Part shown: in pieces, positions 1 through 64,000 of the stretch
How positions within the stretch are numbered: position 1 is the first letter of the stretch
How the letters are laid out: each line of letters starts with the position of its first letter
Origin: Phenylobacterium sp. NIBR 498073
Lineage (GTDB): Bacteria; Pseudomonadota; Alphaproteobacteria; Caulobacterales; Caulobacteraceae
Direction: 5' to 3'
Length of the DNA: 64,000 bases
Assembly (NCBI RefSeq): GCF_027286305.1
Contig: NZ_CP114599.1
Span: 3,100,001 to 3,164,000 of the forward strand
Made by a program: the position numbers and the translations under genes
Notes under the pieces: model-generated
Database searches by the model: none
Seen by the model: only the letters and a program-made list of their open reading frames with translations
Told to the model about the DNA's origin: nothing

Positions 1-269
1 TCGACGTGGGCCGACTCCGCACAGATGACGCTGTGATAGGACTGGCAGAGCGCGGCCAGGGCCATGGAGTTGGCGGCCGTGCCGTTGAAGGCGAAGAACA
101 CCTCGCAATCGGTGGCGAACAGGGCGCGGAAGGCGTCGGCGGCGGCTTGCGTCCACGGGTCCTCGCCATAGGCCGGCGCATGGCCGCGGTTGGCGGCGTC
201 CATGGCCGCCCAGGCCTGCGGGCAAATGCCGGCATAGTTGTCGCTAGCGAACTGTTGAATGTTGGACAT
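1..269 (-). CDS. Threonine aldolase family protein (3' end beyond window)
   Basis: The first 89 codons of a fold-type I PLP enzyme of the threonine aldolase/beta-eliminating lyase family, which cleaves L-threonine or allo-threonine to glycine and acetaldehyde. The visible N-terminus has the family's SDNYAG opening, the GEDPWT segment and the FNGTAANSMAL loop that helps hold the PLP phosphate, followed by CAESAHV. The catalytic lysine lies in the missing part. The ATG is at 269-267 and nothing longer is supported upstream. The family call is firm from these motifs. Substrate preference cannot be read here. Confidence 0.85.
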   Translation of the reverse strand, partial: MSNIQQFASDNYAGICPQAWAAMDAANRGHAPAYGEDPWTQAAADAFRALFATDCEVFFAFNGTAANSMALAALCQSYHSVICAESAHV

Positions 270-687
270 GCGCCCCCTCGGGTCTGCGGCTTTGCGCATC
301 ACGAAGATGAATGACGCTGAGGCTTCGTCCCGTTTAGTTGCCGGACCGGCCACATCCCTCCTGGCGGAGGCGCCACCTTGCTCGGGGAGCAGGTTGGCGT
401 TTGAGCGTCAGCTCAAACTCTTGATGCAATTGGGCGCTCGATAGCGAGGATCGATCCGATCGGCAAGCGCCCGCTCCCTAGGGTCACGCAGCGCAACAAC
501 TTTTCGGTGCGCGTCACACGCCTTGCGAGTGGCCAGCCACTGATATACCGTCAGCACAAATTAAGGGGTCGCTAACTTTTTGAACACGGCCCGGGCTGGG
601 TGACGTCCCGGCTCAAGAGCGCGCAGCAACGTCAGCAACATGACAAGAACGGCCGCACCGCCCGGCCGACATCCAGGGAGAACCGAT
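270..687. other. Non-coding interval with three small palindromes
   Basis: About 420 bases between the divergent aldolase and PEP-CTERM genes with no convincing gene. It holds three perfect inverted repeats: 362-375 (5-bp arms, GAGG loop), 399-418 (GTTTGAGC/GCTCAAAC, 4-base loop) and 528-541 (AGTGGC/GCCACT, 2-base spacer). They may be regulator sites or RNA hairpins. No riboswitch family was recognised. Confidence 0.5.
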
Positions 688-1479
688 ATGAAAGCGCCTG
701 TTCGTCAGTTCCTATCGGCCGTCGCCCTTGTGGCCGGTCTGTCGACCGCCGGCATGAGCCATGCGGCGTCCGTCACCATTGCGCCAGGCTCGTCGCCCGG
801 CGGCGGGTATCTGCCGCTCTCAGCGTTCGGGATCGCGGCGCTGACCTTCGGTTCGAGCGACGGCTTCGTCTCCTTCAACACCAACAGCTTTAATTTCGGG
901 GGCCAAAGCTGGTCGACGCTCCAGATCGGAGCTGACGGTTTGGTGGTGCTCGGCGACACGGCGCCGTCCGGATCCTGGAGCGCCGCCAACGTCAGCCTTC
1001 CTGGCGGCCCGAACGCGGCGGTCCTCGCGCCGTTTTGGACGGATCTGGATCCGACCGCGGGGGGTGGGATCCGCGCCGGCGTCCTAACCGACGGCGTCAA
1101 CAGCTGGGTCGTCGTCGACTGGCAGGACGTGCCGCTGGAGAACGGAGGCGGCTTCTCGTCCTTCCAGGTCTGGCTGGGCGCGGGCCAGGACGACGTCACC
1201 TTCGCCTACGGCGATCTGGCGAACCCGGCCCTGCTGACGATCGGGGCGCAGGACGCCACCGGCACGGTCGGGACGAACTACGTGTTCAACGGCTCGGGCG
1301 TTCGTCCCGTCAATGGTACCCAGCTTCGCGTGACCTCGACAGGCCTGCCGATCTCGACCGCGGTGCCTGAACCGGGCACCTGGGCGATGATGATCGTCGG
1401 CTTTGGGCTGGTCGGATCAATGGTCCGCTCGGTGCGTCGGGGCGGCCTTGGCGGCCAGCCCGTCGCCGGACAGGCCTAA
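688..1479 (+). CDS. PEP-CTERM (PEPxxWA-type) exported protein
   Basis: A 263-residue exported protein. It has a classical signal peptide (MKAPVRQ, hydrophobic core, cleavage after SHA) and a C-terminal sorting tail: PEPGTWAMM, a short hydrophobic helix and a basic end RSVRR. This tail is the PEP-CTERM signal recognised by exosortase. The body, with SDGFVSFN, FWTDLDP and VVVDWQDVP segments, resembles nidogen-like beta-rich domains of surface proteins. The chosen ATG sits a few bases after CAGGGAG (674-680); an in-frame ATG at 640 would put residues before the signal peptide. No exosortase lies in this window. Probably a surface or matrix-associated protein. Confidence 0.85.
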   Translation: MKAPVRQFLSAVALVAGLSTAGMSHAASVTIAPGSSPGGGYLPLSAFGIAALTFGSSDGFVSFNTNSFNFGGQSWSTLQIGADGLVVLGDTAPSGSWSAANVSLPGGPNAAVLAPFWTDLDPTAGGGIRAGVLTDGVNSWVVVDWQDVPLENGGGFSSFQVWLGAGQDDVTFAYGDLANPALLTIGAQDATGTVGTNYVFNGSGVRPVNGTQLRVTSTGLPISTAVPEPGTWAMMIVGFGLVGSMVRSVRRGGLGGQPVAGQA

Positions 1480-1500
1480 CCTCTGGCAGCTGGCGCGCGG

Positions 1501-1698
1501 CTACTTGCGCAGGATGTCCTTACGCTTGCGCTCGTATTCGGACTTGCTGATCATGCCTTGGTCGTCGGCGGCCTTCAGGTCGATCAGTTGCTGACCCGTG
1601 GTGGTCGTTTCGACCTCGGTCCTGGCTGTGCTGCCGCAGGCGGCGAGCGGAACGGCCGCCAGGCTGAGGACGGCGGCGGCGACAAGCATGCGGGTCAT
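1501..1698 (-). CDS. Small SHOCT-domain lipoprotein
   Basis: A 65-residue protein with a lipoprotein signal peptide ending in the lipobox LAAC (mature Cys about residue 22), then a short linker and a C-terminal SHOCT-like motif: QQLIDLKAADDQGMISKSEY followed by ERKRKDIL. SHOCT motifs are short helical segments often found in oligomerising or membrane-associated proteins. An upstream in-frame start at 1758 would bury the signal peptide, so the ATG at 1698 is chosen. It converges on the PEP-CTERM gene with 21 bases between the stops. Specific role unknown. Confidence 0.75.
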   Translation of the reverse strand: MTRMLVAAAVLSLAAVPLAACGSTARTEVETTTTGQQLIDLKAADDQGMISKSEYERKRKDILRK

Positions 1699-1788
1699 GA
1701 ACTGGTGCGTTCTCAGAGCGCCCCCGCCCCAACTTGGACCAATTGAAAGGGCGCGCACGCGCTTTGCGTCGCGCGCGCCCAGTTTCGG

Positions 1789-3063
1789 TCAAAGCGCAGT
1801 GAAGGCCTGGTCGAGATCGGCGATCAGGTCGGCGACGTTCTCGATGCCGACCGACAGGCGGATGACGTCGGGACCGGCGCCGGCGGCGATCTGGTCCTTC
1901 TCATCCAGCTGGCGGTGGGTGGTCGAGGCCGGGTGGATGATCAGGCTGCGGGTGTCGCCGAGATTGGCCAGATGCGAGAAGAGGTTCACCGCCCCGACCA
2001 GCTTGACCCCGGCCTGGTAGCCGCCCTTGAGCCCGAACGAGAACACCGAGCCGGCGCCGTTCGGCGTGTAGCGCTTGGCCAGCGCGTTGTACGGATTGCC
2101 GTCGAGGCCAGCATAGGAAACCCACGCGACCTTGTCGTTGGCCTCTAGCCACTTGGCGACCGCCAGCGCGTTGTCAGCGTGGCGCTGCATGCGCAACGGC
2201 AGGGTCTCGATGCCGGTCAGGATCATGAAGGCGTTGAACGGCGAGATCGACGGGCCAAGGTCGCGCAGGCCGAGCGCGCGGCAGGCGACGATGAAGGCGG
2301 CCGGGCCGAAGGCTTCGGTGAAGACCTTGCCGTGGTAGCTGGGATTGGGCTGCGACAGGTAGCCGAACTTGCCCGAGGCGGCCCAGTCGAAGCGGCCGGA
2401 GTCGATGATCGCCCCGCCCATCGAGTTGCCGTGCCCGCCGAGGAACTTAGTCAGCGAGTGGACGATGATGTCAGCGCCGTGCTCGAACGGCCGGCAGAGG
2501 TAGGGGGTCGCCAGGGTGTTGTCGACGACCAGCGGCACGCCGGCGTCATGAGCGACCTTGGCGATGGCGGCGATGTCGGTGATCACCCCGCCCGGATTGG
2601 CGATCGACTCGACGAAGACCGCGCGGGTCTTGTCGTTGATGGCGGCGGCGTAGTCGGCCGGGTTGTCGCTGTCGATGAAGGTGGTTTCCCAGCCCATGCG
2701 CTTGAAGGACTGGCCGAGCTGGTTGATCGAGCCACCGTACAGCTTGCGCGAGGCGACGATGTTGCAGCCCGGCTCCATCAGCGAATGAAAGGCCAGGAAC
2801 TGCGCGGCGTGGCCGCTGCCGACCGCCAGGGCCGCGACGCCGCCTTCGAGATCGGCCAGACGCGCTTCCAGCACGCCGGTCGTCGGGTTGCCCAGGCGGG
2901 TGTAGATGTTGCCCGGCGCTTCGAGGTTGAAAAGGTTGGCCGCATGGTCGGCGTCGTCGAAGACGAAGGCCGTGGTCTGGTAGATCGGGGTGATCCGGGC
3001 CTTGGTCGTGGGATCGGGCGCGGCGCCGGCGTGGATGGCGCGGGTCTCGAAGTTCTGGGTCAT
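1789..3063 (-). CDS. metY: O-acetylhomoserine sulfhydrylase / aminocarboxypropyltransferase
   Basis: A 424-residue Cys/Met-metabolism PLP enzyme. It makes homocysteine (or methionine) from O-acetylhomoserine and sulfide (or methanethiol). Visible marks are YTRLGNPT (about 54-61), the VVDNT segment with Asp181, and HSLTKFLGGHG with the PLP lysine at about 206. Length is normal for the long MetY type (about 425-430), longer than MetB or MetZ. It seems to be a single gene with its own promoter, about 100 bases downstream of the Rieske gene. No SAM-responsive leader was recognised. The cytoplasmic assimilation role is supported by cysD/cysNC in the same window. Confidence 0.93.
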   Translation of the reverse strand: MTQNFETRAIHAGAAPDPTTKARITPIYQTTAFVFDDADHAANLFNLEAPGNIYTRLGNPTTGVLEARLADLEGGVAALAVGSGHAAQFLAFHSLMEPGCNIVASRKLYGGSINQLGQSFKRMGWETTFIDSDNPADYAAAINDKTRAVFVESIANPGGVITDIAAIAKVAHDAGVPLVVDNTLATPYLCRPFEHGADIIVHSLTKFLGGHGNSMGGAIIDSGRFDWAASGKFGYLSQPNPSYHGKVFTEAFGPAAFIVACRALGLRDLGPSISPFNAFMILTGIETLPLRMQRHADNALAVAKWLEANDKVAWVSYAGLDGNPYNALAKRYTPNGAGSVFSFGLKGGYQAGVKLVGAVNLFSHLANLGDTRSLIIHPASTTHRQLDEKDQIAAGAGPDVIRLSVGIENVADLIADLDQAFTAL

Positions 3064-3163
3064 GGGCGTCCTCTACGTCTCGTTGCATAGGACCTAGCCC
3101 GGCGCATGCGGCGCGGTCCAGCCTGGGAGAGTACGGAAAGGCCCTAGATTTGCTGCGCCCAGC

Positions 3164-3541
3164 CTAGGCCGTGCGGATCCAGCCGTCGGCAAGCACCACC
3201 GGCCAGGGCCTTAGCGCCGAGCCGGCGCAAGGGCCGCCGACGCAGGCGCCGCTGTCGATGTCGAACAGGGCGCCGTGCCAGGAGCAGGCGATCAGGTCGC
3301 CCGTGGGCGTCAGATAGTCGTCGAGCTTCTGGGCCAGCGGCAGGCCGGCGTGAGGGCAGCGGTCGACATAGCCCCTCACCTCTCCGCCGCGGCGGACCAC
3401 GAAGCCGTGGAAGAAGCCCTCGCCGATCTGCAGCACGAAGTTGCGCGCCGCGCCGTCGGCGATCAGCTCCAGCGGGCCGAGCTTCACGCCCGCGGGCGTG
3501 AAGAACAGCCGTGCCGGAAGCTGGGGCGTCTCCTCGCTCAC
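3164..3541 (-). CDS. Rieske [2Fe-2S] ferredoxin-like protein
   Basis: A 125-residue soluble Rieske protein. The cluster ligands are visible as CPH (Cys62, His64) and CSWH (Cys86, His89). The GTG start overlaps the fahA stop by 4 bases, so it should be translated with the tyrosine operon. It lacks a catalytic oxygenase domain and a membrane anchor, so it is most like a stand-alone Rieske ferredoxin or assimilatory NirD-like fold. Its electron partner and role in tyrosine breakdown are not shown by the sequence; a link to the operon is inferred from position only. Confidence 0.85.
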   Translation of the reverse strand: MSEETPQLPARLFFTPAGVKLGPLELIADGAARNFVLQIGEGFFHGFVVRRGGEVRGYVDRCPHAGLPLAQKLDDYLTPTGDLIACSWHGALFDIDSGACVGGPCAGSALRPWPVVLADGWIRTA

Positions 3542-4833
3542 CCGACCACGGTTCCGGTGCAGGGACCAAAGCCGATGGCGACATAGCCGTCGGCGCGTGC
3601 ATGGCCGGCGATCGAGAGCTCGTCGCCGTCCTGCAGGAAGGTGCGGGTCTCGCCGCTGGGCAGGGTGATCGGCTGGGCGCCGCCGCGGGTCAGCTCCAGC
3701 AGGCTGCCGAGGCCGCTGTCGTCGGACGTCGAGATGGTGCCGGTGCCGAAGAGGTCGCCCGGATTGAGGTCGCAGCCGCCGACGGTGTGATGGGTCACCA
3801 TCTGGGCGGCGGTCCAGTAGAGGTGCCGCGCGGCGCTGGCCGAAAGGCGGACCGGGGCGAGGCCCTGATCGCGCATCTGGGCGGTGGCCAGGAAGACCTC
3901 CAGGTCGAGGGCGTAGGCCCCAGAGGCCTGATCGGCCTCATCGGCCAGATAGGCCATCGGCGCCGGGTCGCCTTCAGGCCGCGCCGGTTGAGCGATGCGG
4001 AACGGCGCCAGGGCCTCGCTGGTGACGATCCACGGCGAGATCGTGGTCATGAAGTTCTTGGCCAGGAACGGACCGAGCGGCTGGTACTCCCAGGCCTGCA
4101 GGTCGCGCGCCGACCAGTCGTTGAGCAGGCAGAGGCCTGCGATGTGGGCCGAGGCCTCGCCGATCGCGATCGGCTGACCGAGGTCATTGCCCTGGCCGAT
4201 CCAGACGCCGAGCTCCAGCTCCAGGTCGAGGCGCGCAGACGGGCCGAAGGTCGGCGCCTCGGCGTCGGGAGCCTTCTTCTGGCCGCTGGGCCGCCGGACC
4301 GGCGCGCCGGAGACGCGGATCGAGGAGGCGCGACCGTGATAGCCGATCGGCACGTGCTTGTAGTTCGGCAGCAGCGGATTGTCGGGCCGGAACTGGCGGC
4401 CGACGTTCAGGGCGTGATGGATGCCGGCGTAGAAGTCGGTGTAGTCGCCGATGGTCGCCGGCAGGTGCAGGGTGCAGGACCCAGCCGGATAGAGCCAAGT
4501 CTCCACCTCGGAGCGGTCGGGCGCGCCCTTGGCCAGCAGCTCCGACAGCCGCCGACGCAGGGCCCGGCGGGCCGAAGCCGTCAGGCCCAGCAGCGGGTTC
4601 AGCGTCGCGCCGGCGCCCGCTTCGGCCGCGGCCTTGGCCTCGCCGCTCAGCAGCGCCGAGCGGGCGGCCAGCGACAGGTCGAGAATCATGTCGCCGATGG
4701 CGACCCCGCCGCGCGGCGCGCCGCCGTTCGGCGAAAACACGCCCAGCGGCAGGTTCTGGATCGGGAAGTCGGCGTGGCCTTCGGCGCTCGACACCCAGCT
4801 GGTACGCGCCGGGTCGTGGGTCTCGTCGATCAT
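3538..4833 (-). CDS. fahA: Fumarylacetoacetase
   Basis: A 431-residue fumarylacetoacetate hydrolase, the last step of tyrosine/homogentisate degradation, giving fumarate and acetoacetate. The metal and catalytic region is visible as [12 protein letters not shown] followed by [13 protein letters not shown], and the acidic metal site as [12 protein letters not shown]. Length matches the full-size (about 420-residue) FAH rather than the short FAH-fold decarboxylases. The start overlaps hmgA's stop by 4 bases (ATGA), indicating translational coupling. Maleylacetoacetate isomerase, needed just before this step, is not in the window. Confidence 0.95.
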
Positions 4834-6125
4834 TTGCTGGGAACTTGCGCCTTGGAGAAGCCGGTCCAGCAGTCGTCGTAGTCGAGCTGGTGCAGCGGGG
4901 TTTCGGTTGCGAACCGGGTCGGACGGATCACCCAGCGGCTTTCGAACATGAAGGCCATGGTGTTCTCGATCTTGTGCGGGGCGAGGTTGGAGGCGACCGC
5001 CTTCTCGTAGCTCTCGCGATCGGGGCCATGGCCGCTCATGCAGTTGTGCAGCGAGGCGCCGCCTGGCGCGAAGCCGCCAGCCTTGGCGTCATAGGCCCCA
5101 TGGATCAGGCCCATGAATTCGCTCATCACGTTGCGGTGGAACCACGGCGGGCGGAACGTATGCTCGGCCACCATCCAGCGCGGCGGGAAGATCACGAAGT
5201 CGCAGTTGGCCGTGCCGGGCACGTCCGACGGCGAGGTCAGGACCGTGAAGATCGACGGATCGGGGTGGTCGTAGCTGACCGTGTTGATGGTGTTGAAGCG
5301 GTCGAGGTCGTACTTGCAGGGCGCGAGCGTGCCGTGCCAGGCGACGACGTCGAGCGGGCTGTGATCCAGCGTCGTGCTCCACAGCGCGCCCTGGAATTTC
5401 TGAACGACTTCCGTGGGTTCTTCGCGATCTTCAAACCAGGCGACGGGTGTCTGGAAGTCGCGGGCGTTGGCCAGGCCGTTGGCGCCGATGGGACCGAGTT
5501 CGGGCAGGCGGAACGGCGCGCCGTAGTTCTCGCAGACATAGCCGCGGGCGGTGGGGCCGGTCAGCTCGACGCGGAAGCGCACGCCGCGCGGGATAAGCGC
5601 GATCTCGCCGGGCTTCAGCTCCAGGCGGCCGAGTTCGGTGGCGATCAGCAGCTCGCCGTCCTGCGGCACGATCAGCAGCTCGCCGTCGGCGTCATAGAAC
5701 ACCCGTCCTTGCATCGAGCGGTTGGCGACGTAGAGGTGGATGGCGATGCCGGCGAAGGTCCCGACGTCGCCGTTGCCGGCGTAGGTGACGAGGCCGTCGA
5801 CGAAGTCGGTCGGCTCGGCCGGGATCGGCAGCGGGTCCCAGCGCAGGCGATTGGGGTTGGCCGCGACCTCGTCGAACGGCCCCGAGCGCAGCAGCTTGCC
5901 GCCGTCGTAGGGCAGATAAGGCGCGTGGCTGGCGGTGGGACGCAGGCGATAGAGCCAGGAGCGCTTGTTCTCGTGCCGCGGCGCGGTGAAAGCGCTGCCC
6001 GACAGTTGCTCGGCGAAGAGACCGAACGGCGTCTGCTGCGGCGAGTTCTGGCCGACCGGCAACGCGCCGGCGACGGCCTGCGTCTCGAAGCTTCCCCCGA
6101 AGCCGGACATGTAGTTCAGCGGCAT
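4830..6125 (-). CDS. hmgA: Homogentisate 1,2-dioxygenase
   Basis: A 431-residue ring-cleavage dioxygenase converting homogentisate to maleylacetoacetate with non-heme Fe(II). Typical segments are the N-terminal [13 protein letters not shown], the iron region [19 protein letters not shown] and [17 protein letters not shown]. The frame stays open another 37 codons upstream to 6236, but that stretch translates an intergenic palindromic repeat ([15 protein letters not shown]). The family starts with a short [10 protein letters not shown]-like N-terminus, so 6125 is taken as the start. Second step of the homogentisate pathway in this operon. Confidence 0.95.
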
Positions 6126-6146
6126 GGTTTTCTCCACGGCCGGTTT

Positions 6147-6252
6147 CCCCCTCCGTCGCGCTACGCGCGCCACCTCCCCCAGAGGGGGAGGATCTGAAGA
6201 CCAAGATGCTCCCCCTCTGGGGGAGCTGTCAGCCACCAGCTGACTGAGGGGG
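6147..6252. repeat. Palindromic intergenic repeat pair
   Basis: Two related GC-rich palindromes between hppD and hmgA. The left one is CCTCCCCC-AGA-GGGGGAGG (6173-6191), preceded by CTCCGTCGCGCTACGCGCG. The right one is GCTCCCCC-TCT-GGGGGAGC (6208-6226), followed by a TCAGC/GCTGA hairpin (6229-6243) and GAGGGGGC. This layout matches a REP-like intergenic repeat common in Caulobacterales genomes (recalled, not searched). It lies inside the operon and could form mRNA hairpins that alter the hppD:hmgA ratio. Confidence 0.75.
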
Positions 6253-6271
6253 CTTACGCCCCCACGTCTAC

Positions 6272-7342
6272 CTAGGCCGCGTCAACCTTGATGACGCCGC
6301 GGCGGATCTGGTCGAGTTCGATGGACTCGAACAGGGCCTGGAAATTGCCGTTGCCGAAGCCTTCGTTGCCCTTGCGCTGGATGATCTCGAAGAAGATCGG
6401 GCCGAACAGGTTCTCGGTGAAGATCTGCAGCAGGATGCCTTCGTCGCCGACATTGCCGTCGATGAGGATGCGGTTCTTGCGCAGGCGCTCGAGGTCCTCA
6501 CCGTGGCCGGGGACGCGCTTGTCGACCAGCTCGTAGTAGGTCTCGATGGTGTCCTGCAGCTTCACGCCGCGGGCGCGCAGGGCCTCGACCGTCTCGAAGA
6601 TGTTGTCGGTCGTGAAGGCCAGGTGCTGGATGCCCTCGCCGTTGTACTCGCGGATGAACTCTTCGATCTGGGACTTGTCGTCCTGGCTCTCGTTCAGCGG
6701 GATGCGGATGGCTTTGTCGGGCGCGATCATCGCCTGGCTGAACAGGCCGGTGGCCTGCCCCTTGATGTCGAAGTACTTCTGCTCTTCGAAGCCGAAGATC
6801 TGGTTGTAGAAGGTCGACCAGGTGCGCATCTGGCCGCGCTTGACGTTGTGGGTAAGGTGGTCGAGCAGATCGAGGCCGACGGCGTTCTTGGCCTCGGCTT
6901 CCGCCGCTCCCGGGATCTGCTCCCAGGCGTCGTAGATCGTGCCCTTGTCGCCGAAGCGATCGACCAGATAGAGCAGCGAGCCGCCGATCCCTTCCAGCAC
7001 GTAGGCGTCCGAGAGCGCCGATCTCGAGGCGTCAGCCGGCTTGGCGCCGCGCGAGAGCGCCAGCTCATAGGCGGCCTTGGCGTCGGCGACGCGGAACGCC
7101 ATGCCGTTGGCCGACGGACCGTGGGCGCCGCGGAAGTCGGCGGCCTGGCCGGCCGGCTCCTGGTTGACCAGCAGGTTGGTGCGGCCCTGCTTGTAGCGGA
7201 CGATCGCTTTGGTCGGGTGCTTCGAATAGGCCGTGAAGCCAAGCTGCTCGATCAGGGCGGCCATCTTGGCCGGATCGGGACTGGTGAACTCGACGAACTC
7301 GAAGCCGTCGAGGCCGATGGGGTTTTCCGGGGTCACGGTCAT
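6272..7342 (-). CDS. hppD: 4-hydroxyphenylpyruvate dioxygenase
   Basis: A 356-residue VOC-superfamily dioxygenase that converts 4-hydroxyphenylpyruvate to homogentisate. The Fe(II) facial triad is placed at His162 (DHLTHNV), His240 (GIQHLAF) and Glu319 (FFEII), followed by the expected GFGNGNF substrate-gate segment. The length is typical of bacterial HPPD. The ATG lies one base after the aminotransferase stop, so the two are cotranscribed. Confidence 0.96.
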
Positions 7343-7343
7343 A

Positions 7344-8543
7344 TCAGGCGGCTCCCTTGAGGCAGGCGTCCAGCGCCTGCACGAATGGCTGGACGGTGTC
7401 GGCCTTCAGGCCGGCGATGTTGATGCGGCCGGAACCGGCCATGTAGACGGCGTGGTCGCGACGCATGGCCTCGACCTGGGCCGGGCTCAGCGGCAGCAGG
7501 GCGAACAAGCCGTGCTGGTCGCGCAGCGGCTCCAGGCGCGGATCGGCCTCGGCCAGCGCCGCGCGCACCTGGTTCAAACGCGTGCGCATGGCGTCCAGTT
7601 CGGCCCGCCATTGGGCCGTCAGGGCAGCGTCTTCCAGGATCACGCGGACGGCCGCGGCGCCGTGGTCCGGCGGCATCGACCAGGCGCAACGGGCCAGTTG
7701 CAGGATGTTCGAGCGGACCACGTCCTCATGGCCGCGGGCGCGGACGAACAGCGCGCCGGTGCGCTCGCGGTAGAGGCCGAAATTCTTGTCGCAGGAATAG
7801 GCGACAATGGCGCTCTCGCTGCCCTCCATGACCAGCCGCATGCCGGCGGCGTCCTCGTCGAGGCCCGCGCCCAGCCCCTGATAGGCCAGGTCGATCAGCG
7901 GGACGGCGCCGCGCGCGTTCATCAGGGCGGCGACCTCCGCCCACTGGGCCAGCGACAGGTCCGCGCCGGTCGGGTTGTGGCAGGCGCCGTGCAGCAGCAC
8001 GACATCGCCGGCCTCGACCTTGGCCAGGGCGGCCATCATCTCGTCAAAGCACAGCCGCTGGGTCGCGGGATCGAAATAGCGGAAGGTCTCCACGACCATG
8101 CCCGCTTGGCGGAAGATCGGGGCGTGGATCGGCCAGGACGGCGTGCCCATCCAGATCGTAGCACCGGGCGTGCCGGCGTTGGCCAGCTCCGCCGCCAGGC
8201 GCAGGGCGCCGGTGCCGCCGGGCGTCTGGACCGCAAAGAGCTCCTCCCCCGCTGCGCCGCCGCCGAACACCACCGGGGCGATGGCTTCCAGGAAGCCGAA
8301 GTCGCCTTCAGGGCCGAGATAGGCCTTCGTGGGCTGGGTTTCGAGCAGCGCCCGTTCGGCGGCCTTCACGGCGCCGAACACCGGCGTATCGCCAGCCGCG
8401 TCGCGATAGACCCCGACGCCAAGGTTGAGCTTCTGGGCCCGCGGGTCGTTCTTATAGAGGGCGATCAGAGACAGCAGCGGATCGGGCGCCTGGGCCTTCA
8501 GCCCAGCGAACAGCGAGCGCGCGGGGGCGATCACGTCGGTCAT
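7344..8543 (-). CDS. tyrB: Aromatic amino acid aminotransferase (class I, AspC/TyrB type)
   Basis: A 399-residue fold-type I aminotransferase with the AspC/TyrB signature: LNLGVGVYRD near residue 40, CHNPTG at about 188-193, and the PLP lysine Lys253 in YSCDKNFGLYRERTG. Being first in an operon with hppD, hmgA and fahA points to tyrosine (and phenylalanine) transamination to hydroxyphenylpyruvate. Aspartate activity cannot be excluded, because this subfamily is often dual. The promoter should lie in 8544-8658, shared with a divergent Lrp-type regulator. Confidence 0.88.
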   Translation of the reverse strand: MTDVIAPARSLFAGLKAQAPDPLLSLIALYKNDPRAQKLNLGVGVYRDAAGDTPVFGAVKAAERALLETQPTKAYLGPEGDFGFLEAIAPVVFGGGAAGEELFAVQTPGGTGALRLAAELANAGTPGATIWMGTPSWPIHAPIFRQAGMVVETFRYFDPATQRLCFDEMMAALAKVEAGDVVLLHGACHNPTGADLSLAQWAEVAALMNARGAVPLIDLAYQGLGAGLDEDAAGMRLVMEGSESAIVAYSCDKNFGLYRERTGALFVRARGHEDVVRSNILQLARCAWSMPPDHGAAAVRVILEDAALTAQWRAELDAMRTRLNQVRAALAEADPRLEPLRDQHGLFALLPLSPAQVEAMRRDHAVYMAGSGRINIAGLKADTVQPFVQALDACLKGAA

Positions 8544-8658
8544 TGCAGCGTCCTCCTTCGTCGAAGAAGAAAGTTACGCGCAGTCCGCGATGAACGGCTT
8601 TCAATCTCGCGCCGTTTTGGAGATCATCTGACCTAGTGTTTCATCGACGAGCCAATTC
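8544..8658. promoter_or_regulatory. Divergent control region, tyrosine operon / Lrp gene
   Basis: 115 bases between the divergent starts of the aminotransferase and the Lrp/AsnC-type regulator. It must hold both promoters. It is locally A/T-richer than the genes around it (for example GAAGAAGAAAGTTACGCG), but no clear -35/-10 pair or operator could be fixed by eye. Regulation of the operon by the neighbouring regulator is inferred from the arrangement. Confidence 0.5.
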
Positions 8659-9129
8659 ATGAAAGATACGCATCAACTGGACGAGATTGACCGGAAGTTG
8701 CTTCGAGCCCTGCAAGCCGACGCCTCGCAGAGTCATGCGGTGCTGGCCGAACAGGTGGGCGCCTCGCCGGCCTCGTGCTGGCGGCGGATCAAGGCGCTGG
8801 AGGCGGCCGGCGTGCTGCGCGAGGCGGTGCGGCTGGTCGACGCCGAGCGGGTCGGGCGCGGCGTCAACGTCATGTGCCAACTGCGGATGAAGTCGCACGC
8901 CACCGCCCAGCGCCAGGAGTTCGAGGCCTTCCTGCGCACCCGGCCGGAGATTATGGAGTGCCATTCGATGTCCGGAGAGTGGGACTATCTGATGCGCGTA
9001 GTGGTGGCCGACGTGGCCGGCTACGAGCGGTTCCTGATGGGCGTGGTGCTGAACCACCCGAACGTGGCGACCGCCGCCTCTCACTTCGCGCTGAGCCAGG
9101 TGAAGTACACCACCGCCATGCCCGTCTGA
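8659..9129 (+). CDS. Lrp/AsnC family transcriptional regulator
   Basis: A 156-residue regulator with an N-terminal winged-helix/HTH (LDEIDRKLLRALQADAS to about residue 60, recognition region SPASCWRRIKALEAAGV) and a C-terminal RAM/AsnC ligand-binding domain (GEWDYLMRVVVAD, then HFALSQVKYTTAMPV). Family members sense amino acids and bind as dimers or octamers. It is divergent from the tyrosine operon, so tyrosine- or phenylalanine-responsive control of that operon is a reasonable inference. Confidence 0.92.
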   Translation: MKDTHQLDEIDRKLLRALQADASQSHAVLAEQVGASPASCWRRIKALEAAGVLREAVRLVDAERVGRGVNVMCQLRMKSHATAQRQEFEAFLRTRPEIMECHSMSGEWDYLMRVVVADVAGYERFLMGVVLNHPNVATAASHFALSQVKYTTAMPV

Positions 9130-9186
9130 GGCGGTGACAACTGCGCGTCGATCCGCCTAGTCTCACCCGCCCAGGGGGAGCTGCGG

Positions 9187-10056
9187 ATGAAGAGCCTGCT
9201 GCTGACGATCGCGCTGCTGGCGCCGGCCTCGACCGGCGCGGCGCAGACACCGCCGCCACAAGCCGTGGTCGCCGATCCCACGCCCGACAAGGATTTCCCG
9301 GCGTATCTGCAGCAGACCCGGTATCGTACCGCCGGGGTCGACGTGCCTGCCCGCTGGTTCACCGCGGCCGGCAAGGGGCCGCATCCAAGCGTCCTGCTGC
9401 TGCACGGATTTCCGGGGACGGAGCTGAACCTAGACCTGGCGCGGTCGATCCAGCGCGCAGGCTGGAACGTCATGGCGATCCACTATCGCGGGGCCTGGGG
9501 CGCGCCCGGCCAGTTCAGTTTCGGCAATACAATCGAGGACGCCCGCGCCGCGCTGACCTGGCTGCGCCACCCGTCCAACGCCGACAAGGTCGACGCAAGC
9601 CGCCTGATCGTGCTGGGCCATAGCATGGGCGGCTTCGACACCGTGATGCTGGGCGACGAGCCGGTGGCGGGCTTTATCGTCATCTCGGCCGCCGATCTCG
9701 GCGGCATGGCTGCGACCCTGGACACGCCGACCGGCATGGCCGAGGCGATCATGGCGCTGACCGACGACGCGCGTTTCACCAACGCCGCCCCGACAGCCCT
9801 GGCTGACGAAGTGCTCGCCAACGCCCAGGCCTGGGACTGGCGGACCAACGCCGCCGAGATGGCTGGGCGGCCAGCGCTGATCATTAGCTCGGACGACGGG
9901 AACGAGCCGGCCGACCAGGCCGTCGCCGACGCCATCGAGGCGGCCGGCGGCCCCAAGCCTGCGCGCGTCCGCTTTCCGACGGACCACAGCTACAACGACC
10001 ATCGCATCGCCTTGCAGGCGGCGGTGGTCGGCTGGCTGCAAGCGACCTTTCGATAA
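9187..10056 (+). CDS. Secreted alpha/beta hydrolase
   Basis: A 289-residue hydrolase with an N-terminal signal peptide (MKSLLLTIALLAPAS, cleavage near GAAQ, residues 18-20), so it is probably periplasmic. The alpha/beta fold is shown by the oxyanion-hole motif HGFPG (73-77), the nucleophile elbow GHSMGG with Ser146, and the late DHSYNDHR segment carrying the likely catalytic histidine. Substrate unknown: esterase, lipase-like or peptidase all fit. It stands alone, with its start just after AGGGGGAGC (9172-9180). Confidence 0.85.
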   Translation: MKSLLLTIALLAPASTGAAQTPPPQAVVADPTPDKDFPAYLQQTRYRTAGVDVPARWFTAAGKGPHPSVLLLHGFPGTELNLDLARSIQRAGWNVMAIHYRGAWGAPGQFSFGNTIEDARAALTWLRHPSNADKVDASRLIVLGHSMGGFDTVMLGDEPVAGFIVISAADLGGMAATLDTPTGMAEAIMALTDDARFTNAAPTALADEVLANAQAWDWRTNAAEMAGRPALIISSDDGNEPADQAVADAIEAAGGPKPARVRFPTDHSYNDHRIALQAAVVGWLQATFR

Positions 10057-10078
10057 AACGGATCGCCGCCCCTTGACC

Positions 10079-10104
10079 AATCCATAACCGTATAGATATG
10101 GATT
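10079..10104. promoter_or_regulatory. Putative ArsR-type operator/promoter
   Basis: A perfect inverted repeat AATCCATA / TATGGATT with a 10-base spacer, about 30 bases upstream of the ArsR-family start. It overlaps a plausible promoter (TTGACC at 10073-10078 and TATGGA at 10097-10102, 18-base spacing). The region is markedly A/T-rich against its surroundings. ArsR proteins commonly autoregulate through such sites; binding here is inferred. Confidence 0.6.
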
Positions 10105-10133
10105 AATTCATAGCCAATGAGTTATTGATTGGA

Positions 10134-10457
10134 ATGCCACAAGCCCAGGACCTGATCTTTCGCACCCTCGCCGATCCGACCCGCCGGGCGATCTTCGAAC
10201 GGCTGTGTCGTGACGGCGAACAGACGGTCGGCGCCCTGACAGCGCAGGCCGGCGTTTCGCAGCCGGCGGTCTCCAAGCACCTGGCGGCGCTGAAGCTGGC
10301 CGGGCTGGTGCGTGACCGGCCCGAGGGCCGCCAGACCCACTACCGCGCCCAGATCGGGGCTCTGGCCCCACTGGTTGATTGGACCCGAGAGATGAACCGC
10401 TTCTGGGAAAGCCGGTTTGATGAACTCGAAGATCTGCTCAGGAGGATGGACCAGTGA
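10134..10457 (+). CDS. ArsR/SmtB-family transcriptional repressor
   Basis: A 107-residue winged-helix protein: ADPTRRAIFERL (helix 1-2), the recognition segment QPAVSKHLAALKLAGLV and the wing DRPEGRQTHYRA. No metal-binding Cys/His cluster is seen, so this is the metal-independent group that typically pairs with an AHSA1/SRPBCC gene, as here. The ATG at 10134 is preferred over an in-frame TTG at 10125. The stop overlaps the next gene by 4 bases (GTGA). Confidence 0.92.
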   Translation: MPQAQDLIFRTLADPTRRAIFERLCRDGEQTVGALTAQAGVSQPAVSKHLAALKLAGLVRDRPEGRQTHYRAQIGALAPLVDWTREMNRFWESRFDELEDLLRRMDQ

Positions 10458-10864
10458 GCGCCACCGCGACCCAAACCCGTACCGTCGTCGTCGAACGGGA
10501 GATCCCCTTCGCCCCCGAGAAGATTTGGCGGGCCCTGACCCAGCCGCACCTGATCGCCGAGTGGCTGATGAAGAACGATTTCCAGCCGGTGGTGGGCCAC
10601 GGCTTCAGCCTAAGCGCCGAATGGGGCGCGGTGAATTGCGAGGTCCTGGCGGTCGAGCCGCCAACGTCGCTGACCTACACCTGGGCCGGCATGGGGCTCG
10701 AGAGCGTCGTCACCTGGACGCTGACGCCGACCTCGACCGGCACGCGACTGCGCATGGAGCAGGCCGGCTTCGGACCGGAAAATGAAATGGCGTTCCGCGG
10801 CGCGAGCGCCGGTTGGCCGCGCTACTTCGGAGCGCTGGAAGACGTTCTGGCCCGGCTCGACTGA
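10454..10864 (+). CDS. SRPBCC / AHSA1-like domain protein
   Basis: A 136-residue START-like (SRPBCC) protein of the AHSA1 family. Typical marks are VEREIPFAPEKIWRALTQP at the N-terminus, AEWLM, and the final WPRYFGALEDVLARLD helix. Such proteins bind hydrophobic ligands in a beta-cup. It starts with GTG overlapping the arsR-like stop, a very common ArsR-AHSA1 pair whose ligand is usually unknown. Confidence 0.9.
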   Translation: MSATATQTRTVVVEREIPFAPEKIWRALTQPHLIAEWLMKNDFQPVVGHGFSLSAEWGAVNCEVLAVEPPTSLTYTWAGMGLESVVTWTLTPTSTGTRLRMEQAGFGPENEMAFRGASAGWPRYFGALEDVLARLD

Positions 10865-10879
10865 CCAAAGGAGGCGCGA

Positions 10880-11089
10880 ATGGACTGGAACAAGTGGATC
10901 CGCACCGTTCACCGCTGGGTGTCCGTCGCCTTCACGGCGGCGGTCATCCTCAACGTCGTCGCCATGGTTCAGGGGTCGTCTGCAACCTGGATCGGCTTCC
11001 TGGCGCTGGCTCCGCTGGCGCTGCTGCTGCCGACTGGGCTCTACCTCTTCCTGCTGCCCTATGTCGCTAAACGGCGCGGACGAGCCTGA
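10880..11089 (+). CDS. Small two-helix membrane protein
   Basis: A 69-residue protein with two predicted transmembrane helices (about 14-30 and 35-60) and a basic C-terminus KRRGRA. It begins after an AAAGGAG ribosome site, 15 bases downstream of the AHSA1-like gene, so it belongs to the same operon. It has no recognised family motif. Function unknown. Confidence 0.75.
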   Translation: MDWNKWIRTVHRWVSVAFTAAVILNVVAMVQGSSATWIGFLALAPLALLLPTGLYLFLLPYVAKRRGRA

Positions 11090-11098
11090 GCTGACGCC

Positions 11099-11509
11099 AT
11101 GACCTCGCCTAAGCTGTTGGCTGGCGGAAACCCGCAGATCGCCAAGGGCGACGGCGATGGGCCGGTCCAGGCCTATATCGCCGCCATGCCCGGATGGAAG
11201 AGCCAGCTCGGCCGGAAGCTGGACGCGTTGGTGATGGCGACCGTGCCGACCGCGCGGAAGGGCGTGCGGTGGAACTCGCCGTTCTATGGATCGGAGGCCG
11301 GCGGCTGGTTCGTCTCGTTCCATGTGCTGACCAAGTACGTGAAGGTCACGTTCTTCGACGGCCTCTCGCTGGTTCCGATCCCGCCGGGCGGCACGCCCAA
11401 GAGCGGCCAGGGGCGTTGGATCGACATCTATGAAGGCGATGAACTGGACGAGGCGCAGATGACGGACTGGATCCGGCAGGCGGCGGCCCTGTCCGGCTGG
11501 GCGCCCTAG
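11099..11509 (+). CDS. DUF1801 (YdhG-like) protein
   Basis: A 136-residue DUF1801-type protein: VQAYIAAMPGW near the start, VRWNSPFYG and FFDGLSLVPIPPGG in the core. The family has a small alpha/beta fold and is often found beside ArsR/AHSA1 genes; biochemical role unknown. It is the last gene of the ArsR operon (9-base gap). Its TAG stop forms part of the CTAG sequence bordering the adjacent insertion element, so the insertion left the coding region intact. Confidence 0.85.
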   Translation: MTSPKLLAGGNPQIAKGDGDGPVQAYIAAMPGWKSQLGRKLDALVMATVPTARKGVRWNSPFYGSEAGGWFVSFHVLTKYVKVTFFDGLSLVPIPPGGTPKSGQGRWIDIYEGDELDEAQMTDWIRQAAALSGWAP

Positions 11510-11580
11510 GGTCTGTACTCAATAGGGTCTAGCGCGGCGTTGGCGTTGCTGATTCAAGGATTCCGGAAGGAGCCTTGGAT

Positions 11581-12338
11581 ATGGCGAAGCAGGTTCAGTG
11601 GCTTAGCGACGAAGAATGGGCTCGGATCGAGCCGTTGCTTCCGCGAGGTCGTAAGGGCGCCCATCGGGTGGATGATCGCCGGGTGATCTCGGGCATTGTC
11701 CATATGCTGAAGAGCGGAGCTCGCTGGCGCGATTGCCCACCGGAGTTCGGGCCCTACACGACCGTCTACAACCGTTTCAACCGCTGGAGCCGCCAGGGGC
11801 TCTGGCTGCAGATGTTTGAGGCGCTGACGGGCCACACCGGCATCTATGGCGCGGCGATCGACGCTACCCACGTCAGGGCGCACCGGTCGGCGGCGGGCGC
11901 AAAAGGGGGGCCTTCCTCCAAGCCATAGGCCGCTCGCGTGGGGGCCGCACCACCAAGATCCATGGCCTGGTCGACGAGCGCGGCCGGCCCAGGGTGCTGC
12001 TGCTCAGCGCCGGAAACATCAACGACATCAGCATGGCTCACGCCCTGATCCAGGCCACAGGCCCCTTCCAGAAGCTCCTGGCTGACAAAGGCTACGACGC
12101 CGACCATCTGCGCAGGCGGCTCGCCGAGCGCGGGGCCGAGGCGGTGATCCCTTCCACCACCTCTCGCCGAACTCCAATCCCCTACGACGCCAACGCCTAT
12201 AAGGACCGAAACCGCGTCGAGCGCATGTGGTGCAGGCTAAAAGACTTCCGACGCATCGCTACCCGCTACGACAAGCTCGCAAGGAACTACCTCTCGGCCG
12301 TCCTGCTCGCCGCAACCTACGCATACTGGCTCAATTGA
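11581..12338 (+). CDS. IS5/IS427-type transposase, made by -1 frameshift
   Basis: A DDE transposase of about 252 residues split between two frames. The first frame (to TAG at 11928) holds the DUF4096-like N-terminal domain (WLSDEEWARIEPLLP, GARWRDCPPEFGP) and the first Asp in AAIDATHVRAHRS. A -1 shift at A4G6 (11901-11910) joins it to the second frame (GRSRGGRTTKIHGLVDE, KGYDADHLRRRL, RNRVERMWCRLKDFRR) carrying the remaining Asp and Glu. The ATG lies 8 bases after AAGGAG (11567-11572); an in-frame TTG at 11575 is less likely. This two-frame layout is usual for the IS427 group, so it is not treated as a pseudogene. Confidence 0.88.
11901..11910 (+). other. Programmed -1 frameshift site
   Basis: The run AAAAGGGGGG lies in the overlap of the two transposase frames. 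Slipping back one base here changes the reading from ...KGGPSSKP-stop to ...KGGAFLQAIGRSRGGR, which restores the conserved IS427-type transposase. The site and outcome are inferred from sequence and family precedent. Confidence 0.75.
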
Positions 12339-12352
12339 GTCCGGACCCTAGG

Positions 12353-12712
12353 TCAGGAACCGGGGATGCTCGGCGCGCGCCATCCGCCCGGCGACGGGGC
12401 CGGCGCCTTGCGCGGCTCCCATGGATCGGTGACCCGGCCCCAGGCCTCGCGCCGCAGGATCGGCGAATTGCGGATCATGCTGTCGGGCGGCGTGATCCCG
12501 CGGCCGTGGCCATCGGTCGTGCCCCACTTGCGCGGGTCGGTAGAGGTCGTCCGCGCGCCGCCTTCGCCGTCCGGACGCCGCTCGGTGACGTGCCCGTCCG
12601 GCTCCTTACAGCGCCAGCCCCCATCGAGGGTCCGCGAGCACTCCGAGGAGCCGGCGGCGGCCGATCCGGCCAGGACCAGCGTGGTGAGAGCTCCGATCAG
12701 ATATGAACGCAT
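12353..12712 (-). CDS. Hypothetical secreted protein
   Basis: A 119-residue protein with a clear signal peptide (MRSYLIGALTTLVLAGSAAAG). The mature part has two cysteines in SSECSRTLDGGWRCKEPDG, which could form a disulfide, then a Gly/Pro/Arg-rich tail ending PSIPGS. No family recognised. It converges on the IS, whose right CTAG repeat ends one base before this gene's TGA. Reading frame and signal peptide support a real gene. Confidence 0.65.
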   Translation of the reverse strand: MRSYLIGALTTLVLAGSAAAGSSECSRTLDGGWRCKEPDGHVTERRPDGEGGARTTSTDPRKWGTTDGHGRGITPPDSMIRNSPILRREAWGRVTDPWEPRKAPAPSPGGWRAPSIPGS

Positions 12713-12864
12713 GACGCACTCCCAACTGCGCCGAGCTTAGCCCCCTCGCTTGAGCGGGGTCACCCCGAAATCGCGCATCAGCGAACACGCTCGACGAACG
12801 ACGTTTGACAAAGGCGGCGACCAGGCGGACCGTTCCGGCGGGGCGGAGCCGTCAGGAGGCTGGC

Positions 12865-13887
12865 ATGGACGATGCGCGCGCGGTGACCCCCGAAGGGATC
12901 ATGCAACTTGGCTGGGGCTTCTGGGGCTCCAAGGCGCTGCTGAGCGCCGTCGAATTGGGCGTGTTCACGCAGCTGGGCGGCGGTCCCAAATCGCTGGAGG
13001 AATTGACCAGGAGCCTGAAGCTGCACCCGCGCTCTGCGCGAGATTTCTTCGACACGCTGGTGGCGCTCGGCGTGTTGAACCGGGATGCGGCCGGCGCCTA
13101 CGCCAATACGGCGGAGACCGCGCTGTACCTGGATCGGGCCAAGCCCAGCTATGTCGGCGGCATCCTGGAAATGGCCAACAAGCGGCTCTACCGGTTCTGG
13201 GACGGGCTGACCGAGGCGCTGCAGACCGGCCTGCCGCAGAACGAGGCCAAGAACGGCGGCGAAGACCTGTTCTCGGTCATCTATTCCGACCCGGAGATCC
13301 TGGAGAGCTTCCTGCGCGGGATGACCGGGGTCAGCCTGCCGGCGGCGCACGCGATGGCGGCGCTGTTTCCGTGGAACGAGGTCAAGTCGTTCGTCGATGT
13401 CGGCTGCGCCCAAGGCGGTGCGACGGTGGCGATCGCCCAGGCGCATCCGCACCTGACGGGCACCGGTTTCGACCTTCCGGTCGTGCAGCCCGTGTTCGAC
13501 GCATATGTGAAGGAAAACGGCCTGCAGGACCGCGTGAGCTTCGCCGCCGGGGACTTCTTCGCCGATCCCATGCCTACGGCCGACGTGATCATCATGGGCC
13601 ACATCCTGCACGACTGGGACCTGGCCCAGAAGCGCGGGTTGCTGGCCAAGGCCTACGCCGCCTTGCCGGCCGGGGGGCGGCTGATCGTCTACGACGCGAT
13701 CATCGACGACGCGCGACGGCAGAACGCCTTCGGCCTGCTGATGAGCTTGAACATGCTGATCGAGACCCATGGCGGCTTCGACTACACCGGCGCCGACTGC
13801 ATCGGCTGGATGAGAGAGGCCGGATTCCGCGACGCCAAGGTGCAGCCGCTGGTCGGCCCGGACTCGATGGTGATCGGAACGAAGTAG
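12865..13887 (+). CDS. SAM-dependent O-methyltransferase (acetylserotonin/hydroxyneurosporene type)
   Basis: A 340-residue class I methyltransferase of the plant-like COMT/ASMT group. An N-terminal dimerisation winged helix ([36 protein letters not shown]) is followed by the SAM-binding motif [15 protein letters not shown] and the catalytic HILHDWD. This family methylates hydroxyl groups on small aromatics, polyketides or carotenoids; the substrate is not evident. The ATG follows CAGGAGG (12853-12859); an earlier in-frame ATG at 12805 lacks such support. It appears to be monocistronic. Confidence 0.88.
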
Positions 13888-13894
13888 GCCGTGA

Positions 13895-13941
13895 GGGCAT
13901 TTTCCGCCGAAGTGGATACCGCTTCGGCGAAGAAAATGCCC
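13895..13941. repeat. Long palindrome, stem with GGGCATTTTC arms
   Basis: Inverted repeat with outer arms GGGCATTTTC / GAAAATGCCC and inner arms GCCGAAG / CTTCGGC, starting 8 bases after the methyltransferase stop. It resembles a dispersed intergenic palindrome seen in many alphaproteobacteria (recalled). It could end transcription or protect the 3' end of the mRNA; there is no poly-T run, so a simple intrinsic terminator is uncertain. Confidence 0.75.
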
Positions 13942-13958
13942 TAAATTCAAAAATTCAT

Positions 13959-13994
13959 GAGCAATTTCTGATCCACTCAGATCGGAAATTGCTC
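13959..13994. repeat. Second palindrome, GAGCAATTTC arms
   Basis: Perfect 10-base arms GAGCAATTTC / GAAATTGCTC with inner GATC/GATC. Its last base is the final base of the GFA-protein stop codon on the opposite strand. Together with the palindrome at 13895-13941 it fills the gap between two convergent genes. Probably another dispersed repeat acting as a bidirectional 3'-end structure. Confidence 0.75.
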
Positions 13995-14449
13995 TAGCCC
14001 GCGCGGCCGGCGGCAAACGCCGCCATCATCGGCGCGTAGGCCTCGGGCGGCGGGAAACCCTCGAAGCTCTCAACCGCCGGGGTGACCGCCCAGGGCAGTT
14101 TCTCGGCGGTCATGGTCTCCATGAACGGCTCAAGGCCGCTGGGGTCATCCAGCAAGGTCGTGCGGACGTTGACGACATGCGGCGCGTCGTCGGGCCGCGT
14201 GAACATCCAGCTCTTGCAGTGTGGACAGAAGAAGTGCCGCGTCGCGCCGTGCAAGCCGCCAAGAACCGGCTCGCCCTGCGTCACCTCGAACCCGGCGCTG
14301 CGTGTCAGGACGCTCAGCGAGAAGGCGCTGGCGGTCATCTTCTGACAGCCGGTGCAGTGACAGGCCATGGTGATCAGCGGCGGGGCGGATATCTTGAACC
14401 GCACCTGGCCGCAGCGGCAGCCGCCTTCGCGCATGAACTCGCCCACCAT
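13994..14449 (-). CDS. GFA (glutathione-dependent formaldehyde-activating/CENP-V) family protein
   Basis: A 151-residue zinc protein of the GFA/CENP-V fold. Zinc ligands are visible as GGCRCGQVRF, CHCTGCQKMTA and FFCPHCKSWMF (two-site Cys pattern). Family members include Gfa, which helps formaldehyde and glutathione combine, but most copies have no known activity. The open frame runs far upstream (to 15289), but that part is antisense to the nitrobindin-like gene; 14449 is chosen, with 14434 an alternative. Convergent with the methyltransferase. Confidence 0.88.
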   Translation of the reverse strand: MVGEFMREGGCRCGQVRFKISAPPLITMACHCTGCQKMTASAFSLSVLTRSAGFEVTQGEPVLGGLHGATRHFFCPHCKSWMFTRPDDAPHVVNVRTTLLDDPSGLEPFMETMTAEKLPWAVTPAVESFEGFPPPEAYAPMMAAFAAGRAG

Positions 14450-14581
14450 CGCCGTCCGCCCCAGCCTATCGATCCCCGTCTTATGCCAGCTCTCAGGGAT
14501 CGCTCCAATGCAGCTGCGCTTGACCGACGCAGACAGGGCTTGGCATTGGCGGGCCAGCAACTCAGACGCTAGGAGGCGCCC

Positions 14582-15226
14582 GTGAACCCGTTCCCCGACG
14601 ACATCTTCACCGAGCCGGAGGACGTGGACCCGGACGGCCTGGCGAACCTGGGCCCTCTGCGGCGACTGGCTGGAACCTGGGAGGGCCGCAAGGGGCTCGA
14701 CGTGAATCCCAAGGCCGATGGTCCCGAGCAGCGCGAATACGTCGAGCGGATCGTCATGCGGCCGATCGATCCGCAGGCCAACGGACCGCAGCTGTTCTAC
14801 GGTCTGCGCTATCACGTCCGCATCATCGCCGCGGGCGAAGAGACGACGTTCCACGACCAAGTCGGCTACTGGCTTTACGAGCCCGCGACCGGCCTGATCC
14901 TGCAGTCGCTGGCGATCCCGCGCGGCCAGACCGCGCTGGCGGGCGGCGCGGCCACCAAGACCGGCATCGTCGTCAAGGCGACCCGCGGCGACACCCAACA
15001 CGGCATCAGCTCGACGGCGTTCCTGGAGCATGCGTTCCGGACGGACAGCTATCAGCTGGAGATCACCTTCCACGACGATGGGAGCTGGAGCTACGTCTCC
15101 GACACCATGCTGGCGGTGCGCGGCCAGGAGGGTCTGTTCCAGCATCGCGACCGCAACACGCTGACCAGGGTCGCCGAGCCAATGGAAAATCCGCTGATGC
15201 GGCGCGAGAGCGGCCTGGATCTCTGA
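14582..15226 (+). CDS. Nitrobindin-like heme-binding beta-barrel protein
   Basis: A 214-residue protein of the FABP-like/nitrobindin family. Visible marks are LGPLRRLAGTWEG (barrel opening strand), FYGLRYH, FHDQVGYWLYEP and a late TLTRV strand. Family members bind heme or small hydrophobic ligands in a 10-stranded barrel. GTG start directly after AGGAGG (14571-14576). A histidine that could ligate heme is not securely assigned by eye, so heme binding is inference. Confidence 0.75.
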   Translation: MNPFPDDIFTEPEDVDPDGLANLGPLRRLAGTWEGRKGLDVNPKADGPEQREYVERIVMRPIDPQANGPQLFYGLRYHVRIIAAGEETTFHDQVGYWLYEPATGLILQSLAIPRGQTALAGGAATKTGIVVKATRGDTQHGISSTAFLEHAFRTDSYQLEITFHDDGSWSYVSDTMLAVRGQEGLFQHRDRNTLTRVAEPMENPLMRRESGLDL

Positions 15227-15322
15227 TCCGTCGATTGGGCGAGCCAACGGCGGCTTTGGGCGAAGCCGACGGGCCGGCGGCAGGCGCATGGGGCAGGTGT
15301 CGGGCGTTCGAAGGAGCCCGAC

Positions 15323-16180
15323 ATGCGCCGCCTGCTGACCGCTCTCGCCGTACTGTGCCTGACCGGCTTGTGGCTAACCGGCGCGGCCGCCCACGCCCAG
15401 ACGCCGGCCAGCGACAAGTACGCGCCGCCGCACCTGCTCAAGTACTGGCGCAGCCATGGTCCCGGATCGACCTTGGGGACCAGCAGCTCGGAAACCGCGC
15501 CCGGCGTCTATCCGGCCACACCCGCGATGTTTGTGCACGGCGTCTATGGCGGCAAGCTGCCGGCGCCCCAGGCTGATCTGCTGCGCCGGCGGCTGGACGT
15601 CGTCTTCAAGGCGTTGATGAGCCAACCATCGCTGGCCGACATCCATGGGGCCAGCCTCAGCGTCGCGATCAACATCAGCCGCGCGCCCACCGAGGAGGAA
15701 GGCGTGCTGCCGGTCACCGCCAACCTGACCTTCAACGCCAAGCGCATCCTCAAGGACGATCCCAAGACCATCGAGAAGAACGGCCGATACGTGACGCCCT
15801 GGCTGGAGGGCGCCGTGCTGGAGGTCGCACTCAATCCCTACGACTTCATGGCCCGACGCAACGTCGTGGTAGCGGGGCCTCCGCACGGCCGCGTGCAGCC
15901 GCTGAGCGCGGGCACGACCATGGCGCTGCTCGTCACCGATCGGACGCCGCCAGCCGAGTTTGACCCGAGAGCCCTGGCCCGCGAACTGGCCCACGACTCG
16001 TCCTGGCTCGGGGGGGCCGGCCAACGGCCGCTTCTGGTCCGCGTCTCAGGCGCGCGCCACGAGAACCTGGCTGTATGGGATGCGAAGGCCCCGGCCACCG
16101 ATCCGCTCGCCCGCCTGATCGCGGCCGTCTACATGACCGATTGGGAGCAGGTGCAGCGCGACGTCGCGGCGGTGCGCTAG
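15323..16180 (+). CDS. Hypothetical exported protein
   Basis: A 285-residue protein with a signal peptide (hydrophobic MRRLLTALAVLCLTGLWLTG, cleavage near AAAHAQ), probably periplasmic. The ATG follows an AAGGAG site. The mature part is alpha/beta-like without motifs I recognise. Its stop overlaps the photolyase stop on the other strand by 4 bases. Intact length and signal peptide argue for a real gene. Confidence 0.7.
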   Translation: MRRLLTALAVLCLTGLWLTGAAAHAQTPASDKYAPPHLLKYWRSHGPGSTLGTSSSETAPGVYPATPAMFVHGVYGGKLPAPQADLLRRRLDVVFKALMSQPSLADIHGASLSVAINISRAPTEEEGVLPVTANLTFNAKRILKDDPKTIEKNGRYVTPWLEGAVLEVALNPYDFMARRNVVVAGPPHGRVQPLSAGTTMALLVTDRTPPAEFDPRALARELAHDSSWLGGAGQRPLLVRVSGARHENLAVWDAKAPATDPLARLIAAVYMTDWEQVQRDVAAVR

Positions 16181-17616
16181 GCGCGCGTCAGGGCATAGGC
16201 CGCAAGGGCTCGCTCGCGCGCGCTTGCGTGATCGACGATCGGCGCCGGATAGGTCACGCCGAGCCGCACGCCGGCGTCGGCCAATTCCAGCGGCCGGGCT
16301 GTCCAGGGTGCGTGCAGCAGCTTATCCGGCAGAGCCGCAAGTTCCGGAATCCAGCGACGGACATAGGCGCCGTTGGGATCAAACTTCTGTCCCTGGGTCA
16401 CCGGATTGAAGACCCGGAAGTACGGCGCGGCGTCGGCCCCGGACCCAGCCACCCACTGCCAACTGGCCGCGTTGTTGGCGAGGTCGGCGTCGACCAGGGT
16501 GTCCCAGAACCAGTCTTGCCCCTCACGCCAGTCGATCAGCAGATCCTTGATCAGGAACGAGGCGACGATCATCCGCACTCGGTTGTGCATCCAGCCAGTA
16601 GCCCAAAGCTGGCGCATGCCGGCGTCGACAATCGGGTAGCCGGTCAGGCCGCGGCGCCAGGCCTCCAGTCCCTTGGAATCCTGGATCCACGGAAAGGCCG
16701 CGAACTCCGGCCGCAACGGTTGTTCCGGCAGGGCCGGAGCGTGAAAGAGCAGGTGGTGAGAGAACTCGCGCCAGGCGATCTCGGATAGAAAGACCTCGAC
16801 CCCAGATGGCGTCAGATCGCCGGTCTCGGCAAACGCTGCGGCGGTCAGGGCGCGCCAAACCTGGCGCGGGCCGATCTCGCCGAAGTGCAGATGCGGCGAC
16901 AAGCGCGAAGTCCCTTCCCGTCCAGGCAGGTTGCGAGCCTCGCCATAGGCCAGGCTGATGCGGCCGGCGAAGGCGGCGAGCCGTTCCTGCGCGCCGGATT
17001 CGCCCGGCGTCCAAGTCTCGCGCAGGCCGCCCGCCCAGTCGGGGCGCGACGGCGTAAGGTCCCAGTCGCCGAGCGCCTCGCCGGCAGGCCAGACCTGCGG
17101 CGCCGCGATATGCCGAGGAGCCTCGCTCGGCGCCGGAAGGGCGAGGCCGGAGCGCAGCGCCCGCCAGAACGGCGTGAACACGCGATAGGGCTCGCCCTTG
17201 CCGTTCACCACCTCCCACGGCTCGCACAGCAGGCCGGCGTTGAAGCTGCGCGCAGTGATCCCGCGTCCCTTGAGGGCGACCTTGAGGCGCTCGTCGCGCG
17301 AGACGGCCCAGGGCTCATAGCGGCGGTTCCAAACCACCGTCCGGGCGCCGACTTCGCCCGCGACGCGATCAAGCTCGCGTTCGGCCGGGCCACGTCGCAG
17401 AATCAGGTGAGAGCCACGCTTCGCCAGATCGGCGGCCAGCGCCTGCAGCGAGTGGTGCAACCACCACCGCGAAGCCCCGCCGGACCGCCAACGACCGGCG
17501 TCCTCATCATCAAGGATGTACAGCGGCACGATCGGGCCGCCATGCGCAAGCGCCGCGGCAAGGGCGGGATTGTCGCTCAGGCGCAGGTCGCTGCGGAACC
17601 AAAGGAGGGTCGTCAC
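16177..17616 (-). CDS. phrB: Deoxyribodipyrimidine photolyase
   Basis: A 479-residue FAD enzyme repairing UV-induced cyclobutane pyrimidine dimers with blue light. It has the N-terminal antenna Rossmann domain (LLWFRSDLRLSDNPAL), a linker, and the C-terminal FAD domain with SRLSPHLHFGEI, WREFSHHLLFH and GMRQLWATGWMHNRVRMIVASF. The tail has the photolyase pattern WFWDTLVDADLANNAASWQWVAG. Length fits class I CPD photolyase. It lies 37 bases downstream of hutC but is unrelated in function; it may read from the hut transcript or its own promoter. Confidence 0.95.
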   Translation of the reverse strand: MTTLLWFRSDLRLSDNPALAAALAHGGPIVPLYILDDEDAGRWRSGGASRWWLHHSLQALAADLAKRGSHLILRRGPAERELDRVAGEVGARTVVWNRRYEPWAVSRDERLKVALKGRGITARSFNAGLLCEPWEVVNGKGEPYRVFTPFWRALRSGLALPAPSEAPRHIAAPQVWPAGEALGDWDLTPSRPDWAGGLRETWTPGESGAQERLAAFAGRISLAYGEARNLPGREGTSRLSPHLHFGEIGPRQVWRALTAAAFAETGDLTPSGVEVFLSEIAWREFSHHLLFHAPALPEQPLRPEFAAFPWIQDSKGLEAWRRGLTGYPIVDAGMRQLWATGWMHNRVRMIVASFLIKDLLIDWREGQDWFWDTLVDADLANNAASWQWVAGSGADAAPYFRVFNPVTQGQKFDPNGAYVRRWIPELAALPDKLLHAPWTARPLELADAGVRLGVTYPAPIVDHASARERALAAYALTRA

Positions 17617-17653
17617 GAGCTCGATTTCGCCCGCGCTGGCTCCCTTTGCAAGC

Positions 17654-18391
17654 CTAGCTGCGCGAGGGCCCGAAGCGGGCGACGAGATCGTAGCCCTCCC
17701 CAGGAAACAGCTGCCGCACCCGCGTCACCCCGACCCCGGCCCGCCACGTGCGGCGCTCGACCGCCAGGCAGGCCGTCCGCGGCGGCACGGCCAGAAGCCG
17801 CGCGGCCTCGGCGTCGACCGCCAGGGCGGAGATGCGGTTCTCGGCCTCGGTCCACGGAATATGCTCTAGAAGCCAGGCCCCGGGCGAAATCTCCGCAAAG
17901 TCTACCCGGGCCGCTTCGGGCGCCGCGCGCAGGCTGATCAGTCGATCCTCAAGCGAAAACGGCCGGGCGTCAGCGAAGTGAACCCCTCGCAAGACGAGCA
18001 GCGTGCGTCCGCCCGCCAACTCGGCTTCGTCGGGACCGTCGGCGGCGCGCTGGACGCAGGTGATCAGCTCGAAGCGATAGACTTGGCCGCGCCCTTCGAT
18101 CTCGGCGCGCAGGTCCGGGATATCGAGCACGGCGGAGTGCACGCGCGGCCGGGCGACGAAGGATCCGGCTCGCCGGCGGCGCTCTATCAATCCAGCCTCG
18201 GCCAGGGCCGAAATCGCCTTGCTCACCGTCATGCGCGAACAGCCGTACTGTTCTGTGAGCTCGTGCTCGAAGGGTATCCGGTCGCCGGGGCCCAATTCAC
18301 CCGAGAGAATCTTGGCCTCGATGTCGGTACGGATCCGCTGATGCAGGGCGGCCGGGGCTTCAGCCTCGGCGACGGGAGCGGGCTTGTTCAC
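17654..18391 (-). CDS. hutC: Histidine utilisation repressor (GntR/HutC family)
   Basis: A 245-residue GntR-family repressor: N-terminal winged helix (LHQRIRTDIEAKILSGELGP, recognition CSRMTVSKAISALAEAGLI) and a UTRA ligand domain ending GVTRVRQLFPGEGYDLVARF. HutC senses urocanate and releases hut promoters. Its ATG overlaps the hutF stop by 4 bases, so both are one leftward unit. Its likely operator is the palindrome at 19782-19797. Confidence 0.94.
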   Translation of the reverse strand: MNKPAPVAEAEAPAALHQRIRTDIEAKILSGELGPGDRIPFEHELTEQYGCSRMTVSKAISALAEAGLIERRRRAGSFVARPRVHSAVLDIPDLRAEIEGRGQVYRFELITCVQRAADGPDEAELAGGRTLLVLRGVHFADARPFSLEDRLISLRAAPEAARVDFAEISPGAWLLEHIPWTEAENRISALAVDAEAARLLAVPPRTACLAVERRTWRAGVGVTRVRQLFPGEGYDLVARFGPSRS

Positions 18392-19758
18392 GCGAGCACA
18401 TACTCCAGGGCCTGACGATAGCGCGCGGCGATCTCCGCACGCCGATGATGTCGGCCATTAGTGACCAGCTTCGCGCCGGCCCGCCAGACGCCGTCGACCA
18501 TATCCCGGCGGCCGGCGAAGACGAGGCTGTCGAAGATCGCATCGCCCGCGCGGGCGATCAGCGCCGGATGAGCCGGGTCGAGACTGACAAAATCGGCAGG
18601 CGCCCCCTCCGCGAGCACGGCGGCGGGGAGCCCCAGCGCCTGCGCGCCACCTGCGGCGGCGGCTCGATGGAGGTCGGCGCCCGAGGAACGTCCGGCCTCG
18701 CGGGCGAGCACGTTGCGCGTCCGCCGCGCCAGCCGCTGGCCGTACTCCAGAAGCCGCAGTTCTTCGGCCGCGTCGATCATGACATTGGAGTCGGACCCGA
18801 TCCCGAAGCGCCCGCCGGCGTCCGCATACTCGACGGCCGGAAAGAGACCATCGCCGAGGTTGGCTTCGGTGATGGGACAGAGACCGGCGACAGCTCGGCT
18901 GCGCGCCAGCGCCTCGGTCTCCGCCGGCGTCATGTGCGTAGCGTGAACCAGGCACCAATTGGCGCCTACCGGGGCGTTTGCGAGCAGCCACTCGACCGGC
19001 CGCGCCCCCGACCAAGCCAAGCAGTCGTCGATCTCCTTGATCTGCTCGGCGATGTGGATGTGCATCGGCAGGTCGCCGGCCAAACCGACCAGCGCCGCAA
19101 GTTCCTCTGGCGTCACGGCGCGCAGGCTATGCGGCGCCAGACCGACCACCGCACCGGGCAACGGCGCGACCGCGGCGCGGCTCTCGTCCAGCAAGCGAGC
19201 GAAGCTGTCCAGATCGTTGATGAACCGGGCCTGCCCGGCAGTCGGCGGCGCCCCGCCAAATCCTGCGTGCGCATAGAACACCGGCAACAGCGTCAGTCCG
19301 ATCCCCGTATCGGCCGCGGCCGCGGCGATCGCGACCGCCATCTCGGCGGGGTTGGTGAACCGCTCCCCGCCCTGATCGTGGTGGAGGTAGTGAAATTCTC
19401 CGACCCGCGTAAAGCCGCTCTCCAGCATCTCGACATAGGCCTGCGCCGCGATAGCCTGCAGGTCGCCGGGCCGCAGGCGCTCAGTGAACCGATACATGAC
19501 CTCGCGCCAGGTCCAGAAACTGTCCGCCGAGGGGCCGCGCGCCTCCGCCAGGCCCGCCATGCCGCGCTGAAACGCGTGACTATGCAGGTTCGGCAGACCT
19601 GGCAGGGCCGAACCATACGCATCCTCGCCCGCGGCCCGCGCGACGTCCGCCTCGACGCGGGCGATCACCCCGTCGCTCACGGTCAAGCGGACATTCCGCG
19701 CCCAACCGGCCTCAAGCAACGCGCTTTCGAACCAGATCGTTTGAGAGTGATCAGCCAC
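18388..19758 (-). CDS. hutF: Formimidoylglutamate deiminase
   Basis: A 456-residue amidohydrolase removing ammonia from N-formimino-L-glutamate to give N-formyl-L-glutamate. The metal site starts with HSHAFQRGM (His59, His61). Further marks are [21 protein letters not shown] and GIGSDSNV, which fit the HutF group of the guanine-deaminase-like family. With hutG it defines the five-step histidine pathway (type II). First gene of the hutFC unit, divergent from hutI. Confidence 0.93.
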
Positions 19759-19781
19759 TGGACAAGCCTCCTCGCCTGGAC

Positions 19782-19797
19782 ATATGTCTATACATAT
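19782..19797. promoter_or_regulatory. Putative HutC operator
   Basis: Perfect inverted repeat ATATGT-CTAT-ACATAT in the 65-base gap between divergent hutF and hutI. This is the spacing and A/T-rich core expected for a GntR/HutC site (family sites have a TGT-N-ACA core). It is the most striking A/T island in the locus. One site here could control both hutFC and hutIHGUD. Confidence 0.8.
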
Positions 19798-19823
19798 TGG
19801 CGACGATGGGGAAGGAGGCGAAC

Positions 19824-21029
19824 ATGCGATGCGACCGGCTCTGGACCAACGCCCGGCTGGCGACTTTGGCGCCCGAGCATCCGGGAATCGGTGAGATCGA
19901 AGGCGGCGTCATCGCCGCGCAAGACGGCCGTATCCTGTTCGCTGGCGCAGCCGCACAGGCCCCCGCTTTCGCTCCGGACGAAACCGTCGACTGCGAAGGC
20001 CGCTGGATCACGCCAGGGCTGATCGATCCGCACACGCACCTCGTCTTCGGCGGCGACCGCGCGCAGGAATTCGAAATGCGGCTTGCCGGCGCCTCGTACG
20101 AGGAGATTGCGCGGGCCGGCGGCGGGATCGTGTCGACCATGCGTGCGACCCGCGCGGCCGACGAAGACGCCCTGGTGGCGGCCGCGTTGCCGCGGCTCGA
20201 CGCGCTGATCGCCGAAGGCGCGACCACAGTCGAGATCAAGTCCGGCTACGGCCTCTCGCTGGAACACGAAATCAAGTGCCTGCGGGCGGCCCGGCGCCTG
20301 GCCACGAAACGCCCGGCGCGCATCGTCACCACCTTCCTCGGCGCGCACGCCCTGCCCCCCGAATGGGCCGGCGATTCTGACGGCTACATCGACGAGGTCT
20401 GCGGGCGCATGCTCCCCGCCATCGCAGCGGAAGGGCTGGCCGATGCGGTGGACGCGTTCTGTGAAGGCATTGGATTTACGCCCGCCCAGACCCGCCGCGT
20501 CTTTGAAGCAGCGCAGGCGCATGGCCTGCCGGTGAAGCTGCACGCCGAGCAACTTTCCAACCAGCATGGGACCGCTCTGGCGGCGAGCTTCCGCGCCCTG
20601 TCGGCCGATCATCTGGAGCATCTCGACATGGACGGCGTCGCCGCCATGGCCCGCGCCGGCGTCGTAGCGACGCTGCTCCCTGGCGCATTCTACTTCGTCC
20701 GCGAGACGCGCTTGCCGCCGATCGACGCCCTCCGCGACGCCGGCGTGCCGATCGCCCTGGCGACGGACTGCAATCCTGGCACCTCGCCGCTGACCTCGCT
20801 GCTGCTGACCATGAACATGGCGGCTACGCTGTTTCGCCTCACGGTCGATGAGTGCCTGGCGGGCGTGACCCGCGAAGCCGCCCGCGCCCTGGGGTTGGCC
20901 GGCGAAACCGGAACACTGGAGGCCGGCAAGGCCTGCGATCTCGCCATCTGGGACATCGAGCGCCCAGCCGAACTTGTCTATCGCATGGGGTTCAACCCGC
21001 TCCATGCGCGCGTGTGGAGCGGAAAATGA
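19824..21029 (+). CDS. hutI: Imidazolonepropionase
   Basis: A 401-residue metal-dependent amidohydrolase opening 4-imidazolone-5-propanoate to N-formimino-glutamate. The metal motif [12 protein letters not shown] and later [15 protein letters not shown] and [11 protein letters not shown] are characteristic. The ATG at 19824 follows AAGGAGG (19812-19818); in-frame starts at 19797 and 19806 have no such site and would overlap the operator. The stop overlaps hutH by 4 bases. Confidence 0.95.
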
Positions 21030-22558
21030 ACTGTGTTGTGCTGCGCCCCGGCGACGTGAGCCTGGCCGAATGGCGCGCGATCTATCGCGGCGCGGAGGTG
21101 CGGCTGGATCCGACCTCAGGCGCGGCGATCGAGCAAAGCGCCGCCGCAGTCGAGCGCATCCTTGCAAAGGGCGAGCCCGTCTACGGAATCAATACCGGGT
21201 TCGGAAAACTCGCCAGCGTCCGGATCGAAGCTGCCGACCTCGAGACCCTACAGCGCAACATCGTGCTGTCGCACGCCGCCGGCGTCGGCGCCCCCTCCCC
21301 CGTCGCGGTCATCCGGCTGATGCTCGCCCTAAAGCTCGCAAGCCTCGCCCAAGGCGCCTCGGGCGTTCGTCCGGCCACCACGGCGTTGCTGGAAGCGATG
21401 TTGGCGAAGGGGCTGACGCCGGTCGTGCCGGCGCAAGGATCTGTCGGCGCGTCCGGCGACCTGGCGCCGCTGGCCCACATGGCTGCCACCATGATCGGGG
21501 TCGGGGATATCTTCGTGGCTGGCGTACGCCGCCCCGCGAATGAGGCGCTGGCCGAAGCTGGTCTCGCTCCGCTCGTCCTCGGCCCGAAGGAAGGCCTCGC
21601 GCTGCTGAACGGAACTCAGTTTTCGACGGCCAACGCGCTCGCCGGGCTCTTCGAAGCCGAACGGCTGTTCCAGACCGGGCTCGTGACCGGCGCGCTTTCG
21701 ACCGAGGCCGCCAAGGGATCGGACACGCCGTTCGACCACCGTATCCACGCCTTGCGCCGCCACGACGGCCAGATTCAGACCGCCCAGGCCTTAAGAGCTC
21801 TCATGAAAGGATCGGCGATCCGCGCGTCCCATCTGAAGGATGACGAGCGGGTGCAGGATCCCTACTGCCTACGCTGCCAACCCCAGGTCATGGGGGCCGC
21901 GCTGGACGTCCTCCGTCAGGCGGCCGCTACCCTGGCGACGGAAGCCAACGGCGTCTCGGACAACCCGCTGATCTTCGCCGATACGGACGAGGCCCTGTCG
22001 GGTGGCAACTTCCACGCCGAGCCGGTGGCCTTCGCCGCCGACATGATCGCTCTGGCGATCTGCGAGATAGGCTCGCTCGCCGAGCGACGCATCGCCATGC
22101 TCGTCGATCCTGCCCTGTCCGGCCTTCCCGCGTTCCTCACGCCGAAGCCCGGTCTGAACTCAGGTTTCATGATCCCGCAGGTCACCGCGGCGGCGTTGGT
22201 GTCGGAGAACAAGCAGAAGGCCTATCCGGCCAGCGTCGACTCCATCCCGACCTCCGCCAACCAGGAGGATCACGTTTCGATGGCCGCGCATGGGGCCCGG
22301 CGGTTGCTGGAGATGGCGGAAAACGTCGTCGGTGTATTGGGGATCGAGCTGCTTGCTGGAGCGCAGGGCTGCGATTTCCACGCCCCCCTAGCGTCGAGCA
22401 TGCCGCTGGAAGCGGTCCGCGCGGGCCTGCGCGCCCAGGTGCCACATCTCGACGACGACCGCCATTTCCATCCTGACATGCAAGCGGCCAACGAACTCGT
22501 GTGCTCGGGCGGCGTCATCGCCGCTGTGGGCGCTGTCGGTCTGCCCGGAGTCGATTGA
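21026..22558 (+). CDS. hutH: Histidine ammonia-lyase
   Basis: A 510-residue lyase making urocanate and ammonia from histidine. The Ala-Ser-Gly at 142-144 ([12 protein letters not shown]) forms the MIO cofactor by self-cyclisation. Other family marks are [19 protein letters not shown] and QEDHVSM. Length is typical. The start ATG overlaps the hutI stop (ATGA); the open frame upstream to 20852 is antecedent sequence inside hutI and is not used. Confidence 0.97.
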
Positions 22559-23367
22559 TGGACTGGCTGGAGATACGGCGCGGAGAAGCGCCCCTGATCG
22601 TGAGCTTTCCCCACACTGGCACAGACATTCCGGCCGACATCGAGGCGCAGCTGAAATCGCCGTGGCTGGCGCGCAAGGACGCCGACTGGTGGATCCATCG
22701 CCTCTACGGCTTCGCCGCGGACCTCGGCGCCACCACCGTCCGCACGACGATCAGCCGCAGCGTCATCGACGTAAATCGCGACCCGTCGGGCGCCTCGCTC
22801 TACCCCGGCCAAGCGACGACGGAGCTGTGTCCGACGACCACATTCGACGGCGAACCGCTCTACCCGGGCGCGACGCCTGACGAGGCTGAAATCGCGCGTC
22901 GGCGATCAGCCTACTTCGAGCCGTACCACGCGGCTCTGGCGGCGGAGATCGCCAGGCTGCGAAAGCAGCATGCCAAAGTGGTCCTCTACGAGGCCCACTC
23001 CATCCGCTCGCGAATTCCACGACTGTTCGACGGTGAGCTGCCGAACTTCAACCTCGGCACCAATTCGGGCGCGAGTTGTTCGCCCGAACTCACGGCGGGC
23101 GTCGAGGCGGCGTGCGATGCGAGCACCTTCAGCCGCGTCACCAATGGTCGCTTCAAGGGCGGCTGGACCACCCGCCACTACGGTCGACCAAACGACGGCG
23201 TCCACGCCATCCAGATGGAGCTCGCCTGCCGCGGCTACATGGACGATCCGGCCGATCCGCCGACGCCCGGCGCCTGGCCGACGCCCTACTTCGACGCCCA
23301 AGCTGCGCCCATGCGCGCGGTGCTTACGAACGTGCTGAAGGCGTCTGTCGCCTTCGCCCAAGCCTGA
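22558..23367 (+). CDS. hutG: N-formylglutamate deformylase (amidohydrolase)
   Basis: A 269-residue enzyme hydrolysing N-formyl-L-glutamate to glutamate and formate. The family motifs are [19 protein letters not shown] and YEAHSIRS with metal/catalytic residues. This is the FGase-type HutG, not the arginase-like one, consistent with hutF. The ATG shares one base with the hutH TGA. Confidence 0.94.
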
Positions 23368-23374
23368 GAGTTAC

Positions 23375-25042
23375 ATGACCCGTATCGACAAGACCCGCGT
23401 GATCCGCCCGGCGACGGGGACCGAGCTCTCCGCCAAAAGCTGGCTGACCGAAGCGCCGCTGCGGATGCTGATGAACAACCTGCACCCCGACGTCGCCGAA
23501 CGCCCCGAGGAGCTGGTGGTCTACGGCGGCATCGGACGGGCCGCACGTGACTGGGAAAGCTACGACAAAATCGTCGAGACCCTCCGCCGCCTCGAGGACG
23601 ACCAGACACTGCTGGTTCAGAGCGGCAAGCCGGTCGGTGTCTTCCGCACCCACGCTGACGCGCCCCGCGTTCTGATCGCCAACTCAAATCTGGTCCCGCG
23701 TTGGGCGACCTGGGACCATTTCAACGAACTCGATCGCAAGGGCCTGGCCATGTACGGCCAGATGACTGCCGGTTCCTGGATCTATATCGGCGCCCAGGGC
23801 ATCGTGCAGGGAACCTACGAGACCTTCGTGGAGATGGGCCGCCAGCATTATGACGGCGACCTGTCGGGCCGCTGGCTGCTGACCGCAGGGCTGGGGGGAA
23901 TGGGCGGGGCCCAACCGCTCGCCGCGGTGATGGCGGGAGCATCATGCCTGGCCATCGAATGCCAACCGTCCAGCATCGAAATGCGGCTTCGCACCGGCTA
24001 TCTCGACCGCTCGACCGACAATATGGACGAGGCCCTGGCCTGGATCGAGCAGTCCTGCCGCGAGAAGACGCCGATCTCAGTCGGCCTGCTCGGCAACGCC
24101 GCCGAGTTGCTGCCTGAGCTCTTCAAGCGCGGCGTTCGTCCCGACCTTCTAACCGACCAGACCTCGGCTCACGACCCGGTCAACGGCTACCTGCCTAGGG
24201 GCTGGAGCCTTGAGCGCTGGTACGCCATGCGCGACCAGGATCCCAAGCAGGTGGAAGAAGCCGCTCGGGCCTCGATGGCCGAACACGTCCAGGCAATGCT
24301 CGACTTTCAGGCCGCCGGTGTTCCCACCGTCGACTACGGCAACAACATTCGGCAGATGGCCAAGGAGGAAGGCGTCGCCAATGCGTTCGACTTCCCGGGC
24401 TTCGTGCCGGCCTACATACGCCCGCTGTTCTGCCGAGGCATCGGCCCGTTCCGCTGGGCCGCGCTGTCGGGGGACCCTGAGGACATCTACAAGACCGACG
24501 CCAAGGTGAAGGAACTGATCCCGGACAATGCACACCTGCACAACTGGCTCGACATGGCTGGTCAGAAGATCAAGTTCCAAGGTCTGCCCGCCCGGATCTG
24601 CTGGGTCGGGCTCGGCGATCGCCACCGCCTGGGTCTCGCCTTCAATGAAATGGTCGCAAAGGGCGAACTGAAAGCCCCCGTCGTGATCGGACGCGATCAT
24701 CTGGATTCCGGCTCGGTCGCCTCCCCCAATCGGGAGACCGAGGCGATGCGCGATGGCTCCGATGCCGTCTCCGATTGGCCGCTGCTCAACGCCCTGCTGA
24801 ACACCGCGTCGGGCGCGACTTGGGTTTCGCTGCATCACGGCGGCGGCGTCGGGATGGGCTTCTCCCAGCACTCCGGCATGGTCATCGCCTGCGACGGCAC
24901 CGACGCCGCCGCCAAGCGGATCGAACGGGTGCTTTGGAACGACCCCGCCACCGGTGTGATGCGGCACGCGGACGCCGGCTACGACATCGCGCTCGATGTC
25001 GCTCGCAGCAAGGGGCTCGATCTGCCGGGCATCCTGGGCTGA
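23375..25042 (+). CDS. hutU: Urocanate hydratase
   Basis: A 555-residue NAD+-dependent urocanase converting urocanate to 4-imidazolone-5-propanoate. Recognisable stretches are [56 protein letters not shown] and [11 protein letters not shown]. Full length for the family. It starts 8 bases after hutG and its TGA overlaps the hutD ATG by one base. Confidence 0.97.
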
Positions 25043-25587
25043 TGCACATCCTGCGCGCTGCGGATCGCAAGCCGACTGCGTGGAAAAACGGCGGCGGCCT
25101 CACCTGGGAGGTCGCCGCCTGGCCCCCAGGTGCGTCCCTCGACGATTTTGAGTGGCGCGCCAGCATAGCCGAAGTCTCATCCAGCGGTCCGTTTTCGGTC
25201 TTTTCGGGCATCGACCGAGTGCTCACCGTCCTCGCCGGACCGGGCCTGGAACTGAACTTCGAAGGGCGGGCGCCAATCAGGCTGGACGCCGCATCCGCAC
25301 CTTTCGCCTTCGCCGGCGACGCATGCTGCGACGCCGTCCTGATCGGCGGCGCCGTGCGAGACTTCAACATGATGGCGCGCCGGGGACAGTGGTCCGTCCA
25401 GGTTCAAAGACGCCAAGGTCCGATGACGCTGCATACGCACACGGACCTCACGCTCATTCTCGCCTGCTCGCCGATCAGGATTGACGCGGTCGACCTAGAT
25501 CCGGACGACGTCGTCCTCGTCGAGGGGAGCGCCGAAGCCGGCCTCGCCGAAGGCTCGGTCCTGGTGGCGGAGCTGACCCGCGCCTAA
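25042..25587 (+). CDS. hutD: HutD family protein
   Basis: A 181-residue bicupin-like protein of the HutD family. Marks are KNGGGLTWEVAAWP near the start, WRASIAEVSSSGPFSVF and FNMMARRG. HutD is thought to keep histidine catabolism in balance (reported in Pseudomonas), perhaps by binding a pathway intermediate; the mechanism is unsettled. Last gene of hutIHGUD. Its stop overlaps the convergent FKBP gene by 4 bases. Confidence 0.92.
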   Translation: MHILRAADRKPTAWKNGGGLTWEVAAWPPGASLDDFEWRASIAEVSSSGPFSVFSGIDRVLTVLAGPGLELNFEGRAPIRLDAASAPFAFAGDACCDAVLIGGAVRDFNMMARRGQWSVQVQRRQGPMTLHTHTDLTLILACSPIRIDAVDLDPDDVVLVEGSAEAGLAEGSVLVAELTRA

Positions 25588-26039
25588 TCAACGACCTCGA
25601 CGAGCTCGATCCGGAACTCCAGCGGCGTATTCGGAGGAATGATCTCCTTGCCGGCCGGTCCGTAAGCGTACTCGGGCGGAATGTAGATCACCCATTCGTC
25701 GCCCGGCCGCATCAGCGGCAAGACGGTCACCCAGCCCGGGATCAGCTTGCCGAGCGGGAACGTCACCGCACCATCTGGATCGTTCTTCGATGAATCGAAG
25801 ACACGGCCGTCCAGAAACTTGCCCTCGTAGCGCACCTTGATTGTCGATGAGCGCTTCGGATGGACCCCGGTCTCGGGGCCGGACTTCAGGACCTTGTACT
25901 GGATGCCCGGAATGGTCTTGACGCCCGGCGCTTGGGCGTTGCGCGCAAAGAACTCTGCGTTTGCATCCTGAGCCGCCGCGGGGCCTGCCAATGCCAGGGC
26001 GAGGAGAACGCCCGCCAACTTCTTCATCCGCCGCTCCAT
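25584..26039 (-). CDS. FKBP-type peptidyl-prolyl cis-trans isomerase, exported
   Basis: A 151-residue FKBP with a signal peptide (MKKLAGVLLALALAGPAAAQ), so probably periplasmic. The FKBP core is clear: KVRYEGKFLDGRVFDSS, FPLGKLIPGW, GDEWVIYIPPEYAYG and TPLEFRIELVEV. It speeds proline isomerisation during folding. The 26039 start shares a base with the upstream peptidase stop (TGATG); the ATG at 26027 gives the cleaner signal peptide. Confidence 0.9.
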   Translation of the reverse strand: MERRMKKLAGVLLALALAGPAAAQDANAEFFARNAQAPGVKTIPGIQYKVLKSGPETGVHPKRSSTIKVRYEGKFLDGRVFDSSKNDPDGAVTFPLGKLIPGWVTVLPLMRPGDEWVIYIPPEYAYGPAGKEIIPPNTPLEFRIELVEVVD

Positions 26040-27916
26040 CAGCCGCCGGTCACGAGACGTTCGAGATTCAAGGCTACCGTCGGATGATACGTCGGTTTCG
26101 CCTTTTCGAAGATACGGGCAGCGATCGGACGCCCCCAGTCGCCTTGCTTCATAAGCCCCGCGTACAGCGGCCGAAGAAACAGGCCGCGCCCGACCGTCGT
26201 CAGGAATTCCTCGAGCGCCGGCAAGGCCGGCTCGTATCGGTTGGCGATCGCCAGTTCCAGCCAGGCCGATCGAAGATAGCTGTTCAACGAGTTCGAGAGC
26301 TTGAACGTCCCATCCAGATCATCGAGTTGGGCCTTTGAGAGCTGCCGCGGCAGGCTGTTCAGGAACCGCAGCCACTCCTGGGTGGTCCAGGCGGAGGCGG
26401 TTAGCTGCGAAGCGGGCGCGCCCCGGTTGAACGCGGCGACCTGCGCGTCGACGCGCGCGAGCGCCTCAGACTTCACGTGCACCGCATTGTCGGGAAGGCC
26501 GGCGGCATAGGCCCAGCGGTCGAGCTGCAGCTTCGCCTCCAGCGCCTTGTCGCCCTTGATCAGGTTGGCGCGAAGATCGCTCAGGAAGCCGGCCGTCGTC
26601 TGGGGCTGAAACGCGTGCCGGTCAAAGTATGACGTGAGATAGGCGTCCCACCGTTCGCGCCCCACGGTCTTCTCGATCGTCCGCAGGAAGGTCGCGCCCT
26701 TGAAGTAGGCCAATTGGCCTCCGACGTCGCCGTAGAGCTTGGTGGCCTCGGCGGTCGGCCCGCCGGCCTCGGCGATGTCCGCCTGCATGCCGTCCCAATC
26801 GAGATCGGCCTCCATCTCCGCCCGCGGCGCGCCGTACTGCGCCTCCATGATGCGGTTCTCGAAATAGGTCGTGAAACCCTCATTCAGCCAGCCGTCGGGC
26901 CAGGTCGCGTTCGTGACCAGATTGCCGGACCAGCTATGCGCCAGTTCATGCGCGACAAGGCCGACATTGGCCCGGTCCCCGGTGATGAAGGTGGGCGTCA
27001 GGAAGGTGAGCATCGGGTTCTCCATCCCGCCGAACGGAAATGACGGCGGCAGCACGAGAACGTCATAGCGGCCCCAGCGATAGGGACCGTAGAGCCCCTC
27101 GGCTGTCGTCACCATTTGCTCGGTGTCCACCAACTCGGCCGCCGCGCGATCCATCATCGACGGCTCTGTGTAGACCCCGGTGCGGGGACCAAGCTCACGG
27201 AAGGTCAAATCGCCCACGGCCAGCGCGATCAGGTACGGCGGCACCGAATTGTCCATTCGGAAGCGGAAGGCATGCTTACCCTCGCCCGCCGGCTCTCCAT
27301 TCGGCGTCAGCCGCTCTCCACTCATCACAGCGATCAAATCGCTCGGCACGACGATGCGGGCCGTCCAGGTCTGGCGGATTCCCGGGCTGTCCTGCGTTGG
27401 GATCCAGCTGCGGTTATTGATGTCCTGCCCTTGGCTGAACAGGTACGGCTTTGCCTTCCCTGCGGTTAGCGACGGCGGAAGCCACTGCAAGGCCCGCGCG
27501 CCGGGGCTCGAGGCGTAGTGAACGACGATGCGCTTGGCCCCGTTCAGCCGCACGGTCAGCGGCGCCCCAAGGTCTGCGTCGGCGGAGCCGAGCTTCCACG
27601 GCAAGTCTCGCCCGCCGCCGTCCGTCACCTTGGTAATCGTCAATCCCAGTGCATCGAGCACGATGTCCTGCGCCCCGGGAGCGGCCAGCACATCCATGGC
27701 CGCCTGACCGCTCACGGTCTTCGTCGCGAAGTCGGCCGCCAGGTCCAGGTCGATGTGCGTCACCCGCGCAATGAGCGGCCGGGCATAGGACCGAACGTCT
27801 TTGGCGTCGGGCGTCGACAGCACAGGCGCCACGGAGGGCGCGGCGAAAGCGCTCGTCCCAACGCCGACCGCCGACAATGCCGACGCCAACAGAATAGCTC
27901 GCAGGAAAATGCGCAT
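26039..27916 (-). CDS. M1-family zinc aminopeptidase, exported
   Basis: A 625-residue peptidase resembling leukotriene-A4-hydrolase-type M1 enzymes. A signal peptide (MRIFLRAILLASALSAVGVG) is followed by an N-terminal beta domain, the exopeptidase motif GGMEN (296-300), the zinc site HELAHSW (323-327) with the third ligand Glu346 in LNEGF, and a helical C-terminal domain. It is thought to trim N-terminal residues of peptides in the periplasm. Cotranscribed with the FKBP gene. Confidence 0.93.
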   Translation of the reverse strand: MRIFLRAILLASALSAVGVGTSAFAAPSVAPVLSTPDAKDVRSYARPLIARVTHIDLDLAADFATKTVSGQAAMDVLAAPGAQDIVLDALGLTITKVTDGGGRDLPWKLGSADADLGAPLTVRLNGAKRIVVHYASSPGARALQWLPPSLTAGKAKPYLFSQGQDINNRSWIPTQDSPGIRQTWTARIVVPSDLIAVMSGERLTPNGEPAGEGKHAFRFRMDNSVPPYLIALAVGDLTFRELGPRTGVYTEPSMMDRAAAELVDTEQMVTTAEGLYGPYRWGRYDVLVLPPSFPFGGMENPMLTFLTPTFITGDRANVGLVAHELAHSWSGNLVTNATWPDGWLNEGFTTYFENRIMEAQYGAPRAEMEADLDWDGMQADIAEAGGPTAEATKLYGDVGGQLAYFKGATFLRTIEKTVGRERWDAYLTSYFDRHAFQPQTTAGFLSDLRANLIKGDKALEAKLQLDRWAYAAGLPDNAVHVKSEALARVDAQVAAFNRGAPASQLTASAWTTQEWLRFLNSLPRQLSKAQLDDLDGTFKLSNSLNSYLRSAWLELAIANRYEPALPALEEFLTTVGRGLFLRPLYAGLMKQGDWGRPIAARIFEKAKPTYHPTVALNLERLVTGG

Positions 27917-28090
27917 GCTGAAACGCCCCCAGGACAGCTTCCAGCCCGTCGATGGGCCGAGTCATCGCCATCCTAGTGGCTGGACAGGGCAAATCTTGCC
28001 TTTGTGACGGACCTTCACGCATCAGCCACGCTTGCCGCCGCATCGGATCAATTTTATGCCCGGATGATATTTCGCGGAGAGACGCCATCT

Positions 28091-28651
28091 ATGGCCGATA
28101 TGCACACTGCCTTTTCTGGCCACAGAAAAATCGCCAACGGCCCGTTAGCCGTCGTCGCGCCGGCAGTGAAGGCCGCGATCGACGCCGGTGAATCCCATGT
28201 ACTTGTCTTCGACGACAAGTCCGGCCGGCAGGTGGACCTCGATCTTCGGGGAACCATGGAAGACGTGATCGCCCGCCTGGTCACGCCGACGGGCGAGCCG
28301 CCACGGGCTCCCGGAAGGGGACGGCCGAAGCTCGGCGTCACGGCCCGCGAAGTCACCCTGTTGCCATCGCATTGGGAGTGGCTAGCAGCTCAACCAGGAG
28401 GAGCTTCAGCGGCCCTACGCCGACTGGTCGACCAGGCGCGCAGGTCCGGCGGCGATGACCAGCGCCAAGCCCAGGAGGCGGCGCACCGCATCATGTTCGC
28501 CCTGGCCGGCGACTTTTCCGACTTTGAGGAGGCCACGCGGGCCTTCTACGCCGGAGACTGGGACCAGTTTCTGGCCCTCAGCGAGAACTGGCCCATTGAT
28601 CCTCGCGACTACGTGCGTGTCCTCGCAGAGCGCGCCTTTTCGACCCGATAG
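28091..28651 (+). CDS. DUF2239 family protein
   Basis: A 186-residue cytoplasmic protein of the DUF2239 family. Typical marks are AFSGHRKIANGPLA, VFDDKSGRQVDLDLRG, GRGRPKLGVTAREVTLLPSHWEWL and the C-terminal FYAGDWDQF, ENWPIDPRDYV. Function unknown; the LLPSHWEWL segment is shared with many uncharacterised homologues. The frame opens at 28004 but homologues begin near MADMHTAF, so 28091 is chosen. It borders the phage-derived block. Confidence 0.8.
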   Translation: MADMHTAFSGHRKIANGPLAVVAPAVKAAIDAGESHVLVFDDKSGRQVDLDLRGTMEDVIARLVTPTGEPPRAPGRGRPKLGVTAREVTLLPSHWEWLAAQPGGASAALRRLVDQARRSGGDDQRQAQEAAHRIMFALAGDFSDFEEATRAFYAGDWDQFLALSENWPIDPRDYVRVLAERAFSTR

Positions 28652-28673
28652 CGCCGGTGGATCGGCCGAGCGT

Positions 28674-29054
28674 TCACTTCAGTCCGCCGGCACGCAGACC
28701 AAGACCGGCCGCAAACGCCGCTAGGCCAGCCGCGAACCAAGGTCCGCTCCGCGCCAGCCAGGTCCAGAACGCCGCCACGCCCTCAACACGGTCGCGCTGC
28801 GCCTCTAGCATGTCGATCCGTCCAAGGGCGCCGCGGAGCTCCACGCGTAGCGCATCCACCAGTTTGCCGGCTTCCTGAGCCTCAAGTCGCGCCAGCCGCT
28901 CTCGAACGTCGTCGACCTTGGCGGTGAGCCCCTCCAACCGCTTGGTCTGGGCTGCAACGTTGTCGCCGATCTGCTGCAGCGTCAGAATCTGCGCCTGATG
29001 CAGCGTTTCCACGAAGCCGCCGCCATTGCTCGCTTCGTTCACGATTGCCACCAC
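28674..29054 (-). CDS. Phage-block small membrane coiled-coil protein
   Basis: A 126-residue protein: a long amphipathic coiled coil (about 20-90, with repeated RLEGLTAKVDDVRERLARLE) and one C-terminal hydrophobic helix (FWTWLARSGPWFAAGLAAFAA). The GTG start overlaps the gene at 29039 by 16 bases; in-frame GTGs at 29051 and 29042 are alternatives. The shape would suit a phage accessory membrane protein (holin- or spanin-like roles were considered) but no family is recognised. Confidence 0.6.
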   Translation of the reverse strand: MVAIVNEASNGGGFVETLHQAQILTLQQIGDNVAAQTKRLEGLTAKVDDVRERLARLEAQEAGKLVDALRVELRGALGRIDMLEAQRDRVEGVAAFWTWLARSGPWFAAGLAAFAAGLGLRAGGLK

Positions 29055-29290
29055 CGCCGCCTTCCGCCGCCGACCCCGCCGATGCCCCCGCCCCGCGAGG
29101 AAGGAAGGGAGACAGGGGGTAGGAAGTCACCGGCCTCGTGCGCCGCCCCCTTCCACTCCGGCGCCGCCAGCGTCCTGCTGATCTTCTGGAGGTGATCGGC
29201 GCGGGTCAGGCCGTCCGCCAGCGGGGTATTCAGATACTTATCGGTACGTGACCATGCCGCTTTGAGGTTCGGACCAAGCTTAAAGACCAT
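29039..29290 (-). CDS. Phage-block small hypothetical protein
   Basis: An 83-residue protein starting MVFKLGPNLKAAW and ending in a Gly/Arg/Trp-rich tail (GGVGGGRRRWWQS). Its ATG comes one base after the stop of the 309-residue gene, so it is probably real, but the low-complexity tail hints that the original C-terminus was lost or frameshifted. Function unknown. Confidence 0.5.
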   Translation of the reverse strand: MVFKLGPNLKAAWSRTDKYLNTPLADGLTRADHLQKISRTLAAPEWKGAAHEAGDFLPPVSLPSSRGGGIGGVGGGRRRWWQS

Positions 29291-29291
29291 G

Positions 29292-30221
29292 TCAGGTGCC
29301 TCCAGCGGACGGCTTCGGGCCCAGGGACGCCACCGAACTTGCGATGCTGGCGATCTGTCCCAGCATGTCGAGAAGGCTGGGGCTCTCGGTCGTCTTGGTG
29401 TTCGACGTACCCGTCGAGGTCGAATTCTGCCCTTGGAAGAGCTGCAGCGGCAGCCCGGAGAACATGTCGATTTGGGTGCCGAGTTGGGTGGTCGGCGCAT
29501 TACGGATCGCCTGATCCACGCCCCGCAACTGCGCGCCAAGCGACGACTGAGCGGCCACGTTGGCCCGTAGTGAATTGTCTCGATCAAGCGCCAGTTGCCC
29601 GCGCATGTGGCGATCCTGGATTGCGTTCTGGGCGTTTGCGAGCGACGCCTGCTGGCGACGCTCCGCATCCTGGCTCGCCAGGCCCGCGCTGGTCGTGAAC
29701 ATGTCCTTGAGCAGATTGGCGCTGACCGAGCTGCGCCCCTGATTCAGCTGCCGCTCGGTCATGCTGCGCGTCAGCGCAGAACCCGAACCGTTGAACGCGC
29801 TGCTTCCCGCTAGTTCAAGGTCCTGCGTCGCACGGGTGGCGTCAGCGCTCGCGTCATAGTCCGCCAAAGCCGCATCGACAACCTGGCTACGATATGGATT
29901 CTGATATGCGCCTAGGTTGTCGAGCAGACTGGCGGCCCCGACAGTCGGGGTCGGCTGCGACAAGAGGTTGGCGAACCACTCATCCCCCCCCACCGGCTGG
30001 CCTCCCCCGCCGACGCCGGCCCCCAACCGCGCAGCACCGGCACTCGCTTGCCGTTCAAGCTCCGATAGCGGCGCCACCAGTGAGTAAGGATCCATCCCGC
30101 CCAGGCGTTGGATTCCGGTATTCAGGCTTTGCGCCGTATGAGCGACCCACTCTGGATTGGTCGGCGTGGTCGACGACGTACTGCTCGTACTCGTCTGGCT
30201 GGTCGATTTTCTCTTACCCAT
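29292..30221 (-). CDS. Phage virion protein (ejection/tail-associated type)
   Basis: A 309-residue Ser/Thr/Gln/Ala-rich protein without signal peptide. The opening MGKRKSTSQTSTSSTSSTTP, the NPYRSQVVDAALADYDASAD segment and the helical SMTERQLNQGRSSVSANLLKD section look like proteins found beside tail genes in podovirus-like phages, where such proteins are thought to be ejected with DNA. The assignment rests on pattern memory, not on a catalytic motif. Confidence 0.6.
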   Translation of the reverse strand: MGKRKSTSQTSTSSTSSTTPTNPEWVAHTAQSLNTGIQRLGGMDPYSLVAPLSELERQASAGAARLGAGVGGGGQPVGGDEWFANLLSQPTPTVGAASLLDNLGAYQNPYRSQVVDAALADYDASADATRATQDLELAGSSAFNGSGSALTRSMTERQLNQGRSSVSANLLKDMFTTSAGLASQDAERRQQASLANAQNAIQDRHMRGQLALDRDNSLRANVAAQSSLGAQLRGVDQAIRNAPTTQLGTQIDMFSGLPLQLFQGQNSTSTGTSNTKTTESPSLLDMLGQIASIASSVASLGPKPSAGGT

Positions 30222-30554
30222 TCAAAGCGTCCTTTTGAGCTCGCGCCCCGCAGGGCGGTAGCCGTATCGGCGCAGCACCCGGATCCACCCCGGCCGCCCG
30301 TCGATCGTGATGTGTGAACAGCCCTGGCCCCGCGCCCACGCCTCAAGCCCCGGCCGTAGACCGAGGATGTCAGTCAAGCTTCCGCCCGCCAGCCAGATGT
30401 GCAGGCAGCGATCGCTCCCTTGTGCGACGAGTTCAGTAACGAGCGCCGAGTGTTCTGCGAGCCAAAGCTGTGCACGGCCCGAGGCGAGTTCGTCGATCAG
30501 TTCGTCAACGGTTGCATCGACCAACGCTGGCCGAAGCCAATCCAAGTAGGTCAA
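30222..30554 (-). CDS. GNAT-like phage protein
   Basis: A 110-residue protein with a partial GNAT look: a central beta strand CLHIWLAGG, then a helix (LRPGLEAWARGQGCSHITIDG) and GWIRVLRRYGYRP, which recalls the C-terminal part of acetyltransferases. Similar small GNAT-like proteins occur within tail gene sets of alphaproteobacterial phages. The full acetyl-CoA loop (Q/RxxGxG/A) is not seen, so catalysis is doubtful. TTG start overlaps the large gene's stop by 4 bases. Confidence 0.5.
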   Translation of the reverse strand: MTYLDWLRPALVDATVDELIDELASGRAQLWLAEHSALVTELVAQGSDRCLHIWLAGGSLTDILGLRPGLEAWARGQGCSHITIDGRPGWIRVLRRYGYRPAGRELKRTL

Positions 30555-33277
30555 CGGTCGCCGGCCGCAGCCAGATCGACAGCGATTTGCCCGAACCGCG
30601 CGAAGGCCGGGATCGACGCGCCCTCGAACTTTAGCTTGAACAGCCGCCCGCTGGCCCGGACATCGACCTTGTCCTGGCCGGCAGCCACCGGGTACGGCCC
30701 CTTGGTCGTCTCGTCGCCCTGCGGCTTGAACCTGCTCGTGATCGAGACATTGATCGGCCCGATCTGGCTTTTCACGTCCGGCCAGAGCCCCAGCACCAGC
30801 GCGGTCTGCTCCTCGTTGAGATACTGGTCGGCGGTCTCGATCGACCAGGTCAGGGCCTGGCCGTCCGCGGACTGCCCGCGCTCGTGCCAGTAGACGTTGC
30901 CACTGGCGGTCACGCCGATCGGGTCTTGCGATGGCCCAGCGTCGACCATGGCGGTGCGCGCCATCCGGCCGCGGTGCCAGCCCTGTCCGACCAGAGAAAG
31001 CGCCACGTAGCGGCTGTTCTCGGTCCCGTCGCGCTCGTCCGGATAGTCCCAGCGCACTTCGGAAAAGCGCGAGTTCGATGCGGCGGTGATCTTGTCGGCC
31101 TGGCCGGGGGTGAGGTTGCCGAACAGGTCGTCGCGGATCGCGCAGGCGATCGGCTCAACGCCGCCGCCGAGCACATACCGATAGAACTGGCCGTCGACGC
31201 CCAGCCAGTAGGCCGCCTGGCCCACCACCACGGCGGCGTTCGGCCCGATCAGACCGCAGTTGGTCGCCACCCGGTCGAAGCGCCAGGGCGTCGCCAGCGC
31301 GCCGATGAACATGCCGAGGAACAGACTATGGTTGGTCCAGACGAGAAGGTTGGAACCGGCCACCCGGCCGGCGACGATCCGACCGCCGCCGGGCAACACA
31401 TATTCTCGCGCCGTCGTGCCCGCAGCGGTATGCCACTCAGTGTTCTTGCGCACCGACGAGTGACGGATGCACAGGGGGTCGAAGGCGTTCGACGCCTCCT
31501 GATTGCAGCCGAGCGCGAACACCATGTCCTGCGGCGCCACCAGCATGTGGGTGACCTTAGCCGGCGCGTTGGTCAGCGGCGCAGCCTTGTCGGCGCTGAC
31601 ATTGGCCCAATCGTAGATCGTCCCGCCACGCGGATTGGCCAGCAGGTTCTGCCCCCAGGCGGCCAGCGCCCAGGTGCGCGGGAAGTAGTCGGCCGTCGAA
31701 GGCTCTGAATAGCCCCCGACGCTGTAAGCGCCGGTGCCGTAGCCCGCCCCGCCGGTGCCGTCGATCGCGCCGGCCGCAAACGCCGCTTGCGGACCGAAGG
31801 TCATGCCGACCCCGCCACTCGCCGGCACTGCCACGGCCACCGCCGCGCCACCGCCGGTGGCCGTGCTCGTGGCCCCAGAGGTGAAGTTGAACCGATAGCT
31901 GTTGGCGTCGATCCGGGTGGCGACGAAGGTCCCGTTCGGGGTGATGCCGCCGACCGCCGAAGCCCCGGACACCGTGACGCTGGTTCCGGTGCTGATGTTG
32001 TGGCCGGTCTCGGTGACGGTCACAGTCGGCGAGCCGTTGATCACGCTGAATGGATTGCTCCCCAGCGTCTTAGAGAGCTGCGCGTTCGAGCCGGCGGTGA
32101 TCGTGAAGGTGTTGGCGTCGGTCACGGTGACGGTGTAGGCGCCGCTCGGTATCAGCCGCCCAACTCCGATTCCGCCGCTGACCACCACGCTGTTGCCCGT
32201 CGTCAGGCCGTGCGCGGTCTTCACGACCGTCATCAGCGCCGAACCGTTGGTCACGGTGACCCCAGCGTCGATCAGCGCAAAGCCCGGCTTGGCCAGGGTC
32301 GGCGTGATGTCGTACAGCGCGCCGCCAAGCCAGACCTGCAGCGCCGAATGCGTGCCGAAGGCGATGTTCAGCGTCGGCAGACTGTCGGTCCACTGGAACA
32401 CCGTGCGGCAGACGCCAGTGAGCAGGCTCGCCGTCAGGCTCTCCCAGCCGCCGATCACCTGCGGGAAGTCCCGGTCGAACCGCACGTTGTTGCTGTCGGC
32501 CCAGCGGCCGGCCGCCGAATAGGTGGTGTCGTCGCCGTTGAGGCCCGGCGGGATTTTCAGGGGAACGCGCATCAGCGCCGGCCGGTACAAGTTCGCGACG
32601 ATCAAGCTAAAGCCGCCGAGACCCGAGTAGCGTTGTAGAACCCCGCTGCCGCCACCCGCTCCGAAACCGGCAGCGGTCGGCACGCCGTTGCCGCCTGTTG
32701 GTGTTCCTCCACTGGATGGAATGACGTTGCCGAACAGGTCAGAAAAGCCGCCCGGGCCACCGCCAAAGCCGGCGCCCGACGAGCTGCCGCCAAACTCCCC
32801 GGCCTCGCCTGCCCCGCCGCCGTATCGGTTGATCTGAAACCCCGTCGCCGAGCTGCGCGCTGCATTCCCGGAGGTGGTTCCGGCCCGCCCGCCTTGCGCC
32901 GTGCCGATCAGTCGGCCGTCGATTGAAACTGTCGCGTCCGCACCGCTGATCCCGGCAACATCCGACCCGGGTGAACCAACAGACGTTCCGCCCACGCCGC
33001 CGGTCCACGAAAGAACTGCACGGGCCGGTATCTGAAGGCGCGAATATCCGGCGGCGCCCCCGCCCCCGCCCCCGCTCGAGGCTCCGGAAACGCTCGCGCC
33101 GCCCCCGCCAGCCCCGTACGCGAAAATGTCGGCGATAACGTCCTCCGGGACCACGAGTGATCCCGAAAGCGATGTGATCACCTGCCGAACCAGAAACATC
33201 GGCGCGCCCGAGGACGCGAGCGGCGAGCGGCCCAGCGTCATTTGTCCAAGCGGCGCTCCGCCGAGCGAGGCGGCCAT
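30551..33277 (-). CDS. Phage tail protein: glycine-rich fibre domain fused to propeller-type tail protein
   Basis: A 908-residue structural protein in two parts. Residues about 30-230 are a glycine-rich tail-fibre domain (AYGAGGGGASVSG, SSGGGGGGAAGY, GGGPGG) ending in the strand GGFSLIVANLY. Residue 236 begins MRVPLKIPPGLNGDD, which looks like the natural start of a podovirus tail-stabilisation/propeller protein, with RWADSNNVRF, GGWESL, FLGMFIGAL and a final RFGQIAVDL. Two beta repeats like the E1_FCCH type sit at about 339-397 and 411-468. No ribosome site precedes Met236, so one fused product is likely. Confidence 0.7.
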   Translation of the reverse strand: MAASLGGAPLGQMTLGRSPLASSGAPMFLVRQVITSLSGSLVVPEDVIADIFAYGAGGGGASVSGASSGGGGGGAAGYSRLQIPARAVLSWTGGVGGTSVGSPGSDVAGISGADATVSIDGRLIGTAQGGRAGTTSGNAARSSATGFQINRYGGGAGEAGEFGGSSSGAGFGGGPGGFSDLFGNVIPSSGGTPTGGNGVPTAAGFGAGGGSGVLQRYSGLGGFSLIVANLYRPALMRVPLKIPPGLNGDDTTYSAAGRWADSNNVRFDRDFPQVIGGWESLTASLLTGVCRTVFQWTDSLPTLNIAFGTHSALQVWLGGALYDITPTLAKPGFALIDAGVTVTNGSALMTVVKTAHGLTTGNSVVVSGGIGVGRLIPSGAYTVTVTDANTFTITAGSNAQLSKTLGSNPFSVINGSPTVTVTETGHNISTGTSVTVSGASAVGGITPNGTFVATRIDANSYRFNFTSGATSTATGGGAAVAVAVPASGGVGMTFGPQAAFAAGAIDGTGGAGYGTGAYSVGGYSEPSTADYFPRTWALAAWGQNLLANPRGGTIYDWANVSADKAAPLTNAPAKVTHMLVAPQDMVFALGCNQEASNAFDPLCIRHSSVRKNTEWHTAAGTTAREYVLPGGGRIVAGRVAGSNLLVWTNHSLFLGMFIGALATPWRFDRVATNCGLIGPNAAVVVGQAAYWLGVDGQFYRYVLGGGVEPIACAIRDDLFGNLTPGQADKITAASNSRFSEVRWDYPDERDGTENSRYVALSLVGQGWHRGRMARTAMVDAGPSQDPIGVTASGNVYWHERGQSADGQALTWSIETADQYLNEEQTALVLGLWPDVKSQIGPINVSITSRFKPQGDETTKGPYPVAAGQDKVDVRASGRLFKLKFEGASIPAFARFGQIAVDLAAAGDR

Positions 33278-33690
33278 CAGTAGAAGCCGCCCTCGCAGCG
33301 CACCACGACGCCGTTAGCGATGGCCTGACCGTTGGCGACCGCTAGGCCGACGCCGGCCTCGAGTTCCATCGGCGCGGCCAGCGAGAGGCCGAAATCGGTC
33401 CTCGGGTTCGCCACAGTGGCGCTCGGTGTGACCGTCGCCATCAGCACGCTGTCGATGAGGGTCAGCGTCGATCCGACCTTCTTGTACAGCTGGATGTTGT
33501 TGGCCGAGGCGACCGCGGCGCGTGGGATCGCATATAGCCGGGTCAACCGGGCGCCGTTGACGTTGTCGCTGGCAAGCAGGAGATCGACGGTCGACGTCGG
33601 GTTGTGGAACGCGGTTTCGGCCGCCGTCAGCACCGCGGTGCGCGAAAACGGCGTCTGCGGCAGGACCGCTTTGTTCTGCGTGATAGCCAT
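33277..33690 (-). CDS. Phage-block structural hypothetical protein
   Basis: A 137-residue protein (MAITQNKAVLPQTPFSRTAV...) without signal peptide or membrane helix, predicted beta-rich, ending VVRCEGGFY. Its stop shares a base with the start of the 908-residue gene (TGATG). It looks like small head- or tail-decoration proteins of phage but no family is named with confidence. Confidence 0.6.
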   Translation of the reverse strand: MAITQNKAVLPQTPFSRTAVLTAAETAFHNPTSTVDLLLASDNVNGARLTRLYAIPRAAVASANNIQLYKKVGSTLTLIDSVLMATVTPSATVANPRTDFGLSLAAPMELEAGVGLAVANGQAIANGVVVRCEGGFY

Positions 33691-33702
33691 AAGGTGCCTC
33701 GG

Positions 33703-34347
33703 TTAGAAGATGAGCGCCATGACGAGGGCGAAGCCCTGCTGCTCGTCCACGCTGGCCGGATAGTCGGCGATGTCGGCGGTGACGATCGACTGCCAGGAGG
33801 CTGCGGCGCCATCCGAGCGGATGTACTGGCCCGCGGTTCCGGGCCCCTGCCCAGGCAGATTGACCTGGTTGAACGCCAGGCTGTCGGCGTAGGCCTTCGT
33901 CGCCGCGTCCGTGCCACTGATCGGAGTTCCGACGCCGGTGATGCGCGCGCCGAGATAGTCCGTGAACTGCACACGCCGCACGTTGGCGCCGTCGCTGACC
34001 ACCCATCCGACCTCGCCGGGCTTCACGGTCGCGTTCGTCGCGCCGCCGGTCGTGATCGAGACGTCGCCGCTCGCGCCATTGCGCACCGTGTAGAGCTTCT
34101 CGACGGCCGGAATGGTGATCGCCCCGCCCGAGCCGCTGGTGACGTCCAGGAAGGCGCTGCGTGCCTCGTCGTCCGCCCCGTTGGCGGTCGTCAGGGTCTT
34201 CGGACCGCTGAGCGCGAACGCGACCCGCTTGGCGATGGCGTCCTCAAGCAGTTGGTCGTCGGTGTTGAGGACCAGGCCCCAGGTGTTGAGGTTGTCGCCC
34301 GGCGCCTGGAAGTTCAGGCGCAGGCGGCTCGAATAGGTCGAAGGCAT
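33703..34347 (-). CDS. Phage tail/fibre-associated protein
   Basis: A 214-residue protein opening MPSTYSSRLRLNFQAPGDNL followed by NTWG, then repeated beta-like segments (FALSGPKTLTTANG, ITIPAVEKLYTVRNGASGDV) and a C-terminal KAYADSLAFNQVNLPGQGP region. This resembles fibre-associated proteins common in Caulobacterales and rhizobial prophages (recalled). The ORF extends to 34443, but the MPSTY start overlaps the previous stop by one base and is preferred. Confidence 0.65.
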   Translation of the reverse strand: MPSTYSSRLRLNFQAPGDNLNTWGLVLNTDDQLLEDAIAKRVAFALSGPKTLTTANGADDEARSAFLDVTSGSGGAITIPAVEKLYTVRNGASGDVSITTGGATNATVKPGEVGWVVSDGANVRRVQFTDYLGARITGVGTPISGTDAATKAYADSLAFNQVNLPGQGPGTAGQYIRSDGAAASWQSIVTADIADYPASVDEQQGFALVMALIF

Positions 34348-34586
34348 CAGATCGGCGCTCCAGTATCCTGCCTGATCCAGGCAGCGCCGTTCGAGACGGC
34401 CAGAATGTCGAGGTCGGTGACCCGCACGACGCCGTTGGGCCAACTGGCGGCCGGCGGCAGGTCGGCTTGCGCGCAGGGGAAAACCTGGCTGGGATGGGTC
34501 GGCTGCTGCAGCTCGCGGATCGCGTCCGCGACGGCTTGGAAGAACGGGCGCGGGTCGGTCTTGAGGTCGACGGGAGCGATCAGCAT
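34347..34586 (-). CDS. Phage-block small protein
   Basis: A 79-residue protein (MLIAPVDLKTDPRPFFQAVA...ILAVSNGAAWIRQDTGAPI). The C-terminal segment (VRVTDLDILAVSNGAAWI) looks like short domains attached to phage fibre proteins. Its ATG comes a few bases after the large fibre gene stop, and its TGA overlaps the next start. Function unknown; its packed position supports a real gene. Confidence 0.6.
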   Translation of the reverse strand: MLIAPVDLKTDPRPFFQAVADAIRELQQPTHPSQVFPCAQADLPPAASWPNGVVRVTDLDILAVSNGAAWIRQDTGAPI

Positions 34587-34589
34587 GCG

Positions 34590-36038
34590 TTAGCTCCAGA
34601 TTTCCGGGGTGTCGCCCACCGGGGTCCAGGTCTCGGACTTGCTGGCCTTCGGGTTCCAGGTCTCAGGGGTGCCCGGAACCGGCTGCCAGCCCTGACCGCC
34701 CGAATAGCGCAGCGTCGCGGCTTGACCGTTCAGGCTGTAGGCCGCTGGGGCGCCCCGCAGGATGTGGACCCAACCCCAGCCGATCTGGCGGCCTGAGAGG
34801 CTGAAGGACGCTCCCGAAGCCGCCAGCTGGCGCGTCCAGCGCAGACCGGCGGCCAGGCGCGACCACACGAACGGTTCAGGCGCCGCGCGCAGCTTGCGGC
34901 CAATCCGCAGGCCCGCCGGCTGCCGCGTGAGCGTGAGCGCGCCCGTGGCGGCCGAGATCGTGCGGCCCGCCACCGTGCGGATCAGCCCCGCCGCGATCCC
35001 CGTCATCGTGAAGGCCTGGGCGCTGACACGCAGTTTGAGGCCCCGGGCGACACGGGCCGAGAACCCTGCCAGGCCATAGCCGCGAACGTCCGCCCGGACC
35101 CGATAGCCTTTGCGGATCGCGGCATTGATCCCGGCAAGCGTGAAGCTGCGCACAGCGATCGGCAGCTTTCGGGTGACACGGGTCGCCGCCGCCTTGCCCG
35201 ACAGGATTATGGCGCCGGTGGCCGCGGTGAGCGTCTGGCCGCCCGCAGAGCCCAGGTCCAGGGCAATGAACGCCGACGAGGCCAGCAAGGCGACGTACTC
35301 GCCTTCCGGGCTGGTGTTGATGTTAAGGGCGATCTTGCGCGATCCGGCCGCGTATGAGCGCAGCCCTGCGAACGACGCGGCCTGTCCGCGGTCATTGTTG
35401 GCCGAGTAGTTTCGCGCGACCGCGGAGGCTGCATCGCCGCTATCGGCCAGCACCGACGTCACCACCCGCGACGATGTGGTCACATTGTTGAAATACCAGC
35501 TCCCGATCAGCAGGTGCGGGTTCGCCGAGACGGTCGGCGTGATGCTCAAGGCCTCAAACGGCGTAGCGGTGGACAGCTCGGCAGAAAAGCTCGCCTGCCG
35601 CGCGACGTGCGCCGCCTCGAAATCCGCCAACTTCAGGATCAGCAGCCGGTTCTGCGCATACCCGACTTCGAATGTGTTTTGGTTCGAACGCCCCTGCCAC
35701 GCCACGGTGCGGCTGACGCCGCCAGTAGCCTCCGAATAGACCCGCTGCTTGTTCAGCGGCACGAGGTTCTTTTGGCCGGCGGTGATATCGGCGTGCCCGG
35801 CCATGGCGGGTTCGGTATTGGTCTCGGCCGTCCCGTCCCAGACGAACTTCCCATAGGCCGACGTCGTGGTGGCGTAGTTGTCGGTCATCGAGTGGGCGAG
35901 GACGAGATAGTCGCCGACCGCCGGACTGAACGAGGTCGAGAGCACGTCGGCCCAGGTCGTCGTACCGCCTGCGGTGACCGCCTGGCGGGCGACGCTCTCG
36001 GCGTAGACGTCGCCCGCCCCCATCCGCAGCACCGTCAA
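34590..36038 (-). CDS. Phage tail-fibre-like protein with 22-residue repeats, 5' truncated
   Basis: At least 482 residues. The N-terminal part is beta-rich (WADVLSTSFSPAVGDYLVLA) and the C-terminal part holds about eight repeats of 22 residues, then a Trp-rich tail (WQPVPGTPETW, SETWTPVGDTPEIWS). The marked start is a weak TTG. The same frame stays open to 36188 with no start codon, reading RIEWGAYAGFFKVTGTGA, a plausible protein interior. The true N-terminus therefore seems to be lost at the junction with the S24 fragment, so this may be a pseudogene or a remnant expressed from a secondary start. Confidence 0.65.
   Translation of the reverse strand: MTVLRMGAGDVYAESVARQAVTAGGTTTWADVLSTSFSPAVGDYLVLAHSMTDNYATTTSAYGKFVWDGTAETNTEPAMAGHADITAGQKNLVPLNKQRVYSEATGGVSRTVAWQGRSNQNTFEVGYAQNRLLILKLADFEAAHVARQASFSAELSTATPFEALSITPTVSANPHLLIGSWYFNNVTTSSRVVTSVLADSGDAASAVARNYSANNDRGQAASFAGLRSYAAGSRKIALNINTSPEGEYVALLASSAFIALDLGSAGGQTLTAATGAIILSGKAAATRVTRKLPIAVRSFTLAGINAAIRKGYRVRADVRGYGLAGFSARVARGLKLRVSAQAFTMTGIAAGLIRTVAGRTISAATGALTLTRQPAGLRIGRKLRAAPEPFVWSRLAAGLRWTRQLAASGASFSLSGRQIGWGWVHILRGAPAAYSLNGQAATLRYSGGQGWQPVPGTPETWNPKASKSETWTPVGDTPEIWS
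34695..35235 (-). repeat. 22-residue (66-bp) tandem repeats within the fibre gene
   Basis: About eight degenerate units, mostly 22 residues, with a pattern like aromatic-x-Leu-x-Gly-x-x-Ala-x-Leu-x-x-x-Arg-x-Leu. Examples are RSFTLAGINAAIRKGYRVRA, RGYGLAGFSARVARGLKLRV and EPFVWSRLAAGLRWTRQLAA. The unit probably forms a beta-strand repeat building a fibre shaft. Boundaries are approximate. Confidence 0.7.
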
Positions 36039-36144
36039 CCGGCGATTGCGGCAGACGATGCTGTTGCCGTTGGTCTCGGCCTTGACCTCAAGAGCGAGGG
36101 CGAGCGCCGCGCCGGTCCCGGTGACCTTGAAGAACCCCGCGTAG

Positions 36145-36429
36145 GCCCCCCATTCTATGCGCGGCTTGGCCGACGATGGCGCACTGATCTATTTCGAGGA
36201 TCAGCGCAGCTCCCCCAGCCCGGACATGCTGGGCCAGGTGGTGGTGGTCGAGACCGACACCGACGAGGTGCTGGTCAAACGCCTGTTGCGCGGCTCAGGG
36301 CCAGGACTCTACGATCTTGAGAGCGTCGCTGGGCCCACCCGCCGCGACGCCCGGCTGCGCTGGGCCGCGCACATCACCGCAATCATCCCACCCTACCAGG
36401 CGCGCCGGATCATCCTCAGCGAAGGTTGA
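36145..36429 (+). pseudogene. S24/LexA-like phage repressor, C-terminal fragment
   Basis: 94 in-frame codons of an S24 peptidase-fold (LexA/CI-like) repressor with the N-terminal HTH missing. The frame opens right after TAG (36142-36144) with APHSMRGLADDGALIYFEDQ, where Ser in HSM matches the family's catalytic serine. The catalytic lysine is in VLVKRLLRGSG. The end, RWAAHITAIIPPYQARRIIL, is typical of these repressors. No start codon or ribosome site precedes the fragment's true domain, so it is a 5'-deleted remnant marking the phage edge. Confidence 0.8.
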
Positions 36430-36477
36430 GCGCGGTCGCCGCGCCTTGAACCGTCAGGTATCGGTTGCCGAAGAAGT

Positions 36478-36490
36478 GTATATATTATAC
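36478..36490. promoter_or_regulatory. A/T-rich palindrome upstream of the 36500 gene
   Basis: GTATA-TAT-TATAC, a perfect inverted repeat in an A/T-rich island just 10 bases before the ATG at 36500 and about 50 bases after the repressor fragment's stop. It could be an operator or extended -10 region of a promoter. A link to the lost repressor is suggested by position only. Confidence 0.55.
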
Positions 36491-36499
36491 ATTCCTCGA

Positions 36500-36901
36500 A
36501 TGAACGAGCTTGACCGGCTGATCGTCGCCGAAGCCGCCGCCGAGGCGGCGCGGACAACGCTCGCGCAGCGCGAACTGAGCCGCTGCCGAGGCGTCTCCTG
36601 GTCCGGAATGGCGCCGGAGCCTCGGGCCCCGGCCCCAGCCGCCGCGCTGCACGCGCGCGCCCGGGCGCGGCTCGCCGCCCGCGAGGCCTGGCGGGCCGGC
36701 GCCGAGGGCGGCTTCATCACCGGCCTCTCCGACTGTCAGGCGGCGGCGCGCGAGGCTTTCGCGACTGCCGAACGCGCCCGCGCCGGCGCCTCGCGCGGCG
36801 AACCCGCCGACTGGCGGCTGAAGGTGCTCGACGAACTGGCCGCGCAGGCCCGCGCGCTCGCGGCCGGCGTCCGCCAGGCCCGGCGCGCGCTGACGCCCTA
36901 G
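36500..36901 (+). CDS. Hypothetical Ala/Arg-rich helical protein
   Basis: A 133-residue cytoplasmic protein, strongly helical (MNELDRLIVAEAAAEAARTT, then HARARARLAAREAWRAGAEG). An A/T-rich probable promoter lies just upstream, which supports a real start at 36500; the upstream open frame to 36317 overlaps the repressor fragment. No family recognised. It may belong to the phage block or be a host gene. Its stop overlaps the stop of the opposite 62-residue gene. Confidence 0.6.
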   Translation: MNELDRLIVAEAAAEAARTTLAQRELSRCRGVSWSGMAPEPRAPAPAAALHARARARLAAREAWRAGAEGGFITGLSDCQAAAREAFATAERARAGASRGEPADWRLKVLDELAAQARALAAGVRQARRALTP

Positions 36902-37086
36902 CAGCGCGCGCCGTTCTGCGCGCGCCCCGGCCGCCAGGACCGCGCCGCCCGGCGTTCCCGGATCTCGTCATGCAGCATGTCGGCCAACTCCAGCACCTGC
37001 TCCTGCGACATTCGCCGCGTCGCGCCGCGCACCTCCGCGGCGAGGCGGAACATCAGGTCGGACGGTAAGCCTCGCTCGGCGCCCAT
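36898..37086 (-). CDS. Small hypothetical protein
   Basis: A 62-residue helical protein (SDLMFRLAAEVRGATRRMSQ, EQVLELADMLHDEIRERRAA). Starts with ATG at 37086. Composition is plausible for a small DNA- or protein-binding helical protein; no family recognised. Convergent with the 133-residue gene (4-base overlap). Confidence 0.5.
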   Translation of the reverse strand: MGAERGLPSDLMFRLAAEVRGATRRMSQEQVLELADMLHDEIRERRAARSWRPGRAQNGARC

Positions 37087-37160
37087 CGTCGTTGCCTCAC
37101 ATTAGCCCAGCCACTCTTCCAATTCGCGAACCTGGAGACGCGTTCCCGTTAATCGTGCAT

Positions 37161-37189
37161 TTGACTTAGATAGTTCGCAAACCTAACTA
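37161..37189 (+). promoter_or_regulatory. Sigma-70-type promoter of the MarR gene, possibly leaderless
   Basis: TTGACT (-35, 37161-37166) and TAACTA (-10, 37184-37189) with 17-base spacing. The expected transcription start falls on or next to the ATG at 37196, and no Shine-Dalgarno lies upstream. The mRNA could therefore be leaderless. A TAGTT/AACTA imperfect palindrome (37171-37189) overlaps it and could be a MarR site. Confidence 0.6.
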
Positions 37190-37195
37190 CATGTC

Positions 37196-37633
37196 ATGCC
37201 GAATTCGCCAGAGACGCTCGCCCTCGCCGACAGCCTTCGCGCACCGCTCCTGCGGGCGGCGCGGCGGCTGCGCCAGGAGGCCCAGCGCGCAGGCAGCTCT
37301 GCGCTCGACGCGCTGATCCTCGGCTACATCCGCCGGCGCCCCGGTGTCGGCGTCAGCGAGCTGGCCCAGGCCGAGCAGATCTCGCGCCCCAGCATGAGCG
37401 GCCACATCAAGCGGCTGGAGGCCGCGGGCTGGATCCAGCGCTTCGGCGACCAAGAGGACGGGCGTCGCTCAGGCCTGCAGATCACGCCAGCGGGCGAAGC
37501 CCAGCTCGACGCGGTCCGCCAGCGCCGCAACGACTGGCTCGCCGACCGTCTGGCGCGGCTGACGCCCGAGGCCCGCGCCGCCCTCGCCGCAGCCGGCCCG
37601 CCGCTGCTGCAACTGCTGGAGCAGGACCAGTGA
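37196..37633 (+). CDS. MarR-family transcriptional regulator
   Basis: A 145-residue winged-helix regulator: SSALDALILGYIRRRPGVGV, recognition helix region SRPSMSGHIKRLEAAGWI and wing FGDQEDGRRSGLQITPAG. The stop overlaps the efflux gene start by 4 bases (GTGA). It probably represses itself and the transporter until a toxic ligand binds, as is common for MarR-MFS pairs. Confidence 0.92.
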   Translation: MPNSPETLALADSLRAPLLRAARRLRQEAQRAGSSALDALILGYIRRRPGVGVSELAQAEQISRPSMSGHIKRLEAAGWIQRFGDQEDGRRSGLQITPAGEAQLDAVRQRRNDWLADRLARLTPEARAALAAAGPPLLQLLEQDQ

Positions 37634-39057
37634 GCCCGGTGGACCAGCCGCTTGGAGACAAGGGCTCCACCGCCACGACCCGCGGCTGGGTGATCCCGGC
37701 GATCATCGGGTCGGCCATGCTCATGCAGACGATGAACGCGACGGTGATCGCCAACGCGCTGCCGACCATGGCCGTGGCGCTGGGCGAGCCGCCGCTGCGC
37801 CTGAACCTCGCCATCACCATGTTCCTGCTGGCCTCGGCGGTTTTCCTGCCGATCAGCGGCTGGGTCGCCGACAAGTTCGGCGCCAAGCGGATCTTCATGG
37901 TCTCGATGGTGCTTTTCGCGCTCGCCTCGGCGGCCTGCGGTTTCGCCCAGGACCTGACCCAGCTGGTCATCGCCCGCATCTTCCAGGGCGTCGGCGGGGC
38001 CATGATGGCCCCCGTCGGCCGGCTCGTCCTGCTGCGCACTACGCCCAAGGAGGAGTTGGTCGGCGCGATGTCGGTGATGACCATGCCGGCCCTGCTCGGC
38101 CCGGTCATCGGGCCGATCGTCGGCGGCGCGATCGTCACCTTCGCCGACTGGCGCTGGATCTTCTTCCTGAGCATCCCCGTCGCCGTGGTCGGGCTGCTGC
38201 TGGTCATGCGCTACGTGCCCAACGTCAAGGAGCAGGAGGTCTCGCCCATCGACTGGAAGGGCACGCTGCTCACCGGCCTTGGGCTGGCCGGCCTGATCTT
38301 CGGCTTCGAGAACCTCGGCCGCGGCCTGCTGCCCGACGTCCTGGTTGCGGCGATGTTCTTCGGCGGTCTGGCGGCGCTGGTCGTCTACTGGCGCCACGCG
38401 CGGGGCAATCCGCACGCCATCCTCGATCTCTCCGTGTTCCGGCTGCAGACCTTCCGCGCCTCGGTGATCGGCGGCGCCTTCATGCGCATCGCCATGGGCG
38501 CCACCCCGTTCATGCTCGCCATGCTGCTCCAGGTCGGCTTCGGCCTATCGGCGATCCAAGCGGGCCTGATGACCTTCATCTCAGCCGCGGGGGCCCTGGT
38601 GATGAAGACGACGGCCCCGCCGATCCTGCGCCGCTTCGGCTTCCGCTCGGTGCTGGTCGTCAACGCCCTGATCGTCGCCGTCAGCTTCGTGGCCTATGGC
38701 CTCTTCACCCCGACCACGCCGCACTGGCTGATCCTGTTGATCCTTGGCATCGGCGGCTTCTTCCGCTCGCTGCACTTCACCAGCCTCAACGGCCTGGCCT
38801 TCGCTGACATCGGCCAGGACCGCATGAGCCGCGCTTCGACCACGTCCTCAATGGTGCAACAGCTTGTGCAGTCGGTCGGTATTGGGCTGGCCGCGGCGCT
38901 GATGCACTTCTTCATGGTCGCACGCGGCGAAGACCAGTTGACCGCCGCGGCGATCTCGCCCGCTTTCGTAGTCACCGGCCTGATCACCCTGATCTCGCTG
39001 GTCTTCTTCATCCCGCTGCCCCGCGACGCCGGCGACGAGATGAACGGCCGCAAGTGA
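37630..39057 (+). CDS. MFS drug efflux transporter (DHA2/EmrB-QacA type)
   Basis: A 475-residue inner-membrane protein with about 14 hydrophobic segments. The family marks are TVIANALPTMAVALG near the first helix, SGWVADKFGAKRIF (loop 2-3) and RIFQGVGGAMMAPVGRL. The DHA2 family exports hydrophobic drugs or cations with proton antiport. Start GTG overlaps the marR-like stop. No EmrA adaptor follows, so it may act alone or with another partner. Confidence 0.9.
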   Translation: MSPVDQPLGDKGSTATTRGWVIPAIIGSAMLMQTMNATVIANALPTMAVALGEPPLRLNLAITMFLLASAVFLPISGWVADKFGAKRIFMVSMVLFALASAACGFAQDLTQLVIARIFQGVGGAMMAPVGRLVLLRTTPKEELVGAMSVMTMPALLGPVIGPIVGGAIVTFADWRWIFFLSIPVAVVGLLLVMRYVPNVKEQEVSPIDWKGTLLTGLGLAGLIFGFENLGRGLLPDVLVAAMFFGGLAALVVYWRHARGNPHAILDLSVFRLQTFRASVIGGAFMRIAMGATPFMLAMLLQVGFGLSAIQAGLMTFISAAGALVMKTTAPPILRRFGFRSVLVVNALIVAVSFVAYGLFTPTTPHWLILLILGIGGFFRSLHFTSLNGLAFADIGQDRMSRASTTSSMVQQLVQSVGIGLAAALMHFFMVARGEDQLTAAAISPAFVVTGLITLISLVFFIPLPRDAGDEMNGRK

Positions 39058-39119
39058 TCCAATCGGCGCGTGCGGCGTTTATCGCTCGTTCAGGGGCGAT
39101 CCCATCTCAGGAGGCGAGC

Positions 39120-39545
39120 ATGATCCGCAAGGCGCGCGCGGTTTGGCGCGGAACCGGCCGTGACGGCGACGGCGATCTGACCACCGATTCCGGGGCGCTG
39201 TCGGCCACGCCCTACAGCTTCAAGACCCGGTTCGAGGACACGCCCGGAACCAACCCGGAGGAGCTGATCGCCGCAGCCCACGCCGGCTGCTTCACCATGC
39301 AACTCGCCTTCCTGATCCAGCGCGCCGGCTTGGCCGCCGAGGAGCTCTCCACGGAAGCGGCGGTGTCGCTGGTCTCGGATGGCGAAGGCTTCAGGATCGA
39401 CCGCTCTGCGCTCACCCTGCAGGCCAAGGTGCCGGGGATCAACCAGGTCAAGTTCGATGAGCTGGCCCGGATGGCCGAGAAGAACTGTCCGGTCTCCAGG
39501 CTGCTCAACGCCGAGATCACGCTGCAGGCGACGCTGATCTCCTAG
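39120..39545 (+). CDS. OsmC-family peroxiredoxin-like protein
   Basis: A 141-residue OsmC/Ohr-fold protein. The two redox cysteines are visible at Cys57 (HAGCFTMQLAF) and Cys123 (KNCPVSRLLN). Such proteins reduce organic hydroperoxides. Of the group, the short OsmC form (YhfA/OsmC) fits. ATG follows CAGGAGG (39108-39114); an in-frame start at 39054 overlaps the MFS stop and adds unmatched residues. It is convergent with the kinase gene. Confidence 0.9.
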   Translation: MIRKARAVWRGTGRDGDGDLTTDSGALSATPYSFKTRFEDTPGTNPEELIAAAHAGCFTMQLAFLIQRAGLAAEELSTEAAVSLVSDGEGFRIDRSALTLQAKVPGINQVKFDELARMAEKNCPVSRLLNAEITLQATLIS

Positions 39546-40927
39546 CGTCGCGCCAGCAGGGCGCTCATCCGGCACTCCGCCCCCTCGGGCGGAAAGTCCA
39601 GTTCGACGGTCCCGCCATAGGCCTGCAGCGCGCTGAGCGTCAGCCGCGTGCCGAATCCGGTGCGCTTCGGCGGGATCACCCGCGGCCCTCCGCGCTCGCG
39701 CCAGTGCAGCTGCAGGCGCTCGCCGTCCACGCGCCAGACGATCGAGACCCGCCCTGCCCCGGACAATGCGCCGTACTTGGCCGCATTGGTCGCCAGCTCG
39801 TTCAGCACCATCACCAGGTTGACGGCCATCTCGGGACCCAGCGGCGCCGGCGCCTCGGGCCCGTCGATGGCGAACCCCTCGGCCGCGAACGGCGCCAGCG
39901 CGGCCTCGATCACGTCGCGCAGGTCGGCCGCCTCCCAGACGTTGCGGGTCAGCAGGTCGTGGCCGCGAGCCAGCGACTGCAGGCGGCTGTCGAACGCCGC
40001 CCGGAACGCCGCGGGGTCGTCCGGCGCGCCGCGCATGGTCTGCGAGGCGATCGCCTGCACCGCGGCCAGATTGTTCTTCACGCGATGGTTCAGCTCGGCG
40101 AGCAGCAGATCCTGCCGCTGCCGCGCCGCCACCTGGGCGGTGATGTCCTGCGAGGTGCCGATCACCCGGACCGGACGTCCCAGGCCGTCGAACGATACGC
40201 GCGCCGCGCCGCGGACCCAGACCGCAGACCCGCCCTCGCCGCCGGCCGTCGTGCGGTGCTCGACCACATAATGCCCGTCGTTCTCACCGGCCATCGCCGC
40301 ATCGTAAGCGGTGCGGGTGGCCGGGAAGTCCTCAACATGGACCGCGGCCGCATAGGTCGCGTAGTTGATGTCGCCTTCTGCCGGCAGGCCGAACATTCGC
40401 CGAGTTCGCCCGTCCCAATCCACCCGGTCGGTGGCGACATCGTACTCCCAGAACCCGAGTTCGGTCGCGTTCAGCGCCAGCGTCAACCGCTCGCCCTGAC
40501 GCTCGGCCTCGGTCTGCGCGAGGTGCTGCTGCGTGATGTCGATGATGATGAACGCCACCTGCCCAGCGGCCTCCGCCAGCGGCGTGAAGGTTCCGAGGAA
40601 CCAGCCCTGGCGACCGCTCGGAAAGCGGAACGAATACTCGATCGTCTCGGCCGTCCCGCCCAGCAGCACCCGATGCAGGACCTCGAGCCGCCCGCCGATC
40701 TGGTCGCTCGCCACGCCCAGGTCGCGCCCAGTTCGACCGTTGAGGGCGCCTGGCGCACAGCCATAGAATTCGCACGCCCCCCGATTGGCCATGACGAAGC
40801 GATAATCGTCCGCCAGGGGCTCGACGACCCCGGCCAACATCGAGGGCGCGTCAAGCATCGCCTGGAGCAGCGCTTCGCCGCCGGCGCCGGCGTTTCGCCA
40901 GTCGCCCTTCCGCCCCTCGTCGCCCAT
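39542..40927 (-). CDS. PAS-domain HWE-family sensor histidine kinase
   Basis: A 461-residue soluble kinase with two PAS-like domains (about 20-135 and 145-268, each ending in a DITxQ motif) and a C-terminal HWE-type kinase: His281 in ELNHRVKNNLAAVQAIASQT, NELATNAAKYGAL (N box) and HWRERGGP. HWE kinases are common in alphaproteobacteria and often respond to light or stress through PAS domains. No transmembrane segment. No partner response regulator is adjacent. Confidence 0.92.
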   Translation of the reverse strand: MGDEGRKGDWRNAGAGGEALLQAMLDAPSMLAGVVEPLADDYRFVMANRGACEFYGCAPGALNGRTGRDLGVASDQIGGRLEVLHRVLLGGTAETIEYSFRFPSGRQGWFLGTFTPLAEAAGQVAFIIIDITQQHLAQTEAERQGERLTLALNATELGFWEYDVATDRVDWDGRTRRMFGLPAEGDINYATYAAAVHVEDFPATRTAYDAAMAGENDGHYVVEHRTTAGGEGGSAVWVRGAARVSFDGLGRPVRVIGTSQDITAQVAARQRQDLLLAELNHRVKNNLAAVQAIASQTMRGAPDDPAAFRAAFDSRLQSLARGHDLLTRNVWEAADLRDVIEAALAPFAAEGFAIDGPEAPAPLGPEMAVNLVMVLNELATNAAKYGALSGAGRVSIVWRVDGERLQLHWRERGGPRVIPPKRTGFGTRLTLSALQAYGGTVELDFPPEGAECRMSALLARR

Positions 40928-40994
40928 TCGCCCTCCGCCCGTAACAGTTCGATCCTAGGGCGGGTTTTTCCGCCTGGACAGACGGCGATAGGCC

Positions 40995-42347
40995 TCAGGC
41001 GGCGCGCTGCGTCGTTTGGTCCGGCTCAGTCGGCAGGTCGCCCGATGCGGCGTTGTAGACTTCCATGTTCAGCATGCCCTGCTGCTTGGCGACCAGCGTC
41101 GGCACCAGCGCCTGGCCCGCGACGTTGGTCGCGGTGCGGCCCATATCGAGGATCGGATCAATCGCCAGCAGCAGCCCCACGCCTTCCAGCGGCAGGCCCA
41201 GGGTCGAGAGCGTCAGGGTGAGCATCACCACCGCTCCGGTCAGCCCGGCCGTCGCCGCCGACCCGATCACCGAGACGAAGACGATCAGGAAGTAGTCGCT
41301 CACCGCCAGCGGCACATTGTAGAACTGCGCCACGAAGATCGCCGCCACGGCCGGATAGATCGCCGCGCAGCCGTCCATCTTGGTCGTCGCGCCCAGGGGC
41401 ACGGCGAAGGCGGCGTAGGACCGCGGCACGCCCAGCGCGCTTTCGGCCACCGTCTGTGTCACCGGCAGGGTTCCTATCGACGAACGCGAGACGAAGCCGA
41501 GCTGGATCGCCGGCCAGGCCCCGGCGAAGAATTTCAGCGGATTCAATCCATTGGCAAGCAGCAGGGTGGGGTAGACGACGAACAGCACCAGACCCAGGCC
41601 CGCATATACGGCCAGGGCGAAGGCGCCCAGCTGCGCCAGCGCGTCCCATCCGTAGTGCGCCACGGCGTTGCCGAACAGGCCGATGGTGCCGATCGGAGTG
41701 AGGCGGATCACCCACCATAGGATCTTGCGCACGATGGCCAGCGCCGAGGCGTTGAACGCCAGGAACGGCTCGGCCGCCGCGCCCGACTTCAGCGCCGCGA
41801 TGCCGGTGACGAGGGAGATAACCACGATCTGCAGCACGTTGAACGACAGCGTCGTCTTGGCGCCGTCGTCCGCCAGGGTCGTGGACGCCGCCAAGCCCAG
41901 CATGTTCGAGGGCACGAGGCCGGTGAGGAAATCGAGCCAGGAGCCGCTGGTCTGCGAGACCCCCGCAGCCGCCGCCGCGACGGTGGTGTTGAGCCCCGGC
42001 TTGAGCGCCAGGCCCAGGACGATGCCGATGCTGACGGCGATCAGGGCGGTCGCCGCGAACCAGAACAGCGTGCGCCAGACGAGCGCTGCGGCGTTCTGCA
42101 ACTCGCGCAGGTTCGCGATGCTGGCGACGATGGCGGTGAACACCAACGGCGGCACCAGCACGCGTAGGAGCTGGATGAAGGTCGCTCCCGCCAGCCGCAA
42201 GGCCTCCGACAGGCCATGCCCCGCCTGCCCGGCCTCAGAACCCAGTTGGCGCGCCAGCAGCCCCAACCCCAGGCCCAGCGCCATGCCGGCCAGGACCTGA
42301 AAGCCGAATGAGGCGAAGATGCCGCCGCGTTTGCGCGCCTGCGCCAT
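40995..42347 (-). CDS. Dicarboxylate/amino acid:cation symporter (SDF/DAACS)
   Basis: A 450-residue inner-membrane transporter with the GltP/DctA fold. Marks are FIQLLRVLVPPLVFTAIVAS, the serine-rich re-entrant loop SRSSIGTLPVT, and GATTKMDGCAAIYPAVA followed by the late helix with ATAGLTGAVVMLTL. It imports glutamate, aspartate or C4-dicarboxylates with Na+ or H+. The substrate is not fixed by these motifs. Its promoter must lie in the shared gap with flagellin (42348-42716). Confidence 0.9.
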   Translation of the reverse strand: MAQARKRGGIFASFGFQVLAGMALGLGLGLLARQLGSEAGQAGHGLSEALRLAGATFIQLLRVLVPPLVFTAIVASIANLRELQNAAALVWRTLFWFAATALIAVSIGIVLGLALKPGLNTTVAAAAAGVSQTSGSWLDFLTGLVPSNMLGLAASTTLADDGAKTTLSFNVLQIVVISLVTGIAALKSGAAAEPFLAFNASALAIVRKILWWVIRLTPIGTIGLFGNAVAHYGWDALAQLGAFALAVYAGLGLVLFVVYPTLLLANGLNPLKFFAGAWPAIQLGFVSRSSIGTLPVTQTVAESALGVPRSYAAFAVPLGATTKMDGCAAIYPAVAAIFVAQFYNVPLAVSDYFLIVFVSVIGSAATAGLTGAVVMLTLTLSTLGLPLEGVGLLLAIDPILDMGRTATNVAGQALVPTLVAKQQGMLNMEVYNAASGDLPTEPDQTTQRAA

Positions 42348-42471
42348 GGAAAGCTCCTACTGAAAGTCGCGCGGAGCATGGTCGGGGCTCGGACGCCGCG
42401 CCAGCGGTTTGAGCTTTTTGTGTCCTTAGAAAACCTGCAAGCGGTCGGATCGGCCCTGTCGCCGGCGCCGA

Positions 42472-42535
42472 CCGGCAGAACCTGCCCACCCAGGGGCGCA
42501 GTTTTTGCCGTGCCTGGACGGCAGAATTTACCGTG
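42472..42535. promoter_or_regulatory. Three FlbD/ftr-like boxes upstream of flagellin
   Basis: A repeated motif CGGCA(A/G)AA occurs three times: CCGGCAGAACCTGCC (42472-42486), its reverse form GCGCAGTTTTTGCCGTG (42496-42512) and ACGGCAGAATTTACCGTG (42518-42535). They are about 100-160 bases before the sigma-54 promoter, the usual place for enhancers bound by the NtrC-like regulator FlbD. The match to ftr elements is from memory. The remaining bases of the 42348-42629 gap show no gene. Confidence 0.65.
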
Positions 42536-42629
42536 TTTGACCTTGCCCAGCGCCTGGAAAGCCGCGCCCGCGACGACGATCTGCGAAAAACCTCAAGCGG
42601 ATCAACGATGATTGGTTAACGGCCAAAAC

Positions 42630-42645
42630 TGGCCCGACCCTTGCT
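42630..42645 (+). promoter_or_regulatory. Sigma-54 promoter of flagellin
   Basis: TGGCCCGACCCTTGCT matches the sigma-54 consensus TGGCACG-N4-TTGCW at all but one position, with GG at -24 and GC at -12. It is 71 bases before the flagellin ATG. Caulobacter fljK-type flagellin genes use sigma-54. Confidence 0.9.
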
Positions 42646-42716
42646 CAGGAGTCCCGCAGGCAAAACGCCTCCGGCAGTCAAAATGACGTCGGTCTCCGAG
42701 AAAAGGAACCAAGTGT

Positions 42717-43550
42717 ATGTCGATGAATTCGGTCAACACGAACAAAGGCGCGATGATCGCGCTGCAAAACCTGAACGCCACGAACAAAGACCTCGGCATC
42801 GTTCAGAACCGGATCAACACCGGCCAGAAGATCTCCACCGCCAAGGACAACGGCGCCATCTGGGCCATCGCCCAGAACCAACGCGCTGAATCGGCCTCCC
42901 TCAATTCGGTCATCTCGTCGCTGCAACGCGGCCAGTCTGTGGCTGACGTCGCCATGTCGGCCGGCACCGCCATCTCGGACATCCTCGTCCAGATGAAGGA
43001 AAAGGTCCTGGCGGCGACTGAAGCGGGCCTGTCGACCGCCTCCAAGGCGGCGCTCAGCGACGAATACAAGTCGCTGCGCGACCAGATCGACACGATCGCC
43101 AACAACGCCACCTTCGACGGCGTCAACCTGATCTCGACGACTTCGGTCAATAGCGCGAGCATCAAGGCGATCGCCAACGCCGACGCCACCGCGACCATCG
43201 ACATCGACCACGTCGTCCTGTCGAAGTCGAACGCCAAGATCGCCGCCACCCTGGCCACCCTGACCAACGGCGTGACCTCGGCGGACGTGAAGGAAGTGGA
43301 AGACGCCATCCAGGACGTCTCCTCGGCCCTCTCGAAGCTCGGCACCGGCGCCAAGGCGCTCGATACCCACATGACCAACGTCATGAAGCTCCAGGACACC
43401 CTGGACGCCGGGGTCGGTAACCTGGTCGACGCCGACCTGGCGAAGGAAAGCGCGAAGCTGCAAGCGCTGCAGACCAAGCAACAGCTTGGCGTGCAGGCCC
43501 TCAGCATCGCCAACCAGTCGTCGAGCAGCCTGCTCGGACTGTTCCGATAA
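42717..43550 (+). CDS. Flagellin
   Basis: A 277-residue flagellin of the Caulobacter FljK/FljL group. Conserved N-terminus (NSVNTNKGAMIALQNLNATN, then QNRINTGQKISTAKDNGAIW) and C-terminus (SAKLQALQTKQQLGVQALSIANQSSSSLLGLF) form the coiled D0/D1 helices; the variable middle is short. Exported by the flagellar type III apparatus. The ATG at 42717 follows AAAGGAA; an internal ATG at 42723 would also fit. The 5' leader is about 60-70 bases, in keeping with post-transcriptional control by FlbT/FlaF known in relatives. Confidence 0.94.
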   Translation: MSMNSVNTNKGAMIALQNLNATNKDLGIVQNRINTGQKISTAKDNGAIWAIAQNQRAESASLNSVISSLQRGQSVADVAMSAGTAISDILVQMKEKVLAATEAGLSTASKAALSDEYKSLRDQIDTIANNATFDGVNLISTTSVNSASIKAIANADATATIDIDHVVLSKSNAKIAATLATLTNGVTSADVKEVEDAIQDVSSALSKLGTGAKALDTHMTNVMKLQDTLDAGVGNLVDADLAKESAKLQALQTKQQLGVQALSIANQSSSSLLGLFR

Positions 43551-43579
43551 GACCAACGAACGCTTCGCGTTCAACGGCG

Positions 43580-43613
43580 GCGGCGGGAAGGGAAACCTTC
43601 CCGCCGCTTTCGT
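43580..43613 (+). terminator. Rho-independent terminator after flagellin
   Basis: A perfect 12-bp stem GCGGCGGGAAGG / CCTTCCCGCCGC with a GAAA tetraloop (43580-43607), followed by TTTCG and TTTT. It begins 30 bases after the flagellin stop and ends before the convergent oxidoreductase gene. A strong intrinsic terminator, fitting a highly expressed gene. Confidence 0.92.
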
Positions 43614-43623
43614 TTTGAAGCCC

Positions 43624-44631
43624 CTACTCGGCCGCCATAGCCAGAGCGCTGCCGCGGGTCAGCGAGGTCTTCGCCGCCAGCGCGGCCTTGGCGGCCTCGT
43701 ATTCGGCGGCCAGCCGATCGATCATTTCTCCGGCGCTCGGAATCTCCTTGATCGCGCCGATCCCCTGACCGCAGCCCCAGATGTCCTTCCAGGCCTTGGC
43801 CTTCTGGTTGCCGCCCGAACCGAAGCTCATCTTCGACGGATCCGATTCCGGCAGGTTGTCCGGGTCCAGGCCCGCGGCCTCGATCGACGGACGCAGGTAG
43901 TTGCCGTGCACGCCGGTGAACAGGTTCGAATAGACGATGTCGTCGCCGCTGCTGGCGACGATCATGTCCTTATAGCCCTGCACCGCATTGGCTTCCTTCG
44001 TCGCGATGAAGGCCGAGCCGATATAGGCGAGGTCCGCGCCCATAGCCTGGGCGCCCAGGATCGCAGCGCCGTTGGCGATCGAACCCGACAGCGCGATCGG
44101 ACCATCGAACCACTCGCGCAGTTCCTGGATCAGCGCGAACGGCGACAGGTGACCGGCGTGACCGCCGGCGCCGGCGGCGACCGGGATCAGGCCGTCGGCC
44201 CCCTTCTCCACCGCCTTGCGGGCGAAGCGGTCGTTGATCACGTCATGCAGCACCACGCCGCCGTACGAGTGGATCGCCTTGTTCACATCTTCGCGCGCGC
44301 CGAGCGAGGTGATGGTCACCGGCACCTTGTACTTCACGGCCATCTCGACGTCGTGCTCGAGCCGGTCGTTGGTCTTGTGAACGATCTGGTTCATCGCGAA
44401 CGGCGCCGAGGGACGGTCCGGATTCTTGCGGTCCCAGTCGGCCAGTTCCTCAGTGATCTGGGCCAGCCATTCGTCGAGCTGGCTCGCCGGACGCGCATTG
44501 AGCGCCGGGAACGAACCGACGATCCCCGCCTTGCACTGGGCGATCACGAGTTCCGGGCCGGAGATGATGAACAGCGGCGAGCCGATCACCGGAATGCGCA
44601 GGCGCTCTGCGAGAATGGGGGGCAAGGCCAT
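43624..44631 (-). CDS. Nitronate monooxygenase-family flavin oxidoreductase
   Basis: A 335-residue FMN TIM-barrel enzyme of the 2-nitropropane dioxygenase/nitronate monooxygenase family. Visible are PVIGSPLFIISGPELV, the phosphate-binding GAGGHAGHLSPFALIQELREW (catalytic His in the GGHAGH loop), GSIANGAAI and YIGSAFIATKEA. Related enzymes also reduce enoyl-ACP (FabK) or quinones, so the substrate is open. It starts at 44631; divergent from mutA. Confidence 0.88.
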   Translation of the reverse strand: MALPPILAERLRIPVIGSPLFIISGPELVIAQCKAGIVGSFPALNARPASQLDEWLAQITEELADWDRKNPDRPSAPFAMNQIVHKTNDRLEHDVEMAVKYKVPVTITSLGAREDVNKAIHSYGGVVLHDVINDRFARKAVEKGADGLIPVAAGAGGHAGHLSPFALIQELREWFDGPIALSGSIANGAAILGAQAMGADLAYIGSAFIATKEANAVQGYKDMIVASSGDDIVYSNLFTGVHGNYLRPSIEAAGLDPDNLPESDPSKMSFGSGGNQKAKAWKDIWGCGQGIGAIKEIPSAGEMIDRLAAEYEAAKAALAAKTSLTRGSALAMAAE

Positions 44632-44767
44632 TGGGTCGTCCTTATGAGATGTGTCGATCTAATTTTTACAGCGTACACACAAAAATTCATGCCACGCAAG
44701 CGTCCCCGCACCGCCTGACCCCGCGTGAACTTGACGCGTCGCTTGGTCAGGTCGCAATGACAGGGTG

Positions 44768-46198
44768 ATGACCGACACTTCGATCGCTTCCGGCGCCTTC
44801 CCGCCCGCCACCGCCGCCGACTGGCGCGCCCTGGTGGAAAAGACCCTGAAGGACGCCCCCTTCGAGAGCCTTCAGCGCACCACGCTCGAGGGGCTGCCCA
44901 TCGCTCCGCTTTACGAAGCCGGGCGTGAGGGGCCGAAGTTCGCGCCGCGGCCGCATGACGCCGAACGCCCGTGGGACCTGAGGGCCGCCGTCGCCCATCC
45001 CGATCCGGCGCGTGCCCGCGCCGACCTGCTGACCGACCTGGAGGGCGGCGCAGCGTCCGGCCTCGTCTGCATCGACCCGACCGGCGCGGGCGGCGTGGCT
45101 GTCGGCTCGGCCGCCGACCTGGCGCGGGTGCTCGACGGGGTGATGCTGGAGCTGGCTCCGGTGGCGCTGGATGCGGGCTTCCTCGGCCCGAAGGCGGCCG
45201 ACTGGCTCGCCGCGGCCGCCAAGGGCTCGCCCAACGCCCTGCTCTCGTTCCACTTGGATCCGCTCGGCGCCTTCGCCCAGGCCGGCGAGAGCCCGGGCCC
45301 CATCGAGAGCCACCTGGTCTCGGCCGCCACGGTCGGCGCCCGTCTGGCCGAATCCTACCCCAAGGCCGGGCTGTTCCTGGCCTCGGGGCGAGTGATCCAC
45401 GAGGCCGGCGGCGGCGAGGCCGGCGAACTGGCCTTCATGCTCGCCTCGGCGCTCGCCTACGCCAAGGCGCTGGTGCGCGCCGGCCTGACCATGGATCAGG
45501 CGTTCTCCGGGATCCATCTGGGCCTGTCCGCCGACGCCGACTACTTCGCCTCTCTCGCCAAGCTCCGCGCCGCCCGCGTGCTGTGGGCCCAGCTCACCAA
45601 GGCCTGTGGCGCGACCGCCCCGGCCCGGATCGAGGCCCGGTCTTCACAGCGCATGCTGGCCGCCCAGGATCCCTGGACCAACATGCTGCGCCTGACTTCG
45701 GCCGGGTTCGGCGCCGCCGTCGGGGGCGCCGACGCGGTGGTGCTGGGCGCCTTTACCGATGCGATCGGGCTGCCCACGGCCTTCGCCCGCCGCCAGAGCC
45801 GCAACACCCAGCTGGTGCTGATGGAGGAGGCCCACCTCGGCCGGGTCGCCGACCCCGCCGCCGGCTCGGGCTACATCGAGGCGCTCACCGATGAGATGGC
45901 CCGCGCCGCCTGGGCCCAGTTCCAGGCGATCGAGGCGGAGGGCGGCGTCGTAGCGGCCCTGGCCTCGGGTCACGTCGCCGCCCACGTCGCCGCCACCTGC
46001 GCGGCGCGCAAGGCCGCCGGCCCGCCGAAGATCGTCGGCGTCACCGCCTTCCCGCCGACCGAGGACGCGCCGGTCGAGGTCGAGCGTCCCAGTCCTGTTT
46101 CGACCGAGGCTCCATCGCCGCGCCTGCCGGGTCCCGACGGCCGCTGCCCGCCGCTCGCCCCCATCCGTATCGCCGCGCCGCACGAGGCCGCCCGATGA
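44768..46198 (+). CDS. mutA: Methylmalonyl-CoA mutase small (beta) subunit
   Basis: A 476-residue subunit of the heterodimeric mutase, which rearranges (R)-methylmalonyl-CoA to succinyl-CoA. It has the mutase barrel fold ([20 protein letters not shown] followed by [14 protein letters not shown]) but ends without a cobalamin-binding domain, as expected for the non-catalytic subunit. It starts at ATG 44768 (a GTG three bases before is possible). Its TGA overlaps the large-subunit ATG by 4 bases, so the two are made together. Confidence 0.93.
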
Positions 46199-48345
46199 GC
46201 CAGTTCCCCGACTTCGCCAACCTGCCCTTCGACGCCGAGGGCGTCGCGTCGCCGCCAGCAACGGGCGCCGCCTGGGAGACGCCGGAAGGCATCGCCGTTC
46301 GCCCGTCCTACGGCCCGGCCGACATCGCCGGCCTCGCCACCGGCTATCCGGGCCTCGCGCCGTTCGTGCGCGGTCCCTACCCGACCATGTACCTCACCAA
46401 CCCCTGGACGGTCCGTCAGTATGCGGGCTTCTCCACGGCTGAGGACTCCAACGCTTTCTATCGCCGCAACCTGGCCGCCGGGCAGATGGGCCTGTCGGTC
46501 GCCTTCGACCTGGCCACTCACCGCGGCTACGACAGCGATCACCCGCGGGTGAAGGGCGACGTCGGCATGGCCGGCGTCGCCATCGACTCCATCCTCGACA
46601 TGCGCACGCTGTTCGACGGAATCCCGCTCGACAAGATGAGTGTCTCGATGACCATGAACGGCGCGGTGCTGCCGATCCTGGCGCTCTACATCGTGGCGGC
46701 CGAGGAACAGGGCGTGCCGCACGCCAAGCTGTCGGGCACGATCCAGAACGACATCCTCAAGGAGTTCCTGGTCCGGAACACCTACATCTATCCGCCCGCG
46801 CCCTCGATGCGGATAATTTCCGACATCTTTTCATACACTTCGCGCGAAATGCCGAAGTTCAACTCGATCTCGATCAGCGGCTATCACATCCAGGAAGCCG
46901 GTGCGACGCTGGACCTGGAACTGGCCTACACCCTGGCCGACGGCGTCGAGTACGTGCGCGCCGGCGTCGCCGCCGGCATGGGCGTCGACCAGTTTGCGCC
47001 GCGGCTGTCGTTCTTCTGGAACGCGGGGATGAACGCCTTCATGGAAATCGCCAAGCAGCGGGCCGGCCGCCTGCTCTGGGCCAAGCTGATGAAGGACGAG
47101 TTCGACCCCAAGGACTCCCGCTCGCTATCCCTGCGCGCCCACACCCAGACCAGCGGCTGGAGCCTGGCGGCGCACGATGTCTACAACAACGTGCCCCGCA
47201 CCCTGGTCGAGGCGATCGCCGCCACCGGCGGCCAGACCCAGAGCCTGCACACCAACTCGCTGGACGAGGCGCTGGCCCTGCCGACCGACTTCTCGGCCCG
47301 GATCGCGCGCAACACCCAGCTGTTCCTGCAACTCGAGAGCGGCCAGACCCGCGTCGTCGATCCCTGGGGCGGCTCCTACTATGTCGAACGGCTGACCGCC
47401 GACCTCGCCGCTCGCGCCCTCGAGCACATCGCTGAGGTCGAGGCCCTGGGCGGCATGGCCAAGGCCATCGAGGACGGCCTGCCCAAGCGCCGCATCGAGG
47501 AGGCCAGCGCCCGCACCCAGGCCCGCATCGACGCCGGCCGCCAGAGCGTCGTCGGCGTCAACCGCTACAAGCCCGACGTCGCCGACGAGATCCCGGTGCT
47601 CAAGGTCGACAACACCGCCGTGCGCGAGCGCCAGCTGGAAAAGCTGCAGCGCCTGCGCGCCGAGCGCGATCCCGCCGCCGTCGAGGCCGCCCTCACCGCC
47701 CTGACCGAAGGCGCGGCCGGGAACGGCAACCTGCTGGAACTGTCGGTCAACGCCGCCCGCGCCAAGGCGACGGTGGGCGAGATCAGCCTGGCTCTGGAAA
47801 AGGTCTTCGGTCGCCATGCCGCCGAGGCCTCCGCCGTCACCGGCGTCTATCTGCGCGAATCCGGCGCCACGCCCCAGGCCCAGCGCGCCAAGGCCATGAC
47901 TGAGGCCTTCCGCCAGGCCGACGGGCGCAAGCCGCGGGTGATGATCGCCAAGATGGGCCAGGACGGCCACGACCGCGGCCAGAAGGTGATCGCCTCCGGC
48001 TTCGCCGACCTCGGCTTCGACGTCGACATCGGCAACCTGTTCCAGACCCCAGCCGAAGCCGCCGCCCAGGCCGTCGCCGAGAACGTCCACGTGGTCGGCG
48101 CCAGTTCGCTGGCCGCGGGCCACCTGACCCTGGTGCCGGAACTGAAGGACGAACTCGCCAAGCTGGGGCGTGCGGACATCCTGGTCGTGGTCGGCGGGGT
48201 GATTCCGCCCGAGGACTTCCAGGCCCTGCGCGACGCCGGCGTGGCCGCGATCTTCACCCCCGGCACGGTGGTGCCCGAGGCGGCGATCGAGGTGCTCGAC
48301 CGGCTCAACGAACAGATGGGCTACGCCCAGCTCGAAAAGGCCTGA
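46195..48345 (+). CDS. mutB: Methylmalonyl-CoA mutase large (alpha) subunit
   Basis: The 716-residue catalytic subunit. N-terminal TIM barrel ([47 protein letters not shown]) binds the CoA ester; the C-terminal Rossmann domain carries the cobalamin motif DGHDRG with His592 as the lower ligand, then [12 protein letters not shown] and [12 protein letters not shown]. Allows propionyl-CoA from amino acids and odd-chain acids to enter the TCA cycle. Needs adenosylcobalamin; its activase (MeaB) and epimerase are not seen here. Confidence 0.96.
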
Positions 48346-48414
48346 ACCGCCCGCGAGGCTGGAACGCCGGCCCCGTCCGGGGCAGACTGGCGCGCGCCCA
48401 ATCAGGAGTACGCC

Positions 48415-48738
48415 ATGTTCATCGCCATGAACCGCTTTCAGGTCCTGCGCGGACAGGAGAGCGCCTTCGAAGCCGTGTGGCTGTCGCGCGAGACGCACCT
48501 GGAGCAGGTTCCGGGCTTCCTAGGCTTCAGTCTGCTGCGCGGTCCTGAGCACGACGATCACACGCTCTACGCCTCGCATTCGCGCTGGGCGTCCAAGGGC
48601 GCCTTCGAGGCCTGGACCAAGTCCGAGGCCTTCCGCCTCGCGCACAAGGGCGCCGGGGACAACAAGCCGCTCTATGCCGGCCATCCGCAGTTCGAAGGCT
48701 TCGAAGTCCTGCAGAGCGTCGCCCCGGCCTCGGCCTAA
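48415..48738 (+). CDS. Antibiotic-biosynthesis monooxygenase fold, IsdG-like heme-degrading candidate
   Basis: A 107-residue ferredoxin-like-fold protein of the ABM superfamily. The N-W-H triad of heme-degrading IsdG/IsdI/HmoA enzymes can be placed as Asn6, Trp67 and His77 (FIAMNRF ... EAWTKSEAFRLAH), in about the right spacing. It would then open heme to release iron. The GLLRGPEHDD-like loop also fits. No heme-uptake gene is adjacent, so heme degradation remains a candidate role. Starts after an AGGAGT-like site. Confidence 0.8.
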   Translation: MFIAMNRFQVLRGQESAFEAVWLSRETHLEQVPGFLGFSLLRGPEHDDHTLYASHSRWASKGAFEAWTKSEAFRLAHKGAGDNKPLYAGHPQFEGFEVLQSVAPASA

Positions 48739-49103
48739 CCCGACCCGAGCATCACCAGATTGCCCTCGCTGTCGCGCAGCAGGGCGTAGCGCTCCTTCGG
48801 CGACCAGGGCGCGTCGATCGGATCCTGGTCGAACACGACATTGCGGCCGCTCAGTTCCCGAAAGGCGGCGTCGACGTCGGCGACGACCAGGATCAGGCTC
48901 GGCTGCTCGCCGGGCGCCTCGTTGGCGCGTTTCTCGAACAGGATCTTGGTCGGGGAGCCCGGCACTTCGAACTCGATCCAGCGCCAGCCGCTGCCGTAGT
49001 GCTGGTCCGCCGCCAGGGTCAGGCCCATCACGTCACGATAGAAGGCGACCGCCCGATCCTGGTCGCTCACCGGCAGTCCAGCGAACTTCACGTGCTTGAA
49101 CAT
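48735..49103 (-). CDS. VOC-family (glyoxalase/bleomycin-resistance) protein
   Basis: A 122-residue vicinal-oxygen-chelate protein with two beta-alpha-beta-beta-beta halves: KHVKFAGLPVSDQDRAVAFY (first strand and helix) and RYALLRDSEGNLVML. The N-terminal His4 is present, but full metal coordination cannot be confirmed by eye. Its place next to mutA/mutB might suggest a methylmalonyl-CoA epimerase, but that family's signature is not evident. Convergent with the ABM gene (4-base overlap). Confidence 0.82.
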   Translation of the reverse strand: MFKHVKFAGLPVSDQDRAVAFYRDVMGLTLAADQHYGSGWRWIEFEVPGSPTKILFEKRANEAPGEQPSLILVVADVDAAFRELSGRNVVFDQDPIDAPWSPKERYALLRDSEGNLVMLGSG

Positions 49104-49120
49104 CGCCGTGTCTCCGCGTT

Positions 49121-49552
49121 CTAGACGATCCTGGGCGCGACCTTCACCGCCTTCGCACGCCGTCCGGGCTTGCCGTACCAGGTCGGCGGAAGCTCCGCCG
49201 GGCCGTGCCGCGCCTCGATGTCCTTTTGCAGCGCGCCTGCGGCCATCAGATGGCCGGGAAACAGGGTATCCACCGCCCAGCCGACCACCGGCGGCACCGA
49301 GGCGGCCGAATCCAGCAGCAGGTAGGCCGCCATCCGCGCCAGGGTCGGCAACGAGGCGCCGGCCACCACGCCCTGATAGAGCAGCAACCCGCCTGCCCCG
49401 AGGCTGTAGGCGGTGCCGGCCACCGGCACCCAGGCCAGGACGCCGTCCAGCCCAATCCCGACCGGCCCGACCCCGACCAGTCGGTCGGAGAGGCGCTTGA
49501 TCCGCTCGGCGGCCCGCCAGGCCCCGTGTGCGCGTTCCTTGTCGTCAGCCAT
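49121..49552 (-). CDS. DUF4112 membrane protein
   Basis: A 143-residue protein with two or three hydrophobic segments around GIGLDGVLAWVPVAGTAYSL and LARMAAYLLLDSAASVPPVV, matching the DUF4112 family (GxDAxxGxxPxxGD-like turn). Role unknown. ATG at 49552 preferred over GTG at 49555. It may be cotranscribed with the VOC gene (17 bases apart). Confidence 0.8.
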   Translation of the reverse strand: MADDKERAHGAWRAAERIKRLSDRLVGVGPVGIGLDGVLAWVPVAGTAYSLGAGGLLLYQGVVAGASLPTLARMAAYLLLDSAASVPPVVGWAVDTLFPGHLMAAGALQKDIEARHGPAELPPTWYGKPGRRAKAVKVAPRIV

Positions 49553-49591
49553 CACGTTTCCACGTCATCGCCAGGATATAGGAACTAAAGC

Positions 49592-50575
49592 CTAGCCCCA
49601 AAGCTGCGGCGTAGGCGGAAAAATCAGCGAGCCGTCGAACACCAGCCCCGGATCGCGATCGCGGGCGAGCAGCAGCGGCCCGTCAAGGTCGGCCACCTCC
49701 GCCCCCTGAGCGATGATCATCGCCGGCGCCATGGCCAGCGAGGTCGCCACCATGCAGCCGGCCATCAGCTCCAGGCCCAGGGCCCGCGCCTGGTCCACTA
49801 CCGCCAGCGCCTCGGTCAGGCCGCCGGCCTTGTCGAGCTTGACGTTGACCGCGCCGTAGCGCCGCGCGCAGGCCGCGAGCTCGCGGCACGTATGCAGGCT
49901 TTCGTCGGCGCACAGCGTCACCGGACTGATCCAGCCCTCCAGCGCCTCATCGGCGTCGGCGTGCAGCGGCTGCTCGATCATCTTGACGTCGAGCCGCGCG
50001 AACTCAGGGGTCAGACGAACCAGGTCGTCGAAGCTCAGGCCTTCGTTGCCGTCGACGATCAGGCGGGTCTTCGGCGCGGCGGCGCGCACCGCGGCCACGC
50101 GATCCAGGTCGTCCGGGCCGCCGATCTTCAACTTCAGGAACGGGCGGCGGGCCATGGGCCTGGCGGCCTGCGCCATCGCTTCGGGGGTGTCGAGGCTGAT
50201 CGTGTAGCAGGTCTTGACCGGATCCAGGCGCGTCCGTCCTGCAGTCCGCCAGGCCGGCACGCCGCTCAGCTTGGCCTCCAGGTCCCACAGCGCGCAGTCC
50301 AGCGCGTTGCGCGCCGCGCCCGGCGGCAGGGCCTTCTGCAGCGCCTGACGGGTCAGGCCCGCCTCCAGGGCCGGGCGCAGGGCCTCCATCCGGGCCAGCT
50401 CGCCCTCGACGCTCTCGCCGTAACGACCATAGGGCACGGCCTCGCCGCGCCCGATCGCCCCGCCCTCGGCGATCTCGGCGACGATGACGTGGGCCTCGGT
50501 CTTGGCGCCCCGCGCGATCACGAAGGCGGCGGCCAGCGGCCAACGCTCGTCTCGGAGCGTCAGGCGCCGGCTCAA
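49592..50575 (-). CDS. Dipeptide epimerase (L-Ala-D/L-Glu epimerase, enolase superfamily)
   Basis: A 327-residue enolase-superfamily racemase. The catalytic pattern is intact: KLK (Lys148, Lys150), metal ligands Asp175 (VDGNEG), Glu201 (MIEQPL) and Asp224 (CADESLH), and Lys247 (KLDKAGG). This matches YcjG-type dipeptide epimerases used in recycling murein peptides such as L-Ala-D-Glu. Substrate cannot be fixed. The TTG start overlaps the end of the upstream TipN-like gene, so they are cotranscribed. Confidence 0.88.
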   Translation of the reverse strand: MSRRLTLRDERWPLAAAFVIARGAKTEAHVIVAEIAEGGAIGRGEAVPYGRYGESVEGELARMEALRPALEAGLTRQALQKALPPGAARNALDCALWDLEAKLSGVPAWRTAGRTRLDPVKTCYTISLDTPEAMAQAARPMARRPFLKLKIGGPDDLDRVAAVRAAAPKTRLIVDGNEGLSFDDLVRLTPEFARLDVKMIEQPLHADADEALEGWISPVTLCADESLHTCRELAACARRYGAVNVKLDKAGGLTEALAVVDQARALGLELMAGCMVATSLAMAPAMIIAQGAEVADLDGPLLLARDRDPGLVFDGSLIFPPTPQLWG

Positions 50576-53112
50576 GCCAGGTCGCCGGCCGCCGCGTCGA
50601 ACAGCAGGTAGGTGCGGCCGGCCTCCGAGCTCAGCAGCTTCTCCACGACCCGCCCTTCGGCGTCGCGCTCGGCCGCGTCCTCCAGCAGTTCGTTGTAGCG
50701 GGCCAGATAGGTCATCACCTGACGCTTCAGCGGCTCGTCGGTGAACAGCTTGCGGGTCAACCTACGCGTAGCGGCCGGCGCCAGCTTGCGGACCACCGTC
50801 CGTGCGCCGTCCACGTCGCGGACCTGCAACGCCACGGCCAGCTCGTGAATACGGCTGCGCGGCAGCAGCGCAGTCGGGTCGATGCCCATCGCCCCGATCT
50901 CGTCGGCGAGGATCTCTTCCAGCGGCCGGGACGCGGCCTCAGCCTCAGCCTCACCCTCCTCGTCGTGCTCCTCGAGGGACGACAGCAGGTCCTTCCACGT
51001 CCAGCCTTCGCTGGCGGGTTCCTCGTGACGCCCGCCGGCCTGTTCGAACACATGCGAGAACTCGGCGTCGGTCGCCGTCGGCGTCAGGCGCAGACGCGGC
51101 CGGCCGCGCTCGCCGGCTTCGTCCGTGGGCGCCAGCTCGGTCAATTCCAACTCGTCGGCCTCGGCCGGTCCAGGCGCCGGCTCGACCACGGGCTGGGGCG
51201 CGGGTTCGGCCGGCGCAACTGCCTTGGCGGCCAAGCGCTCGCGCAGCGACACGCGCTCGGGGCGCAACGGCGCGGGCGCCGCCGGCGGCGCGCCCGCAGA
51301 GGTCGCCACCGACCCCATCAGCCGCACGGCCTCGCTAAGCATGTCGTAATTGCGCCGCACGCGCTCCTGGAACGCCTCGTCGATCGCCTGGGTCTCGTCG
51401 GCGGTGCGCCGCGCGTGATCCATCAGCTCGTCGATGCTCTCGGCCACGGCCATCCGGACCTCTTCGGCGCGGTCGCGGGCGGCGGCCGGCAGCTTGGTCG
51501 CCCGCTCCTCGATCTCGCCCAGCATGCCGGTCAGTTCGTCCAGCGTCGCCCGGGCGGCGCGCGCGCCTTCGTCCAGCTTGCTGATCGTCGCTGCGCCGGC
51601 CTGCTCGACCATCTTCGCCGACTGTTCGATCAGGGCCCGCGCTTCCTCGAGCCGCGCCTCGAACACCTTGTTGGCTTGCTGGCCGGCGGTGAAGGCCGCC
51701 TCCGACAATTGGTCGACCTGGTCGCGCGCGGTCTCGGCATGGCGCGCGGCCACCTGGCGCGTGTCCTCGGCCGCCTGGGTCATGGCGGTGATCGCCGCGC
51801 GGGTCTGCTCCTCCAGGCGCGCGCGCTCGGCGGCGGCGGCGGCGGCCACGGCCTCCACCGAGTGCAGAGTCGACTGCCCGAATTCGTCGCGTTCGGCCTT
51901 GGCCGACTCCGCCAACTCGCGGAACTGCGCCGTGGCCTCGGCCATCAGCTGGCGCAGCGCCTCGCCCCCCTTCACGGCGCGGTCGCCCATTTCGGCGGCC
52001 GACAGACGCGCCTGGCCGATGAACTCCGACAGCTGGGCGGTTTGGGACTCGGTCTGGGCGGCGAAGTTCTCATGGTCGGCGCGCAGCGCATGGGCGGCGG
52101 TGACCAGGCCGGCGCGCTGTTCAGTCAGCCCCTTCTCGACCGCACCGATCTGCTCGGTCACGCCGAGGCCGGCGGTCTCCAGGCGGGCGATGTGGCGGGT
52201 CAAGTCCTCGGCCGCGGCGCGCGCGACGTCGCTGGTCTCGCCGGCGGCGGCGGCCAGGTCGGCGGCTCGCGCGGCGAGCGAGGCCTCGGCCTCGCGCAGT
52301 TGCGCCTCGGCCAGGTCGGACGCCTCGCCGACCATCTTGGCCTGGCGGGTGATGGCGTCGGCCACCGCGGCGGCCTGGGAATCGAGCGTCTGAGCCAGGC
52401 CGCCCAGTTCGCTGCGCTCGCGGCCCAGGCTTTCGGACAGCCCCTGGGCGGTGCGCGCGGCGTTGGCGGCGGCGGCGGCGAGCTCCTCGCTTTCGCCGGC
52501 CAGCGCCTGGCGCAGCACGATGATCGTGTCGCGTGCTTCCTGCGCGGCGGCGCCGGCGCGGGCGATCTCCTCGCGCATGGCGTGGACCAGGTCGACGGTC
52601 TGGGCGCCGGCGGCCATCGCCGGAGTCACCATCTCGTCAGCCAGGGCCTTGGTGCGCCGGGCCTCGGCGCCCAGGAGCTGGCCTTGGCGCACCATGTAGG
52701 CCAGCGCCCAGACCAGGGCCGCCGGGCCGATGGCCAGCGCCGCGAACACGGCGACCGCGAACGGCTCGAAATCGAACGGGGCGACGGAGCGGCGATACCC
52801 CCAGGCGAAGGCGATCGGTGCGCAGGCCCAAAGCACCGAGACCACCAGGGCGGCCATGTAGATGGTCCAGCCGGACGACGGCGCTACGGCCGTAGTCGGG
52901 GTCACGGGAATGCGCGGGGTCAGCCGCGAGGCGCCGCTCGCGGGCGTCGAGGTCTTGGTCTCGACGGCGAGGTCGCCCGACGGCGGCGGGGCGAAGGCGA
53001 AGGCCCGATCGGCCGCCTCGGCCTCGGCCAAGTCGACGGGCGCCGGCGTTGGCGCGCCTTCTCCGTCAAGCGATTGCAGATCGACCGGTTGTTGCCGCTT
53101 TTTGATCTTCAT
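50572..53112 (-). CDS. Large two-TM coiled-coil protein, candidate TipN-like polarity factor
   Basis: An 846-residue protein: a basic/polar N-terminus (MKIKKRQQPVDLQS), two transmembrane helices (about 82-104 and 117-140), then over 450 residues of alanine-rich coiled coil (for example ESEELAAAAANAARTAQGLS), a Pro/Ala/Glu-rich linker and a conserved helical C-terminus (LEEILADEIGAMGIDPTALL ... RKLFTDEPLKRQVMTYLARY). This two-TM plus long coiled-coil plan and length fit Caulobacter TipN, the new-pole marker. The name is inferred from architecture only. The frame opens at 53160 but MKIKKR is the better start. Confidence 0.7.
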   Translation of the reverse strand: MKIKKRQQPVDLQSLDGEGAPTPAPVDLAEAEAADRAFAFAPPPSGDLAVETKTSTPASGASRLTPRIPVTPTTAVAPSSGWTIYMAALVVSVLWACAPIAFAWGYRRSVAPFDFEPFAVAVFAALAIGPAALVWALAYMVRQGQLLGAEARRTKALADEMVTPAMAAGAQTVDLVHAMREEIARAGAAAQEARDTIIVLRQALAGESEELAAAAANAARTAQGLSESLGRERSELGGLAQTLDSQAAAVADAITRQAKMVGEASDLAEAQLREAEASLAARAADLAAAAGETSDVARAAAEDLTRHIARLETAGLGVTEQIGAVEKGLTEQRAGLVTAAHALRADHENFAAQTESQTAQLSEFIGQARLSAAEMGDRAVKGGEALRQLMAEATAQFRELAESAKAERDEFGQSTLHSVEAVAAAAAAERARLEEQTRAAITAMTQAAEDTRQVAARHAETARDQVDQLSEAAFTAGQQANKVFEARLEEARALIEQSAKMVEQAGAATISKLDEGARAARATLDELTGMLGEIEERATKLPAAARDRAEEVRMAVAESIDELMDHARRTADETQAIDEAFQERVRRNYDMLSEAVRLMGSVATSAGAPPAAPAPLRPERVSLRERLAAKAVAPAEPAPQPVVEPAPGPAEADELELTELAPTDEAGERGRPRLRLTPTATDAEFSHVFEQAGGRHEEPASEGWTWKDLLSSLEEHDEEGEAEAEAASRPLEEILADEIGAMGIDPTALLPRSRIHELAVALQVRDVDGARTVVRKLAPAATRRLTRKLFTDEPLKRQVMTYLARYNELLEDAAERDAEGRVVEKLLSSEAGRTYLLFDAAAGDLA

Positions 53113-53250
53113 GGCCCGTCGTAAGCGGCCTTCCACCCCTGCCGGCGGGCGCGCAAACACACGCGCGCCTCATCATTGCGCCCAGGATCGAAGGATTACC
53201 GGCGAACGCCCCGGAGGCAAAGCACTGATCGGCGGCGAGAGCTGCGGCCG

Positions 53251-53502
53251 TTAGGTCCGCAGCAGCTTGGCGCGGGTCTCGGGACAGATTTCGCGGACCA
53301 TGGTCGGTCCCTTGCCAGACTTGGCGATCACGCGCGGCGTGGGATTCACGGGCGTCTTGCGGCTGATCGTGCGCGCGACCGTACGCTCCGCCGGAACGGG
53401 CTTTTCGACCTTCTGGGCGTCCAGCGTCACGCCGAAATGCGAATAGGCCGCGGCGGACGACGACACCACCACGGCAGCTACGATCTCGGTAAAGGTCTGC
53501 AT
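53251..53502 (-). CDS. Small hypothetical exported protein
   Basis: An 83-residue protein with a short N-terminal hydrophobic stretch (FTEIVAAVVVSSSAAAYSHF) that could be a signal peptide or membrane anchor, and a basic tail (SRKTPVNPTPRVIAKSGKGP). One cysteine near the end (REICPETRAK). No family recognised. Confidence 0.5.
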   Translation of the reverse strand: MQTFTEIVAAVVVSSSAAAYSHFGVTLDAQKVEKPVPAERTVARTISRKTPVNPTPRVIAKSGKGPTMVREICPETRAKLLRT

Positions 53503-53609
53503 CGGAACTCTCCCGTCCGTCCGACACGATTCCAGCGAGCGTCGTTATACGATGACCGCTGCGATCGGGCGATGTGTCGCAACATGAAATTTCAGTCATG
53601 AAGCGTCGA

Positions 53610-54137
53610 TCACTTGTCGACGAAAGCCGCTCCCTCGTGGCTGAGCAGCCAATGCTTGCGATCAAGACCGCCGCCGTAGCCGGTGAGCTTGCCGTTCGAC
53701 CCGATCACCCGGTGACAGGGCACGACGATCGAGACCGGATTGGAGCCATTGGCCAAGCCCACGGCGCGGATCGCCTTCGGCCGGCCGATCCGCTCGGCCA
53801 GACCCTTGTAGGTCAAGGTTTCGCCGGCCGGTATGGTGCAGAGCGCAGTCCAGACCTGGCGCTGGAACGCCGTCCCGCCCGTGCGCCAGGCGATACGGCC
53901 CAGGGCGGTCAAATCGCCGGCGAAATAGGCGTCCAGCTCGGCGCGCGCCGCAGCCGGCGCCGCTCCGCCGACCAGATCGGCGGGAGGGTTCTGGCGGCGT
54001 AGCAGGGTGGTCAGCCGCGTCTCGTGCGTCGTCCAGTCAAAGGCCCGCAGATGGCCGCCCGCGTCGGTCACCAGCAGGCCTTCGCCGAGCGGCGTCGTCA
54101 TCCGGTCTAGGGTCAGGACTTCAGGCGGCCTTGGCAT
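53610..54137 (-). CDS. ogt: Methylated-DNA-protein-cysteine methyltransferase
   Basis: A 175-residue suicide repair protein that removes methyl groups from O6-methylguanine. The active Cys is in VVPCHRVIG; the helix-turn-helix region TYKGLAERIGRPKAIRAVGL is typical. The start MPRPPEV at 54137 overlaps the Ada-AlkA stop by 17 bases; an upstream in-frame ATG at 54191 lies inside that gene. Together the two genes form an alkylation-repair pair. Confidence 0.92.
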   Translation of the reverse strand: MPRPPEVLTLDRMTTPLGEGLLVTDAGGHLRAFDWTTHETRLTTLLRRQNPPADLVGGAAPAAARAELDAYFAGDLTALGRIAWRTGGTAFQRQVWTALCTIPAGETLTYKGLAERIGRPKAIRAVGLANGSNPVSIVVPCHRVIGSNGKLTGYGGGLDRKHWLLSHEGAAFVDK

Positions 54138-55617
54138 GCTTGCTCTCTGAGGGGTTCTTCGGGTCCGCCGCCCAGAGGTGCGATGCCGCATAGGCGCGCC
54201 AGGGCCGCCAGCGCTCGGCCCGCGCCAGCAGTTCGGCAGCGGTCGGGCGCACGCCGTCCGGCCCCTCCAGCGCCCGCATCAGGCCGATGTCGGCGCTGGG
54301 GAAGGCGTCGGGCTCACGCAGCGCCCGCATGGCGATGTACTGCGCCGTCCATTCCCCAATCCCCGGCAAGGCGCGCAGCGCGGCGACCGCCTCGTCCAGG
54401 CTGCGGCGCATGCCGAACAGTTCCGGATCGGCCGCCGCCGCGGCCGCCAGCCCGACCAGCGCGCGGCCGCGGGCCCTGGGCATGGCCAGGGTCTCGACGT
54501 CGGCCTGCGCCAGGGCGGCCGGTTCGGGGAAGAAATGAGTCAGGCCGAGCGCGTTCGCGGCCTCGTCCTCCAGCGGCGCGCCATGGGCGGCGGTGATCTT
54601 GCCGGCCAGCATCCGCGCCGCCTGGACGGTGATCTGCTGGCCCAGCACTGCGCGCACCGCCAACTCGAAGCCGTCCCAGGCGCCGGGCGCGCGCAGGCCC
54701 GGCCGCGCGGCCACCAGCGGCGCCAGATCGGGGTCCTCGGAGAGGTGCGCCTGGATCACCGCCGGATCGGCGGCGAGATCGAACACGCGCCGCACCCGGG
54801 CGATGACCGCCGGCCAGGCTTCCACCTTCGGAAACCGCAGCGTCGCCTTGAGATAATCGCCCTCGCCGGGGTCGATCATCACCACGCCGCGCGCCGCCCC
54901 GACGCGCAGGCTGCGGGCATAGCGCCCTTCGCGCACCGCCTCGACGCCGGGGATCGCCCGGGCGCTGAGGAACGCCAGCATGGCTGGCCAGTCATAGGGC
55001 GCGCGATAGGGCAGCCGGATAGTCGCCGCCCCGCCTTCGCCGGCCGCCACCTCCGCGCCGCCCACACGGCGCAGCTTGGCCGGCGGGCGGTCGAACAGCT
55101 GCTGGAAGGTCTCGTTGAAGCGCCGCACGCTGCCGAAGCCGGCGGCCAGCGCCACCTCGGCCATCGGCATGCGGGTCTCGTGCAGCAACTGCTTGGCCAG
55201 CAGCACCCGCCGGGTCTGGGCGACCGCCACCGGCGAGGCGCCGACATGCTGCTGGAACAATCGCCGCAGCTGGCGCTCGCCAACGCCCAGCCGTTCGGCC
55301 AGGCTGTCGACGTCGCCGTTGTCCAAGGCCCCAGCTTCGATCAGGCCCAGCGCCCGCGACACTGTATTCGAGGTGCCGCGCCACGACCCCAGGTCGGGCG
55401 AAGTCTCGGGCCGGCACCGCAGGCAGGGCCGGAACCCGGCCTCCTGCGCGGCCGCGGCCGAGCGATAGAACCGCATGTTCTCGCGTTTGGGCGTGCGGGC
55501 CGGACAGATCGGCCGGCAATAGATCCCGGTGCTCGTCACGCCGCTGAAGATGCGCCCGTCGAAGCGGGCGTCTCGCATCTGGAAGGCGCGGTAGCAGGCG
55601 TCGTCATCCATATCCAT
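54121..55617 (-). CDS. Ada-type regulator fused to AlkA DNA-3-methyladenine glycosylase
   Basis: A 498-residue multidomain protein. Residues 1-75 are the Ada zinc domain with Cys34, Cys38, Cys65 and Cys68 (YCRPICPAR, CLRCRPET), which can accept a methyl group from phosphotriesters. Residues about 85-180 are an AraC-type DNA-binding domain (ERQLRRLFQQHVGASPVA, VRRFNETF). The rest is AlkA: an N-terminal beta domain and the HhH-GPD core with GIGEWTAQYIAMRAL and Asp in SADIGLMR. It both senses methylation and excises alkylated bases. Confidence 0.92.
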   Translation of the reverse strand: MDMDDDACYRAFQMRDARFDGRIFSGVTSTGIYCRPICPARTPKRENMRFYRSAAAAQEAGFRPCLRCRPETSPDLGSWRGTSNTVSRALGLIEAGALDNGDVDSLAERLGVGERQLRRLFQQHVGASPVAVAQTRRVLLAKQLLHETRMPMAEVALAAGFGSVRRFNETFQQLFDRPPAKLRRVGGAEVAAGEGGAATIRLPYRAPYDWPAMLAFLSARAIPGVEAVREGRYARSLRVGAARGVVMIDPGEGDYLKATLRFPKVEAWPAVIARVRRVFDLAADPAVIQAHLSEDPDLAPLVAARPGLRAPGAWDGFELAVRAVLGQQITVQAARMLAGKITAAHGAPLEDEAANALGLTHFFPEPAALAQADVETLAMPRARGRALVGLAAAAAADPELFGMRRSLDEAVAALRALPGIGEWTAQYIAMRALREPDAFPSADIGLMRALEGPDGVRPTAAELLARAERWRPWRAYAASHLWAADPKNPSESKHAKAA

Positions 55618-55652
55618 GCGGCGATGATCGGCCTATGAGCGGCGCATGTCTC

Positions 55653-55696
55653 GCGGTTTTCGGACATGACCGGCCTGGCTTCAGCGGTTTTCGGAC
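55653..55696 (-). promoter_or_regulatory. Direct repeats upstream of ada-alkA
   Basis: Two identical 13-base direct repeats GCGGTTTTCGGAC at 55653-55665 and 55684-55696, spaced 31 bases start to start (about three helical turns), 36-79 bases before the Ada-AlkA start. AraC-type domains bind direct repeats, so these are good candidates for a self-controlled operator. Confidence 0.6.
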
Positions 55697-55868
55697 GGCT
55701 CCATTTTCCTCGGCGGCCTGTCAGTAAATCTCTATCGTCATCGGTCCCCGGGTCCCTTAAGCCGTCGCTCAGGGCCAATCCGCGCGGCGCGTCAGCAGCG
55801 ACGGGCGGACTTTTTCGTTGTTAGAATTCAGGGTGAGGCCCGAGGTTCACGTGCAAGGTACAGCCCTG

Positions 55869-56798
55869 ATGCAGGCCAAGGCGCCCGCCATCGCTCCCGA
55901 AACGCTCACCCATCTTCAGCGCCTGGAGGCCGAGAGCATCCACATCATGCGCGAGGTGGCGGCCGAGGCCGAGCGCCCGGTGATGCTCTATTCGATCGGC
56001 AAGGACTCCGCCGTGATGCTGCATCTGGCGGCCAAGGCGTTCTATCCGTCCAAGCCGCCCTTCCCGCTGCTGCACGTCGATACGACCTGGAAATTCCGGG
56101 CGATGTACGAGATGCGCGAGCGCATGGCCAAGGAGCTCGGCTTCGAGCTGCTGGTCCACAAGAACCCCGAGGCCGTCGAGCGGAACATCAACCCGTTCGA
56201 CCACGGCAGCGCGCTGCACACCGACATCTGGAAGACCGAGGGCCTGAAGCAGGCGCTCGACAAGTACGGCTTCGACGCGGCCTTCGGCGGCGCGCGCCGC
56301 GACGAGGAAAAGAGCCGCGCCAAGGAGCGCATCTTCTCGTTCCGGTCGGCCCAGCACCGTTGGGATCCCAAGAACCAGCGCCCCGAACTTTGGCGGCTGT
56401 ACAACACCCGCAAGAACCCCGGCGAGAGCATCCGGGTGTTCCCGATCTCCAACTGGACCGAGTTGGACATCTGGCAATACATCCACCTAGAGAACATCCC
56501 GATCGTCCCGCTGTACTTCTCGGAAGTGCGGCCGGTGGTCGAGCGCGACGGCACGCTGATCATGGTCGACGACGAGCGGATGCCGCTGCGCCCGGGCGAG
56601 GTTCCGATGCAGAAGTCGGTGCGGTTCCGCACCCTGGGCTGCTACCCGCTGACCGGCGCGGTCGAGTCCACCGCCGCCACGCTGCCTGAAATCATTCAGG
56701 AAATGCTGCTCACCACGACCTCGGAGCGCCAGGGCCGGATGATCGACCACGACCAGGCCGCTTCGATGGAGAAGAAGAAGCAAGAGGGCTACTTCTGA
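55869..56798 (+). CDS. cysD: Sulfate adenylyltransferase subunit 2
   Basis: A 309-residue PP-loop ATP sulfurylase subunit: [14 protein letters not shown] (ATP loop), [28 protein letters not shown]. With CysN it makes APS from sulfate and ATP. The frame opens at 55818, but [20 protein letters not shown] at 55869 is the likely start. Its stop and the cysNC start share one base (TGATG). Upstream gap 55618-55868 has promoter-like sequence but no gene. Confidence 0.95.
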
Positions 56799-58702
56799 TG
56801 GCCCACCAGTCCGCACTCATCGCCGAGGACATCGAGGCGTACCTGTCCGCGCACGAGCGCAAGAGCCTGCTGCGGTTCCTGACCTGCGGGTCGGTGGACG
56901 ACGGCAAGTCGACCCTGATCGGCCGCCTGCTCTATGACTCGAAGATGATCTTCGAGGACCAGCTGGCCGCGCTCGAAGCAGACTCCAAGAAGGTCGGCAC
57001 CCAGGGCGGCGACATCGACTTCGCCCTGCTGGTCGACGGTCTGGCCGCCGAGCGCGAGCAAGGCATCACCATTGACGTCGCCTACCGCTTCTTCTCGACC
57101 GACAAGCGCAAGTTCATCGTCGCCGACACGCCCGGCCACGAGCAATACACGCGCAACATGGTCACCGGCGCCTCGACTGCCGACGCCGCGGTCATCCTGA
57201 TCGACGCGCGCAAGGGCGTGCTGACCCAGACCCGCCGGCACTCGTATCTGGTCTCACTGCTGGGCATCCGGCACGTGGTCCTGGCCGTCAACAAGATGGA
57301 TCTGGTGGGCTGGGATCGGCAGGTTTACGACGCGATCCTGCAGGAATATGCCGAGTTCGCCACCCAGATCGGCATCAAGGACTACACCGCAATCCCCATG
57401 TCCGCCTTGAAAGGCGACAACATCACCAGCCGCAGCGAGGCTGCGCCCTGGTACGAGGGACCGGCCCTGATGCCGCTGCTGGAGACCCTCCCCGTCGAGG
57501 ACGATCTGCGCGAGCAGCCGTTCCGCATGCCGGTCCAGTGGGTGAACCGTCCGAACCTGGATTTCCGTGGTTTTTCAGGGCTGATCTCGACCGGAACGGT
57601 GCGTCCGGGCGACAAGATCAAGGCCCTGCCCTCGGGCCGCGAAAGCACTATCGAACGTATCGTCACGTTTCGCGGCGACCTTGACGAAGCGGTGGCCGGA
57701 CAGTCGGTCACCCTGACCCTGAAGGACGAGATCGACATCTCGCGCGGGGACGTCATCTCCGAGGCCGGATCGCCGCCGCCTGTGGCCGACCAGTTCGAGG
57801 CGACCATCGTCTGGATGGACGACGAGGCGATGCTGCCGGGCCGGCCCTACCTGCTCAAGGTCGGGACCCGCGTGGTCTCGGCCCAGGTCACCGAGCCGAA
57901 GTACAAGGTCAATGTGAACACCCTCGAGCACCTGGCCGCCAAGCGGCTGGAGCTCAACGAGATCGGGGTCTGTAACCTCTCGCTCGACGCAGCCATCGCG
58001 TTCGACGCCTATGCCGAGAACCACGACCTCGGCGGCTTCATCCTGATCGACCGGATCAGCAACCGGACCGTCGGGGCCGGCATGCTGCACTTCGCCCTGC
58101 GTCGCAGCCAGAACATCCACTGGCAGGCGCTGGACGTCGACAAGGCCAGCCGCGCCGCCCTCAAGGGACAGCGCGGCCGGGTGGTCTGGCTGACCGGCCT
58201 GTCGGGCTCGGGCAAGTCGACGATCGCCAACCTGGTCGAGAAGCGGCTGCACGCCGACGGGCGTCACACCTACCTGCTCGACGGCGACAATGTCCGCCAC
58301 GGCCTCAACAAGGACCTTGGCTTCACCGACGAGGACCGCGTCGAGAACATCCGCCGGGTGGCCGAGGTCGCCAAGCTGATGGTCGACGCCGGCCTCATCG
58401 TGCTGGTCTCGTTCATCTCCCCGTTCCGCGCCGAGCGCCGCCTGGCGCGCGAGCTGCAGGCCGAAGGCGATTTCGTCGAGGTGTTCGTCGACACGCCGCT
58501 GGCGGTCGCCGAGCAGCGCGACGTCAAGGGCCTCTACAAGAAGGCCCGGGCCGGCGAGCTCAAGAACTTCACCGGCATCGACAGCCCCTACGAGGCGCCG
58601 GAAAACGCCGAGATCGTCATCGACACCACCGCGATGTCGGCCACGGAGGCAGCCGAGCAGATCGTCGCCTGGCTGGAAGGCGAGCTCGACTACTCGATCT
58701 GA
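56798..58702 (+). CDS. cysNC: Bifunctional sulfate adenylyltransferase subunit 1 / adenylylsulfate kinase
   Basis: A 634-residue fusion. The CysN part is an EF-Tu-like GTPase with [19 protein letters not shown] (P-loop), [12 protein letters not shown] (G3) and NKMDLVGW (G4), using GTP hydrolysis to drive APS formation. The C-terminal APS kinase, from about residue 460, has its own P-loop [18 protein letters not shown] and [15 protein letters not shown], and makes PAPS. The cysD-cysNC pair is the standard alphaproteobacterial layout. Confidence 0.96.
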
Positions 58703-58761
58703 AGGTCCCTGGCCCGCTCCGCGCCGCGCGTTATGGTGCGGTGCGAGTCAGGAGGAACGGC

Positions 58762-60321
58762 ATGGCGGCGTCCAAGTCCGGGATCGGCCAGACGGTCGAT
58801 GCCATCCGTGAGGCGATCGCCCCGCCCGCACGGCTCCTCACCGACAGTGAACGCAGCGTCGCGGCCGCTGAGATCTATGAGGCCGGCCGCCTGACCCCGG
58901 CCTACAGCTTCATGCTGTTCAGCGCCTGCGGCATCGCCGCGCTGGGCCTGCTGCAGTCTTCGGTGGCGGTGATCATCGGGGCGATGCTGATTTCGCCGCT
59001 GATGGGACCGATCATGGCGATGGGCATGGCGCTCGCCCGGCTCGACACTCGCGCGTTCCGCGCGGCCGCCGCCACCCTGGCCATCGGCGCAGCGCTGTCG
59101 ATCGCCGCCTCGATCCTGATCGTCTGGATCTCACCGCTGAAGGACGCGACGCCGGAGATCCTCTCGCGCACGCGCCCCACCCTGCTCGACCTGATCGTCG
59201 CCCTGCTGTCCGGCTTCGTCGGGGCCTACCTGACCGTCAACCGCAAAGGCGGCGCGATCGCCGGGGTCGCGATCGCCACGGCCCTGATGCCGCCGCTGGC
59301 GGTGGTGGGCTACGGCCTGGCCACCGCCAACTGGCAGATCGCCGGCGGAGCGATGCTGCTGTTCCTGACCAACGTCGTTTCGATCCTCGGGGCGGTCTAC
59401 GGCGTCGCCCGCCGCTACGGCTTCCGGCCGCAGGCGCGCGAGGGGCGGGCCTGGGAGACCTGGGCGCTGCTGGCGGTGATGGTCGCGCTCTGCGTGCCGC
59501 TGGCGGTGTCGTTACGCAGCATCGTCATCGAAGCCCGCGAGACCACCCGCGTCCGCGGCGTCGTGACAGAGGCGTTCGCCGGCGCCTCGCCGCACATCAC
59601 GGAGCTGGTGGTCGAGACCGGACGCGGCGGCGCCAGCGAGGTGCAGGCGGTGGTCGTCACCCGCAAGTACGTTCCGGGCGCGCAGGAAGCGGTCGCGCGC
59701 CAGCTCAAGGCCGGCGCCCATGTCGAGATCGAGCAGATCGTCACCGCCACCGGCGTGCCGCCGGCGATCAGCAGCGGCGGCGCCCTGGCCAATCGCGTCT
59801 CGCCGACCATCGCCCCTGCCGGTCCGGAGCAGAAGCTGCGCGCCATGCTGGGCGGCGTCGGCCGCGTGGAGTCAATGCGGCGCGAGGGCGAGGCGCTGGA
59901 GGTCAGCGTGGTGCTGAACGGATCAGTCGACCTCGCCGAGTATCGCGCCGCCGAGCAGGCCGCCCAGCGCTTTCTGCCGCAGACGCCGGTGCGGATCGTC
60001 CCGCCGCTGGCGCCGCTGCCGGCGGTGCGCTTCGCCTATGGTACGAGCGCGCTCGGCGCCGACGGCCGGCAAGCCGCCGAGACCATCGCCTGGGCGCTGA
60101 ACCGATGGGGTCTGAAGTCGGCCAAGGTCGAGGGCCTGGCGACGCCCGGTTCGCGCGGACCTCGCGCCGCGGACTTGCGCGTGGCCCTGGCGCGGGGCGA
60201 GGCCGTGGCGAGCGTGCTTCGCGAGCGCGGGATCACGACCAGCGTCGGCGCCAGCGTGCCGGACGCCGTCGAGGGCGATCCGGCCGCGTATCTGGCCGCG
60301 CGGGTGACCGCCGCCCCCTAG
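58762..60321 (+). CDS. DUF389 (TIGR00341-type) membrane protein with periplasmic OmpA-like tail
   Basis: A 519-residue protein. Residues about 45-230 contain the DUF389 membrane core (SSVAVIIGAMLISPLMGPIM, GFVGAYLTVNRKGGAIAGVA, IATALMPPLAVVGYG), with about six helices. The remaining half is soluble, with repeated alpha/beta segments; the end resembles an OmpA-like peptidoglycan-binding fold (FAYGTSALGADGRQAAETIA, SKG-like basic segments). ATG follows CAGGAGG (58749-58755); GTG at 58741 lies before it. Function unknown. Confidence 0.8.
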   Translation: MAASKSGIGQTVDAIREAIAPPARLLTDSERSVAAAEIYEAGRLTPAYSFMLFSACGIAALGLLQSSVAVIIGAMLISPLMGPIMAMGMALARLDTRAFRAAAATLAIGAALSIAASILIVWISPLKDATPEILSRTRPTLLDLIVALLSGFVGAYLTVNRKGGAIAGVAIATALMPPLAVVGYGLATANWQIAGGAMLLFLTNVVSILGAVYGVARRYGFRPQAREGRAWETWALLAVMVALCVPLAVSLRSIVIEARETTRVRGVVTEAFAGASPHITELVVETGRGGASEVQAVVVTRKYVPGAQEAVARQLKAGAHVEIEQIVTATGVPPAISSGGALANRVSPTIAPAGPEQKLRAMLGGVGRVESMRREGEALEVSVVLNGSVDLAEYRAAEQAAQRFLPQTPVRIVPPLAPLPAVRFAYGTSALGADGRQAAETIAWALNRWGLKSAKVEGLATPGSRGPRAADLRVALARGEAVASVLRERGITTSVGASVPDAVEGDPAAYLAARVTAAP

Positions 60322-60329
60322 ATCGCGCT

Positions 60330-61736
<1,407 letters not shown>

Positions 61737-61852
61737 TCAGGAGTGTGGGCGCCGCCACCCTTGGTGAGTAACGCCTTCGCGAGCTTCCCCAAGGGGAACG
61801 GACAGCGCCGACCGGGGGTTCATGCACCTCCATCCACGGAAGGAGAGCTGTC

Positions 61853-62275
61853 TTGAAAGTCAGCGAAGTCATGACCGCCCAGGTCGTCACGGCCAAGCCG
61901 AAGACCTCCGTCAAGGAAATCGCCCGCATGATGTCGGAGATCGACAGCGGCGTGATCCCGATCGCCGAGGACGGCAAGGTGCTGGGCCTGGTGACCGACC
62001 GCGACATCGTGGTGCGTGTGGTCGCCGACGGCGGCGCGCTGGACGCGCCGGTCTCCGACATCATGACCGACGACGTGCAGTCCTGCCACGCCGACGACAA
62101 CCTGGCCGACGCGACCGCCAAGATGGGCGCGCATCAGGTGCGCCGCCTGCTGGTCTATGCCGACGGCCGCCTCACCGGCATTCTGTCGCTGGGCGACGTG
62201 GCTCTGGACTATGGGGCCAAAGCCGTCGGCCGGACCCTCGAAGAGATCTCGGCTGAACCGGCCAATCAGCAGTAG
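61853..62275 (+). CDS. CBS-domain protein (paired CBS)
   Basis: A 140-residue protein of two CBS motifs: VSEVMTAQVVTAKPKTSVKE with VTDRDIVVR, and VSDIMTDDVQSCHADDNLAD with LSLGDVALD. The pair (Bateman module) usually binds adenine nucleotides. TTG start after AAGGAG. Stand-alone CBS proteins of this type are common but of unknown role. Divergent from gdhA. Confidence 0.88.
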   Translation: MKVSEVMTAQVVTAKPKTSVKEIARMMSEIDSGVIPIAEDGKVLGLVTDRDIVVRVVADGGALDAPVSDIMTDDVQSCHADDNLADATAKMGAHQVRRLLVYADGRLTGILSLGDVALDYGAKAVGRTLEEISAEPANQQ

Positions 62276-62282
62276 GCAGGGC

Positions 62283-62298
62283 CCCGGCATTCGCCGGG
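62283..62298. terminator. Hairpin between convergent genes
   Basis: Perfect 6-bp stem CCCGGC / GCCGGG with an ATTC loop, 8 bases after the CBS stop and before the convergent CMD stop. There is no poly-T run, so this may be a weak or factor-assisted terminator. Confidence 0.5.
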
Positions 62299-62314
62299 AT
62301 GACCGGTGATGGCG

Positions 62315-62953
62315 CTAAGGCCGCCGGCCGATGTCGAGGAAGTCGGCGCCGCTAAAGTCCTCGGGCGCGGCGACCTCGACGATGGGATCGTCACGGTCGT
62401 CCCACTCGGTGCGCAGGGCCCGGCTCATCACCGCGTGCATGTCGTACATACAGGTGATGTAGGTCAGCTCGAGGATCTCGTGGTCGCTGAGGAACGCCTT
62501 CAGCGCGGCGAACACCGGCTCCGGCGTGCGGCCGGCCTGCAGCGACAGGCAGTCGGCATAGGCCAGGATCGCCCGCTCCTCAGCCGTGTAGCAGTCGGCG
62601 ACCTGCCAGTGCGGTATGGCGGCGATCCGCTCCTCCGACACCTTGAGGCCGCGCAGCGACTTGCAGTGCTGCGAGAACACGAACTGGCTGGCCTTGGTGA
62701 AGCCGACCCGGGTCTGGGCCAACTCGCGCAGCACCGGATCGAGCTTGCGGTCGGGGCTGCGATAGAGCGCGAAGCCGCGGTTGCAGTGCTCCAGCACGTC
62801 CGGGACGTTGGCGAACACCGTCCACCAGTCGCCGGGGGTGCCCGTGCTGGTGCCAGGTTCGGCCACCGGATCGCGGTCGCCGAACAGCAGGTCGTAGCTG
62901 CGCAGGACCTTGGGGTCGGCCTCGGCGCGGGGGATCTGGCGCAGGCGCGGCAT
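62315..62953 (-). CDS. Carboxymuconolactone decarboxylase (CMD/AhpD) family protein
   Basis: A 212-residue CMD-fold helical protein (LRELAQTRVGFTKASQFVFS, HCKSLRGLKVSEERI, EERAILAYADCLS). Cys97 and a His lie near the family's redox/active site, but the classic AhpD CxxC is not evident. Similar proteins occur in lignin- and aromatic-degradation clusters. ATG at 62953; last gene of the right-edge group, after the VOC gene. Confidence 0.82.
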   Translation of the reverse strand: MPRLRQIPRAEADPKVLRSYDLLFGDRDPVAEPGTSTGTPGDWWTVFANVPDVLEHCNRGFALYRSPDRKLDPVLRELAQTRVGFTKASQFVFSQHCKSLRGLKVSEERIAAIPHWQVADCYTAEERAILAYADCLSLQAGRTPEPVFAALKAFLSDHEILELTYITCMYDMHAVMSRALRTEWDDRDDPIVEVAAPEDFSGADFLDIGRRP

Positions 62954-62958
62954 GGCCC

Positions 62959-63489
62959 CTAAGCCTCCGCCCGCACGGCGCGGGCCGGCGTGTGCCTGAC
63001 GTCGCCGGGACCAAAGGCCCGGGTGGTGGCGGCGAGTTCCAGCATGATGCCGTTGGGATCGGTGAAGTAGACCGAGCGGAAGAACACCCCTTCGTGGTTC
63101 TCGGCGCTGACGCCCATCGGGCTGTCGTCGTGATTGACCACCATGTTCGGCAGCACCTTCACCCCCGCGTCGACCAGGCGCTGGCGGTACTCGTCGAGCT
63201 TCTCCTCGGGCACGTTGAAGGCCACGTGGTTCATCGAGCCGATCGCCGATCTGGGTTCCTCGGGGAACCGCTTGACCGAGGCGATCCCCGGCGCGGCGGG
63301 CGGGGCGTCGGGCCACCAGAAGAAGGCGACGGAGTCCCCGCCGCCGCAGTCGAAGAAGAAGTGCTGGCCGCCGTCCGGCAGGGCCACGGTCTTGTAGAGC
63401 GGCATGCCGAGGACGCCGGCGTAGAAGGCGACCGTCTCTTCCATGTCGCGGCAGACCAGGGCGAGGTGATTGATGCCCGTCGTACGCAT
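62959..63489 (-). CDS. VOC-family dioxygenase-like protein
   Basis: A 176-residue vicinal-oxygen-chelate protein resembling extradiol dioxygenase/glyoxalase proteins: INHLALVCRDMEETVAFYAG, SMNHVAFNVPEEKLDEYRQR and VYFTDPNGIMLELAAT, with potential metal ligands His8, His in NHV and Glu in LELAA. Between a CMD-like and an MDR gene, so a role in aromatic or related catabolism is likely but not proven. Confidence 0.85.
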   Translation of the reverse strand: MRTTGINHLALVCRDMEETVAFYAGVLGMPLYKTVALPDGGQHFFFDCGGGDSVAFFWWPDAPPAAPGIASVKRFPEEPRSAIGSMNHVAFNVPEEKLDEYRQRLVDAGVKVLPNMVVNHDDSPMGVSAENHEGVFFRSVYFTDPNGIMLELAATTRAFGPGDVRHTPARAVRAEA

Positions 63490-63503
63490 CGACTGCCTCC
63501 TTG

Positions 63504-64000
63504 TCAGAATTGCAGGACGATCTTTCCGAAATGCTCCCCGCCCTGCATGGCGGCGAACGCCTTGGCGACGTCCGTCCAGGGGAAAACCTTGTCCACCACC
63601 GGCTCGATCCGGTGCAGCTCGATCGCCCGGCACATGGCCTCGAACATCTCGCGCGAGCCGACCGACAGGCCCTGAAGGCGGGCGCTGTTGGTGATGAGGA
63701 CGCCGGGATTGACCCCCTCGCCGGCCCCGGCGACCACGCCGATGATGGCGATGTGGCCGCCGATGCGGACGGCCTTGAGGCTCTGCTGGATGGTGCCGGC
63801 GCCGCCGACCTCCATGATGAAGTCGGCCCCGACGCCGCCGGTCGCCTGGCGCACGGCGCCGGCCCAGTCAGGCGTCGCGCGATAGTTGACCAGATGGTCG
63901 GCGCCCAGCGCCTTGGCGCGGGCCAGCTTGTCGTCCGAGGACGAGGTGATCACGGTGCGGTAGCCGGCCGCCTTGGCGAACTGCAGCCCGAAGATCGAGA
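63504..64000 (-). CDS. MDR-family (zinc-type or quinone) oxidoreductase, 5' end beyond window
   Basis: The C-terminal 164 codons of a medium-chain dehydrogenase/reductase. The visible Rossmann end has ITSSSDDKLARAKALGADHL, GGVGADFIMEVGGAGT, and GGHIAIIGVVAG; the last strand ends GGEHFGKIVLQF. Substrate and zinc content cannot be seen because the catalytic domain lies past the edge. Probably the first gene of the CMD-VOC-MDR group, transcribed leftward. Confidence 0.85.
   Translation of the reverse strand, partial: SIFGLQFAKAAGYRTVITSSSDDKLARAKALGADHLVNYRATPDWAGAVRQATGGVGADFIMEVGGAGTIQQSLKAVRIGGHIAIIGVVAGAGEGVNPGVLITNSARLQGLSVGSREMFEAMCRAIELHRIEPVVDKVFPWTDVAKAFAAMQGGEHFGKIVLQF

Follow-up and report, generated by a model that had tools for sequence, protein, structure and literature searches.

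The window analysed here, a stretch of 64,000 nucleotides from Phenylobacterium sp. NIBR 498073, contains the result of one deletion of about 20.4 kb, by which a block of tail-side virion genes was joined to the 3' fragment of a repressor gene. The parent cluster, taken as a whole, is likely to be P22-like, vertically inherited and a candidate gene transfer agent (GTA), of which the window holds a deletion remnant.

As the first-pass annotation had proposed, nine leftward open frames of tail type were found between 28674 and 36140, all on the minus strand and termed p1, orf83 and p2-p8. On the left, the lysis side, the locus is bounded by a convergent host gene of the DUF2239 family (28004-28651, plus strand; PF09998, E = 3.3e-69). 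The tail block ends with p1 (28674-29054), in which a coiled coil and a C-terminal hydrophobic segment were recognised by eye. Homologues of p1, 69-75% identical, occupy the same position in the loci of six relatives, and its single stray match, to phrog_10 ‘major head protein’ (E = 0.0097), falls mostly over the coiled-coil part. Next comes the small cluster gene orf83 (29039-29290), the counterpart of which lies at 13983-14234 of the related locus L073 (dN/dS 0.14). p2 (29292-30221) has homologues in relatives and gave no useful family match in Pfam or PHROGs; from its position only, it is a probable internal or ejection-type virion protein. p3 (30222-30554), a small phage protein with a TTG start, matches phrog_22172 (function unknown; E = 2.4e-10) and is weakly acetyltransferase-like (phrog_1249, E = 0.021). 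p4 (30551-33277) combines, in one continuous reading frame, a gp10-like stabilisation protein (about 30551-32572) with a glycine-rich fibre frame that lies upstream of it (about 32573-33277); in L073 the two frames are separate, and a small indel joins them in the window. It matches phrog_3287 ‘virion structural protein’ (E = 1.7e-56), placed by PHROGs in the class of head and packaging, and its relatives in phage records are annotated ‘stabilisation protein’. p5 (33277-33690) is a virion-cluster protein with homologues in relatives, and p6 (33703-34347) is a fibre-type protein matching phrog_31104 (E = 9.2e-7) and the tail-fibre family phrog_26630 (E = 2.9e-4); its matches to tail-fibre families were graded weak. 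In relatives, the adaptor gene is immediately followed by homologues of the small tail-side protein p7 (34347-34586). The last frame, p8 (34590-36156), is a fibre-like gene lacking about 79 codons at its 5' end, with a 614-residue counterpart at L073:6842-8686. Family scans with Pfam and PHROGs covered eight of the nine frames, orf83 being left out, and gave no match to terminase, portal, integrase or lysis families at E ≤ 0.1, in agreement with the earlier reading that such genes were not recognisable here. The window therefore does not carry a complete P22-like prophage, since terminase, portal, coat and integrase were not found in the eight genes scanned; the nearest PF00589 match lies about 46 kb outside the cassette.

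The right side of the locus is read on the plus strand. The 3' fragment of an S24 (LexA-like) repressor occupies 36151-36429, beginning at His123 with its first ATG at 36157, and is followed by a conserved neighbour, orf133 (36500-36901, 95% identical in G060), and by marR and MFS host genes (37196-39057), which form the right boundary. The same order, S24 and then marR and MFS with intervening small or PhyH genes, recurs in G005, G060, G095, G104, G105 and G111.

The deletion is demonstrated by comparison with locus L073 of genome G060, a MAG, which retains the intact arrangement at the same locus with 86.9% DNA identity over 15.7 kb. Both of the 5' ends that are missing in the window are present there, so that the search for an intact relative, proposed as a check on the deletion, was successful. 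In the G060 alignment, the p8 side extends up to 36156, corresponding to L073:7078, and the S24 side starts from 36151. Because the two homologies meet at 36151-36156, a single junction inside CATTC(T) cuts both p8 and S24; the junction sequence, CATTCT (36151-36156), matches both parents within the overlap. As originally described, a TAG stands at 36142-36144 with the S24 frame opening after it, and the p8 frame runs open to 36140 without an ATG, its longest start being a TTG at 36038. The S24 fragment lacks its first 122 codons and is 98% identical to residues 123-214 of the intact G060 repressor; the intact homologue in G005 matches PF00717, and G087, listed as 70% complete, has the same S24 place. 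In G060, the two breakpoint positions are 20.4 kb apart. The stretch between them, which the window lacks, encodes terminases, portal, scaffold and coat proteins, the adaptor, lysis-type proteins and probable late regulators. The suggestion that a single deletion took both 5' ends is thereby confirmed, and the p8-S24 join was seen only here among the genomes inspected, rather than as a normal arrangement in many. Relocation of the head genes, as in a split cluster, was rejected, since portal, TerL and coat gave no match at E ≤ 1e-3 across the complete genome of the window. Likewise rejected was the insertion of an island that would have split S24, leaving its other half in the paralogue at 3,064,086: both halves of that paralogue are distant from the locus S24 (60% and 75% identity to G060), and it is not a hybrid.

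In two other species, different partners are joined at the same S24 codon (His123) as in the window, and these species lost the cluster independently of the loss seen here. A common ancestral deletion for G000, G022 and G023 was rejected by the flank tree, in which relatives with intact S24 fall between the three (p-AU of 2.5e-8 for G000 with G022, and 5.9e-4 for all three together). One fixed endpoint in three deletions may reflect a break site used repeatedly, or selection acting on truncation of the repressor. Synonymous-site conservation and repeats were considered as causes of this endpoint, and nothing explanatory was found.

The intact parent cluster contains TerS, TerL, portal, scaffold, coat, an SU10-type adaptor, tail and fibre genes, and holin-like, endolysin and spanin-like genes. 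Its domain matches include P22_portal (E = 4.4e-198), P22_CoatProtein (PF11651, E = 3.1e-37), SU10_adaptor (E = 4.2e-29) and a TerS of Sf6 type (E = 1.1e-44). A coat orthologue is present in 44 of 100 other Phenylobacterium genomes, free of internal stops in all 44, with one full-length copy per genome except in G011, where it is partial. A second coat match in G006 and G113 is weak and partial, and in a 45th genome, G068, the only coat match is unrelated (33%). Cargo varies between TerL, portal, scaffold and coat. In G060 it includes a RES toxin domain (E = 4e-28) beside an Xre-like frame recognised by eye, and toxin-like and immunity-like frames were noted, also by eye, in G060 and G005. In Phenylobacterium kunshanense BUT-10, locus L084 shows the part of the cluster from scaffold to endolysin. 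It should be noted that the gene tables of relatives were made with gene callers written for this analysis and contain wrong calls, chiefly antisense. A family scan of the unassigned frames of 12 genomes (138 of the 151) gave neither polymerase nor primase nor helicase among the best 25 of 55 and the best 25 of 76 families.

The parent is, with high probability, an immobile and vertically inherited cluster, and its origin is best explained by a phage that entered the genus at an early stage. Its flanks are conserved: among 33 loci with at least 6 kb of flank, 31 have DUF2239 and/or murA-DUF2948-hisD on the lysis side, and 20 have a DUF2239 gene there. The element tree and the rpoB tree (21 taxa) have 12 of 18 splits in common, compared with a mean of 0.34 and a maximum of 4 in 2000 label shuffles. 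Seven element genes correlate with rpoB in Mantel tests (rho 0.38-0.61), values that were reached by at most 1 of 999 permutations. The distances are noisy, since the same test was not significant for the host genes hisD (118/999, n = 12), murA (285/999, n = 7) and MFS (174/999, n = 6), and the element correlates with hisD at rho 0.31 (38 of 999). Virion genes of the cluster are under purifying selection. dN/dS is mostly 0.07-0.4 in nine genome pairs, highest in p3 (0.80) and p6 (0.70), and the values of 0.07-0.11 for hisD (three pairs) indicate that the element genes are less constrained than this host gene.

These results bear on a first rival, in which an ordinary P22-like prophage, now defective, entered repeatedly at one site and is decaying, the window being one such copy. 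Viral contigs with portals 60-70% identical, a number of which also carry early genes such as DnaB or RusA, are compatible with it, as are the absence or reduction of the cluster in many genomes and the decaying copy in G011. Nevertheless, it is considered unlikely: the element and host trees agree, no genome has more than one full-length coat gene, and the 44 orthologues lack stops. Moreover, a tyrosine integrase (PF00589) was present inside none of 11 clusters checked, the nearest lying about 4.6 kb beyond the lysis end (G010). In G005 and G095, the interval from S24 to TerL also contains host genes (katG, for example), which an integrating unit would not carry. Derivation from a freshly integrated prophage was rejected on two grounds, the agreement of the element trees with the host and the lack of integrases in those clusters that were checked. 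The original reading of a phage remnant thus holds for the single deletion, but its parent was the genus-inherited, immobile cluster and not a recently integrated prophage.

Beside the cluster lies a divergent module comprising the S24 repressor, 214 residues long with HTH and S24 parts when intact, together with the small genes orf115, orf69 and orf193. One of 21 orf193 sequences matched DUF6456, the GafA activator domain, at E = 0.013, below the Pfam cut-off, and orf115 gave no Pfam match better than 0.08. For the AlphaFold model of orf193 (mean pLDDT 84.7), Foldseek returned nothing from the PDB at E ≤ 0.001; the best profile match among PDB sequences had E = 0.29, and a plasmid search gave no match. 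The viral contig L262 encodes homologues of orf193 (38%) and orf69 (46% over 52 residues), a pair located between early-type genes, one of them an AAA_25 ATPase, and TerS-TerL-portal, and the module is therefore regarded as phage-derived.

Judged from its genes, the parent cluster may function as a P22-type gene transfer agent, a role for which we hold a slight preference, and we read this candidate as standing under the putative control of the LexA-like repressor. In the proposed process, S24 would keep the regulatory module silent; upon its relief, orf193 and its partners would turn on the cluster, the cells would lyse, and short-tailed particles would carry host DNA. In the species of the window, one deletion of about 20.4 kb joined p8 to S24 across an overlap of 5-6 bp, taking with it packaging, head, lysis and regulator genes and the DNA-binding half of the repressor. 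The RcGTA marker PF13547 (GTA_TIM) is absent from the genome of the window and from all 75 good genomes of the genus, and occurs in 3 of 101 genus genomes; the Caulobacter control was positive. Several observations weigh against this explanation: more than half of the searched genomes have no coat gene of the cluster, the element genes are less constrained than hisD, a viral contig (L232) with portal, TerL and coat about 70% identical exists, the portal tree separates genus from viral sequences with low support (58), and toxin-like cargo in some clusters also fits an antagonistic use. A P22-size head holds about 43 kb and could accommodate the whole cluster, so that the cluster might package itself, contrary to what is usual for GTAs. 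That particles of the intact cluster mainly deliver toxins to competitors, with toxin and immunity genes as payload, is a decidedly doubtful second rival. The variable cargo among virion genes, including the RES toxin domain, speaks for it, but the purifying selection on TerL and portal favours DNA packaging, the cluster of G095 contains little cargo, and the toxin labels, RES excepted, were assigned by eye. Returning to the GTA candidate, the wider proposal, to which we give even chances, is that Phenylobacterium lost the RcGTA type of its order and independently domesticated a P22-type GTA under a phage-derived LexA/GafZ-like switch, with repeated losses, three of which share one endpoint.

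The remnant itself is regarded with considerable confidence as inert: no particle can be assembled from what is left, which is probably not expressed. Tails of P22 type are assembled on portal and adaptor, and the tailocin-like use left open by the first-pass annotation is unsupported because both of these have been lost, along with the genes for lysis and the original region upstream. It is very improbable that the tail genes are still used alone, as a tailocin-like or tail-fibre product: all nine frames are open, dN/dS between window and L073 is 0.08-0.41, and replacement to silent changes in four genes are 32/69 on the window branch and 28/72 on the G060 branch (p = 0.64), but such open frames, low dN/dS and equal branch rates fit a recent loss equally well, the start of p8 is lost, an indel fuses the fibre-gene and gp10 frames, adaptor, portal and lysis genes are all missing, no sigma-70-like promoter was found in 35800-37300 (a weak test), and most of the same genes were lost in G022 and G030. 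Known tailocins are long tails with a tube or sheath. R/F-type tailocins resemble the window in having phage tail genes without head genes; the eight window genes scanned differ from them in containing no tail tube, sheath, baseplate or lysis family.

Gene transfer agents are former phages kept by bacteria as organs for moving DNA. If the proposal is true, a P22-type GTA in a genus without the usual type would imply that this organ is replaceable by an unrelated phage. The genus would then offer a natural experiment on the gain, upkeep and loss of GTAs, with a coat gene in 44 of 100 genomes and identifiable deletion scars in several others, the window being one scar with an intact sister available. 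If the shared endpoint is real, a defined break site is indicated. The 2022 classification proposes only three GTA families (PMC9662315). No title or abstract dealing with P22-like gene transfer agents, or with any from Phenylobacterium, was found, subscription papers being outside the scope of the search.

In comparison with known systems, CcGTA/RcGTA (Rhodogtaviriformidae) is likewise a compact set of virion genes that does not move, is inherited together with the host and has been lost repeatedly; it has a LexA/S24-like repressor with small activators, of which the S24 module here is a putative counterpart. RogA is a LexA/S24-like GTA repressor of 213 residues (PMC9632790) and gafA is annotated DUF6456 (PMC9765227, PMC9638019). 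Unlike RcGTA, the present cluster has P22-type portal and coat genes, PF13547 is absent and the putative regulators adjoin the cluster. BaGTA of Bartonella (Bartogtaviriformidae) is comparable as a second, independently domesticated alphaproteobacterial GTA; according to PMC9662315, its main cluster of about 14 kb is typed by an HK97-type coat, whereas the coat here is P22_CoatProtein. P22/Sf6-like podophages share portal, coat, scaffold, Sf6-like TerS and the gp10-like stabilisation protein, but the clusters here have no integrase (in those checked), no replication family among the best families listed, a fixed locus and host-like inheritance. In the portal tree, genus and viral sequences split with support of only 58. 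The viral contigs L262 and L232 (IMG/VR) differ from the cluster in early-type genes including the AAA_25 ATPase (L262) and a NusG-like gene (L232, 51 kb), while their TerL and portal are 67-71% identical to those of the cluster, with portal, TerL and coat of L232 at about 70%.

The window's genome is complete (4.29 Mb), and nine leftward frames, p1-p8 and orf83, lie between the DUF2239 gene (28004-28651, + strand), which forms the left edge of the remnant, and the junction at 36151-36156. In a scan that covered p1-p8, p4 was recognized as encoding a stabilisation protein akin to gp10 (phrog_3287, E = 1.7e-56; its phage relatives are annotated stabilisation protein), p3 as a small phage protein and p6 as fibre-like, while no useful family match was obtained for p1, p2, p5, p7 and p8. 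The first-pass annotation had claimed that a single deletion cut both the first fibre gene and the S24 repressor gene (LexA-like), probably removing the early and head regions. This central claim is confirmed, since an intact relative, genome G060 (Phenylobacterium MAG; locus L073 on contig JAGOQB010000003.1), aligns on both sides of the junction and holds both cut genes whole, with the deletion endpoints 20.4 kb apart. The window matches L073 with 86.9% identity over 15.7 kb, ending at window 36156 within the 614-aa p8 of the relative, and on the S24 side it matches G060 at 93% from 36151 onward, within the intact 214-aa gene. The parental sequences overlap at the junction over CATTC(T), the pattern left when a deletion runs through a few bases common to both ends. 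Between the endpoints, G060 carries orf141, virion and packaging genes (adaptor, coat, scaffold, portal, TerL and TerS), a holin-like gene and a glycosyl-hydrolase-19-like gene (below Pfam's cut-off), toxin- and immunity-like frames, a RES toxin paired with an Xre-like frame and, at the regulator end, orf193, orf69 and the first 122 codons (5') of S24. The rest of the window's genome gave no TerL, portal or coat match (E ≤ 1e-3). The deletion scar is real and clean, and modest taken alone.

Regarding continued use of the remnant, all of its frames are open, with dN/dS against L073 of 0.08-0.41. Polarised changes in four genes numbered 32 replacement and 69 silent on the window branch versus 28 and 72 on that of G060 (p = 0.64), and such like rates fit a recent deletion as well as kept function. 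Signs of uselessness are the absence of the p8 start, the loss of the native upstream region, and a 908-aa frame fused at window 32565-32590, where the glycine-rich fibre and gp10-like frames, separate in L073, are joined via a small indel. A search of 35800-37300 for sigma-70-like promoters, itself a weak test, came up empty. P22-type tails are assembled on portal and adaptor, and both are missing here. The remnant is very probably inert.

The cluster was also lost in other species through different deletions. S24-orf69-orf193 is kept beside a truncated DUF2239 in G072, virion genes are missing in G077 and G066, TerS-TerL is kept in G024 and p2-p1 in G030. A decaying copy is observed in G011 (C1, near 2,750,000-2,764,000), with TerL in two pieces, a portal with one TAG and a coat reduced to 122 residues; another partial loss is L206 (G107:C26:71001-90000), where TerL (94%) lies beside katG and the genome has no coat match. 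In G022 and G023, similarity to S24 starts from the codon seen in the window, that for His123 (of GHSM); a few matches just ahead of it appear fortuitous. The endpoints are located at window 36151-36156, at ~9949-9951 in L185 (G022) and at ~10131 in L186 (G023); the S24 partner is orf83 in G022 and, in G023, lysis-side sequence, assigned up to ~150 bp before the junction. One shared ancestral deletion, uniting the window's genome with G022 in a clade, was rejected (p-AU 2.5e-8), as was a clade of all three (p-AU 5.9e-4), with intact-S24 genomes in between. The three deletions are phylogenetically independent, sharing one S24 codon with three different partners. Neither repeats nor codon conservation showed a cause of the shared endpoint. 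S24 fragments in G030 and G121 start from about residue 150.

More than the scar itself, the parent, an intact P22-like virion cluster of Phenylobacterium, is the interesting part. In relatives, the genes kept by the window belong to a compact cluster, of which they form the tail half; in G095 this cluster runs from TerL to a spanin-like gene in ~13 kb. The matching families are P22_portal for the portal (E = 4.4e-198), P22_CoatProtein for the coat (E = 3.1e-37) and SU10_adaptor for the adaptor (E = 4.2e-29), and TerS is Sf6-like. Variable cargo lies between TerL, portal, scaffold and coat (L123:3208-11494 in G060; L030:14574-19619 in G005), including a gene with a RES domain (E = 4e-28), which has an Xre-like partner, plus frames that by eye resemble toxins with their immunity partners. 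Of 35 same-genus relatives searched, 20 carry the gp10-like part of p4; the match in G004 was weak and confined to the glycine-rich part, and p4 matched in 0 of 24 genomes from other families of the order. Among the 100 other genomes of the genus, 44 have a coat orthologue, free of stops. The copy in G011 is partial, and G006 and G113 show an additional weak partial match; in a 45th genome, G068, the match (33%) is another phage's coat. A separate P22-like element of this genus is L138 (G068:C2:80001-100000; coat 31-33%, portal 39% identical). Among 36 relatives, 12 yielded a portal and 11 a TerL, every carrier belonging to the genus. Of 385 alphaproteobacterial genomes sampled, 3 had a portal match at E ≤ 1e-30, with identity no higher than 43%. 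Scanning 84,980 species genomes with a p4 pattern returned 44 loci, labelled Phenylobacterium, Caulobacteraceae/Caulobacterales, unresolved Alphaproteobacteria/Proteobacteria and, once, Myxococcota.

The locus is fixed. Of the 44 loci, 33 extend 6 kb or more past p4, and 31 of these have DUF2239 and/or murA-DUF2948-hisD in that stretch (absent in L100 and L112), and on the other flank S24 divergent from orf115-orf69-orf193, then marR-MFS, recurs. Element and rpoB trees for 21 taxa have 12 of 18 splits in common; 2000 label shuffles averaged 0.34 shared splits and never exceeded 4. Mantel values against rpoB for seven element genes were 0.38-0.61, a level reached for each gene by at most one permutation in 999; those for the host genes hisD, murA and MFS (12, 7 and 6 taxa) were not significant, and distances alone are therefore noisy. 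Over nine pairs, dN/dS was mostly 0.07-0.4, with highs for p3 (0.80) and p6 (0.70); hisD gave 0.07-0.11 in three of the pairs, which places the element under weaker constraint than a core enzyme. The cluster lacks a tyrosine integrase in all 11 genomes checked, and G010 has one ~4.6 kb outside. Scans of unassigned frames, taking in 138 of 151 from 12 loci, gave TerS, toxin-antitoxin, regulatory and metabolic families among the best 25 families of each list. In the window's genome the region G000:C1:3064086-3083400 (L023/L024), lying ~46-64 kb to the left of the cassette, holds a second, divergent S24 gene near conjugation-like frames (by eye) and an integrase at 3082215, and is possibly an integrative element.

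Viral relatives were obtained from an IMG/VR pattern scan, which gave 140 portal relatives; 80 were examined, and in 55 of these contigs portal identity is 67% or higher. Leaving aside L232 and L262, we read them as probable Phenylobacterium cluster fragments filed as viruses (53 of the 80 by portal identity, within L209-L262 and L283), so that virus counts for the genus may be inflated. Direct evidence, in the form of S24 and orf193 on the contig, is confined to five of them. L232 lies within a 51-kb contig. The order in L262 is early-type genes (one an AAA_25 ATPase), homologues of orf193 (38%) and orf69, TerS, TerL and portal; this order indicates that orf193-orf69 arrived with the phage, by position as a putative pre-terminase late regulator. 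In the portal tree the genus rows fall on one side (support 58); a single genus clade for TerL is not in the best tree, yet is not rejected (p = 0.385). In L264, L267, L270, L275, L278, L285 and L286, portal and coat are 57-65% identical and TerL is unrelated (29-38%), while their portal-tree neighbours L263, L265 and L266 carry cluster-type TerL. A swap of the packaging motor is likely in that viral group.

The parent, a P22-type, vertically inherited cluster in a genus without the usual agent, behaves like a gene transfer agent and is a candidate for one. The marker PF13547 of the Rhodobacter-type agent (RcGTA) was found in 3 of 101 genus genomes and in 0 of 75 good ones (at least 90% complete, at most 5% contaminated), with a positive Caulobacter control; the GTA-Hunter figure given in PMC6821227 is RcGTA-like clusters in 78% of Caulobacterales OTUs. 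GTA loss in alphaproteobacteria is already described in PMC10883770, so the scar fits a pattern. One of 21 orf193 sequences matched DUF6456 (E = 0.013, below cut-off), collinearly over residues 56-180 against profile positions 7-132 of 136, and the GTA activator gene gafA is annotated DUF6456 in PMC9765227 and PMC9638019. Judged by description, S24 is similar in size and domains to the GTA repressor RogA of PMC9632790.
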